Of a stretch of 49,810 nucleotides of DNA, positions 1-49,810 are shown one piece after another. Under the pieces are notes generated by a model. It saw only the letters and a list, made by a program, of their open reading frames with translations. It ran no database searches and was not told where the DNA came from. The position numbers and the translations under genes are program-made. The first letter of the stretch is position 1. The number at the start of each line of letters is the position of its first letter. Source of the DNA: an uncultured Pelagibacteraceae bacterium (GTDB lineage Bacteria > Pseudomonadota > Alphaproteobacteria > Pelagibacterales > Pelagibacteraceae); NCBI GenBank assembly GCA_902584015.1, contig CACHYG010000005.1:1-49810 (forward strand), in the 5' to 3' direction.

Positions 1-508
1 CAAACCCTTTGCTCTTGGTTAATCGTATTCTAAAAAAGTTTGAAGAGTTAATTCCACCAAGTGCTACCACTTTATTCTTAATATTGGCTGATAATAGATT
101 AAATTTTATAGTATCTAAATGATTTTTATGCTTTGGGGTTTTAAAGATAGGACTTATAAAAATCTTACTACACCCTTGCTTATTCTTATTGTTTATTTCA
201 CTTGTGTTGTGAGCAGAACCAATTAACTTAAATTTTTTTTTGCAAGCAATATTTTTATATTTTAATATTTTATTAAAGGAAGGCAAATAAAGTCCGTCCA
301 GGTCTAATTTAAGTGCCAATTTTAAATTATTTGATACAAATAATTTTAAGCCTTTTTTTTTACAAATTTCTTTTACTTTATTTAAATCATTAAGATCATT
401 TTTCTTACTATAATTCCTATAAATTATATTTATTCCCTTATGAATATTTGATAAATCTTTTAAATTAAAATTATCTATGAAATAATAAATTTCGTAATTA
501 ATATGCAT
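1..508 (-). CDS. Thiamine-phosphate synthase-like protein (ThiE/TenI fold), 3' end outside window
   Basis: Manual reverse translation from CAT at 506-508: MHINYEIYYFIDNFNLKDLSNIHKG...LDLDGLYLPSFN...KLIGSAHNTSEI...CSKIFISPIFKTPKHKNHL...VVALGGINSSNFF. It resembles the TMP synthase GxSxH..E / SPIFxTxSK / ALGGI pattern. Not in the supplied ORF list because it is truncated. Confidence 0.65.
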   Translation of the reverse strand, partial: MHINYEIYYFIDNFNLKDLSNIHKGINIIYRNYSKKNDLNDLNKVKEICKKKGLKLFVSNNLKLALKLDLDGLYLPSFNKILKYKNIACKKKFKLIGSAHNTSEINNKNKQGCSKIFISPIFKTPKHKNHLDTIKFNLLSANIKNKVVALGGINSSNFFRIRLTKSKGF

Positions 509-1147
509 AATATTGTAAACAATATAACCACAATTACCAAAGAGTTAAATGCTATTAACAGTGATACTAAAATTATTGCTGTTTCAAAAACTTTTACAAT
601 GGCTTATGTCAAGCCCTTAGTTGACTATGGACATGTCGACTTTGGTGAAAATAAAGTTCAAGAAGCAGTTAATAAATGGTCAGAGATTAAAGAAAAAAAT
701 CAAGATATAAAACTTCATCTAATTGGAAAACTCCAAACAAATAAAGTTAAATTTTGTTTACCCTTGTTTGATTATATCCATTCTTTAGATTCCATTAAAC
801 TTGCAGATAAAATTGCTAATGAGCAATCAAAAAAAAACTTTAAGCCAAAAATATTTATTCAAGTAAATGTGGGTGACGAAAGTCAAAAAAGTGGAGTTAC
901 AATGAAAGATTTTGAGAGTTTTTATAAAAAAATAACCGAAGATTTCGATCTTAATATTATAGGATTAATGTGCATTCCTCCTTTTGTAGATGATACAAAA
1001 AAATATTTTGAAAAAATGATTGAACTAAAAAGTAAAACAAATCTAAATGAATTAAGTATGGGCATGTCCAATGATTATGTTGAGGCCGCAAAATGTTCAT
1101 CAACTTATGTTAGGGTTGGATCAAAAATATTTGGTGCGAGAAGTTAA
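503..1147 (+). CDS. YggS-family pyridoxal phosphate homeostasis protein
   Basis: IIAVSKTF, DFGENKVQEAVNKW, LHLIGKLQTNKVK, LSMGMSNDYVEAA and VRVGSKIFGAR are YggS/PROSC motifs. Confidence 0.93.
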   Translation: MHNIVNNITTITKELNAINSDTKIIAVSKTFTMAYVKPLVDYGHVDFGENKVQEAVNKWSEIKEKNQDIKLHLIGKLQTNKVKFCLPLFDYIHSLDSIKLADKIANEQSKKNFKPKIFIQVNVGDESQKSGVTMKDFESFYKKITEDFDLNIIGLMCIPPFVDDTKKYFEKMIELKSKTNLNELSMGMSNDYVEAAKCSSTYVRVGSKIFGARS

Positions 1148-1635
1148 GTAATTTTAATTTTGGTTTTTTTACTAATTAATCTCAATAGAATTAACAAATC
1201 TTTTTTAGATAGAGATATACATCCATTTGTGCTTTTATAATTTTTGGTAAGATGAATGAATATTGCACTTCCTTTATATGGTATTGGTTTTTTTAAATTA
1301 TAATCTAAAACAATTACAACGTCATATTTATGATCTTTTCTAAACATTTTTTCGTGATGAGCATTATTTTTTGTGTTAATTAATGAATTGTAATTTTTAC
1401 TTAACGGGTCATCGCACCATCCCATGTTTGGATAAATTTTTTTTAAATTTAGTTTAGTTTTTAAATTTTTTATTCTATCTGCCCTATAATAAACCTCTTT
1501 TAATAAAAAGGTTCCTTTTGGAGTAGTTTTGTCCCCCTCAATTTTATTTGCTTTTGCTCCATTTTTCCCAATTGAGCATTGGAATATGAATTCATCAAAA
1601 ATTAATGTGTCTTTATTTTTAAGTTTTATTAGCAT
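1144..1635 (-). CDS. L,D-transpeptidase catalytic domain (YkuD family) protein
   Basis: KTTPKGTFLL plus AIFIHLTKNYKSTNGCISLSKKDL, the YkuD His...S/TxGCI/V catalytic motif. Confidence 0.82.
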   Translation of the reverse strand: MLIKLKNKDTLIFDEFIFQCSIGKNGAKANKIEGDKTTPKGTFLLKEVYYRADRIKNLKTKLNLKKIYPNMGWCDDPLSKNYNSLINTKNNAHHEKMFRKDHKYDVVIVLDYNLKKPIPYKGSAIFIHLTKNYKSTNGCISLSKKDLLILLRLISKKTKIKIT

Positions 1636-1638
1636 AAA

Positions 1639-2223
1639 TTGAATAAGATGAATAAATCATCGTTAAATATATTAAACTTTAAGACTTTATATAATATTTT
1701 TTTTGAAACAAAAAATCTTCATAACCTAGATTTGTACCAATATCATAATGAAAATGACCTTATCGAGGGCCTCAAAAAACAAAAAAATTCTGTTATAATT
1801 TCAAGAGTTCAGATAAGTAATAAATTGGTTAACCAAAAACAAATTATTGTAATTGAATATTATCCCTTAAATTTTTTCACTTTAATCGATCAAATTAACT
1901 CTAAATTTTTAATGCAACAATATGATTTTCAGTCAAATTATGAAATTAAAGATTATAAAGTCGATTTAAATTCAAGAATAATTTCAAGAAAGGATAAGGA
2001 ATTAAAACTAACTCAACGTGAGATAGAGGTAGTTTTATTCTTAAAAAAAAATAATCAACCAATAAATGTTAATACCCTCCAAAAAGAAGTATGGGGATAT
2101 TCAGAAGATTTAGAAACCCACACAGTAGAAACTCATATTTACCGATTAAGAAAAAAACTCAAAAAAATATTTGATGATGAGAATTTTATAGAAAGTTTAA
2201 AAGAAGGGTATTTAATAAAATGA
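1639..2223 (+). CDS. OmpR/PhoB-type winged-helix protein with a degenerate N-terminal receiver-like region
   Basis: C-terminal LKLTQREIEVVLFLKKN...VWGYSEDLETHTVETHIYRLRKKL...EGYLIK is the Trans_reg_C signature. The N-terminal ~110 aa lacks an obvious phosphoacceptor Asp motif. Listed start is TTG; an in-frame ATG lies at 1648. Confidence 0.8.
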   Translation: MNKMNKSSLNILNFKTLYNIFFETKNLHNLDLYQYHNENDLIEGLKKQKNSVIISRVQISNKLVNQKQIIVIEYYPLNFFTLIDQINSKFLMQQYDFQSNYEIKDYKVDLNSRIISRKDKELKLTQREIEVVLFLKKNNQPINVNTLQKEVWGYSEDLETHTVETHIYRLRKKLKKIFDDENFIESLKEGYLIK

Positions 2224-2327
2224 AAAAAAAAAATTTAATAGCTAAAGACTTAATGACTTCAAAATATAAACCAAGGGTTATAAAATCAAAAAAGGGTAAG
2301 GGAAGCTTCAAAAGAAAAAAAAAATAA
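2220..2327 (+). CDS. Short ArfA-like ribosome rescue factor (35 aa)
   Basis: Manual translation MKKKNLIAKDLMTSKYKPRVIKSKKGKGSFKRKKK*. It matches the ArfA core RV..NKKGKGSYxRK. ATGA overlap with the upstream stop (2220-2223). Confidence 0.72.
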   Translation: MKKKNLIAKDLMTSKYKPRVIKSKKGKGSFKRKKK

Positions 2328-2337
2328 TCTAAATTTT

Positions 2338-3267
2338 TTAAAGTCTAGCCCCAATTTGTTGAATTACCTTTGATGACATTTCAGTGCCTTTGTCTAAGCT
2401 GTCTTTTAATGACATATTATTTACATGACCGTGTAGAAATCCTGCAGCAAAAAGGTCTCCAGCGCCCGTTAAATCAACAATTTTAAGACCTTGTCTTATT
2501 CCACATTCTACAACTTCATTTTTATTAATCGCAACAGCTCCTCTTTCGCCTCGTGTTAAAACAATCATCTTACCAAGAGACTTAGAGAAATTTATTACTT
2601 CGTCAAAAGATTTTGCATCTATTAATGACATAATTTCTTGTTCGTTTGCAAAAGTGATATCTAACTTGTTTTTTACTAAGTCTAAAAAATGAGGTTTATG
2701 TCTATCAACACAAAATTGATCCGACAAAGACATTGCAACTTTGTTTGCATTTTGAATAGCTTTATCAAATGCTTTTTTAGGGTCACCCTCATCCCAAAGA
2801 TATCCTTCTAAAAGAATAATTTCACTCTGCTTAATTGCATCTGTACTGACATCATTTTGATTTATTTTACCAGCCGTTCCTAAAAAAGTGCACATCGTTC
2901 TTTCAGAGTCAGGAGTTACTAATATTAAGCATGTTCCAGTTGGAAGTTCTTCTTTTTTCTTTGAATAAAAATACTTAACGTTTTCTTGTTTTAATCCCTC
3001 TTCATATTTACTACCCAGTTCATCTTCAGAAACTTTACCAATAAACCCGACTTTATTACCTAATTGAGACAAACCAACTATAGAATTAGCGACAGATCCA
3101 CCTGAGACGGTCTTTTCTATTTTTAGACTAGAGAGTAAATTTTTAAATTCTTTGTCGTCAAAAATTAATTTCATAGTGCTCTTAGTTAAATTATTATTAC
3201 TTAAAAAATCGTCTTCTACTTTACAGATAACGTCAACAATCGCATTTCCTATACCTAGAATTTTCAT
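2338..3267 (-). CDS. PfkB-family sugar/adenosine kinase
   Basis: GNAIVDV, GGSVANS, and C-terminal VDLTGAGDLFAAGFLHG (PfkB signature 2). Confidence 0.9.
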   Translation of the reverse strand: MKILGIGNAIVDVICKVEDDFLSNNNLTKSTMKLIFDDKEFKNLLSSLKIEKTVSGGSVANSIVGLSQLGNKVGFIGKVSEDELGSKYEEGLKQENVKYFYSKKKEELPTGTCLILVTPDSERTMCTFLGTAGKINQNDVSTDAIKQSEIILLEGYLWDEGDPKKAFDKAIQNANKVAMSLSDQFCVDRHKPHFLDLVKNKLDITFANEQEIMSLIDAKSFDEVINFSKSLGKMIVLTRGERGAVAINKNEVVECGIRQGLKIVDLTGAGDLFAAGFLHGHVNNMSLKDSLDKGTEMSSKVIQQIGARL

Positions 3268-3268
3268 G

Positions 3269-3922
3269 TTAAGCTTTCTTTGTTTGAATTGGTTTTTTTC
3301 TCATAGGATAACAAGTGGTACAAATTTTACAAGATATTCCGTAACATTCTCTTGCTTTGCAGAACTCTCTGCCATAGTAAATGATTTGTAAATGTAATTT
3401 ATTCCAATATTTTTTAGGAAATAATCTTTTCAAATCCTTCTCTGTTTGAACCACATTTTTACCATTCGTTAAACCCCACCTTTGAGCTAGTCGATGAATA
3501 TGTGTATCAACTGGGAAAGCGGGATGTCCAAACCCTTGAGACATGACAACACTTGCAGTTTTATGTCCAACTCCAGGAAGTTCTTCTAATTCTTCAAAAG
3601 TTTTAGGTACTTTACTATTATATTTCTCAACCAATATTTTTGAGAGATTATAAATGCTTTTTGCTTTTATTCTAAATATCCCAATTTTTTTTATTAGTTT
3701 TTCTATTTTTTTCCTACCTAAATTTAGAAAATGTCTTGGCTTATAATATTTAGGATAAATATTTTTTGTAACATTGTTAACATTTATATCAGTACATTGG
3801 GCTGATAGTAAAACTGATATAAGTAAAGTAAAAACATTTCTACTTTTTAACGGTACAGAAATCTTAGGATAAGTTTTATTTAAAATCTTTAGTATTACTT
3901 TAGCTCGATCTTTCTCGTCCAT
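3269..3922 (-). CDS. nth: Endonuclease III
   Basis: LLSAQCTD, LPGVGHKTASVV, FPVDTHIHRLAQRWGL, and C-terminal Fe-S cysteines C-x6-C-x2-C-x2-C-like (CKARECYGISCKICTTC). Confidence 0.93.
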   Translation of the reverse strand: MDEKDRAKVILKILNKTYPKISVPLKSRNVFTLLISVLLSAQCTDINVNNVTKNIYPKYYKPRHFLNLGRKKIEKLIKKIGIFRIKAKSIYNLSKILVEKYNSKVPKTFEELEELPGVGHKTASVVMSQGFGHPAFPVDTHIHRLAQRWGLTNGKNVVQTEKDLKRLFPKKYWNKLHLQIIYYGREFCKARECYGISCKICTTCYPMRKKPIQTKKA

Positions 3923-4698
3923 CAGCTAAAATTCAAAACATCTCTCATCGAGTAAAGACCAGGTTTTTTTTTATTTAACCATACAGCAGCAGTCAAAGCT
4001 CCTTCAGAATAAAGCGCTCTATCAAATGCTTCATGGTTTAAAGTAATTATTTCTTTTCCACTTGAAAAAGCAACTTCATGTTCGCCCACAACTTCTCCTT
4101 TTCTAAGAGAATTAAAATTAATTTTTTTTCCATACGGAAAAGCTTTTTTATTTAAATATTTTTTACCTATTAATTTATAAAATTCCTTTTTTTTACCTAT
4201 GGCTATACCTCTGCCTAGCATTAGTGCTGTTCCTGATGGGTGGTCTTTTTTATGCTTATGATGAACTTCAAAAACTTTACTTAAAAATTTATCACCTAAA
4301 GATTTTGACGCTATCTCGGTCAAGTACATCAATAAATTAATACCTAAACTCATATTTCCTGCTTTAAGAATCGATATTTTTCTAGAGTATTTTTTAATTA
4401 GACTTTCCTCTTTTTTTGAAAATCCTGTGGTTCCGATAACAACTTTTTTTTTGAGTTTGCTTGAAATTTTAAGTATCTCAAAGGTACATTTTGGGGCAGT
4501 AAAATCTATTATTAAGTTTGCTTTTTTAAAAGACTCGATGGTATTTAAGCTAAGCTTAATTCCATTAATTTTTTTATTAATTATTCTATTTTCTGTAAGC
4601 GATACTATTTTAAATCTTTTGTCAGATTTTGCGGATTTGATAAGTTGCTGACCCATTCTTCCCATACATCCAGTAATAGCTAAATTAATTTTTTTCAT
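3922..4698 (-). CDS. dapB: 4-hydroxy-tetrahydrodipicolinate reductase
   Basis: ITGCMGRMGQQLI, IDFTAPK, IGTTGF, EVHHKHKKDHPSGTAL. Confidence 0.95.
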   Translation of the reverse strand: MKKINLAITGCMGRMGQQLIKSAKSDKRFKIVSLTENRIINKKINGIKLSLNTIESFKKANLIIDFTAPKCTFEILKISSKLKKKVVIGTTGFSKKEESLIKKYSRKISILKAGNMSLGINLLMYLTEIASKSLGDKFLSKVFEVHHKHKKDHPSGTALMLGRGIAIGKKKEFYKLIGKKYLNKKAFPYGKKINFNSLRKGEVVGEHEVAFSSGKEIITLNHEAFDRALYSEGALTAAVWLNKKKPGLYSMRDVLNFS

Positions 4699-4866
4699 TT
4701 AATAAAAGAAGTAAAGAACTACCATAACAACTAAAACAATTATAGCCCAAATAGATATGTTTTTTAAAAAAGTCCTAAAACTTGAATTAGATGAAAGAAA
4801 TCCTGGAAGCACCAATATTAATACTAATATCATTGCTATTGCGGGCATTATCTGTTCCAAATTCAT
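4699..4866 (-). CDS. Small hydrophobic protein of unknown function (55 aa, two predicted TM segments)
   Basis: Manual reverse translation MNLEQIMPAIAMILVLILVLPGFLSSNSSFRTFLKNISIWAIIVLVVMVVLYFFY*. It directly abuts the dapB start and is absent from the supplied ORF list. Confidence 0.55.
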   Translation of the reverse strand: MNLEQIMPAIAMILVLILVLPGFLSSNSSFRTFLKNISIWAIIVLVVMVVLYFFY

Positions 4867-4931
4867 AATTATAAATTTTTAAATTTAGATAAATTTGTTT
4901 TATGTATTAAAAAAATTTACTGATCTATCAT

Positions 4932-6056
4932 TTAATTTTTCCAGAAATTTTTTGCTCTTTGAAAGAATTTTTTTATACCAGGATTTGATTTTTCGTTTTC
5001 AATTTCCCTGAATTTTTCTAATAATTCTTTTTGTTCTTTATTTAAAGATATTGGAACTTCAGTATTTACTTGGATATATAGATCGCCAGTACCACTTCCT
5101 CTCATGAAAGGCATACCCTTACCTCTCAATCTAAATTGTTTACCACTTTGTGTTCCTGAAGGAATTGTAATTTTTGCTTTTCCTCCATCAATTGTTGGTA
5201 TTTTTATCGAGGTCCCTAACGCAGCGTCAGCAATTGATATCGGACATTCAAAAAATAAATTTTCATCAGATCTTTTAAACAATTCATGAGAATAAACATT
5301 TACAAATAAGTATAAATCTCCACTACCCCCACCTCTTGTGCCAGCCTCTCCTTTTCCAGATAATCTTATTCTCGTGCCATCATCCACACCTTTGGGTATA
5401 GTCACTGATAACCTTTTTGATGTTTGTTTTTTTCCTTGTCCTCCACAGCTAGAGCATGGATTAGTAATTTCTTCGCCAGATCCTGAGCATTGTGGACACG
5501 TTTGTTGAACTGTAAAAAAACCTTGGCTTGATCTAACTTGACCATGACCCCCACACATTGAACAGGTGCCTACATTATGACCTGGTTTAGAACCACTGCC
5601 TTTGCAATTATCGCATTTTTCTGATGAAGTAAATTTTATATCTTGTTTTTTTCCAGAATAAGCTTCCTCCAAAGTAATTGATAAATCATATCTTAGGTCA
5701 GAGCCTCTGTTGTTGGATCTTCTAGACCTTCTTCCGCCGCCAAAACCTTCACCAAAAAAATCCTCAAAAATATCAGAAAAATGGCTGGAGAAATCAAAAT
5801 TACTAAAACCACCTCTTCCTCCTCCACCATTTTCAAATGCAGCGTGACCAAAATTATCGTAATTTTGTTTCCTTTCTGCGTTTGATAGAACGTGATATGC
5901 TTCAGATGCCTCTTTAAACTTATCTTCAGAGACCTTATCTCCTTTATTTTTATCAGGATGATATTTTACTGCTAACTTTCTATATGCGGATTTAATTTGA
6001 TCGGGGGTTGCACTTTTGTTAACACCTAAAACGTCGTAATAATCTCTTTTTGCCAT
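4932..6056 (-). CDS. dnaJ: Chaperone protein DnaJ
   Basis: J-domain HPDKN, G/F-rich region, four CxxCxGxG zinc repeats. Confidence 0.98.
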   Translation of the reverse strand: MAKRDYYDVLGVNKSATPDQIKSAYRKLAVKYHPDKNKGDKVSEDKFKEASEAYHVLSNAERKQNYDNFGHAAFENGGGGRGGFSNFDFSSHFSDIFEDFFGEGFGGGRRSRRSNNRGSDLRYDLSITLEEAYSGKKQDIKFTSSEKCDNCKGSGSKPGHNVGTCSMCGGHGQVRSSQGFFTVQQTCPQCSGSGEEITNPCSSCGGQGKKQTSKRLSVTIPKGVDDGTRIRLSGKGEAGTRGGGSGDLYLFVNVYSHELFKRSDENLFFECPISIADAALGTSIKIPTIDGGKAKITIPSGTQSGKQFRLRGKGMPFMRGSGTGDLYIQVNTEVPISLNKEQKELLEKFREIENEKSNPGIKKFFQRAKNFWKN

Positions 6057-6083
6057 AACAATTTAGAGACAATCAGTTGTTAT

Positions 6084-8006
6084 TTAGGCGCTTTTCTCTT
6101 TATTTTCGTCTTTTACTTCTTCAAAGTCTGCATCAACAACGTTATCGTCTTTTTTTCCTTCTTCTTTTTTATCTTTTGCTGCATCTCCAGGTTTAGCACT
6201 CTGTTGGGATTTGTAAATTGCTTCACCTAATTTCATTGAAGACTGAACTAAATCTTGTGTTTTCTTTTTAATATCCTCTACGTCGGTACCTTTTAGTGCA
6301 TTTCTTAGGTTTGCAGATGCTGTCTCGATCGTTTTCTTATCTGCTTCAGAAACTTTAGATCCATGTTCTTTTAAGTTTTTTTCTGTGGAATGTAAAAGTG
6401 TATCCGCTTGATTTCTTGCATCTACTGATTCTCTTTTTTTCTTATCAGCCTCCTTATTTGCCTCTGCCTCTTTTACCATTTTATTAATTTCATCCTCACT
6501 TAACCCTCCAGATGCCTGGATTTGAATTTTTTGTTCTTTACCAGTTCCTTTGTCTTTCGCTGATACGTTTACAATTCCATTTGCGTCTATGTCGAAAGTT
6601 ACCTCAATTTGCGGCACTCCTCTCGGTGCAGGTGCGATACCCACTAATTCAAAATTTCCTAAAATCTTGTTATCAGCTGCCATTTCCCGCTCACCCTGAA
6701 GAACTCTAATTGATACAGCTGGTTGATTATCTTCAGCTGTAGAGAAAACTTGGCTTTTTTTTGTTGGTATGGTTGTATTTTTATCGATTAATTTTGTTGA
6801 GACGCCTCCTAATGTTTCAATTCCTAATGATAAAGGAGTTACATCAAGCAATAAAACATCTTTCACATCACCTTGTAAAACACCAGCTTGTATAGCTGCA
6901 CCCATTGCAACTACCTCGTCTGGGTTTACAGATTTGTTAGGATCTTTTCCAAAAAAGTTTTTAACTTCCTGAATGACTTTTGGCATTCTAGTCATACCAC
7001 CAACTAATACAATTTCATCAATTTCTCCCGCAGATAAACCTGCATCTTTTAAAGCTGTTTGACACGGTGGTATGGTTCTAGAGATTAAATCTTCAACTAA
7101 AGCTTCTAACTTAGCTCTAGTCATTTTTAAATTTATATGTTTAGGACCAGTTTTATCAGCTGTAATGAATGGAAGATTTATCTCTGTTTGTGTCGCTGAA
7201 GAAAGCTCAATCTTAGCTTTTTCTGCGGCTTCCTTAAGTCTTTGTAAAGCTAATTTATCCGATTTTAAATCTATTCCATTTTCTTTTTTAAATTCGTTTA
7301 ATAGGTAATCTACTATTGTGTTATCAAAATCTTCTCCCCCTAGGAAAGTATCACCATTAGTAGATTTAACTTCAAAAACACCATCACCTAATTCTAAAAT
7401 TGATACATCAAAAGTACCGCCACCTAAATCATAAACCGCAATTTTTTTGTTTGCTTTTTTGTCTAATCCATAAGCAAGTGACGCAGCCGTTGGTTCATTT
7501 ATAATTCTTAAAACTTCAAGCCCAGCAATTTTTCCTGCGTCCTTCGTCGCTTGTCTCTGTGCATCATTAAAATATGCAGGAACTGTAATTACAGCCTTTG
7601 ATACTTCTTGTCCTAGATATTTTTCAGCTGTCTCCTTCATCTTTTGAAGAACAAAAGCTGAAATTTGAGAAGGAGAGTATTTTTGACCTTTCGCTTCTAT
7701 CCAAGCATCTCCTTTTTCAGAATTAATTATTTTGAATGGAGCTGTTTCAATATCCTTTTTTACTGTAGCATCGCTAAAGTTTCTACCGATTAATCTTTTT
7801 ACTGCAAAGATAGTGTTTTCTGGATTTGTTACAGCTTGTCTTTTTGCTGGCTGACCGATAAGTTTCTCATCGTTCTCAGTGAAAGCAACTACTGAAGGAG
7901 TAGTTCTCGCACCTTCAGCATTTTCTAAAACCTTTGCTTGCGTTCCATCCATTATGGCTACGCAAGAGTTAGTTGTTCCTAAATCAATTCCTATTACTTT
8001 ACTCAT
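6084..8006 (-). CDS. dnaK: Chaperone protein DnaK (Hsp70)
   Basis: [39 protein letters not shown]. Confidence 0.99.
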
Positions 8007-8060
8007 ATTTTATAAGACTTCATATAAGACCTAATTTTGACTCTACAAGTTGATTTTTCC

Positions 8061-8678
8061 TTAATTTTTGTCATTTTTTTCGGTATTTTTGTTTTTTTTA
8101 TCATTTTTTTCAGACTCAAGTCTTCTTTTGGAAACGGCAACCAGAGATGGTCTTAATAGTCTATCTTTCATCATAAAACCTTTTTGGATTTCTTGAACTA
8201 TTGTACCTGGCTCTTTATTATCATCTTCAATTTCCATCATCGCTTGATGGAAATTTGGATCCATTTTTTTATCAATGGAAGAGATTGGTTCTATATTATT
8301 TTTTTTGAAAATTGAGATCATATCTTTTTTGATTATATCTAAATGTTCCATGATTTTTTTAAGTGAGTCTGAGTTTTTCAATTTTTCATCATTACTTAAA
8401 GAAATTTTTGATCTATCAAGATTATCTAACAAATTAAGAGATTCCCTAGCAAAACTAAAACCACCATATTCAAATGCATCATCTTTTTCTTTTTCATACC
8501 TTCTTCTTTGGTTTTCCATCTCTGCATAAGTTCTTGATAATTTATCCTCAAGCTCAATTATTTTTTCCTCAGGCGTTAATTCTTTTTCCTTCTCCTTGTT
8601 TGTAGTATTCTCTTCTTTATCTTTTTTTTCTATGTCTGATTTTTCTGCTTTTTTTTTATTTGTGTTTTCTTCACTCAT
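8061..8678 (-). CDS. grpE: Nucleotide exchange factor GrpE
   Basis: AEMENQRRRYEKEK, FHQAMMEI, GTIVQEIQKGFMMKDRLLRPSLVAVSK; positioned upstream of dnaK. Confidence 0.96.
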   Translation of the reverse strand: MSEENTNKKKAEKSDIEKKDKEENTTNKEKEKELTPEEKIIELEDKLSRTYAEMENQRRRYEKEKDDAFEYGGFSFARESLNLLDNLDRSKISLSNDEKLKNSDSLKKIMEHLDIIKKDMISIFKKNNIEPISSIDKKMDPNFHQAMMEIEDDNKEPGTIVQEIQKGFMMKDRLLRPSLVAVSKRRLESEKNDKKNKNTEKNDKN

Positions 8679-8701
8679 AAGGTTTATATGGTAAGAAATA
8701 A

Positions 8702-9316
8702 GAAAATTTCCATATTAAAAAAAAAAAAATTAGATATTTAGTTATTGGCTCAAATAACAAAGGTAAAGTAAGGGAAATAAAGCAATTACTACCAAAAAAT
8801 ATTAAAGTTTCATCTATTATTGATTATAAATTAAAGAGCCCAAAAGAGACTGGTAAAACTTTTCTTCAAAATTCATACTTAAAATCAAAATTTTTTTCCA
8901 AAAAGACAGGCCAGATTTGTTTAGCAGATGACTCAGGACTCGAAATAGACATATTAAACAAAAAGCCTGGCATCTTTTCCTCAAGATGGGGAGGAAAAAA
9001 AGGAAATTTTAATGTGGCCATAAAAAAAGTATATAGAGAATTAGATAAAAAAGATAAAAACTGGACACAAAAAAAAATTTCTGCAAGATTTGTCTGTGCA
9101 CTAAGCATAGTTGGGCCAAACTTTAAAAAAGTTCACTCAATTGGTAAAGTGGAGGGAATTATATCTAAGAAGAAAATTGGCAAAAATGGTTTTGGCTACG
9201 ATCCTATATTTATACCTTTAAATAGAAAAATTACTTTTGGGCAAATGAAATTTAAAACAAAATTTAGAGTTGATCATAGGGCTCAAGCTTTTAAAAAAAT
9301 TAAAAAATTTCTATAA
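8702..9316 (+). CDS. rdgB: XTP/dITP diphosphatase (RdgB/HAM1); 5' end unresolved
   Basis: In-frame reading IRYLVIGSNNKGKVREIKQLLP...ICLADDSGLEID...FSSRWGG...GKNGFGYDPIFIP...DHRAQAFKKI. The supplied ORF begins at an internal GTG (9014). The upstream in-frame extension opens at 8702 with no ATG/GTG/TTG. Confidence 0.85.
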   Translation, partial: ENFHIKKKKIRYLVIGSNNKGKVREIKQLLPKNIKVSSIIDYKLKSPKETGKTFLQNSYLKSKFFSKKTGQICLADDSGLEIDILNKKPGIFSSRWGGKKGNFNVAIKKVYRELDKKDKNWTQKKISARFVCALSIVGPNFKKVHSIGKVEGIISKKKIGKNGFGYDPIFIPLNRKITFGQMKFKTKFRVDHRAQAFKKIKKFL

Positions 9317-10448
9317 ATGAATTTCCTTCAACTTTATAAAAATTGAGTACATGATTAATTTTTTTATTTTTTATTTGGAAATTACCAGATATTCCTTTAA
9401 AAGTATTTTTTTCCTCAAAAATCTTTTCGTCTACTAAAAAATCGTTTTGCCTCAATAAATAGTAAATGAGTCCCACGAGATCGTATGTTATTAAAGATAA
9501 TTGATTTGGGGGTTCCTTATAAAATTCTTCATATTCTTTATTAAATTTATCAAAGTTCCCTTTGTTAACTGAGGGAAAACTTATGGGTTGAGATGCTGTC
9601 TCTTTAAATAATGTTTTATCAAACCATTGATTTAGAGATATAAAAGTCACATTCTTAGGAGATACATCAGTATAAAGAAGTGATGTTGTTACACTTTTCA
9701 AACTTTCATCAAAATCTGCAATGATAATAGAGTCGTATCCAATTTTACCAAGAGTATCCCTCCGATTTAAAATTTCTAATTTTTTTTCTTTATTTTCCTC
9801 TTCTGAATTTTCTATTCTCCTAATTTCGTCCGCAAGATTTTGTTTTCTTATTTGGTATCTAGTGATCTTTTCAATTTGTTTAGTTAATTTAGTCGGTTCG
9901 GTATCATAATAAAATATTTTTTTTGAATTAAGTTTTGAATCCTTAATTGCTTCTTCAATCTCTTCTTTATAATCTTTATTTGGAATCAAAACTAAAGTTT
10001 GTTTTAAATCATTCTTTTTTTGAAATTTTTTAATAGCCCTAAATTGTGAATTGGCATTTATACCTGAACTAATTACGTTTTTTGGATTATTCAACACTTT
10101 ATTTGTTAAGGACAAAAAAATTGCATCCTCATATTTATCCAATCCAATCAAATTTCTATTAAATACTGGCCCGATAAAAATTCTAACACCTTCAATATAT
10201 AATTCCTCAACTTTTTTAATTGTTTCCAAATTATCAGCCCTTGTATCCCTTGGTAAAATATAAATATTATTATTATTAATTTTTTTTAAGGCCATTTTTG
10301 TTGAACCTATTACTGAATTCCCAATGTATTTAAACTCTCCAGAAAAAGGGGCTAATAATCCAATTTTGATTGACTCATTTGCTAAAGCGGTTTTTGTTTT
10401 TAAAAGAAAAAAAATTATTACTAAAAAATACTTAATATGTGCTTTCAT
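9300..10448 (-). CDS. Periplasmic-binding-fold protein (LpoA/penicillin-binding-protein-activator or ABC ligand-binding-like)
   Basis: Signal peptide then ESIKIGLLAPFSGEFKYIGNSVIGSTKMAL...GVRIFIGPVF, the Peripla_BP_6-like start. Confidence 0.65.
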   Translation of the reverse strand: MKAHIKYFLVIIFFLLKTKTALANESIKIGLLAPFSGEFKYIGNSVIGSTKMALKKINNNNIYILPRDTRADNLETIKKVEELYIEGVRIFIGPVFNRNLIGLDKYEDAIFLSLTNKVLNNPKNVISSGINANSQFRAIKKFQKKNDLKQTLVLIPNKDYKEEIEEAIKDSKLNSKKIFYYDTEPTKLTKQIEKITRYQIRKQNLADEIRRIENSEEENKEKKLEILNRRDTLGKIGYDSIIIADFDESLKSVTTSLLYTDVSPKNVTFISLNQWFDKTLFKETASQPISFPSVNKGNFDKFNKEYEEFYKEPPNQLSLITYDLVGLIYYLLRQNDFLVDEKIFEEKNTFKGISGNFQIKNKKINHVLNFYKVEGNSFIEIF

Positions 10449-10513
10449 TTATATTTCTTTAATTATAATTATATTTAATAATGATTCCATTAAACGAAAA
10501 CAAAATAGTAAGC

Positions 10514-11344
10514 ATGAAAAGTGGTTTATATGTGGTCGCAACACCAATTGGTAATTTAATGGATATAAGTTTCAATGCAATTGAAATACTTAAAAAATCT
10601 GACATTATTCTTTGTGAAGATACAAGGGTATCAAAAAAATTACTAAATAGATATAATATTGAATATAAAAAACTGGTTGCAAACCACAAATTTAATGAAA
10701 ATAAAAATCTAAATAAAATAATTTCTTATTTAGAAAATAATAAAATTATATCAATAATTTCAGATGCAGGTACTCCATGTATTTCCGATCCAGGTAAGAT
10801 TTTAATTAATGAGTGCGTTAAAAAAGAAATAAATATTTTTTCAATCCCAGGACCGTCATCTGTAGTGTCTGCAATTTCTATAAGCGGTTTTTCAGATAAG
10901 TTTATTTTTTATGGTTTTTTTCCAGAAAAAGAAAAAGATATGAAAAATGATTTTGAAGCCTTATCAAAGTTAAATTTTACAATCGTCATTTTCATTTCTG
11001 CAAAAAAATTTAAAAAAAAATCACACAATCTAAAAAAATATTTTCCAGACAGAAAGTTATTAATATGTAAAGAATTAACAAAAATGTATGAACAACATTT
11101 TAGAATGAATGTTTCTGAAATTAGTAACTTTAATAATGAATTAAAAGGTGAAATTACTTTAGTAATCTCCCAGAAAATTCATAGCGAATCAGAGGATCAT
11201 TTGAGTGATACGGAAAAAAAAAAAATTAGAAAACTTATTAAAAATTTGAGTATTAAAGATATTGTAAGCGAGATAAAAAAAAATAAAGATATATCCAGAA
11301 AAGAAATTTATAATTATTGCTTAAAAATTAAAAATGAAAAATAA
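10514..11344 (+). CDS. rsmI: 16S rRNA (cytidine(1402)-2'-O)-methyltransferase
   Basis: GLYVVATPIGNLMDISFNAIEIL, CEDTRVSKKLL, ISDAGTPCISDPG, PGPSSVVSAISISGF. ATG at 10514 is preferred over 10481 by family N-terminus. Confidence 0.94.
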   Translation: MKSGLYVVATPIGNLMDISFNAIEILKKSDIILCEDTRVSKKLLNRYNIEYKKLVANHKFNENKNLNKIISYLENNKIISIISDAGTPCISDPGKILINECVKKEINIFSIPGPSSVVSAISISGFSDKFIFYGFFPEKEKDMKNDFEALSKLNFTIVIFISAKKFKKKSHNLKKYFPDRKLLICKELTKMYEQHFRMNVSEISNFNNELKGEITLVISQKIHSESEDHLSDTEKKKIRKLIKNLSIKDIVSEIKKNKDISRKEIYNYCLKIKNEK

Positions 11345-11927
11345 ATCTCTCGTTTTTGTTTTTTTGATATTTTTTGTTAATGGTTGTGTTGGAACATCCT
11401 CACAAGGAATATTTGGGACTGGTGTAAGTATAGCAATCGATCCCAGATCACTAGGTACACAAATAGATGATAATATTATGCAAAAAAATCTGGCAGCAAG
11501 ATTATTATTGGAGGATAAAAAATATGTCATATCAATAACAACTAAAGTATTGGACGGTCGAATATTTATAACTGGCAAAGTTGATGATCCCGAGGAAAAA
11601 TTAAAAATAACAAAAATGGCCTGGGAAACGAGAGGTGTCAGATCTGTAAGAAATAACATAATTATAAAAGATGAATTTAATTTTAAACAGTCTGCGATAG
11701 ATCTATTAATTACCTCACAATTAAGAACAGCTTTGATACTTAACAAAAAAATTAAATCAACAAACTACAACATAGATACATATAAGAAAAAAATATATGT
11801 ATATGGAATTGCTCAAAGCAAAGATGAACAAAAAGAAGTAATCAAAGAGGGCAAAGAAATCCCAGATGTTGAAAGAGTAATAGCGAGTATTTTATTAGTA
11901 GAAGATCTTCGGATACAGAAAGATTAA
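11334..11927 (+). CDS. BON-domain lipoprotein
   Basis: Lipobox-like FFVNGC; two BON-like repeats (VLDGRIFITGKVDDPEEKLKITKMAWETRGVRSVRNNI; YKKKIYVYGIAQSKDEQKEVIKEGKEIPDVERV). Confidence 0.75.
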   Translation: MKNKSLVFVFLIFFVNGCVGTSSQGIFGTGVSIAIDPRSLGTQIDDNIMQKNLAARLLLEDKKYVISITTKVLDGRIFITGKVDDPEEKLKITKMAWETRGVRSVRNNIIIKDEFNFKQSAIDLLITSQLRTALILNKKIKSTNYNIDTYKKKIYVYGIAQSKDEQKEVIKEGKEIPDVERVIASILLVEDLRIQKD

Positions 11928-12217
11928 GTCAATATTATTAAAAGAAATTTACTAATAAAAGACATAAAAATAATAAAAATTGAAAAAAAAATCCAATACA
12001 TAAATGTGACTGCTTTGTTTCTTTTTCTTCTTAATTTAACAAACTCTTCATCATCTAAATTTGATATATCCCTTTTGCCTTTTACAGGGTAGTCGTAACT
12101 CCATTTCCAAACTGAATTACCCAATCTTTCATCAAGTTTATTGAAATACTTTATCCATTCAGTAGACCAAATAAAAATAAAACCTAAAATCATTAAAAGT
12201 AAAATTTCAGTTAACAT
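11924..12217 (-). CDS. Hypothetical membrane protein
   Basis: 97-aa ORF with N- and C-terminal hydrophobic segments; fills the space between neighbouring genes. Confidence 0.55.
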   Translation of the reverse strand: MLTEILLLMILGFIFIWSTEWIKYFNKLDERLGNSVWKWSYDYPVKGKRDISNLDDEEFVKLRRKRNKAVTFMYWIFFSIFIIFMSFISKFLLIILT

Positions 12218-12221
12218 AAAT

Positions 12222-14510
12222 TTAATTTACTTTTCCATAATTAATTATACCAGCAGAGTAAGCAGCTACTGATGCAAGATTTAAAATTTCAGAAGTTGAC
12301 GACCTTAAAGGGACAATTTCTATTGCTCGGCCTAGTCCTATTAAAAGTGGTCCAATTACTTTTGCTCCGCCAAGTGTTTTCATCATTTTATATGATATAG
12401 CAGCACTATGTTGTCCTGGCATAACCAAAACATTAGCTTTTCCAACTATGCTAGAAAATGGATATAAATCTTTATATTCCTCACTTAAAGCAACATCTGG
12501 CTGCATATCTCCATCAAACTTAAAATCTACATTCATAGACTTTAAAATGTCGACCGCATCCCTAATGTGTTTTGTTCTGCTTGTTATTGGTTGTCCAAAA
12601 GTTGAGTGGGATAAAAAGGCTATTTTTGGGTCGAACCCAAATAATCTTACAACTCTTGCAGCAGAAATTGCAATTTCTGCCATCTGTTTAGAGGTTGGGT
12701 ATTCATGAACTGTTGTATCTGCTAAAAAAACAGTTTTACCTTTATTTATAATCATGTTGAGACCAAACATTATTTCTCCTGGTCTAGCATCAACAACTTT
12801 TACAACTTTTTTAAGGGATGACGAATATCTTCTAGTATTTCCAGTAACCATTGCGTCAGCATCACCACATTCAACCATACATGATGCCCAAATTACTCTA
12901 TCGTTTCTTACAAGTTTATCACAATCTCTTTCTAGCAATCCTTCTTTTCTATGTAATTTTTCAAATAAAAATTTTACATATTTATCTTTAAGAGATTTAT
13001 TTTTTGAATTAATGATTTCTATGTTTAGGTTCTCACTGTATCCAATTTCTTTTAATTTTTTTTTTACTATCCCTTCTTTAGCTATAATTAATGGAATACC
13101 TAATCCACCTTTTTTAAAGGCTATGGCTGCTTTTAATGTATCCTCATCTTCACCATCTGCGAAAACTACTCTCTTTTGGTTTTTTTTTATTTGATTATTT
13201 ATACCTTGCATAATAGTTACCGACGGATCAAGTCTTTGTTTTAATTGTTCTGCGTAGGCATCAAAATTTTCGATTTTTTTTCTTGCTACACCGGTATTAA
13301 TTGCCGCTTTCGCAACTGCTACTGGAATAACGCTCATTAATCTTGGATCAAACGTCGAGGGAATGATATAATTTCGTCCATAAGTTGGCCTCTCGCCACC
13401 CATTGCTGCTACAACTTCGTCAGGAACCCTTTCTCTAGCAAGAGATGCAATAGCATTTGCAGCAGCTATTTTCATTTCCTCATTTATAGTCCTTGCTCTT
13501 ACATCAAGTGCACCTCTAAATATGTAAGGAAATCCAATCAAGTTATTCACCTGATTTGGATAGTCAGATCTCCCGGTTGCAACAATCGCATCTTTTCTTA
13601 CTTCTTCAACTTCTTCAGGGGTAATCTCTGGATCAGGATTAGCGCAAGCAAAAATTATCGGATTTTTCGACATACTTTTTACCATTTTTTTTGACAAAAT
13701 ACTTTTAGACGATAACCCCAAAAAAACATCTGCACTTTCAATAACCTCCTCTAACTTTCTTTTTTTTGTAATAGTTGCGTGTTCTGATTTCCATTTATTC
13801 AAATTATCCCTGCCTTTATATAAAACACCTTTACTATCTAACATCACAATATTTTTGTAAGGCACACCTATTTTTTTAAATAAATTTGTGCAAGCGATAG
13901 CAGATGCTCCTGCTCCGTTTACGACTACTTTAATTTTTTTTATAGATTTTTTTGAAATATCTAGTGCATTTAAAAGTGCTGCTGTTGTTATTATTGCTGT
14001 ACCATGTTGATCGTCGTGGAAAACAGGAATATCAAGTATTTTTTTTAATTTTTCTTCAATTATAAAACAATCTGGTGCAGCTATGTCCTCTAAATTTATT
14101 CCACCAAAACTACCAGATATACTTTTAATACTTTTTATTATCTCTTCAGGATCAGATGAGTCAATTTCTATATCAATTGAATTGATGTCTGCAAAACGTT
14201 TAAATAGTACTGCCTTACCCTCCATAACTGGCTTTGATGCAAGAGATCCAAGATTGCCCATTCCTAAAATAGCTGAGCCATTACTAATTACAGCAACTAA
14301 ATTTCCTTTACTTGTATAATCATAAGCAGCGTCTGGATTTTTTGATATTGCTTTTACGGGAGCAGCCACTCCAGGAGAATATGCTAATGCTAAATCTCTC
14401 TTTGTTGTCATGGGCTTAGATGAAATTATCTCAATCTTGCCAGATTTCTCATTATGATGAAAATCCAAAGCCTCTTTATCCGAGTAATGTTCAATTTTGT
14501 TTTTTTTCAT
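12222..14510 (-). CDS. maeB: NADP-dependent malic enzyme with C-terminal phosphotransacetylase-like domain
   Basis: Malic motifs (YSPGVAAPVKAI, FHDDQHGTAI, NGAGASAIA) plus PTA-like C-terminus (FGFDPKIAFLSHSTFG, GDMQPDVAL). Confidence 0.95.
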   Translation of the reverse strand: MKKNKIEHYSDKEALDFHHNEKSGKIEIISSKPMTTKRDLALAYSPGVAAPVKAISKNPDAAYDYTSKGNLVAVISNGSAILGMGNLGSLASKPVMEGKAVLFKRFADINSIDIEIDSSDPEEIIKSIKSISGSFGGINLEDIAAPDCFIIEEKLKKILDIPVFHDDQHGTAIITTAALLNALDISKKSIKKIKVVVNGAGASAIACTNLFKKIGVPYKNIVMLDSKGVLYKGRDNLNKWKSEHATITKKRKLEEVIESADVFLGLSSKSILSKKMVKSMSKNPIIFACANPDPEITPEEVEEVRKDAIVATGRSDYPNQVNNLIGFPYIFRGALDVRARTINEEMKIAAANAIASLARERVPDEVVAAMGGERPTYGRNYIIPSTFDPRLMSVIPVAVAKAAINTGVARKKIENFDAYAEQLKQRLDPSVTIMQGINNQIKKNQKRVVFADGEDEDTLKAAIAFKKGGLGIPLIIAKEGIVKKKLKEIGYSENLNIEIINSKNKSLKDKYVKFLFEKLHRKEGLLERDCDKLVRNDRVIWASCMVECGDADAMVTGNTRRYSSSLKKVVKVVDARPGEIMFGLNMIINKGKTVFLADTTVHEYPTSKQMAEIAISAARVVRLFGFDPKIAFLSHSTFGQPITSRTKHIRDAVDILKSMNVDFKFDGDMQPDVALSEEYKDLYPFSSIVGKANVLVMPGQHSAAISYKMMKTLGGAKVIGPLLIGLGRAIEIVPLRSSTSEILNLASVAAYSAGIINYGKVN

Positions 14511-14563
14511 TGTTTATTAAATAGATATACAAATAGAACTAATTTATAAGATTAATATGATTT

Positions 14564-16093
14564 ATGAATCTGATCAAGTCAACAAGCACATTTAGTTTCT
14601 TCGTTCTTATAAGCAGAATATTAGGATATTTAAGAGACGTTTTAATTGCAATTTATCTTGGGTCTGGACCAATAGCGGATGCTTTTTTTGTAGCATTTAG
14701 AATACCAAATACATTTAGAAGACTCTTCTCAGAGGGAACATTTAACTCTGCATTTGTCCCTAGCTATATGAAGGAGCTAAATAGTGGGAAAAAAAGAGCC
14801 AAAATATTTGCAGGTAACATTTTTAATTTTCTAACTTTAGTGATTTTATTTTTTGTTTTAGTTGTTGAAATATTTATGCCTTGGTTTGTCTTTTTGATAG
14901 CACCAGGTTTTACAGAAAATTCAGACAAGTTAGATATGACAATTAATTTAACCAGAATTACTTTCCCCTTTCTTTTATTCGTAAGTTTATCGTCTTTTTT
15001 TGGGGCAATTTTAAATTCGCACAATAAATTTGCTGCTGCATCAGCGGCACCTATAATTCTAAATATTTTTTTAATAATCACACTTTTTTTTGCAAATTAT
15101 TTAAAAGATGATTTGGTTATATTTTTATCATATGCTGTTACTATCTCTGGGTTAGTTCAACTGCTTTTTTTAATATTCTATACAAGAAAAATTTATTTTC
15201 CTAATGTGTCTTTCAAAATTAATTACAATAGTAAACTTAAATTTTTTTTTAGAAAATTAATACCAAGTATTTTTTCTTCTGGAGTGACACAAATAAATAT
15301 TTTAGTGGGTACAATAATAGCCTCATTCCAAGCTAGTGCTGTTTCCTATTTATATTATGCTGACAGGATTTACCAAATAAATTTAGCTATTGCTGGTATA
15401 GCAATTGGTACAGTATTACTCCCGAGCTTGAGTAAATATGTTGAAAGGAAAAATGAAAAAAAAATAAAATTTGTTCAAAACAAATCTTTGGAACTATGTC
15501 TCTTTTTAAGCATACCAGCAACTTTAGCATTGTTGATATCAACAGAAGAAATCACTTCTGCATTATTTGGATATGGTTCATTTAATCAAACAAGTGTTAA
15601 AAATTCTGCTTACGCGTTATATTTCTTTTCATTTGGTTTACCAGCATTTGCTTTAATCAAAGTATTTTCAAGTTATATTTTCGCTCGGCAAAACACAAAA
15701 ACACCGTTTATTTTTTCAATTTATTCAGTAGTAATAAATATTTCCTTAAGCCTTTATTATTTTGATGATCTGGGATTTATAATTATACCAATTGCTACAA
15801 CCATATCATCATGGGTAAATGCCCTTATGTTATTTATATTTATAACTAAAAAAAAATATTTTGAATTCGAAAACTATTTTATTTTTTCGATATTTAAAAT
15901 TATTTTAAATTCAACAATTTCTGCTTTTATTTTTTATAAAATGATCAATTTTTTAACGGATTATCTTGTATACGAAAGTCAATTTAAATTAGTTACTATA
16001 ATCTTACTAGTTATAATAACATTTATTTTTTACATACTTCTTTCAATAATTACTAAAGCTTTTAAAATATCTGATATTACTTTAAAGTACTAA
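14564..16093 (+). CDS. murJ: Lipid II flippase MurJ (MviN)
   Basis: STSTFSFFVLISRILGYLRDVLIA, ADAFFVAFRIPNTFRRLFSEGTFNSAFVP; polytopic membrane protein. Confidence 0.95.
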   Translation: MNLIKSTSTFSFFVLISRILGYLRDVLIAIYLGSGPIADAFFVAFRIPNTFRRLFSEGTFNSAFVPSYMKELNSGKKRAKIFAGNIFNFLTLVILFFVLVVEIFMPWFVFLIAPGFTENSDKLDMTINLTRITFPFLLFVSLSSFFGAILNSHNKFAAASAAPIILNIFLIITLFFANYLKDDLVIFLSYAVTISGLVQLLFLIFYTRKIYFPNVSFKINYNSKLKFFFRKLIPSIFSSGVTQINILVGTIIASFQASAVSYLYYADRIYQINLAIAGIAIGTVLLPSLSKYVERKNEKKIKFVQNKSLELCLFLSIPATLALLISTEEITSALFGYGSFNQTSVKNSAYALYFFSFGLPAFALIKVFSSYIFARQNTKTPFIFSIYSVVINISLSLYYFDDLGFIIIPIATTISSWVNALMLFIFITKKKYFEFENYFIFSIFKIILNSTISAFIFYKMINFLTDYLVYESQFKLVTIILLVIITFIFYILLSIITKAFKISDITLKY

Positions 16094-16099
16094 AATAAA

Positions 16100-17101
16100 A
16101 TGAGTAAAAAAATTTTTTCTGGAGTTCAACCCACAGGAAATTTGCATTTAGGAAACTATCTTGGTGCAATAAAAAACTTTGTTGATCTTCAAAAAGATAA
16201 AGATAATTCCTGTATTTATTGTGTGGTGGATTTACATGCAATTACTGTAAAACAAGATCCTAAAATATTAAAAAAAAATATAAGAGAAACAACTGCTTCT
16301 TTTTTAGCTAGCGGACTAAATTCAAGTAAAAGTATTATATTTAATCAATCCAAGGTTCCTTCGCATGCAGAGGGATCTTGGATATTGAGTTGTATAGCGA
16401 GAATGGGTTGGTTAAACAGAATGACACAATTTAAAGAAAAAGCTGGACATGATAAAGAGAAAGCAAGTGTTGGACTTTATATTTATCCAGTATTGATGGC
16501 AGCAGATATTTTATTATATGATGCAACTCATGTTCCAGTTGGAGAAGATCAAAAACAACATCTAGAACTTACGAGAGACATAGCACAAAAATTTAATTCA
16601 GATTTTAATTGCTCAGACTTTTTAAAAATACCAGAACCACTTATACAAAAAGATTTTTCAAGAATAATGAGTTTAAAAGACGGGACAAAAAAAATGAGTA
16701 AATCAGATCCGTCGGATCAGAGCAGAATTAATATAACAGACACAAAAGACGAGATTGTGAATAAAATTAGAAAAGCCAAAACAGATAGCAAACCGCTTTC
16801 GGAAAATACCAGCGACCTTAAACATAGGCCTGAGTTAAAAAATTTGCTTGGTATATTTTCAAGTATACAAAATCAAGACTTAGAAACATCCATTAAAGAG
16901 TTTGCAGGAAAAAATTTTTCAGAATTAAAAGAAAAACTATCAGAAGTTTTAGTTGAAAAAATTCATCCAATATCTAATGAGATAAATAAATTGTTAAAAG
17001 ATTATAAATATATTGATAAAATTTTGTTAGAAGGGTCCGTAAAAGCTGAAAATATTTCAAAAAAAAAAGTGAGTGAAATCAAAACAAAAATAGGATTTTA
17101 A
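16100..17101 (+). CDS. trpS: Tryptophan--tRNA ligase
   Basis: FSGVQPTGNLHLGNYLGAI, VPVGEDQKQHLELTRDIA, KMSKSD. Confidence 0.97.
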   Translation: MSKKIFSGVQPTGNLHLGNYLGAIKNFVDLQKDKDNSCIYCVVDLHAITVKQDPKILKKNIRETTASFLASGLNSSKSIIFNQSKVPSHAEGSWILSCIARMGWLNRMTQFKEKAGHDKEKASVGLYIYPVLMAADILLYDATHVPVGEDQKQHLELTRDIAQKFNSDFNCSDFLKIPEPLIQKDFSRIMSLKDGTKKMSKSDPSDQSRINITDTKDEIVNKIRKAKTDSKPLSENTSDLKHRPELKNLLGIFSSIQNQDLETSIKEFAGKNFSELKEKLSEVLVEKIHPISNEINKLLKDYKYIDKILLEGSVKAENISKKKVSEIKTKIGF

Positions 17102-17143
17102 AAAAATACTTCAAATTTAAGTATTAATTACTATATATATAAT

Positions 17144-17692
17144 ATGTTTGTACAAACACAAAAAACACCTAATCCAGATTCACTAAAATTTTTGCCAGGT
17201 AGGCAAGTTTCTAATGCTGGTTCTTTTGAAATTTCAAAAAAAGATAATTTTAACAATGTCTTAGTGAAAAATATTTTATCAATAAATGGTGTTGAAAGTA
17301 TATTTTTGGGATCTGATTTTGTTTCGATAAATAAAAATAAGGATATAGATTGGGAGGATATAAAACATATTGCTATATCTTTTATTAATGAATTTTATGA
17401 AAATGGTAATGAATATATAATTAATCACACTAAGGATAAAAATGAAAATGAAAATTTTGATGAAATTGAAAAAAAAATAATTCATGTGCTTGAAACCAAA
17501 GTTAAACCAGCAGTAGCTAATGATGGTGGTGATATCAAGTTTCTTGAATTTAAAAATGGTGTTGTTAAAGTAAAATTACAAGGAAGTTGTTCTGGGTGTC
17601 CAAGTGCAACCATTACATTAAAAAAAGGTGTCCAAAATTTACTTAAGCATTATATTCCCGAGGTAAATCAAGTAGAAGCTGAAATGAATTAA
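17144..17692 (+). CDS. NifU family Fe-S scaffold protein (Nfu)
   Basis: N-terminal MFVQTQKTPNPDSLKFLPG and C-terminal GDIKFLEFKNGVVKVKLQGSCSGCPSATITLK with CxxC. Confidence 0.94.
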   Translation: MFVQTQKTPNPDSLKFLPGRQVSNAGSFEISKKDNFNNVLVKNILSINGVESIFLGSDFVSINKNKDIDWEDIKHIAISFINEFYENGNEYIINHTKDKNENENFDEIEKKIIHVLETKVKPAVANDGGDIKFLEFKNGVVKVKLQGSCSGCPSATITLKKGVQNLLKHYIPEVNQVEAEMN

Positions 17693-17695
17693 CAG

Positions 17696-18832
17696 TTGGA
17701 AATGATAAAAAAAAAAAAAATTAATATTTCGAAAATTAAAAAAATTCTCATCGAAAAAGGTTTTACAATTAAAAAAAAAAATAATTTTATTTTTTCTAAT
17801 GATCTAAAAAGTTTTTATTACACAACCTTGTGTAGTTTCGGGCTAATACTAATTTTCTCCTTAATTCCACTTTCAGTTAATATAAAAGAGGATATAAAAG
17901 TAGGTAAGTCAACTATCGATAATAATTCAAATATAAATTTTCAAAAAGTACTAGAAGGAAAGTCAATAAATAAAGATAATATAGATGAAGGTTTAGACAT
18001 TAAAAATTTATTTCAAGACATTTTCTCCCTCGATGAAGTCCCTACAGATACTGTTAGACTTAGTGCGGAAACCATTAACCAACTATTTAAAGATACAAAT
18101 TATAATTTAGATTCTGTAAGGAAAACAAAATTTGTGAAGCCAATAAGGCTTTCTTTGCTTCCCTCTGAAATTAAAAAAATCGAGAACACAAAAAAGAAAA
18201 AGAACTTATTTATTCAAATAATTCTCCCCTTAATTTTAGAAGAAAATAATAGGATTAAATTAGATAGAAAAAAGCTTTTTACAATTTTAAATAAAAATAT
18301 GAATTCAGACTCAGAAAAGAAATGGTTAAAGTCAAAATTTCAGCAATATGGAGTAATTAATAATGATCTATCTACACTTAAAGTAAGAATGGATATAGTT
18401 CCTGTATCACTTGCAATTGCCCAAGCAGCAAAAGAAACTGGCTGGGGAACTTCCAGATTTGCCATTGAGGGCAACGCACTTTTTGGGCAGTGGACATGGT
18501 CGGGGGAAGGCATCAAACCTGCTGGTGTTGATCCTGAAGACTCAAAACATAAAGTGATGAAATTTAAAGTATTAAAAGCTTCTGTTAGAGCCTATCAAAG
18601 AAATTTAAATACACATGGAAGCTACAGACAATTTAGATCTGCAAGAGCTAATATGAGAGATAACGACGACGATCTAGATAGTTTACTCCTAGCTGATTAT
18701 TTAGACAAATATGCAGCTACAGGTAAAGAATATACAAAAATAATTAAACAAATAATTAAACAAAATAATCTGCAAGATTTTGACAAGGTAAAATTATTAC
18801 CTTCAAGTATAAAACTAAAAAATATTATTTAA
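17696..18832 (+). CDS. Glucosaminidase/Bax-like peptidoglycan hydrolase, membrane-anchored
   Basis: N-terminal TM; VPVSLAIAQAAKETGWGTSRFAIEGNALFGQWTW...AYQRNLNTHGSYRQFR...ADYLDKYAATGKEYTKII. ATG at 17702 is an alternative start. Confidence 0.85.
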   Translation: MEMIKKKKINISKIKKILIEKGFTIKKKNNFIFSNDLKSFYYTTLCSFGLILIFSLIPLSVNIKEDIKVGKSTIDNNSNINFQKVLEGKSINKDNIDEGLDIKNLFQDIFSLDEVPTDTVRLSAETINQLFKDTNYNLDSVRKTKFVKPIRLSLLPSEIKKIENTKKKKNLFIQIILPLILEENNRIKLDRKKLFTILNKNMNSDSEKKWLKSKFQQYGVINNDLSTLKVRMDIVPVSLAIAQAAKETGWGTSRFAIEGNALFGQWTWSGEGIKPAGVDPEDSKHKVMKFKVLKASVRAYQRNLNTHGSYRQFRSARANMRDNDDDLDSLLLADYLDKYAATGKEYTKIIKQIIKQNNLQDFDKVKLLPSSIKLKNII

Positions 18833-19887
18833 TCTAATTTAACAGAAAATTGTAATCCAAACCATCTCCAACCATCTGTATCGTTAAGAGAACAATTTAT
18901 TCTTCCTCTTCTAAAATTGAATTTATCTGAAAAATTCACAAATAATTTGTTATTATTCATTTTAATCTCTGTTTTTTTCCAACCAGAGCCTTCATCTGAA
19001 AAACAATTTATATTTTTTAAATTTTTTTGATTTTCAAAAAATTCGATTTGTAATTTAGGTGGATTATTATTTGTTATGTATTTATTCTCAGGTTTTACAT
19101 TCTTATATTCTAAAGGCAATAAATCGATATTAAATTCAAATCTTTTTAAATCTCCGTATTTTTCATTAATTGGAAATCTTGGTAACTCATACGGATTCTT
19201 ATTAACATCAATAACACCTGAGTGTTGACCAAAACCATATTTAAAAAATTTTTTAATAAAAGATGTATGTTCAAGACTAAATTCTCCAAATGGATATGAA
19301 AAAAAAATTGGATTATATCCTAAATTTTTTTTAAAAATTTCAATAGATTTTAAAATATCATTTTGAAACTTATCGTAGCTGATATCCAGTAAATACTCAT
19401 GTGAGTGAGAATGATTTCCTATAAACGCAAAATTTTCACTTTCAATTTCCTTTATTTGACTCCAATTCATGTACCCATTCTTTCCAACAGCTTCAGTAGA
19501 AATAAACAATATAAATGGAATTTTGTTATCTTTTAGATATGGCCAAGCATGTTCATAAAAAGATTTAAATCCATCGTCAATTGTAATTAATACTTTTTTA
19601 GTTGTTTTAACCTTGGAGAAATTTTTATCAAAATCATTAGGGTCTAAAAAATTGTATTTTTTTCTCTTAATAATTTCCATATGTTTTTTGAATACTTCCA
19701 TTCTTATATTAGTTGATGGGTATTTATTTTCATTAAATCTGTGGTACATAATTGAGAGTATACCTTTGTCATTGGCATAAGATTTAATTTTATTTTCGTC
19801 AGATTTTACATTAAGAGTAAGCAAGATAAATAATATGAAAATATTAATAATAGATGCAACTGGAAAAAAAATACTTTTGGGACTCAT
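18829..19887 (-). CDS. Polysaccharide deacetylase family protein (exported)
   Basis: Signal-peptide-like N-terminus; LSIMYHRF, KKVLITIDDGFKSFYEHAWPYL, IGNHSHSHEYL, FFSYPFGEFS (NodB homology motifs). Confidence 0.88.
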   Translation of the reverse strand: MSPKSIFFPVASIINIFILFILLTLNVKSDENKIKSYANDKGILSIMYHRFNENKYPSTNIRMEVFKKHMEIIKRKKYNFLDPNDFDKNFSKVKTTKKVLITIDDGFKSFYEHAWPYLKDNKIPFILFISTEAVGKNGYMNWSQIKEIESENFAFIGNHSHSHEYLLDISYDKFQNDILKSIEIFKKNLGYNPIFFSYPFGEFSLEHTSFIKKFFKYGFGQHSGVIDVNKNPYELPRFPINEKYGDLKRFEFNIDLLPLEYKNVKPENKYITNNNPPKLQIEFFENQKNLKNINCFSDEGSGWKKTEIKMNNNKLFVNFSDKFNFRRGRINCSLNDTDGWRWFGLQFSVKLD

Positions 19888-20245
19888 TTTAAATAAAAAT
19901 ATTTATACAGGTACTTACATTAATAGTAAAAAGAATTATGATAAATTTATAATTTTGGTTAATAAATTCTTGTTAAAACATAAAACTAATTTTGATAAAA
20001 TAAAAAGAATATATATTAATAGAGGGCCTGGTAGTTATGCAGGTTTAAGAAATTCAATATCAATTGTTAAGGCAATACATTTATCAAAAAAAATTGACTA
20101 CTATTCGTATAGTTATTCTGATTTTAGACAAAAAGAAAATAATGTAGACCGAACAAACAACCATAAAAACCTAAGAGAATTGCCTAATTTGTGTGATAAA
20201 TTTAACATTAAAAAAAATTTGATTAATCCCATTTATTTAAGTTAA
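19835..20245 (+). CDS. tsaB: Short TsaB-like protein (t6A biosynthesis)
   Basis: MKILIIDATGKKILLGL, IKRIYINRGPGSYAGLRNSISIVKAIHLS (GPGSxTGLR-like); ends INPIYLS like the TsaB C-terminal PxYLR. Only 136 aa. Confidence 0.78.
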   Translation: MKILIIDATGKKILLGLILNKNIYTGTYINSKKNYDKFIILVNKFLLKHKTNFDKIKRIYINRGPGSYAGLRNSISIVKAIHLSKKIDYYSYSYSDFRQKENNVDRTNNHKNLRELPNLCDKFNIKKNLINPIYLS

Positions 20246-20254
20246 AATATAGTT

Positions 20255-20686
20255 ATGTCAGATAGTATTGAGCAAAAATGTTTAGCAAAAGGTGTTAAAC
20301 TTACTGATCAGAGAAAAACAATTGCAAGAGTAGTATCTGAGTCTAAAAAAAATTATGGGGAATCTGACCATCCAGATGTCGATGAGCTATATAAAAGAGT
20401 ACAAAAAATAGATCCAAAAATAAGTATTGCAACAGTTTATCGTACAGTGAAATTATTTGAAGAAACTGGAATATTAACCAAACATGATTTTAAGGGTGGT
20501 AAAGCTAGATATGAAGAATTGAGGGAAAGTCATCATGATCATCTAATTGATGTAAAAACAGGCGAGATTATAGAATTTGTTGATCATGAAATAGAACTAC
20601 TTCAAAAAAAGGTTGCAGAAAAATATGGTTATGAGCTTGTTGATCATAAGCTTGAATTATATGGAGTCAAAAAAAAAAATAATTAA
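20255..20686 (+). CDS. fur: Fur family transcriptional regulator
   Basis: GVKLTDQRKTIARVV, KISIATVYRTVKLFEETGIL, ESHHDHLIDVKTGEIIEF. Confidence 0.9.
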   Translation: MSDSIEQKCLAKGVKLTDQRKTIARVVSESKKNYGESDHPDVDELYKRVQKIDPKISIATVYRTVKLFEETGILTKHDFKGGKARYEELRESHHDHLIDVKTGEIIEFVDHEIELLQKKVAEKYGYELVDHKLELYGVKKKNN

Positions 20687-22026
20687 TGTTAAAAAAAGTA
20701 TTTGTTAAAACATTTGGCTGTCAGATGAATGTTTATGATTCTGATAAAATAATTGATGCACTTAAAATAATTGGATATGAAAAGTCAGAAAATTTAAATT
20801 CAGCAGATTGTTTTGTTTTAAACACATGCCACATTAGAGATAAAGCAAAAGAGAAAGTTTATCACGAGATAGGACGAGTTAGAGAAACATTTTTAAATAA
20901 AAATAAACCACTAGTTATAGTTACAGGATGCGTGGCACAGGCCGAAAATACTGAGATGTTAAACCGAGAGCCTTATATAGATTTGGTTATTGGACCACAA
21001 TCTTACCATAAGCTTAACGAAACCATCTTACAATTTGAAAAAAATAAATTGAAAAACGAAATTACGGACTTCGATACTATAGAAAAATTTAATTATTTAA
21101 GTAAAATATATAATAAGAACAGTAAAGTTTCTTCGTTCTTAACTATTCAAGAGGGATGTGATAAATTCTGCCATTTTTGTGTTGTGCCGTACACAAGAGG
21201 ACCAGAATACTCAAGACCATTCAATCAAATAATAGATGAGGCAAAAATAATCGTTCAAAATGGATCTAAAGAAATTATTTTGCTAGGACAAAACGTAAAT
21301 GCATATAATTACAATGAAGCAAATAAAGAATTCAGACTTTCAGACTTAATTATGTCCCTTGAGAAAATTAATGGTATTGAAAGAATAAGATATACTACTT
21401 CTCATCCAAGGGATATGACCAAAGATTTATTAGAATGTTACAAACACTCAAAAAAACTGATGCCGTTAGTACACCTACCAATTCAGTCAGGCTCTAATAA
21501 AATATTAAAATTAATGAACAGAAAACATAAAGTAGAAGAATATATTTTGACATTTAACTATTTGAAGGAAATTAATAATAAAATTGAATTTTCAAGCGAT
21601 TTTATTATTGGATATCCTGGAGAAGAGGAGGAAGATTTTGAAAATACAATTAAATTAATTGATATAATTAAATTCATAAATTCATTTTCTTTTATTTTTA
21701 GTGCAAGACCAGGAACAACAGCATCAAAACTAAAGCCAATTGATGAGAAAATTTCTAAAAAAAGACTTAAAATAATTCAAGAAAAACTATTTGGATATCA
21801 AAAATTAAAAAACAAATCATTGGAGGATAAATATATAGATGTTTTGGTAGAAAATGAAATTAAGGGTCAAAATAAATTATTTGGAAGAAACGTATATATG
21901 AATTCAGTCATTTTTGAGGGAAGCAAGAGTTTAATCGGAAAAATTGTTAAAGTTAAAGTAACAAAAACCAACCAAAACACTTTGATTGGTGAAATAAGTA
22001 AAAAAAATAAATTTAAGGCAGCATAA
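20686..22026 (+). CDS. miaB: tRNA-2-methylthio-N6-dimethylallyladenosine synthase
   Basis: KTFGCQMNVYDSDK, GCDKFCHFCVVPYTRG radical SAM CxxxCxxC, LIGEI TRAM-like end. Confidence 0.97.
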   Translation: MLKKVFVKTFGCQMNVYDSDKIIDALKIIGYEKSENLNSADCFVLNTCHIRDKAKEKVYHEIGRVRETFLNKNKPLVIVTGCVAQAENTEMLNREPYIDLVIGPQSYHKLNETILQFEKNKLKNEITDFDTIEKFNYLSKIYNKNSKVSSFLTIQEGCDKFCHFCVVPYTRGPEYSRPFNQIIDEAKIIVQNGSKEIILLGQNVNAYNYNEANKEFRLSDLIMSLEKINGIERIRYTTSHPRDMTKDLLECYKHSKKLMPLVHLPIQSGSNKILKLMNRKHKVEEYILTFNYLKEINNKIEFSSDFIIGYPGEEEEDFENTIKLIDIIKFINSFSFIFSARPGTTASKLKPIDEKISKKRLKIIQEKLFGYQKLKNKSLEDKYIDVLVENEIKGQNKLFGRNVYMNSVIFEGSKSLIGKIVKVKVTKTNQNTLIGEISKKNKFKAA

Positions 22027-22028
22027 AT

Positions 22029-23030
22029 TTGAATAGGGCTAAACAAAACATTAAGAGTAAAATAAAATTTGTTTATTCTGATAATAATAGCCTTAGTGTC
22101 ATATTTCAAGATAATGATTTATTGATGGGAGTTGTTGGTGGATTTAATGAAAACTTAAAAGAACTTGAAAAACTTACTGGAACAAACTTATACTTTAGAG
22201 GTAATTCTATAATAATCAAAAGCGATCAAAAGAATAATGAAATTTTAAAAAATGCTATTATGTTTCTTTCAGATCAATTTATAAAGAATGGCACGATTGA
22301 AAAAAAAGATATATTATCATCTATAAATAAATTTATGATTAACGAAAATAGTAGTTCTGGTCAAAAAATTGAATACATAATTAAAACACCAAAAAAGTCA
22401 GTAATCCCACGATCTGAAAAGCAAAAAAAGTATGTTAGAGCCTTAAAAGAGAGCGAGATAATTATTTCTACAGGCCCAGCTGGAACGGGAAAAACTTTTT
22501 TAGCCGTTGCCGTTGCATTAACTATGCTTTTAGAAAAAAAGATTGAGAGAATTATTTTATCTAGACCTGCAGTTGAAGCTGGAGAGAGACTTGGTTTTTT
22601 GCCTGGAGATATGAGAGAAAAAGTTGATCCTTATCTCAGACCGCTTTACGATTCCTTATATGATTTGTTGGACTTTGAAAAAATTCAAAAAAAAATAGAG
22701 ATTGGTGATATCGAAATTGCACCACTAGCATTTATGAGAGGAAGGACATTAAAAAATTCATTTGCAATCTTAGACGAGGCTCAAAATGCAACTGATACGC
22801 AAATTAAAATGTTTTTAACAAGAATTGGAGAAAATTCTAAAATAGTTGTTAATGGCGATCCATCACAAATAGATTTGCCAAACAAGTCATTATCTGGCTT
22901 AAATAAATCTAAAAAGCTTATAGGCCACCTGGATGAAATTTCAGTAGTTGATTTTGATCATTTAGATGTGGTGAGGCATCCATTAGTTTCAAAAATAGTA
23001 AAAGCCTATTCAGATCAAAAAGATGATTAA
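22029..23030 (+). CDS. PhoH-like ATPase
   Basis: GPAGTGKTFLAVAVAL, PAVEAGERLGFLPGD, AILDEAQNAT. TTG start. Confidence 0.95.
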   Translation: MNRAKQNIKSKIKFVYSDNNSLSVIFQDNDLLMGVVGGFNENLKELEKLTGTNLYFRGNSIIIKSDQKNNEILKNAIMFLSDQFIKNGTIEKKDILSSINKFMINENSSSGQKIEYIIKTPKKSVIPRSEKQKKYVRALKESEIIISTGPAGTGKTFLAVAVALTMLLEKKIERIILSRPAVEAGERLGFLPGDMREKVDPYLRPLYDSLYDLLDFEKIQKKIEIGDIEIAPLAFMRGRTLKNSFAILDEAQNATDTQIKMFLTRIGENSKIVVNGDPSQIDLPNKSLSGLNKSKKLIGHLDEISVVDFDHLDVVRHPLVSKIVKAYSDQKDD

Positions 23031-23478
23031 AGCTGAAGTTATCATTGATAACACAGCCTGGGAAAAAAAGATAAGAAACATTACTAAATTATTCAATAGA
23101 ATATTAAAAAATTTACCTAAAAAATATATATTAAAAAATAAGAAAACAATAATAACAGTCCTATTATCAAGTAATTCAAAAATAAAAAAATTGAATAAAG
23201 CTTTTAGAAAAAAAAATAAGCCCACAGATATTTTATCATTTCCAATAAAAAAAAGTATTGATAATAAATTTTTTTATCTTGGAGACATAATTATAAGTTT
23301 TGAATTTATGAATAATCCTAAAACGATAAAATTAATGGAGTTTAAAAAAAAAGTTATAAAAATATTTATTCATGGTTTTTTACACTTAAATGGATTTGAC
23401 CATAAGAAAAATAAGGATTTTTATAAAATGCAAAAAGAGGAAAATAAAATTTATAATTTGGTGAAAAATAAGATTTGA
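23023..23478 (+). CDS. ybeY: Endoribonuclease YbeY
   Basis: LNKAFRKKNKPTDILSFP, LGDIIIS, IHGFLHLNGFDHKK (HxxxHxxGxxH-like). Confidence 0.94.
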   Translation: MIKAEVIIDNTAWEKKIRNITKLFNRILKNLPKKYILKNKKTIITVLLSSNSKIKKLNKAFRKKNKPTDILSFPIKKSIDNKFFYLGDIIISFEFMNNPKTIKLMEFKKKVIKIFIHGFLHLNGFDHKKNKDFYKMQKEENKIYNLVKNKI

Positions 23479-25016
23479 AAAAAACTGCAAAAAAAAATTT
23501 ATTATCTTACTTTTATATCTTTTCTCTTGGAATATTAAGTTCATTTAGTCTTCCACCTTATAACTTTTTTTTAATTAATTTTTTTACATTTTCAGCACTA
23601 TTCATTTTTTTTGTGAAACAAAGATTTTCATTATCTAAAAAGGAATATTTTTTAAATGGCTGGGTATTTGGTTTTGGCTATTTCATGTCTGGATTATACT
23701 GGATAACTATATCTCTTACATTTGATCAAGAATTTAAAATTCTAATACCAATCGCTTTTTTTTTAATTCCATTATTTCTTGGAATATTTTACGGACTAGC
23801 TTCATACTTTTTCTTTTATTTTAAAAAGTTTAGTAATATTTCCTTAGTCTTAACTTTCTCGGGTTTAATTTCAATTTTAGAGTATTTAAGAGGAAATATT
23901 TTGTCAGGATTTCCTTGGAACTTAATATCATTTTCTTTTTCAGACTTTTCGTATTTGTTGCAAACACTTTCATTGATTGGAACATATAGTTTCAATCTAC
24001 TTTGTTTGACATTATTTATATTACCTTCACTTCTTTATCTAAGAAAGAATAAATACGATATTTACTTTATAGTTTCATTTGGACTATTATTAATTTCTGG
24101 AATTATATATGGTCACATTAAGCTTGATCAATCAAAAGGTGCCACTTTTAAGGGTAATAATTTTATCATAAAGATTATTTCTCCTAAAATTGGAATCGAA
24201 CGGTTTTACCATACTGAAAATGAGCAGGAAATTCTTGAGAGTTTAATTAAATTAAGCAAACCAAATAAAGAAGTTAAAACAATATTTGTATGGCCAGAGG
24301 GGGTTTTTAATAGCACAGAATTGAAAAATCTAAAAAAATACCAAAATATTTTTAAAGAAAAATTTAGTAATAAGCATTTAATTATATTTGGCATAAACAA
24401 TTCTGTTGATAAAAAAACCTTCAATTCACTAGCTGTAGTAAATAACAATTTAGATCTTATAGAATTTTACAACAAAAATAATCTTGTTCCATTTGGCGAA
24501 TTTTTACCCTTAGAAACATCTTTAAAAAGTTTAGGTATGAAGACAATTACAAATTTTTATAAATCATACTCAGCTGGTGAGAAAAGAGATGTAATTAATT
24601 TACAAAAATACGATTTTGATATCAGCTTTCTACCATTAATTTGTTATGAAATTATATACTCGGGCAAACTTTCAAAGAAATATAATTACGATTTAATTAT
24701 AAATATTTCAGAGGACGGGTGGTTTGGAAAATCAATTGGCCCACATCAACATTTTTCCCATTCTATTTTTCGATCTATAGAAGAGGGAAAAAGTATCATT
24801 AGATCAACCAATAATGGGACATCAGCTTTAATTGATCCTTATGGACAAGTTTCTAAAATATCAGAGTCAACTTATGAGGGAGTAATTGAAGTTTACCAAA
24901 TAAAAAACCCTAAAAAAACTTTTTTTTCTAAATATGGGAATAATATGTTCTTTTATTTTATCGCTATTTATATTAGCTTAATTTTTCTTTTAAAAACACA
25001 TAGGGAGATAAAATAA
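23475..25016 (+). CDS. lnt: Apolipoprotein N-acyltransferase
   Basis: Multi-TM N-terminus; [75 protein letters not shown]. Confidence 0.95.
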
Positions 25017-25017
25017 A

Positions 25018-26181
25018 ATGAAAAAAAATTATTTGTTCACTAGTGAATCTGTATCGGAAGGTCACCCAGATAAAGTTTGTGATAGAATTTCAGACATGGT
25101 TGTAGATACCTACTTAGGAATGGAGCCCGAAGCAAGGGTAGCATGTGAAACATTGACTACAACTAATAAAGTTGTTTTAGCAGGAGAAACAAGAGGACCT
25201 GATATTAAAAAAGATGAATTAATTTCCAAGGTAAGAGATTGCATCAAGGATATTGGTTATGATCAGGAGGGTTTTACTTACAAGGAAGCAACAAAAATTG
25301 AATGTCATTTACACTCCCAATCAGCTGATATAGCTATGGGTGTAGACTCTTCTGGAAATAAAGATGAAGGTGCTGGAGATCAAGGAATAATGTTTGGTTA
25401 TGCATGTAATGAGACGGATGTACTTATGCCAGCTCCAATTCATTTTTCACATAGAATCTTACGACTTATGGCTGAAGATAGAAAATCTGGAAAACTAAAA
25501 GGAATAGAACCAGATTCGAAAAGTCAAATTACTATAGAATATAAAGATGGTAAACCAAAAGCTGTAAAGTCAGTTGTGATTTCTACACAACATTCAAAAG
25601 ATGTGAACTTAGAAAAAGTAAAAGAATTATGCATGCCTTATATTGAGAAGTCTATTCCAAAGAATTTACTTGGGAGTCTTGATGAAAATGAAATATATAT
25701 TAACCCCACAGGGAACTTTGTAATTGGTGGACCTGATGGAGATAGTGGACTTACTGGAAGAAAAATAATTGTAGATACTTATGGTGGAGCAGCACCTCAT
25801 GGCGGTGGAGCATTTTCAGGCAAAGATCCAACCAAAGTGGATAGATCTGCAGCATATGCATCTAGATATTTGGCGAAAAATATTGTGGCATCAAAAATTG
25901 CAGACAAATGTTTGATACAGTTAGCTTATGCAATAGGAGTATCAAAACCTTTATCTATTTATGTCGATTTGTTTAGCAACGATGAAGAAAAAAACCTTCA
26001 TGTTGAGAAACTTATAAAAGAAAATTTTGATTTAAGCCCCAGAGGAATAAGAGAAATGCTAGGGCTCAATAAACCGATATACGAAAAATCTGCCGCTTAC
26101 GGACATTTCGGCAGAGAACCAGGTAGCGATGGTTCATTTTCATGGGAAAAAACTGATAAAGCATCAGTATTTAATAAGTAA
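25018..26181 (+). CDS. metK: S-adenosylmethionine synthase
   Basis: [51 protein letters not shown]. Confidence 0.98.
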
Positions 26182-26237
26182 ATAAAGTTGAAAATTTAAG
26201 AAAAATACCTATATTCAAACTAGATTATTGAATTTTC

Positions 26238-26265
26238 AAAAATGGGCTTCGGCCCATTTTTTTTT
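26238..26265 (+). terminator. Intrinsic terminator / possible nusA leader attenuator
   Basis: AAAAATGGGC-TTCG-GCCCATTTTT perfect 10-bp stem with UUCG loop and continuing T tract, immediately followed by GGAAGG and the nusA ATG (26277). Confidence 0.88.
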
Positions 26266-26276
26266 GGAAGGAACAA

Positions 26277-27830
26277 ATGTTAAATAGAAGAGCAGATAAA
26301 TTAGAGCTAATTAGAATCGCAGAGGCAGTTGCCTTAGAAAAATCTATTGATAAAGAATTAATTATAAATTCAATGGAAACTGGCATAGCAAAAGCAGCTA
26401 AATCAAAGTTTGGACAAGAGAATGAAATTGAAGTCCAAATAAATAGAGACAACGGTGACATAGGTATATATAGAAAATTAACTGTTTGCGAGAAACCTGA
26501 AAACTTAAATACAGAAATAAGCATTTCTGATGCTATTAAATTAAGTGATGAAAATAAGCAAAAAAAGGTAGGTGATACAATACTTCAGCCATTACCATCT
26601 TTTGATTTTGGTCGTATTGCTGCACAAACTGCAAAGCAGGTAATAAGCTTTAATGTAAGAGAAGCTGAGAGAGAAAGACAATATAATGATTTTAAAGATA
26701 AGAAAGATACTATTTTGAGTGGTATAGTAAAAAGATTAGAGTTTGGAAATGCTATAGTTGACCTTGGAAGAACTGAAGCAATTATTCAAAAAAGCGAAAT
26801 GATACCACGAGAAAACGTAAAGGCTGGGGATCGTATTAAAGCATATTGTAGTGATGTAAGGAGAGAGCCAAGAGGTCAACAGATTTTTTTATCTAGAGCT
26901 CATCCTAAATTCATGGAAAAGCTTTTTATACAAGAAGTTCCAGAAATATACGATGGACTAATAGAAATTATTTCTTCAGCAAGAGATCCTGGAAGTAGAG
27001 CAAAGATATGTGTCAAGGCAATAGATACATCCTTAGATCCTGTTGGAGCATGCGTTGGAATGAGAGGAAGCAGAGTACAAGCTGTAGTAAACGAGTTACA
27101 AGGAGAAAAAATAGATATTGTAAATTGGTCAGAAGATCCTGCAGTTGTTGTTTCTAACGCCTTATCTCCTGCGGAAGTTCAAAGAGTAAATGTTGATATG
27201 GAAAATAAAAAATTGGATGTAATTTTAACCGAGGAAAATTTAAGTAAAGCAATTGGCAGAAGAGGACAAAATGTAAGACTTGCTACAAAATTAATGAGTT
27301 ACGAAATAAATATAATGACCGACCAAGAGGACTCTGAGAGACGACAAACTGAATTTAAGGAAAAGACAGAAAACTTTGTTAAAAATTTAGAACTTGACGA
27401 GACACTTGGTCAGTTACTAGTTGCTGAAGGGTTTTCTTCTATAGATGATTTAAAAGATTCTACAATTGATAATCTCATGAAAATTGAGGGAATAGAAGAA
27501 GAAACTGCCAAAGAACTTCTAGATAGAGCCAATGAATATCATATGAAAGATCAAGAGGAAATTTCAAACAAAATTAAAGAACTTGGACTTGAAAATAGCT
27601 TAATAGATCACGAAGGGTTAACACCAGGCATGTTAGTAACACTAGGTGAACAAAAAATACTTACCCTGAGTGATTTTGCAGACTTAGCATCCGACGAACT
27701 TACAGGGAGCTATGATGTAGTCAAAGGAGAAAGAGTAAAAATAAAAGGATATCTTGAAGAATTTGCTTTATCAAAAAAAGAGGCAGATGACTTAATAATG
27801 TCTGCAAGAGAAAAAGTTTATAAAGATTGA
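26277..27830 (+). CDS. nusA: Transcription termination/antitermination protein NusA
   Basis: S1/KH region GACVGMRGSRVQAVVNELQGEKIDIVNW, AIGRRGQNVRLAT; C-terminal helix-hairpin-helix repeats. Confidence 0.97.
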   Translation: MLNRRADKLELIRIAEAVALEKSIDKELIINSMETGIAKAAKSKFGQENEIEVQINRDNGDIGIYRKLTVCEKPENLNTEISISDAIKLSDENKQKKVGDTILQPLPSFDFGRIAAQTAKQVISFNVREAERERQYNDFKDKKDTILSGIVKRLEFGNAIVDLGRTEAIIQKSEMIPRENVKAGDRIKAYCSDVRREPRGQQIFLSRAHPKFMEKLFIQEVPEIYDGLIEIISSARDPGSRAKICVKAIDTSLDPVGACVGMRGSRVQAVVNELQGEKIDIVNWSEDPAVVVSNALSPAEVQRVNVDMENKKLDVILTEENLSKAIGRRGQNVRLATKLMSYEINIMTDQEDSERRQTEFKEKTENFVKNLELDETLGQLLVAEGFSSIDDLKDSTIDNLMKIEGIEEETAKELLDRANEYHMKDQEEISNKIKELGLENSLIDHEGLTPGMLVTLGEQKILTLSDFADLASDELTGSYDVVKGERVKIKGYLEEFALSKKEADDLIMSAREKVYKD

Positions 27831-27840
27831 AAGATGAGTT

Positions 27841-30051
27841 ATGGAGAAAAAAAAAACCAAATTAAAATTATCGGGAAATATAAAAAAATCTATTACGAAT
27901 ATTGAAAGAGCCAAGTCTCAAGGTACAAACTCAGTTGTAATTGAAAAAAAATCTGGAAAATTTGGAAGCAAAAGACCTTTTAACATTAATAGACCAGATT
28001 CTAATTTCAAGAAAAATACTAACCCAAAATCTAGACCATTATTTATAGAGAAACCTAATTTAACTAATAATGATCATGAAAAAAGAAAGCTCGCGGAACA
28101 AAGAGCTACCAAGAGGTTAAAAGCGGATCCTGAAAAAAAAGAAGTTAAAGGTAAGATTGGATCTAAAAGAAGAGAACTAAAGTTGACCGTTTCAAGAGCT
28201 TTAAGTGGAGATGATGAGGGAAGATCAAGAAGTTTAGCCTCTTTGAAAAGAGCAAAACAAAAAGAAAATAGAACTTTAGATAAAGATAATTCTAAAGAAA
28301 ACCTAAAGCCTATTAAGAGAGAAATTAACATACCTGAAGTTATTACAATCAGAGAATTAGCGAATAGAATGGCAGAACAATCTAGTAATATTATAAAGCA
28401 CCTTTTTGGTATGGGAGTTACAGCAACTATTAATCACTCAATCGACTCAGACACAGCAGAATATTTAGTTAAAGAATTCGGGCATATTCCTATTAAAGAG
28501 CAAAAAGCAGAGGAAATAATCAAAAAAATTAAAGAGGCAAGATCAGAAAATCTAAAAAATAGGCCACCAATTGTAACAGTGATGGGACATGTTGATCATG
28601 GAAAAACTTCAGTTCTAGATGTTCTACGAAAAACCAATGTAGTTTCGGGTGAATTTGGAGGTATTACTCAGCATATAGGAGCATATCAAATTCAGAGTGA
28701 TAAAAATAAAATTACATTTATAGACACACCAGGTCATGCTGCTTTTACAGAAATGAGAGCTAGAGGATCAAAATTAACTGACATAGTTATACTTGTTGTT
28801 GCAGCTGATGATGGAGTTAAACCCCAAACAATTGAATCGATCAAACATGCCAAAGCTGCAAAAGTCCCAATTGTTGTTGCGATAAATAAATGTGATTTAC
28901 CTGAGGCAGACCCACAAAAAATTAAAAATCAACTTTTAGAACATGAACTTATAGCTGAAGAATTATCTGGAGATACCCTTATGGTCGAAATCTCAACAAA
29001 AACTAAGCATAATTTAAATAAACTAATAGAGGCAATTATACTTCAATCAGAGATTTTAGATTTAAAAACAGATTATGAAACAAAAGCTAACGGAGTAGTT
29101 TTAGAGTCCAAGATAGATGTTGGTAGAGGACCTATAGCTAATATAATTATTACAAGTGGTACTTTAAAAAAAGGTGATTACTTTGTGAGTGGGTTAAAAT
29201 GGGGTAAAGTAAGAGCTATAATAAATGATATTGGTAAAAATATACCAGAAGCCTTTCCTGCTTCACCAGTAGAGGTTTTAGGTATCAATGGAGCTTCAAA
29301 GTCAGGCGACGATTTTCTTGTTCTTGAAAATGAAAAAGAAGCTAAATCTTTGTGTGATGTGAGAATTCAAGAGTCTAAAGAAGGCAAAAGCTCTCTTAAT
29401 TTTGTTACTCAAGAATCAGCATTTAAAGACAAGACTTCTGAAGAATTAAATATAATTATAAAATCTGATGTTCATGGTTCATCGGAAGCAATCAAAAGTG
29501 CTGTTGTCCAGATAAAACATGACGAAATAAAACCAAAAATTATTTTATCTGACATAGGAATGATAACAGAGACTGATGTAAGTCTTGCAAAAGCCTCTAA
29601 TGCGCTATTAATAGCTTTTAATGTAAAACCCACTAAAGAAGCAAAAAAACTGGCAGAACAAGAAAAAGTTCAAATTTCATCTTACAACATAATTTATGAA
29701 GCTCTAGATTTTATAAAGGCTAAAATGTCAGGACTATTAGCACCAGAAGTTGAAGAAAAAATTATCGGTTCAGCAGAAATACTGGAAATTTTCAAAGTGT
29801 CAAAAGTTGGTAAGGTTGCTGGCTCTAAAGTTTTAGAAGGAGAAATATCAAATGAAGCGAATGCAAGAGTAATTAGAGATGGAGCAATTATATATAATGG
29901 TAAAATAAACACAATTTTTAGAGAAAAAAACCAAGCAAAACAGGTAAGTGCTGGGCTTGAATGTGGTATAACTCTCAAAGATTTTAATGATTTTCAAAAA
30001 AAAGATATCATTGAGGCATACAACTCAAAAGTCACTGAGAGAAGAATATGA
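27841..30051 (+). CDS. infB: Translation initiation factor IF-2
   Basis: [45 protein letters not shown]. Confidence 0.98.
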
Positions 30052-30431
30052 GCAAAAAAAATATTAAAACAGTTTCACAAAGACAGTTGCGTGTTGGCGA
30101 AATGGTGAAGCAAGCACTATGTAATATTTTTATGAGAGGGGAAGCAAAATTGCCTAATTTAGAAACAAGCAATATAACTGTAACTGAAGTTAGAATGAGT
30201 CCTGATTTGAAAACAGCAAAGGCTTTTGTACTACCACTTGGTGGAAAAAACGCTACTGAAGCAATAGATATATTAAAGGAATTTTCTTTTGTAGTAAGAA
30301 AAGTGTTATCAAAAAAAATTTCAACGAAATTTTTACCAAAATTACTATTTGTGAAGGATGAATCATTTGATTATGCAGAAAAAATTGAAAATTTAATAAA
30401 ACAAACAAACAGTCAGGAAAAATATGAGTAA
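30048..30431 (+). CDS. rbfA: 30S ribosome-binding factor RbfA
   Basis: RQLRVGEMVKQAL, ITVTEVRMSPDLKTAKAFVLPLG, LPKLLFVKDESFDYAEKIENLI. Confidence 0.93.
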   Translation: MSKKNIKTVSQRQLRVGEMVKQALCNIFMRGEAKLPNLETSNITVTEVRMSPDLKTAKAFVLPLGGKNATEAIDILKEFSFVVRKVLSKKISTKFLPKLLFVKDESFDYAEKIENLIKQTNSQEKYE

Positions 30432-30672
30432 AAAAGCAAAAGAACTAGCAATTCATGAAAAAGATAATGGATCGTCGGAGATCCAAATTGCTTTATTAAC
30501 TGAGAAGATCGAGGCGTTATCAAAGCACATGAATTTATTTAAAAAGGATAAACATTCTTCGGTAGGCCTTTTAAAAGCAGTTAATAGAAGAAAAAAATTA
30601 TTAGATTATTTAAAAAAAAATAAAATTGATTCTTATAAAAACGTCATAAGTAAATTGAATCTTAGAAAGTAA
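30424..30672 (+). CDS. rpsO: 30S ribosomal protein S15
   Basis: GSSEIQIALLTEKIEALSKHMNLFKKDKHSSVGLLKAVNRRKKLLDYLKK. Confidence 0.96.
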   Translation: MSKKAKELAIHEKDNGSSEIQIALLTEKIEALSKHMNLFKKDKHSSVGLLKAVNRRKKLLDYLKKNKIDSYKNVISKLNLRK

Positions 30673-30675
30673 AAA

Positions 30676-32748
30676 ATGTTTAAAATATTTAAAAAAGAAA
30701 TTGATTTAAGCGGAAAAAAAATAAAATTAGAAACAGGAAAAGTAGCTCGTCAAGCAGATGGAGCAGTTATAGCAACATGTGGAGAGACGGTTGTTTTGGC
30801 AACTGTTGTAGGAGCTAAAAAAGTAAATCCTGAAGTAGATTACTTTCCACTTTCTGTAAACTATCAGGAAAAATATTATGCTGCTGGAAAAATTCCAGGT
30901 GGATATTTTAAAAGGGAAGCAAGACCGACTGAAAGTGAAACATTAATTTCAAGATTAATTGACAGACCTATAAGACCTTTGTTCCCAGATGAATTTAAAA
31001 ATGAAGTACAGTTACTACCAACTGTTGTTTCTTATGATAAAGAAAATGAAGCAGACATATTATCAATCATTGCTTCTTCAGCAGCTTTAGCAATTTCTGG
31101 AATGCCATTCCTTGGGCCTGTTGGAGCTTCAAGAGTTGGATTTATAGATGGTAAATACGTTTTAAATCCATCGAAAGTAGATTTAGAAAAATCAAAGTTA
31201 GATCTTGTAGTTGCAGGAACAAAGGATGCAGTGCTGATGGTTGAGTCTGAAGCAAAAGGATTGTCTGAGGAAGAAATGTTAAATGCAGTAAAATTCGGTC
31301 ATGAAAATTTTATTCCAGTAATTGAAATGATTCAGGAACTTGCTAAAGAATGTAGAAAACCTGAATGGGTAGTTGAAAAGAAAGATTTATCAGAGGTAAA
31401 GAAAAAGTTGGAAGAAGAATTTACGAAAGATTTAAAAAAAGCATTCTCTACAAAAGATAAACAAGATAGATCAAATCAAATTTCTGAAATCAGCGAAAAA
31501 GCAAAAAAGCTTTATGAGGAAAACGAAAATTATTCTGAACTAGATGTTAATTCAGAACTTAAAAATCTTGAAAAGAAAATCGTCAGAACAGACATTCTTA
31601 AAAATAAAAATAGAATAGATGGAAGAGGTCTCGCTGATGTAAGACAAATCAATTGTGAGGTAGGTATTTTACCCAGAGTTCATGGATCTGCTCTTTTTAC
31701 AAGAGGTGAAACCCAAGCTATTGTTACTACAACTTTAGGAACTTCAGATGACGAACAAAGGATTGAAAGTTTAGATGGTCTTAAAAGGGAAAGATTTATG
31801 CTACATTATAATTTTCCACCATTTTCTGTAGGGGAAACTGGTAGAATTGGAACTGGCAGAAGAGAAATTGGCCATGGTAAATTGGCCTGGAGAGCGATAA
31901 GTTCTTCGCTTCCTTCACAAGAAAGTTTTCCATACACATTTAGAATAGTTTCTGACATTACTGAGTCTAACGGATCATCCTCAATGGCAACTGTATGTGG
32001 ATCTTCTTTGGCATTAATGGATGCAGGAGTGCCGATTAAAGAACCAGTTGCTGGTATTGCAATGGGACTAATTAAAGAAGGTGATGATTTTAGTGTTCTA
32101 TCAGATATTCTTGGTGATGAAGATCACTTAGGTGATATGGATTTTAAAGTTGCTGGTACTAAAGATGGAATTACATCGCTTCAAATGGATATTAAGATAA
32201 CAGGAATAACATTTGAAATTATGGAACATGCATTAAAACAGGCAAAAGATGGAAGAATTCATATTTTAGGAGAAATGAATAAAGCTCTAAACAAATCAAG
32301 AGATAGTGTTGGAAAACACACACCCAAGATGGAGAAAATCACTGTTGATAAAAAAGACATTGCAACAGTAATTGGAAAAGGTGGAGCAACTATAAGAGAG
32401 ATTGTTGAAAAGTCAGGAGCAAAAGTTGACGTATCAGATGACGGTACTGTTACAGTTGCAGCACCAGATGAAGACTCAAGAAATAAAGCAATGCAAATAA
32501 TTAAAGACTTAACTGCAAAAGCTGAACTAAATAAAATTTATAATGGTAAAGTTATGAAGATTATGGAATTTGGTGCATTCGTAAACTTCTTAGGCAAACA
32601 AGATGGTCTTGTACATATTTCAGAGCTAGCTGATAAAAGAGTTGCAAAGGTAACCGATGTTGTAAAAGAAGGTGATGAAGTTAAAGTTAAAGTAATTGGC
32701 TTTGATAGAGGAAAAGTAAAACTTTCAATAAAACAAGCTACGATATAA
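30676..32748 (+). CDS. pnp: Polyribonucleotide nucleotidyltransferase
   Basis: [32 protein letters not shown] ([12 protein letters not shown]) and S1 domains. Confidence 0.98.
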
Positions 32749-32757
32749 AGATAGTAT

Positions 32758-32982
32758 ATGCAAAATCAAGAAATAGTAAAAATAATTGAAAACTTAAAAG
32801 GCCGGAGAGGTTATGAGGAAAAAAAGGCGTCTAAGTTAGGCTTTTCTTCACTTTATGCGTATTTAGAGGATAAAATTTTGAGAGAAAAACAGGCTATCGA
32901 AGATCAAAAAAAAGAATTAGAAGAAATTAAGTCTGACACTAAATCTCAAAAAAAAGAAAAGAAAAACTGCGGTTGCTGTTAA
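32758..32982 (+). CDS. Small charged protein with C-terminal CGCC motif, unknown function
   Basis: 74-aa ORF downstream of pnp: MQNQEIVKIIENLKGRRGYEEKKASKLGFSSLYAYLEDKI...KKEKKNCGCC. Confidence 0.6.
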   Translation: MQNQEIVKIIENLKGRRGYEEKKASKLGFSSLYAYLEDKILREKQAIEDQKKELEEIKSDTKSQKKEKKNCGCC

Positions 32983-33067
32983 TTATATTTAAAAATAAAA
33001 AAAGTCGCAGTGATTTTTCTGTTTTAATCACTATCTCTATTCAAATATAAAAAAGAAAGAAATATCA

Positions 33068-33274
33068 ATGAAAAAGATATTATTAGCTTTAACTTTAATT
33101 ATGTTTTCAACTTCTGCTTTCGCTGGTTCATGTCCGATGTTAGGTGGAAAGGTGAAAACAAAAATTGAACAAGCTCAAAAACTTCATGATGCTGGTATGA
33201 AAGCACATTCTGACGGAGACCATTCAAAATCAGAAGAACTTTTAAACGAAGCACTTGATCTCTTCAAAAGTTAA
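33068..33274 (+). CDS. Small exported protein, unknown function
   Basis: MKKILLALTLIMFSTSAFA signal peptide with AFA cleavage site; mature ~49 aa GSCPMLGGKVKTKIEQAQKLHDAGMKAHSDGDHSKSEELLNEALDLFKS. Confidence 0.75.
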   Translation: MKKILLALTLIMFSTSAFAGSCPMLGGKVKTKIEQAQKLHDAGMKAHSDGDHSKSEELLNEALDLFKS

Positions 33275-33281
33275 TTAAATA

Positions 33282-33314
33282 CGGGGTTCGGGGCACCTGG
33301 CAACAGAACGCCCC
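33282..33314. other. GC-rich foldable element between convergent small genes
   Basis: CGGGGTTCGGGGCACCTGGCAACAGAACGCCCC: GGGGC/GCCCC arms, competing GGGG-TTC/GAA-(CG)-CCCC pairing, inner CTG-GCAA-CAG. Confidence 0.5.
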
Positions 33315-33466
33315 TACTTATTTATTTTGTGTTTAATTTTACTTATTAAGAAAATAGCAATTGCACTTACTGCAGCAAATACCTCAAGCGCGTGACCAGA
33401 ATCGCCAAGTATCATTTGGACAACGTAAAATATAATACAAACAATAAACCAAACTAGAATTAACAT
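33314..33466 (-). CDS. Small membrane protein (50 aa), unknown function
   Basis: Manual reverse translation MLILVWFIVCIIFYVVQMILGDSGHALEVFAAVSAIAIFLISKIKHKINK*; start abuts the stop of the tautomerase gene. Confidence 0.5.
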   Translation of the reverse strand: MLILVWFIVCIIFYVVQMILGDSGHALEVFAAVSAIAIFLISKIKHKINK

Positions 33467-33909
33467 TATTTATTTTCCATTTGCGAAAGTTTCTTTTTAA
33501 GTTTATTTGACAATCCTTTGAACCACTGTACTTCTTTACCCGATTCTGGGAGTACCGCACCATATTCAATCATCTGAGAAGGTGGTAGATCAATTATATA
33601 AACCCATACTTGAGTTTCATCTAATTTTGTTTTTTTTACTAAGATATTTTTTAAATCAGAAATTAATCTATCCTTTGTTTTTTTTGGTCTACCAGCTCTT
33701 ATTTGACCAAGCAAAAATAATGAGGGTTCTTTTACTTTTTTACCACCCATAAAATGATTATTTTTTTTAGTTTTATTGAATATAACTTGAGCAAAATAAG
33801 TGTTTGCCCCAGTAACTACATTATGAACCTTGGTTATGCCTTGGGCTAAGTCTCTTTGTTGTTTGGCAGTTAAATTAAAGTTTGAATTGGTAACTGTGTA
33901 AGTTGGCAT
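33466..33909 (-). CDS. Tautomerase-superfamily protein (4-oxalocrotonate tautomerase/cis-CaaD-like)
   Basis: MPTYTVT N-terminus with Pro2, KQQRDLAQGITKVHNVVTGANTYFAQVIF, LIRAGRPKKTKDRLISDLKNIL-type second repeat. Confidence 0.8.
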   Translation of the reverse strand: MPTYTVTNSNFNLTAKQQRDLAQGITKVHNVVTGANTYFAQVIFNKTKKNNHFMGGKKVKEPSLFLLGQIRAGRPKKTKDRLISDLKNILVKKTKLDETQVWVYIIDLPPSQMIEYGAVLPESGKEVQWFKGLSNKLKKKLSQMENK

Positions 33910-34698
33910 TTATTCACTTATATTTTTTGGATCAGGCATTCCAACTTTATTGTATCCAGCATCTACGTAATGAATTTCACCTGTAACCCCACTTGCCATA
34001 TCACTTAATAAATATAAAGCTGAATTTCCAACATCAAGATTATCTACATTTCTTTTAAGAAAAGAATGGTCAGCGTTCCATTTATATAAAAATTTTGCAT
34101 CACCAATTGCGGAAGCTGCCAAGGTCTTTATTGGACCGGCGCTTATTGCATTTACTCTTACTCCTCTAGATCCAAGATCTCTTGCTAAATATTTTACACT
34201 CGCCTCTAAAGCTGCTTTGCAAACACCCATTACATTATAATTGGGTATAGCTTTATTTGCTTCATAGCTCAGAGTTATCATACTTCCACCCTGCTTTATT
34301 ATTTTTGAGGCTTCTTTTGCAACTTCTGTAAATGAAAAACATGAAATTAACATACTTCTTAAAAAGTTTTCTCTTGTTGTATTTAGATATTCTCCTGATA
34401 ACTCAGATTTATCTGAAAATGCTATAGCATGTACTACAAAGTCAATCTCCCCCCATTTTGACTTTACATCCTCAAATAGTTTTATAACTTCCTCTTGCTT
34501 TTCAACATCACAGCTAAAAGTTGTATTTGAATTTAGCCTTTCTGCCAATGGAACTACTCTTTTTTTTAGAGCATCTCCTAAATATGTAAAAGCTAATTCA
34601 GCTCCGGCTTCTGCTAATTTTTGTGATATTCCCCAAGCAATAGATCTCTCATTGGCAACACCCATGATTAATCCTTTTTTGCCCTTCATTAAACTCAT
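33910..34698 (-). CDS. fabI: Enoyl-[acyl-carrier-protein] reductase (NADH)
   Basis: KGLIMGVANERSIAWGIS, VHAIAFSDKSEL, YNVMGVCKAALEASVKYLA, RVNAISAGPIKTLAASAI. Confidence 0.97.
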   Translation of the reverse strand: MSLMKGKKGLIMGVANERSIAWGISQKLAEAGAELAFTYLGDALKKRVVPLAERLNSNTTFSCDVEKQEEVIKLFEDVKSKWGEIDFVVHAIAFSDKSELSGEYLNTTRENFLRSMLISCFSFTEVAKEASKIIKQGGSMITLSYEANKAIPNYNVMGVCKAALEASVKYLARDLGSRGVRVNAISAGPIKTLAASAIGDAKFLYKWNADHSFLKRNVDNLDVGNSALYLLSDMASGVTGEIHYVDAGYNKVGMPDPKNISE

Positions 34699-34700
34699 TG

Positions 34701-35912
34701 TTAAACTTTCTCGAAAACTAAAGTTGCATTTGTTCCACCAAAACCAAAACTGTTAGACATTATAGAATTCAAGGAAATATCTTTTTCTACTTTTGTAACA
34801 ATTGGATATTTTTTCGCCTCGTCATCCATATCAACAATGTTTGCTGAGGCTGAAATAAAATTATTTTTCATCATTATTAAACTATAAACAGCTTCGTGAA
34901 CTGAGGTTGCTCCTAAAGAATGTCCAGATAATGATTTTGTTGAGCTTATTTTCGGTTTATGATCTTTAAAAACTTCACCTACTGCTTTTAATTCTGTTAT
35001 ATCTCCCACAGGTGTAGATGTTCCGTGAGTATTTATGTAATCAATTTTATTTTTTGCTGTTTTTAATGCCATTTGCATACATCTAACGGCACCTTCTCCG
35101 GATGGAGCAACCATATCGTAACCATCAGATGTTGCACCATATCCAGTTAATTCTGCATATATTTTTGCACCTCTAGCTTTTGCATGCTCATATTCCTCAA
35201 GCACTAAAACTCCACCACCACCTGATATAACAAATCCATCTCTAGTTTTGTCGTAAGGTCTGGATGCTTTATCTGGTGTATCATTGTATTTAGATGATAA
35301 AGCGGTCATCGCATCAAACATTGCTGTCATTGCAAAGTGAACTTCATCGCTTCCACCTGCAAAGATAACATTCTGTTTTCCTAATTGAATTAATTCCATT
35401 GCATTACCGATACAGTGTCCACTTGTAGCGCATGCAGAACTTATAGTGTAATTTACACCTTTTATTTTAAATGGTACAGCCAGTGTTGCAGACGCTGTAC
35501 TTGCCATAGTTCTTGGTACTACGAACGGTCCCATTTTTTTTGGATTTTTTTCTCTAGTTTTATCTGCAGCCAAAATTACATTTTCAATTGAAGGTCCTCC
35601 CGACCCCATTACCATTCCTGTAGAAATATTACTTACATCTTTTTCCTCTAAACCAGAGTCTTTTACAGCTTCGTTCATAGCTATATAATTATAAGCCGAA
35701 CCTTTACCCATAAATCTGATAACTTTTCTATCTACGTAGTCATCCAATTTTATATTTGGCAATCCATGAACATGGCTCTTAAGATTAAATTCTTTATACT
35801 CTTCAGAAAAAGTAATACCTGATTTTGAATTTATAAGAGAATTGTAAACTTCTTTTTGATTATTACCCAAACAAGAAACTACTCCAATTCCAGTTACTAC
35901 TACTCTTTTCAT
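34701..35912 (-). CDS. Beta-ketoacyl-ACP synthase (FabB/FabF family)
   Basis: [69 protein letters not shown]. Confidence 0.96.
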
Positions 35913-36460
35913 TATTTAAACAATCCAACTTTCAAATTTTCAGCAGAATATATTTTTTTTTCATCTGCTTTAAGCATTCCATTTGCTAAACCTACTGTTG
36001 TACCCTCTTTAACTAAAATTCTCTTCATATCAATTTCATATGTTGCAATTTTTACATTTTTTAACACTTCACCTGTAAACTTTACTGCCCCAACTCCTAG
36101 CGCTCTTCCTCTTCCGGGGTTTCCAAGCCAGCCTAAATAAAATCCAACTAGTTGCCACATTGCATCAAGTCCTAGGCATCCAGGCATAACTGGGTCCTCC
36201 TTAAAATGACAATCAAAAAACCATAATTCATTTTTAATGTCCAGTTCTGCTTTTAAAATACCTTTTTTAAAAGTTCCCTTATTTTCAGCAATTTCAGTAA
36301 TTCTATCAAACATCAGCATTGGTGGTAAAGGAAGTTTTGCATTTCCAGGCCCAAAAAGTTCACCATTACCGCACTTTATTAGGTCATCGTAATTGTATGC
36401 TGATTTTTTTTCCATAAAGTTGTTCTTTAATAGTGTATTTAGATAATTTACAATATACAA
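35912..36460 (-). CDS. fabA: 3-hydroxydecanoyl-ACP dehydratase
   Basis: [46 protein letters not shown]. Confidence 0.96.
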
Positions 36461-36491
36461 TCAGATTTGAACTGATAAATTAGGCGAAATA

Positions 36492-36905
36492 ATGAATAAT
36501 AATACTCATTTTGAGGAAAAATTAAGATCTGCAGGCTTAAGAACCACTAAGCAAAGATTAAAAATGTGCGAAATTCTTTTTGATAGAAAAAAGACTTTTC
36601 ATTTTACTATAGATGATCTTCGAAAAATTTTAAAAAAGAAATTAGATATTAAAATATCTCAAGCTACAATTTATAATACAATTAACGCTTTTAAGAACAA
36701 AGGTTACATAAAGGAAATTTCATTAAATTCTGATAAAACATATTTTGATACAAATGTAACAAATCACCATCATTTTTATAACGAGACTACTAATGAGCTT
36801 ATTGATTTTCACGATAAAGATGTCGAGGAAATAAAATTGAGAAAAAACCTCCCAGGAAAAAAAATTAAATCAATAGAGGTTTTGGTAAAAGTTTCTAACA
36901 AATAA
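36492..36905 (+). CDS. irr: Iron response regulator Irr (Fur family)
   Basis: LRSAGLRTTKQRLKMCEILF, ATIYNTINAFKNKGYIKEISLNSDKTYFDTNVTNHHHFYNETTNELIDF; matches the Irr TYFDTN...HHHFY pattern. Confidence 0.88.
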   Translation: MNNNTHFEEKLRSAGLRTTKQRLKMCEILFDRKKTFHFTIDDLRKILKKKLDIKISQATIYNTINAFKNKGYIKEISLNSDKTYFDTNVTNHHHFYNETTNELIDFHDKDVEEIKLRKNLPGKKIKSIEVLVKVSNK

Positions 36906-36946
36906 CAATAATTACTCACATTTAATAAAGTAGGACAAAAAAACAC

Positions 36947-36963
36947 TTTAGAATCATTCTAAT
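36947..36963. promoter_or_regulatory. Irr-box / ICE-like palindrome
   Basis: TTTAGAA-TCA-TTCTAAT, one mismatch to TTTAGAA-N3-TTCTAAA; lies just upstream of TTGACA (36967-36972). Confidence 0.75.
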
Positions 36964-37000
36964 ATATTGACATATGTTGCAAACTCATTAAATTAGCAGT

Positions 37001-39214
37001 GTGAGTAAAGAAATTTTAAAAGAACAGTCAAAATGCCCTTTTACAGGTGCTGGAACACCACCAAAACATCCAACTGGAAAAGGAACTTCAAATAGAGACT
37101 GGTGGCCGAACAGTCTAAATCTTAAAATACTAAGCCAGCATTCTAGATTAGTAAATCCGATGGATAAAAAATTTAGTTATGCGAAGGAATTTAAGAAATT
37201 AAATTTTAAAGCTCTCAAAAAAGATCTACATAAATTAATGACAGATTCGCAAGATTGGTGGCCGGCTGATTATGGTCATTACGGTCCATTATTTATAAGA
37301 CTTGCTTGGCATGCGGCAGGTACATACAGAACTGGCGATGGAAGAGGAGGTGCTGGTACAGGCAATCAGCGTTTCGCTCCACTCAACAGTTGGCCTGATA
37401 ATGTTAATTTAGATAAAGCAAGATTATTACTCTGGCCTATAAAGAAAAAATACGGAAAAAGAATTTCTTGGGCAGATTTATTTATTTTAGTTGGGAACGT
37501 TGCACTTGACTCCATGGGATTCAAAACTTTTGGTTTTGGAGCTGGTCGTGAAGATATTTGGGAACCAGAGGAAGATATTTACTGGGGATCAGAAAAAGAA
37601 TGGTTAGGTGTAAATAGATACAGTGGAAAAAGAGATTTAGAACAGCCATTAGGTGCTTCTCACATGGGATTAATCTATGTTAATCCACAAGGTCCTGATG
37701 CAAATCCTGATCCATTACTAGCAGCACATGATATCAGAGAAACATTCGGTAGAATGGCAATGAATGATTATGAAACTGCGGCTTTAGTTGCAGGTGGACA
37801 TACTTTTGGAAAGTCTCATGGTGCAGCTCCTGAGTCTCACAAAGGCCCAGAACCAGAAGGTTCAAAAATACATGAACAATCAACAGGTTGGAATAGTAAT
37901 TATAAAAGTGGAAAAGGTGTTGATACTATCAGCTCTGGAATAGAAGGTGCTTGGACTCAAAATCCTATTAAGTGGGATATGGGATATTTAGATTGTTTGT
38001 ATGGTCACGAGTGGGAATTAACCAAGAGTCCTGCAGGCGCACATCAATGGACGCCAAAAAAAAACGGTCAAGAAATCAAAATGGTTCCTGACGCACATGA
38101 GAGAGAAAAAAAACATCCTCCAATGATGCAAACTACCGATATTTCATTAAAAGTTGATCCAAGTTATGGACCAATAACACAACATTTTCATAAAAATCCA
38201 AAAGAATTTCATGATGCTTTTGCTAGAGCATGGTTTAAACTTACTCATAGAGATATGGGGCCTAGAACATGCTACTTAGGTCCAGACGTACCAAAAGAGC
38301 AGTTAATTTGGCAAGATCCTGTCCCTAAGCAAAAATATAAAATAAAAAAAAGTGAAATAAAAAAACTTAAAGCTCAAATAATAAAATCAGGTCTTAAAGT
38401 TTCAGAGCTAGTATCTACAGCTTGGGCATCTGCATCAACTTTTAGAGGTTCTGATAAAAGAGGTGGAGCAAACGGAGCAAGATTAAGACTTGAACCCCAA
38501 AAAAATTGGGAAGTAAATAAAGCGTCAAAAACAGACAAGGTTATTAAAGTATTGGAAAAAATTAAGAAACAATTTGATGGCAAAAAGAAAGATGTTTCAA
38601 TTGCTGACTTGATAGTTCTAGGTGGTTGTGTTGCCATCGAAAAAGCTGCTAAAAAGGCTGGACATAAAATTTATGTTCCTTTTTCTTCAGGCAGAGGTGA
38701 TGCATTACAAGATCAAACAGATATAAATTCATTTGGTTTATTAGAACCAAAAGCAGATGGATTTAGAAATTACTTGAATTCAGAAACAAATATCTCAGCT
38801 GAGGAACTTTTAGTAGATAAAGCACAGCTTATGAGATTAACTGCACCTGAGATGACGGTTTTAGTTGGAGGTATGAGAGTGTTAGATGCTAACTATGATG
38901 GATCAGAAAACGGTGTGTTTACAAAAAAACCTGGTTCATTATCAAATGATTACTTTAAAAATTTGCTTGATATGAACACTACTTGGATAGGGGTTGATAA
39001 AAAGGAACAGTTATTTATCGGAAAAGATAGAAATACAAATAAGGTTAAATGGAAAGGTACAAGAGTAGATTTAATATTTGGTTCGAATTCCCAATTAAGG
39101 GCTATAGCTGAAGTTTATGCTTCTGAGGATGGAGAAAAAAAATTTGTGACTGATTTCGTTTCAGCATGGACAAAGGTAATGAATTCAGACAGGTTTGATT
39201 TAAAACTTAATTAA
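37001..39214 (+). CDS. katG: Catalase-peroxidase KatG
   Basis: [56 protein letters not shown]; Trp, Tyr and Met of the KatG adduct are present. GTG start. Confidence 0.98.
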
Positions 39215-39228
39215 GCTATAATAAGTTT

Positions 39229-39477
39229 ATGACCGAATTAACCAGAGGAATATTTCAAACCAGCAAATCATTTTACGACAGTAACAAAGGTTCATTATTA
39301 AGAACTTTAATCTACACAATAGGACATTTTGCAATTGCTATTACTGTTTTGATGTTAATAGCTGATGTTTCTTTCATGATCGCATTAACAGATGCAATAG
39401 TTGAGCCTTTAGCTAATGCAGTATGGTACTTTGTTCTAGACAAGATCTGGACAAGTAAATTCAAAAAGAGAAAATAA
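39229..39477 (+). CDS. DUF2061-like small membrane protein
   Basis: SLLRTLIYTIGHFAIAITVLMLIADVSFMIALTDAIVEPLANAVWYFVLDKIW; typical DUF2061 layout. Confidence 0.7.
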   Translation: MTELTRGIFQTSKSFYDSNKGSLLRTLIYTIGHFAIAITVLMLIADVSFMIALTDAIVEPLANAVWYFVLDKIWTSKFKKRK

Positions 39478-39924
39478 TTAGTCTTTCCCCCATACATCAT
39501 TCATATTAATCCACCCCGAATAATTTTGACTGCTTACTTCACACCAATCTTTTTTACATTTTTTTAAGACAAATAATCTACCACTCTCAATATTTGCAAT
39601 AGGTTTTGAGTTAAAGGTAGGTTTTTTAAAAAGAATTCTATTTGATAAAACTATTATTGAATTTATTTTTTTCAATTGAGAGATGTGTATCCATCCACTA
39701 TTTTTTTTGTGGTCAATTATTTTTCGAAAGTTTTCTTTTTTATCAATTACTTTTACTGGTAAATTTTTTTTCTTATAAATAAATTTTATGGGATAATCTA
39801 AACCTGGACCCATTCTTACATTTGCTTTAGAATTTTTTAGCATTAAATAGTAATTTTCATTACCCAAAACATTTGTACAAAATGAAATTAAAAATAAAAA
39901 AACTACCTTTCTCCACATACGCAA
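39478..39924 (-). CDS. Exported bacterial SH3-domain protein
   Basis: Signal peptide; MLKNSKANVRMGPGLDYPIKFIYKKKNLPVKVI...GWIHISQL and a second SH3-like repeat with GWINMNDVWG. Confidence 0.82.
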   Translation of the reverse strand: MRMWRKVVFLFLISFCTNVLGNENYYLMLKNSKANVRMGPGLDYPIKFIYKKKNLPVKVIDKKENFRKIIDHKKNSGWIHISQLKKINSIIVLSNRILFKKPTFNSKPIANIESGRLFVLKKCKKDWCEVSSQNYSGWINMNDVWGKD

Positions 39925-40661
39925 TTCTTTTTTTTTGAAAAATTAGCCTGTCTGAAAGTAAGATTTAGTAAATCAATAATTAAAATTTTATCTCTTAATT
40001 CATTTTTTAAATTCAATATATTTTTAAGAACTTCATTTGCTTGCATATTACCTACCATACCCGCTACTGGTCCTAAAATTCCATCTGTCTCACAATTCAA
40101 AACCTCTTCATTAACATCAGATTGATAGAAACATTTTAAACATGCTTCATTATTTCTTTTAAAATTAAACGAGAATACATGTCCATTATACCTACTTATA
40201 GCTCCAACGATAAAAGCTTTTTTTAATTTACGTGCAAATTGATTTAATAAAAACTTAGTTTTAAAATTATCTGAGCCATCTACAATAATATCAAATTGTT
40301 TTAGTATTTTATTCGCATTTTTGTTTGTTATTTTACTCTTAAAAATTTTAGTTTTTACATCAGGATTAATATCCTTTAATTTTCTTTTTAATACTTCAAC
40401 TTTATATTTTCCAATATCTTTATATGTATAAATTGATTGTCGATGGATATTTGAAGCATCTACTTTATCATAATCTATTATCCCTATTAATCCGACCCCA
40501 GCTCTTGATAAATAATCAATGACCGGACAGCCAAGACCGCCCGCACCAACGACTAAGACACTTGAATCAAGTATCTTTTTTTGACCAATGATACCAACGT
40601 TTTTCAAAACTATTTGTCTTGAATATTTTTCAATTTGTTTTGTGGAAAGATTTTTCCTCAT
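39903..40661 (-). CDS. ThiF/MoeB/HesA family adenylyltransferase
   Basis: YSRQIVLKNVGIIGQKKILDSSVLVVGAGGLGCPVIDYLSRAGVGLIGIID, IVDGSDNFKTKFLLN, paired Cys CLKC / CVCG. Confidence 0.92.
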   Translation of the reverse strand: MRKNLSTKQIEKYSRQIVLKNVGIIGQKKILDSSVLVVGAGGLGCPVIDYLSRAGVGLIGIIDYDKVDASNIHRQSIYTYKDIGKYKVEVLKRKLKDINPDVKTKIFKSKITNKNANKILKQFDIIVDGSDNFKTKFLLNQFARKLKKAFIVGAISRYNGHVFSFNFKRNNEACLKCFYQSDVNEEVLNCETDGILGPVAGMVGNMQANEVLKNILNLKNELRDKILIIDLLNLTFRQANFSKKKNCVCGER

Positions 40662-41095
40662 TTACCAGTAGAACCAAAACCTCCACTTCCTCTTATTGTT
40701 TCAGGAAGTTCACTTACTTCTTCAAATTCGATTTTTAATACTGGTGTGAGAATCATTTGTGCTATTCTATCATTGCAATTTATCACAAATTCACTTCCAC
40801 CATGATTAAAGATTATTACTTTAATTTCACCTCGATAATCACTGTCAATAGTTCCTGGAGTGTTAAGAACACCGATGCTTTGTTTAGCTGCTAATCCAGA
40901 TCTCGGTCTTATTTGAACTTCAAATTCTTTAGGAAAAGCTATTGAGATTCCAGTTGGAATTAAACATGATGCTCCAGGCTTGATTTTAATTGGGTTTTCA
41001 ATAAATGCCATTAAATCCATCCCTGATGAGCCGATGGTTTTATATTTTGGAAACTTTACTTTTGGATCAAGCCTTTTTACTAAAACTTTAACCAT
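40658..41095 (-). CDS. dut: dUTP diphosphatase
   Basis: GSSGMDLMA, RPRSGLAAKQSIGVLNTPGTIDSDYRGEI, RGSGGFGSTG. Confidence 0.97.
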   Translation of the reverse strand: MVKVLVKRLDPKVKFPKYKTIGSSGMDLMAFIENPIKIKPGASCLIPTGISIAFPKEFEVQIRPRSGLAAKQSIGVLNTPGTIDSDYRGEIKVIIFNHGGSEFVINCNDRIAQMILTPVLKIEFEEVSELPETIRGSGGFGSTGK

Positions 41096-41098
41096 TAA

Positions 41099-42298
41099 TT
41101 ATTCCAGATTTGAAACAATTTTTTTTACGATTTTGTTAGCAATTACGGATTTTTTATCTTTAGAAATGTTTTCAATTTCCCCATTTTTATACATGATACA
41201 TACTTCATTGAAGTCTGAGTCAAAGCCTACCTCTTTTTTAGAAACATCGTTAGCAATTAACCAATCACAATTTTTTTCATTTATTTTTTTTTGTGAATTT
41301 TCAATTATATCATTGGTTTCAGCTGAAAAACCTAGTACCAATTTAGGTCTCAAGGAATTATGGTTTGAAACATGTTTTAAAATATCAATATTTTTTTCTA
41401 AACTAAGGCTATAGTTTTCTTTATTTTTAATTTTAGTTTCGGATACTTCTTTGACTTTGAAATCTGCGACAGCAGCAGAAAAAATTGCTACATCTACAGG
41501 CAGATTTTCAATTACGGCATCAAACATTTCTTTTGCTGAATTAATATTGATTATTTTTACACCTTTAATTGGATCAAGTTGCGTTGGACCCGATATAAGG
41601 GTTGTATTAAATCCACTTTTTTTAAGTGAATTTGCTATCTCATAACCTTGTTTTCCACTTGATTTGTTAGTTATATATCTTACTGGATCGATAAATTCTT
41701 TAGTAGGTCCGGCAGTTACAAGTGCTTTAAGGCCATTATTTTTTTTTAATTCTTTTGATTTTTTTTCCAAAAAATTAATTATTTCTAGTGGTTCGGTCAT
41801 TTTGCCTTCGCCATATTCCCCACATGCCATATCGCCGATATCTGGGCCTATAAATTCATGACCCATATTTTTTAAAATATTTACGTTGTTTTGATTAGAT
41901 TTATTTTTCCACATTCTAACATTCATAGCTGGAGCAATATAAAATTCTTTATCTGCAGCTAATAATACAGTTGATGCTAAGTCATCTGCATTAGCATTTG
42001 AAATTTTTGATAATGTATTTGCAGTTGCAGGCGCAATTAAGATTATATCTGCCCATCTAGATAGTGAAATATGATCCATCTCAGCTTCAGAAATTGGATC
42101 AAATAAGTCTGTATAAACTTTTTCTTGAGATAAAGCAGTAACAGAAAGAGGTGTTACAAATTTGTTAGCATTCTTGGAAAGGATAGTTTTAACTGAACTA
42201 CCTTTTTTCTTTAGAAGTCTAATTAATTCTAAAGCTTTATAAGCTGCAATTCCTCCTGTTATAACTAATAATACTTTTTTATTTTTTAATTCACTCAT
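41099..42298 (-). CDS. coaBC: Phosphopantothenoylcysteine decarboxylase / phosphopantothenate--cysteine ligase
   Basis: VLLVITGGIAAYKALELIRLL, APAMNVRMW, ALVTAGPTKEFIDPVRYITNKSSGKQGYEIA. Confidence 0.96.
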   Translation of the reverse strand: MSELKNKKVLLVITGGIAAYKALELIRLLKKKGSSVKTILSKNANKFVTPLSVTALSQEKVYTDLFDPISEAEMDHISLSRWADIILIAPATANTLSKISNANADDLASTVLLAADKEFYIAPAMNVRMWKNKSNQNNVNILKNMGHEFIGPDIGDMACGEYGEGKMTEPLEIINFLEKKSKELKKNNGLKALVTAGPTKEFIDPVRYITNKSSGKQGYEIANSLKKSGFNTTLISGPTQLDPIKGVKIININSAKEMFDAVIENLPVDVAIFSAAVADFKVKEVSETKIKNKENYSLSLEKNIDILKHVSNHNSLRPKLVLGFSAETNDIIENSQKKINEKNCDWLIANDVSKKEVGFDSDFNEVCIMYKNGEIENISKDKKSVIANKIVKKIVSNLE

Positions 42299-42305
42299 CT
42301 TTGGA

Positions 42306-43874
42306 TTAAAATACCATGAAACCTATAAATACAAGCAGTAATAAACCAATAATACTCTGATTTCTAAAGGATTTCATTTCAAGTTCTTTATTTTTCATTG
42401 CTGAGTAAGAATTTGTATTTTGAGGAATCTGACCACTTGCAAGGAATGTCAGTGCTTGATTAGCTTTTTCCATCATTTGTGGTAATTCAGGAAGTTTTTT
42501 TAAAACTTCTGCAGAATCTCTTAAAGTTTCTGTAAAATTATTAATTGGATCTTTTGTTTCTCTTAACCATTTTTCTAATACTGGTCTCGAAGTCTCCCAT
42601 ATATTAGTTTCTGGATTAAGTTTTCTCGCGACTCCTTCTACTACTACCATTGTTTTTTGTAACAAAAGTAGCTGAGGTTGAGTTGGCATATTAAATTTTT
42701 CTGTAATATCAAACAATTGTTTAAGTAATCTCCCACCTGAAATATCCTTAACTGATTGACCAAAAATTGGTTCACCTATTGATCTCAAAGCTTGAGCGAG
42801 CTCATCAACATTTACATTATTTGGCACTAAGCCTGCTACGAGATGAACTTCAGCGACTTTTTTATAGTCTCTTTGAATAAAACCAAATAAAATCTCCGCT
42901 AAATATCTTCTGTTTAATTTATCAATTCTACCCATTATACCAAAATCAATTGGCACTATTTGTCCACTTTCATTTATAAATAAATTACCTTGGTGCATAT
43001 CAGCATGAAAAAACCCATCTCTTACTGCATGTCTTAAAAAATGTTGTATAATATTTGAGGCAATATTGTTTACATCTATATCTCTTTCATTAATTAAATC
43101 TCGTTCTCTTATGGAAACTCCATCAACCCAATCTAAAGTCAAAACTTTTTCACTAGTATAAATCCAGTATATTTTGGGCACAAAAAACCCAGAGTCATTC
43201 TTTGTATTTTCAGCAAATTCGTTAGCGGCCGCTGCTTCAAACCTTAAGTCCATCTCATGATTAGTAATTTCCTTTAGAAGAAAAACTACTTCTACCAGTT
43301 TAAGTCTTTTAGTTTTTGTTAATGTACTTTGAATTATGTAGGCTAGAAGCATCAAAGCATCAATCTCTTCATTAAAAACTTTTTTGATTTCGGGTCTTAA
43401 TATTTTAATTGCTACATCTTTTACGGTTCCATTTTCATTGATCTGCGCTTTATGGACTTGCGCTATGGATGCTGCAGCTACCGGTTCACTAAGATTTAAA
43501 ATAGAATTGTAATTATCTAAGCCTAAACTTTCTTTTAAAATATTTTTAGCTTCTGACATTTTAAATGGAGGTAATCTATCCTGAAGTTTTTCTAATTTTT
43601 TTGAAACCTCCTCGCCAATTATATCTGGCCTAGTTGCTAAAAATTGACCTAATTTGATAAATGTTGTTCCCATACCCTGAATAGACTCACATAGTTTGTC
43701 TTCATCAGATTTATTATTTAAAGATTCTTTTTGTTTGTAAAATGAAAAGGCAAAAATGTTTAATAAAATTTTAATAATTAATGGTGGCTGATGTATTTTA
43801 GAGACTATTTCTACAGCATCGGATTTAGCCAATCTTCTTGCAATCCTGAATAAAATAAAAATCTTTCTTAGCAT
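42306..43874 (-). CDS. ubiB: UbiB family protein (ubiquinone biosynthesis kinase-like)
   Basis: GTTFIKLGQFLATRPDIIGEEVSKKLEKLQDRLPPF, AAASIAQVHKA, FFHADMHQGNLF, IDFGIMGR. Confidence 0.95.
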   Translation of the reverse strand: MLRKIFILFRIARRLAKSDAVEIVSKIHQPPLIIKILLNIFAFSFYKQKESLNNKSDEDKLCESIQGMGTTFIKLGQFLATRPDIIGEEVSKKLEKLQDRLPPFKMSEAKNILKESLGLDNYNSILNLSEPVAAASIAQVHKAQINENGTVKDVAIKILRPEIKKVFNEEIDALMLLAYIIQSTLTKTKRLKLVEVVFLLKEITNHEMDLRFEAAAANEFAENTKNDSGFFVPKIYWIYTSEKVLTLDWVDGVSIRERDLINERDIDVNNIASNIIQHFLRHAVRDGFFHADMHQGNLFINESGQIVPIDFGIMGRIDKLNRRYLAEILFGFIQRDYKKVAEVHLVAGLVPNNVNVDELAQALRSIGEPIFGQSVKDISGGRLLKQLFDITEKFNMPTQPQLLLLQKTMVVVEGVARKLNPETNIWETSRPVLEKWLRETKDPINNFTETLRDSAEVLKKLPELPQMMEKANQALTFLASGQIPQNTNSYSAMKNKELEMKSFRNQSIIGLLLLVFIGFMVF

Positions 43875-44578
43875 TAAACCTTCCAGCCAGAATGTATTGC
43901 AACTATTCCACCATTAAAATTTCTATATTTGCAATTTGTAAAATTATTACTTTTCATGCAATCAATTAATTCTTCTTGATTAATAAATTTATCTATACTT
44001 TCAACTAGATACTCATATGGCTGTTTATCTCCAACAACAAAATCGCCTATTTTTGGTATCAGTTTTGAATATTTCTCGTAAATTTTTCTTAAATTTTCAT
44101 TTTGAACTTTTGAAAATTCAAGGCATAAAAATTTTCCACCTGGTTTAAGAACTCTATAGGCTTCTGTTATAGACTTATCGATATTTTTAGTATTTCTTAA
44201 TCCGAAACTAATAGTATAGAAATCAAAATAATTATTTTTAAATTTTAAATTTTCAGCTGAATTTACATACCATTTAATATTATCAATATTCTTGAATCTT
44301 TTTTTCCCCTCGTTAATCATATTTTTATTTGAGTCAACATTGTAAACTACACCATTATAATTAACTGAGTCCAAGAATAACTTACCAATATCGCCAGTGC
44401 CACATGCTACATCTATTAACTTTGAATTTTTAGATGGAGACATCATATTTATTAAATCCCTTTTCCAAAGCCTGTGAATTCCAAGCGACATAAAGTCATT
44501 CATCAAATCGTACTTGTTTGATACTTTATCGAAGACTTTCTGAACAAGTCCTTTATTATTTTGTAAAATTTGTTTCAT
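43874..44578 (-). CDS. ubiE: Ubiquinone/menaquinone biosynthesis C-methyltransferase UbiE
   Basis: VFDKVSNKYDLMNDFMSLGIHRLWKRDLI, DVACGTGDIG, FGLRNTKN, GGIVAIHSGWKV. Confidence 0.96.
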   Translation of the reverse strand: MKQILQNNKGLVQKVFDKVSNKYDLMNDFMSLGIHRLWKRDLINMMSPSKNSKLIDVACGTGDIGKLFLDSVNYNGVVYNVDSNKNMINEGKKRFKNIDNIKWYVNSAENLKFKNNYFDFYTISFGLRNTKNIDKSITEAYRVLKPGGKFLCLEFSKVQNENLRKIYEKYSKLIPKIGDFVVGDKQPYEYLVESIDKFINQEELIDCMKSNNFTNCKYRNFNGGIVAIHSGWKV

Positions 44579-44612
44579 TATTTTTTTTTATTATCTGATA
44601 ATATAGTACTTA

Positions 44613-45506
44613 ATGCCAGAATTGCCAGAAGTAGAAATTGTCAAACAGTCACTTATAAAAAACATTAAATCTCAAAAAATTCTAAAAGTAATAGTAAGAA
44701 ACAGAAATCTAAGATTTAGAATACCAAAAAATTTTAGGAGCATACTTCAAAATAAAAAAATTATAAATATAAGAAGGTTTTCTAAATATATCATTATTGA
44801 ACTTTCAAATAAATCATATTGCATTTTACATTTAGGAATGTCTGGAACGATACATATCATTAAAAAAAAAAGGAAAAACTTAGTTACAAATTCAAGTTTT
44901 TATCACTCACCATTTTTACCAAAAAAACATAATCATGTTGAATTTACATTTAACAAATTGAAACTTATTTATAATGATCCAAGAAGATTTGGATATTTCA
45001 AAATTTTGAACGATCATTTAAAATTAAAAAATTTTATTAAAAAGTACGGCATTGAACCTTTTAATAAAAAGTTTAATTATAAATATGTTAAAAATAGACT
45101 ACAAAATAAGAAAAAAAATATTAAAGATTTTCTTTTAGATCAAAAATTTGTTTCTGGTATTGGAAACATTTATGCATCAGAAATTTTGTTTGAAAGTAAA
45201 ATAAATCCTAAAAAAAAATCATGTGATCTTTTGGATAATGAATTGAAAAATATGGTGAAATATTCAAAAATTGTTTTAAGAAATTCAATTAAAAGGGGTG
45301 GTTCAAGTATAAGAAATTTTGTTAATACATCAGGTGACATTGGCAGTTTCCAAAAATATTTTAAAGTTTATGAAAGAGAGGGTAAAAACTGTCCTAAAAT
45401 TAATTGTGATGGTAAGATTGTGCGTATAGTAATTTCGAATAGATCGACTTTCTATTGCAATAATTGTCAAAAAAATAAAAATAAGCAGTTGACCGTGCCA
45501 ATTTGA
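44613..45506 (+). CDS. mutM: Formamidopyrimidine-DNA glycosylase
   Basis: MPELPEVE, HLGMSG, DPRRFG, GIGNIYASEILF, zinc finger CPKINCDG...YCNNCQ. Confidence 0.97.
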   Translation: MPELPEVEIVKQSLIKNIKSQKILKVIVRNRNLRFRIPKNFRSILQNKKIINIRRFSKYIIIELSNKSYCILHLGMSGTIHIIKKKRKNLVTNSSFYHSPFLPKKHNHVEFTFNKLKLIYNDPRRFGYFKILNDHLKLKNFIKKYGIEPFNKKFNYKYVKNRLQNKKKNIKDFLLDQKFVSGIGNIYASEILFESKINPKKKSCDLLDNELKNMVKYSKIVLRNSIKRGGSSIRNFVNTSGDIGSFQKYFKVYEREGKNCPKINCDGKIVRIVISNRSTFYCNNCQKNKNKQLTVPI

Positions 45507-45527
45507 GCAGTTATATCTCCTCGCGTT

Positions 45528-45788
45528 ATGGCAAATACTAAATCTGCAATTAAAACTACTAGAAGAATATCTAGGGAAACAAAAGTGAACAAGCTTAGAA
45601 AAAGTAGGTTCAAAAATGCTATAAAAAAAATGAACGTTTTGATTGAAAAGAAAAATAAAAAAGAGGCTTTAAGTTATTTACCAAAATTAAACTCAGAAAT
45701 CATGAAAATTGCTAAGACTGGTATTATTAAAAAGGGAAACGCCTCTAGAAATTTGTCAAGACTTACAAAAAAAATAAACGCTCTTTAA
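45528..45788 (+). CDS. rpsT: 30S ribosomal protein S20
   Basis: MANTKSAIKTTRRISRETKVNKLRKSRFKNAIKK...KKGNASRNLSRLTKKI. Confidence 0.94.
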   Translation: MANTKSAIKTTRRISRETKVNKLRKSRFKNAIKKMNVLIEKKNKKEALSYLPKLNSEIMKIAKTGIIKKGNASRNLSRLTKKINAL

Positions 45789-45945
45789 CAACCCTTAAGC
45801 GACATCAGTATCTTCAACTTTTGGTTTACACTAAATATCTTAAACTTTTATTTTTAAATACTAAATATAGATTAATTTAATTTGTTAAAAATTTTTCTTT
45901 TTATTTTTTTTTTAAATAAAAATTACCACCTTAAGTTTAAAAAAT

Positions 45946-46022
45946 TTCTATTACAGATTTAATTTTCAATTCTATTACAGATTTAATTTTTAATTTAATA
46001 ATACACTTGCAGATTTTATTTT
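45946..46022. repeat. 24-bp direct repeat pair plus a degenerate third copy upstream of dnaA
   Basis: TTCTATTACAGATTTAATTTTcAA (45946-45969) and TTCTATTACAGATTTAATTTTtAA (45970-45993); diverged TTGCAGATTTTATTTT at 46007-46022. Confidence 0.85.
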
Positions 46023-46095
46023 TTTTTTACTTTTTAAAAATTTTTGTTGATAAAATTTTTTAAAAGTCTGTAAATGAAAAACTTACAAATATCTC

Positions 46096-47508
46096 ATGAA
46101 CAACAAAATTACACTTAATTCTAACTCTCAAACACAGCTCTCATGGGAAAAAATTCAATCAGATTTGAAATATAAGTTTGGAAATGATATTTATGACAGC
46201 TGGCTTCGAAAAATTACTTTTGAAGAAGAGTTTAATAACTATATATTATTATCAGTTACAACACCATTTATAAGAGATTGGATAACATCAAGGTATCTTG
46301 ACCAAATCTTACAAACAGTTAAATCTCATAAGTCGGAAATAAGTAGAATAGAATTATCTATAAATTCTAGTTTAACTAAAGAAAAATTTGAACCAAAAGA
46401 TGTAGATAAAATTGAAAAACCTAGTAATAACATTTCATTCATAAAAGATTTTGTATTTCAATATAACAGGATTGACCCAAATAAAAGTTTTGAGACTTTT
46501 ATTACTGGAGAAAGCAATAAATTGGTTTTTGAAGCCTCCAAAAAAGTTTCTGAAAAAATCTCTCACTATAATCCGTTGTATATTTATGCAGGAGTCGGAA
46601 TGGGCAAAACTCACTTGTTAAATGCTATAGGGCTTAAACTTAAACAAGAAAATAAAGTAATGCTTATTTCTGCCGAGAGATTTATGTATCAATTTGTAAA
46701 AGCTATAAAATCAAATGATATGGTTAAATTTAAAGATTATTTTCGAAATGCGGATGTTTTTTTAATAGATGACATTCAATTTATGAATGGAAAAGAGGCA
46801 ATGCAAGAAGAGTTTTTTCATACTTTTAATGCTCTTCTTGATAAAGGATCACAAATAATAATTTCTGGAGATAGACCACCAAATAAACTTTCTAGAATAC
46901 AAGAAAGAATAAAGTCAAGATTTTCCGGAGGATTAGTTATTGATATCCAGCAGCCTGATTTAGAGTTAAGAAAGAAAATTATCAAGTTTAAGTCAGAAGA
47001 ATTAATTAAATATTATGCAAACCAAATTAATATATCTGATGAGATTCAACTTTTTTTAAGCAAAGAAATTAAAAATAGTATTAGAGAATTAGTTGGGGCT
47101 TTAAACAGGGTCGTCTCATTTTCAAGAATCTATAATAAAACACCAAACATTTCTGAGATAAAAATTATTTTAAAAGATTTGCTTAATTACTCGGAAAATA
47201 AAGTTACAGTTGATTTAATACAATCTTTAGTATGTAAATTTTTTAAAATATCCAAAACTGAGATGCTTTCTTCAAGACGATCAAGATATTTGGTTAGACC
47301 TAGGCAAACAGCAATCTATCTCACTAAACTTTTAACTACAAAATCATTACCAGAAATAGGTAGAGATTTTTCAAATAGAGATCATACTACTGTCATACAC
47401 TCTATAAAAACGATTGAAAATTTAAAGAAAAATGACAATGAGCTATGTAACAATATTGATACTTTAAAAAATCAAATTTTATACAACAATCAGAAAAATG
47501 AAATTTAA
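46096..47508 (+). CDS. dnaA: Chromosomal replication initiator protein DnaA
   Basis: FIYAGVGMGKTHLLNAIG-type Walker A (YIYAGVGMGKTHLLNAI), LIDDIQFMNGK, C-terminal RPRQTAIYLTKLLTTKSLPEIGRDFSNRDHTTVIHSIKTIE. Confidence 0.98.
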   Translation: MNNKITLNSNSQTQLSWEKIQSDLKYKFGNDIYDSWLRKITFEEEFNNYILLSVTTPFIRDWITSRYLDQILQTVKSHKSEISRIELSINSSLTKEKFEPKDVDKIEKPSNNISFIKDFVFQYNRIDPNKSFETFITGESNKLVFEASKKVSEKISHYNPLYIYAGVGMGKTHLLNAIGLKLKQENKVMLISAERFMYQFVKAIKSNDMVKFKDYFRNADVFLIDDIQFMNGKEAMQEEFFHTFNALLDKGSQIIISGDRPPNKLSRIQERIKSRFSGGLVIDIQQPDLELRKKIIKFKSEELIKYYANQINISDEIQLFLSKEIKNSIRELVGALNRVVSFSRIYNKTPNISEIKIILKDLLNYSENKVTVDLIQSLVCKFFKISKTEMLSSRRSRYLVRPRQTAIYLTKLLTTKSLPEIGRDFSNRDHTTVIHSIKTIENLKKNDNELCNNIDTLKNQILYNNQKNEI

Positions 47509-48610
47509 TGTTAATCAAAATGATCTTCAAAAATCTTTAGGATACTGCCAAGGAGTTATAGAAAAAAGAAGCACGCTGCCTATACTTTCTAATGTTCTAT
47601 TAGATGCCGGCGGATCAAAATTAAAAATCACTGCAACAGATCTAGATCTGATATTTATTAATGAGATTAAAAATGTTGAAATTTTAGAAGAGGGTAAAAC
47701 CACAACTACATCCTCGACAATGTATGATATTATTAGAAAATTTAGTTCAGGAAAAAAAATAAATTTTAATTTGTCGGGAGAAAATAAAGTAAAACTTGAA
47801 TCTGAAAAATCAATATTTAATCTAAATTGTATTTCTGCATCTGAGTTTCCAGTTACAGAGGAAAATTTCAATGAAAATGAATTTAACATTAAATCTAAGC
47901 AGCTTCTTAAACTATTAAATAAATGCAAGTTTTCTGTTTCAAACGATGAAACTAGACATTACCTTAGTGGGATTTATTTTCATCAAACTGAGCTGGATGA
48001 TAAAATTTTCTTAAATGCTGTGGCCACTGATAGTCATAGAATGTCAATTTCAAAAGTGCAATTAAGCCAAAAGATTAATTTTGAACCAATAATTCTTCCA
48101 AAAAAAACAATATTTCAATTGGTGAATTTATTAGAAGATTATGATGGGGAAGTTAAAATATCAAATATTAAATCTAAAATAAAATTTGAAATGGATGATA
48201 GTGTTTTAATATCAAAACTCATTGATGGTAAGTTCCCTAATTATATTCAAGTGGTACCGAAAAGTAATAAAAAAAGACTAGAAGTTGAATTAAAACCATT
48301 TTTAAATTCTGTAGATAGAGTTGCATCCGTTTCGATGGATAAAAAAGATAGTGTTAAATTTAAGTTAACAAAAGATAAACTTGATTTATCAGTGAATAAT
48401 ACAAGTAGTGGAGATGGAAATGAAACTCTTAGTGTAAATTTTGATCATGAACTTGATATTAGTTTTAATTCGAGATATCTTATTGACATAGCATCACAAT
48501 TAGATGGTGATAAAATAGAAATATACCTTAACGAGACTGGCTCACCGGCGCTAATAAAAGACCCTTCCGATTTTGATAGTATTTATGTTGTTATGCCGAT
48601 GAAGGGCTAG
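47498..48610 (+). CDS. dnaN: DNA polymerase III subunit beta (sliding clamp)
   Basis: MKFNVNQNDLQKSLGYCQGVIEKRSTLPILSNVLL, ATDSHRMS, SRYLIDIASQLDGDKIEIYLNETGSPALI, VVMPMKG. Confidence 0.98.
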   Translation: MKFNVNQNDLQKSLGYCQGVIEKRSTLPILSNVLLDAGGSKLKITATDLDLIFINEIKNVEILEEGKTTTTSSTMYDIIRKFSSGKKINFNLSGENKVKLESEKSIFNLNCISASEFPVTEENFNENEFNIKSKQLLKLLNKCKFSVSNDETRHYLSGIYFHQTELDDKIFLNAVATDSHRMSISKVQLSQKINFEPIILPKKTIFQLVNLLEDYDGEVKISNIKSKIKFEMDDSVLISKLIDGKFPNYIQVVPKSNKKRLEVELKPFLNSVDRVASVSMDKKDSVKFKLTKDKLDLSVNNTSSGDGNETLSVNFDHELDISFNSRYLIDIASQLDGDKIEIYLNETGSPALIKDPSDFDSIYVVMPMKG

Positions 48611-49301
48611 AGGTCCTATTTAAAACATCATACATCGTATTTTGCAGCGAATTCAAAAATAGTTTACCTTCAAGTCCAGGTTTTATTGGTTTAAGTACTG
48701 TTATAGTTATTTTTTTATTTTTACTAAGATTTCCATTTTTAGGCCATACTTCACCTGAATTAATTGTGACTGGCAAACAATTGATATTTAATTCTTGGTA
48801 AATTCTAGCGACACCTTTTTTAAAATCAGGTCTTTCATTAGGATCGGTCCTTGTTCCCTGTGGAAAAATAACTATTGGTCTATTATCCTGGGATGAGATT
48901 TTTATCGTTTCTATAAAATTAATTTTTTCTTTGGATATTTTATTTCTTTCCACTGGTATTGATCCAATCTTTTTTAAATACCACCCAAAAATTGGAATTT
49001 TAATTAACTCTTTTTTTAATATAAATTTAGGTCCTTTAAATATTGCTTGCAGATAAAATGTTTCAAAGGCTGATTGATGAGTACATGCGATAAAAAATTT
49101 TTCACTATTTAAAATGTTTTCTTTACCAATAATTTCGATTTTAGTAGAGAGAAATAGTTTTAAACTAAACTTTGACCAATGCCCTAAAATTTTTCCACCA
49201 AAGATAGCAATTCTTTTTGGCATCAATAAAGATGGTAGAAATACAATACATACTAAAATAACTCCACTATAAAAAAAAATTAAAAAAAGTTTTTTAGTCA
49301 T
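48591..49301 (-). CDS. plsC: 1-acyl-sn-glycerol-3-phosphate acyltransferase
   Basis: FIACTHQSAFETFYLQ (HxxxxD-type motif with E), FPQGTRTDPNERPDFKKGVARIYQE, CLPVTINSG. Confidence 0.9.
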   Translation of the reverse strand: MTKKLFLIFFYSGVILVCIVFLPSLLMPKRIAIFGGKILGHWSKFSLKLFLSTKIEIIGKENILNSEKFFIACTHQSAFETFYLQAIFKGPKFILKKELIKIPIFGWYLKKIGSIPVERNKISKEKINFIETIKISSQDNRPIVIFPQGTRTDPNERPDFKKGVARIYQELNINCLPVTINSGEVWPKNGNLSKNKKITITVLKPIKPGLEGKLFLNSLQNTMYDVLNRTSSPSSA

Positions 49302-49316
49302 AAGTTAAAATTTTTA

Positions 49317-49810
49317 CTAAATGATGTTGATTAGTTTTTGTCTTTTCAGGACCACTCTCATCAATTTATTATTTATCATTATTTCTGAAGGTTTAGGTCT
49401 TAAATTATAATTTGAGGATAAAGACATTCCATATGCTCCAACATCTGAAATTGCTACAAACTCTTTTTCTTTCAGATTCTGAAAACTTTTCACAGATAAA
49501 AATTTGTCAGTTGTTTCACATACCGGACCAACAAAATCGTGTATTTTTTTATTTTTTTTATTTGTCTTAAATAACGGAATTATACTGTGATATGATCCAT
49601 ACAAAGCAGGCCTCATTAGATCATTCATTGCTGCATCTAAAATAATAAATTTTTTTTTATTAGTATTTTTTATATAAATAATTTGTGAAAATAAAACTGC
49701 TGTGTTTGCAATTATAGATCTACCAGGTTCAAAAATAATTTTAACATTATGTTTATTTAAAAATTTTTTTATTAGTTTGTTATATTTTTTATAATTAAAT
49801 ACTTTTGTTT
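49317..49810 (-). CDS. lysA: Diaminopimelate decarboxylase, C-terminal part (5' end outside window)
   Basis: Reverse translation IIFEPGRSIIANTAVLFSQ...FIILDAAMNDLMRPALYGSYHSI...DFVGPVCETTDKF...VAISDVGAYGMSLSSNYNLRPKPSEIMI. Confidence 0.92.
   Translation of the reverse strand, partial: TKVFNYKKYNKLIKKFLNKHNVKIIFEPGRSIIANTAVLFSQIIYIKNTNKKKFIILDAAMNDLMRPALYGSYHSIIPLFKTNKKNKKIHDFVGPVCETTDKFLSVKSFQNLKEKEFVAISDVGAYGMSLSSNYNLRPKPSEIMINNKLMRVVLKRQKLINII

Follow-up and report, generated by a model that had tools for sequence, protein, structure and literature searches.

The closest described systems are ArfA of Escherichia coli (YhdL, PF03889) and ArfT of Francisella tularensis. E. coli ArfA plugs the empty mRNA tunnel with its tail, and its N-terminal part, with Ala18 in the hydrophobic minidomain that activates RF2, is coupled to the opening of RF2; basic residues beyond position 40 are required, and the protein still works when truncated at Asn47 but fails when truncated after Met40 (PMC5378476). 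Residues V198 and F217 of RF2 form the pocket that holds ArfA Phe25 (PMC6299226), and ArfA and RF2 are reported to be species-adapted (PMC8012679). ArfT, a 40-aa protein, works with either RF1 or RF2; its tail is KKGGSTNKK, its residue at the position of Phe25 is not hydrophobic, and it is not regulated via non-stop mRNA (PMC6299226). A 2024 survey of 15,259 genomes recorded arfA in 0 of the 2,376 Alphaproteobacteria, of which 2,022 had arfB, and outside the Gammaproteobacteria it recognizes ArfA only in some Betaproteobacteria and in ten species of the Bacillus subtilis group (PMC11633108); a review confines ArfA to some of the beta- and gammaproteobacteria (PMC8012679). Here, we describe a short ORF of an alphaproteobacterium of the SAR11 group that, judged by sequence comparison, is very probably a genuine minimal ArfA, an RF2-recruiting rescue factor. 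It lies in the window, by which we mean the whole 49,810-nt stretch of contig CACHYG010000005.1 that was analyzed (Table 1).

Table 1. Positions of arfA, its parts, and its neighbors in the window, with the phage gene discussed in the text
Feature	Position	Strand	Description	Basis
OmpR/PhoB-type winged-helix regulator	1639..2223	+	Upstream; receiver-like N-terminal domain without phosphorylatable Asp	Trans_reg_C 51.3 bits, alignment A3, structure model
ATGA overlap of arfA start and regulator stop	2220..2223	+	Candidate translational coupling	
arfA ORF	2220..2327	+	35 codons, MKKKNLIAKDLMTSKYKPRVIKSKKGKGSFKRKKK, stop TAA	Pfam ArfA match
arfA codons 5-22	2232..2285	+	Aligned with the RF2-contacting part of E. 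coli ArfA; Tyr16 = E. coli Phe25	Gapless alignment
arfA codons 24-35, KKGKGSFKRKKK	2289..2324	+	Putative basic mRNA-channel segment	Invariant residues; E. coli channel binding (PMC5378476)
A10 run before arfA stop	2315..2324	+	Unconserved; no signs of function seen	
PfkB-family sugar kinase	2338..3267	-	Convergent; end 10 bp from arfA	
HTVC027P gp30	L237:15768-15944		ArfA core NPVAKEVRTPKYKSQIIKPKKGRGSFKR with N-terminal extension of about 25 residues	

A conserved coding gene behind a winged-helix regulator

Translation of the ORF gave exactly the 35-residue product of the preliminary description, including the ATGA overlap with the winged-helix gene, in which the regulator TGA at 2221-2223 shares its letters with the arfA start codon. 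Because the ORF is short and lysine-rich and the genome is AT-rich, we considered a chance open frame. The window contains the motif KKG[KR]GS[FY]xR a single time, and none of 40 third-order Markov simulations of the window contains it. Among 125 distinct core sequences, pairwise differences at codon positions 1, 2, and 3 stand at 37,619 : 23,804 : 95,452, and the median dN/dS is about 0.11; since the loci had been found via the motif, dN/dS was calculated again with the motif left out (residues 5-23), which gave about 0.18. Changes are thus concentrated at third codon positions, the coding rather than non-coding pattern on which the preliminary description had made its proposal depend, and arfA is under purifying selection. 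The 35-codon ORF is a real coding gene: the third-position pattern and family-wide conservation already refute the chance frame, whose probability is negligible, and the Pfam ArfA score, order-wide profile matches, PDB matches, operon conservation, the motif-free simulations, and the clean absence of the whole ORF in the loss lineages all stand against it as well.

The arrangement of the locus is widely shared. The regulator lies directly upstream on the same strand in 114 of the 120 distinct loci with enough upstream sequence, the commonest overlaps among these 114 being 4 nt (36 loci) and 1 nt (23 loci), and the convergent kinase follows arfA in 109 of 130 loci. Counted from the first ATG, ArfA is 35 aa long in 67 of 130 loci, and in 92 of 130 it ends three residues past KKGKGSFxR. 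The short length emphasized in the preliminary description is therefore real but is the norm of the lineage, not special to the window genome; the view of the protein as a minimal form without a degradation tail is borne out.

Translational coupling of arfA to the regulator via the ATGA is possible, as judged from the overlap. The coupling proposed earlier stands as far as position and overlap are concerned (the 114 of 120 loci), but does not make the regulator a dedicated partner, and a dedicated regulator-ArfA pair was set aside because the regulator stays where arfA is gone. The predicted fold of the regulator matches full-length response regulators; in the alignment, the N-terminal domain of the window protein lacks an Asp where the third strand is expected to end, so that control by phosphorylation appears unlikely for this protein.

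Family membership and the RF2-facing half

The Pfam ArfA model (PF03889) matches the ORF at 27.8 bits (E = 1.7e-6), above the curated gathering cut-off of 25.5, and 19 of 61 near relatives also exceed this cut-off, with several others just below; NCBIfam holds no model matching the ORF. A profile, A1, built from 29 same-genus relatives found six distinct PDB sequences, each a ribosome-bound E. coli ArfA (5MGP, 5MDV, 5H5U, 5U4I, and others; E values of about 2e-6 to 6e-6), and aligned with them gaplessly over 33 residues; in this alignment, SAR11 ArfA spans E. coli residues 10-44. A short, lysine-rich sequence weakens any single score of this kind. The Pfam score above cut-off together with the profile match to ribosome-bound chains nonetheless upholds the original proposal of an ArfA-like micro-protein.

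Residue conservation covers both halves of the protein. K24, K25, G26, G28, S29, and R32 are invariant among the 125 distinct SAR11 sequences, as are N5 and L11, so that the KKGKGS segment, whose conservation in relatives the preliminary description had singled out, is kept across the set and the KKGKGS(Y/F)xR channel-binding segment of ArfA is present. Position 16 is Y in 119 sequences and F in 6, which places an aromatic residue at the E. coli Phe25 position in 125/125. The RF2-facing half is conserved at N5, K9, L11, Tyr/Phe16, R/K19, and I/V20, with Lys9, at the place of E. coli Ala18, found in 124 of 125. The hydrophobic N-terminal minidomain is largely absent, there being no equivalents of residues 1-9 and Lys in place of Ala18; this minidomain is part of the E. 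coli mechanism and not a condition of the Pfam family.

The RF2 of the window genome carries SPF and GGQ, Phe at the E. coli F217 position, and Ile at V198 (positions counted from SPF 205-207), which confirms the RF2-containing host assumed earlier and provides a matching pocket for the aromatic residue, whereas SAR11 RF1 has Ala at position 217. The protein thus has in common with E. coli ArfA the 33-residue gapless alignment, KKGKGS(Y/F)xRK, the Phe25 aromatic, the RF2 pocket, and a host with tmRNA. It differs from it in length (35 aa vs 72, or 52-55 when mature), in having neither a hydrophobic degradation tail nor a hairpin for non-stop mRNA, in its overlapping operon with a regulator, and in its alphaproteobacterial host, where ArfB was not found.

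With 35 aa and no GGQ, the protein is not an ArfB. Its size is nearer to that of ArfT than to that of mature ArfA, and most of the E. coli minidomain is missing, which raises the reading of an ArfT-like factor that would use a different N-terminal contact to recruit both RF2 and RF1, with the basic tail as its sole resemblance to ArfA. SAR11 ArfA shares with ArfT a very short length, a basic tail, a normal stop, and the lack of tmRNA control, in keeping with the absence of non-stop regulation in ArfT (PMC6299226). However, a KKGGSTNKK-type tail is not seen, the SAR11 protein having an intact KKGKGSF tail and Tyr16 instead; ArfT has no aromatic at the Phe25 position and uses either release factor (PMC6299226), while all 125 SAR11 sequences have Tyr or Phe there and the pocket Phe is kept in SAR11 RF2 but not in SAR11 RF1. 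We consider the ArfT-like reading improbable.

Somewhat more improbable still is a channel binder with another purpose, such as inactivating the ribosome, keeping it in hibernation, or feeding back on the regulator operon. The conserved regulator overlap and the unusual Lys9 would fit such a role, and rescue activity is assigned to SAR11 ArfA by inference; on the other hand, the RF2-facing half is conserved as well as the channel half, and the regulator persists without arfA in at least six genomes. Both comparisons leave an RF2-recruiting ArfA as the preferred reading.

Rescue context, proposed mechanism, and expression

We surveyed the ribosome rescue components of SAR11. The tmRNA is present in 37/37 SAR11 genomes tested and SmpB in 11/13, the two without it being the incomplete G000 and the draft G110. 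RF-1-domain proteins number at most two per genome and exactly two in 35/37 SAR11 genomes; their frames of about 350 to 370 codons, with one of 310, identify them as RF1 and RF2. Neither ArfB nor any third RF-1-domain protein was found in the 37 SAR11 genomes, a count in which ArfB is expected to match the model but which was made without an ArfB-bearing control.

Based on these comparisons, we propose that the basic segment of SAR11 ArfA would bind the empty mRNA channel, and that the segment preceding the channel motif, with Tyr16 in the place of Phe25, would dock RF2, whose GGQ motif would then free the peptide in the absence of a stop codon. The sequence gives good support to both predicted steps, channel sensing and RF2 docking. 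SAR11 ArfA ends at the equivalent of E. coli position 44, between the functional (47) and non-functional (40) truncations, and keeps four basic residues after E. coli position 40. Given that residues 1-9 are missing and Lys9 replaces Ala18, the alignment implies that the RF2 activation step must differ in detail from that of E. coli. The protein would thus recruit RF2, release the peptide, and rescue the ribosome, and would be the only known backup beside tmRNA, because ArfB was not found in SAR11.

Synthesis of SAR11 ArfA would occur by normal translation to an in-frame stop, from a start that overlaps the regulator stop. In E. coli, ArfA is controlled through non-stop mRNA and tmRNA tagging, which membership of PF03889 does not require, and the 3' end of the window gene, which reads AGA AAA AAA AAA TAA and so places a run of 10 A directly 5' of the stop, had led to the suggestion that slippage might matter for control, in which case a non-stop or extended product would result. 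A 10-A run occurs in only 24/125 relatives and none in 62/125, AAA makes up 80% of the lysine codons in the tail and 82% in the core, and the shifted frames at the A10 tract give no extension of conserved length across the 125 sequences. These data speak against slippage, and the tract appears to be a by-product of lysine codons. A search of the window ORF for an E. coli-type hairpin gave none (z = +0.59), nor was a terminator-like site found there. With no tail, no hairpin, no terminator-like site, and an in-frame stop soon after the motif at all loci, E. coli-style control is not expected, and we regard control by either this route or A10 slippage as highly improbable.

An Rfam scan of the window returned 0 matches at the gathering threshold. 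Below the gathering score, at 34 bits, the segment 33270-33318 (+), CGGGGTTCGGGGCACCTGGCAACAGAACGCCCCT, looks like the tmRNA 3' end of Alphaproteobacteria and stands away from the real tmRNA gene. Other SAR11 genomes, too, have extra matches of this kind, some of which lie about as far downstream of arfA. The window segment is possibly an attachment-site remnant or a dispersed element.

Distribution, repeated loss, and phage copies

The closest encoded relatives in named genomes all belong to Pelagibacteraceae or Pelagibacterales single-cell genomes and MAGs, which places the window in SAR11. Profile matches extend to 203/297 genomes of the order (115/150 when near-complete genomes alone are counted) and to 9/11 genera, the genera with ArfA proper being somewhat fewer than nine because the few weak matches (E about 1e-5 to 1e-3, in genus g6 and family f2), where inspected, are of a related DUF7230-like type. 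Pfam ArfA matches 9/385 genomes class-wide, six of these being non-SAR11 candidates, and 51/399 phylum-wide, almost all of the latter outside the class. A few Alphaproteobacteria outside SAR11 (L241, L243, L244, L245) have ArfA-like frames with motifs similar to KKGKGS, which may be further unlisted ArfAs. In our literature search, no paper mentioned ArfA for SAR11 cells, and the published surveys overlooked SAR11 ArfA.

Several complete or near-complete genomes (G062, G063, G066, G067, G072, and others) have no ArfA match; at the empty sites, the convergent kinase comes immediately after the regulator, and nothing of the ORF remains. On the kinase tree, ArfA presence needs four changes, at least three of them forced by well-supported branches, and a single clade of ArfA-minus genomes is rejected (p-AU 0.0002). 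G065 was scored as positive in this tree but has a DUF7230-like protein only; it is an outgroup row, and the within-genus losses are unaffected. Because ArfA occurs in most other genera of the family, the changes point to losses. There have been at least three losses of arfA, which affect some well-studied strains, HTCC1062 among them, and these repeated losses show that it is dispensable in some lineages. No match for the regulator orthologue, arfA, or the kinase was found in G172, G174, and G180, where the whole segment is missing or not assembled.

The DUF7230-like proteins (PF23876; L337 to L341, of which L339 is G065:C1:922175-922267, and HTVC115P gp18, L288:1489-1749) share the N-terminal half NPIAKxLRTPK(Y/F)K with SAR11 ArfA (96% in profile comparison over 26 columns), the best of them matching Pfam DUF7230 at its cut-off, but have KKKYNRK or similar instead of KKGKGS. 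They occur in genus g6 of the family; the sister family, in which no ArfA proper was found, has diverged look-alikes. Replacement of ArfA by DUF7230 in the same-genus ArfA-less genomes was rejected, as no DUF7230 protein is present there and only genus g6 matched. Their sequence similarity makes a second ArfA-like rescue family possible.

Phages encode ArfA as well. IMG/VR contains at least 211 encoded relatives; many of these show a core of the type NPIAKxVRTPKYKPRVVKPKKGKGSFKR, and some share an N-terminal extension (WDGRSR...). HTVC027P gp30, called ArfA in an earlier study (PMC12753301), was deposited as hypothetical and scores 20.2 bits with Pfam ArfA, below the cut-off, while HTVC034P gp63 just passes it (25.7 bits). 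These pelagiphage proteins resemble SAR11 ArfA in having the same kind of core and a SAR11 setting, since the phages infect SAR11, but they are phage genes that do not lie beside the regulator, and HTVC027P gp30 has its extension. HTVC027P gp30 and the phage ArfAs L044, L072, L089, and L102 share an N-terminal extension (WDGRSR/WDGKSR... or similar) ahead of the core. A tblastn search of the phage records with the 35-aa protein gave 0 matches. This is an artefact, for which the low-complexity filter is the most likely cause: searches with longer phage ArfAs do find HTVC027P, HTVC034P, and others. In Caulobacter phage Cr30 (L344:250-402), there is an unannotated 50-aa ArfA-like ORF ending in KRNPIAKALRSSHLQPKIVKPRKGKGSFTRKGK; Caulobacter, its host, is reported to rely on ArfB.

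Both HTVC027P and HTVC034P infect HTCC1062. The tmRNA of genome G066, at 10219-10520, matches the published intergenic position 10302-10518 of HTCC1062 (PMC2704228), which identifies G066 as this strain, and ArfA was found in G066 neither by profile search nor at the locus. The pairing of ArfA-encoding phages with an ArfA-less host rests on two phages, a small sample. It is conceivable, if rather unlikely as a whole, that a stripped-down ArfA replaces ArfB in SAR11 and has repeatedly been lost, that HTVC027P and HTVC034P bring their own ArfA to HTCC1062 and so keep ribosomes free during infection, and that DUF7230, in g6 and elsewhere, is a second, unrecognized rescue family. The losses together with the copies carried by phages of an ArfA-less strain offer a testable case of a phage supplying its host's missing ribosome rescue. 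The overlooked SAR11 arfA illustrates how short genes escape surveys of rescue pathways, and its product of 35 residues points to a minimal construct that structural studies could use. In SAR11, one of the ocean's most abundant bacterial groups, ArfA is widespread, apparently in place of ArfB.
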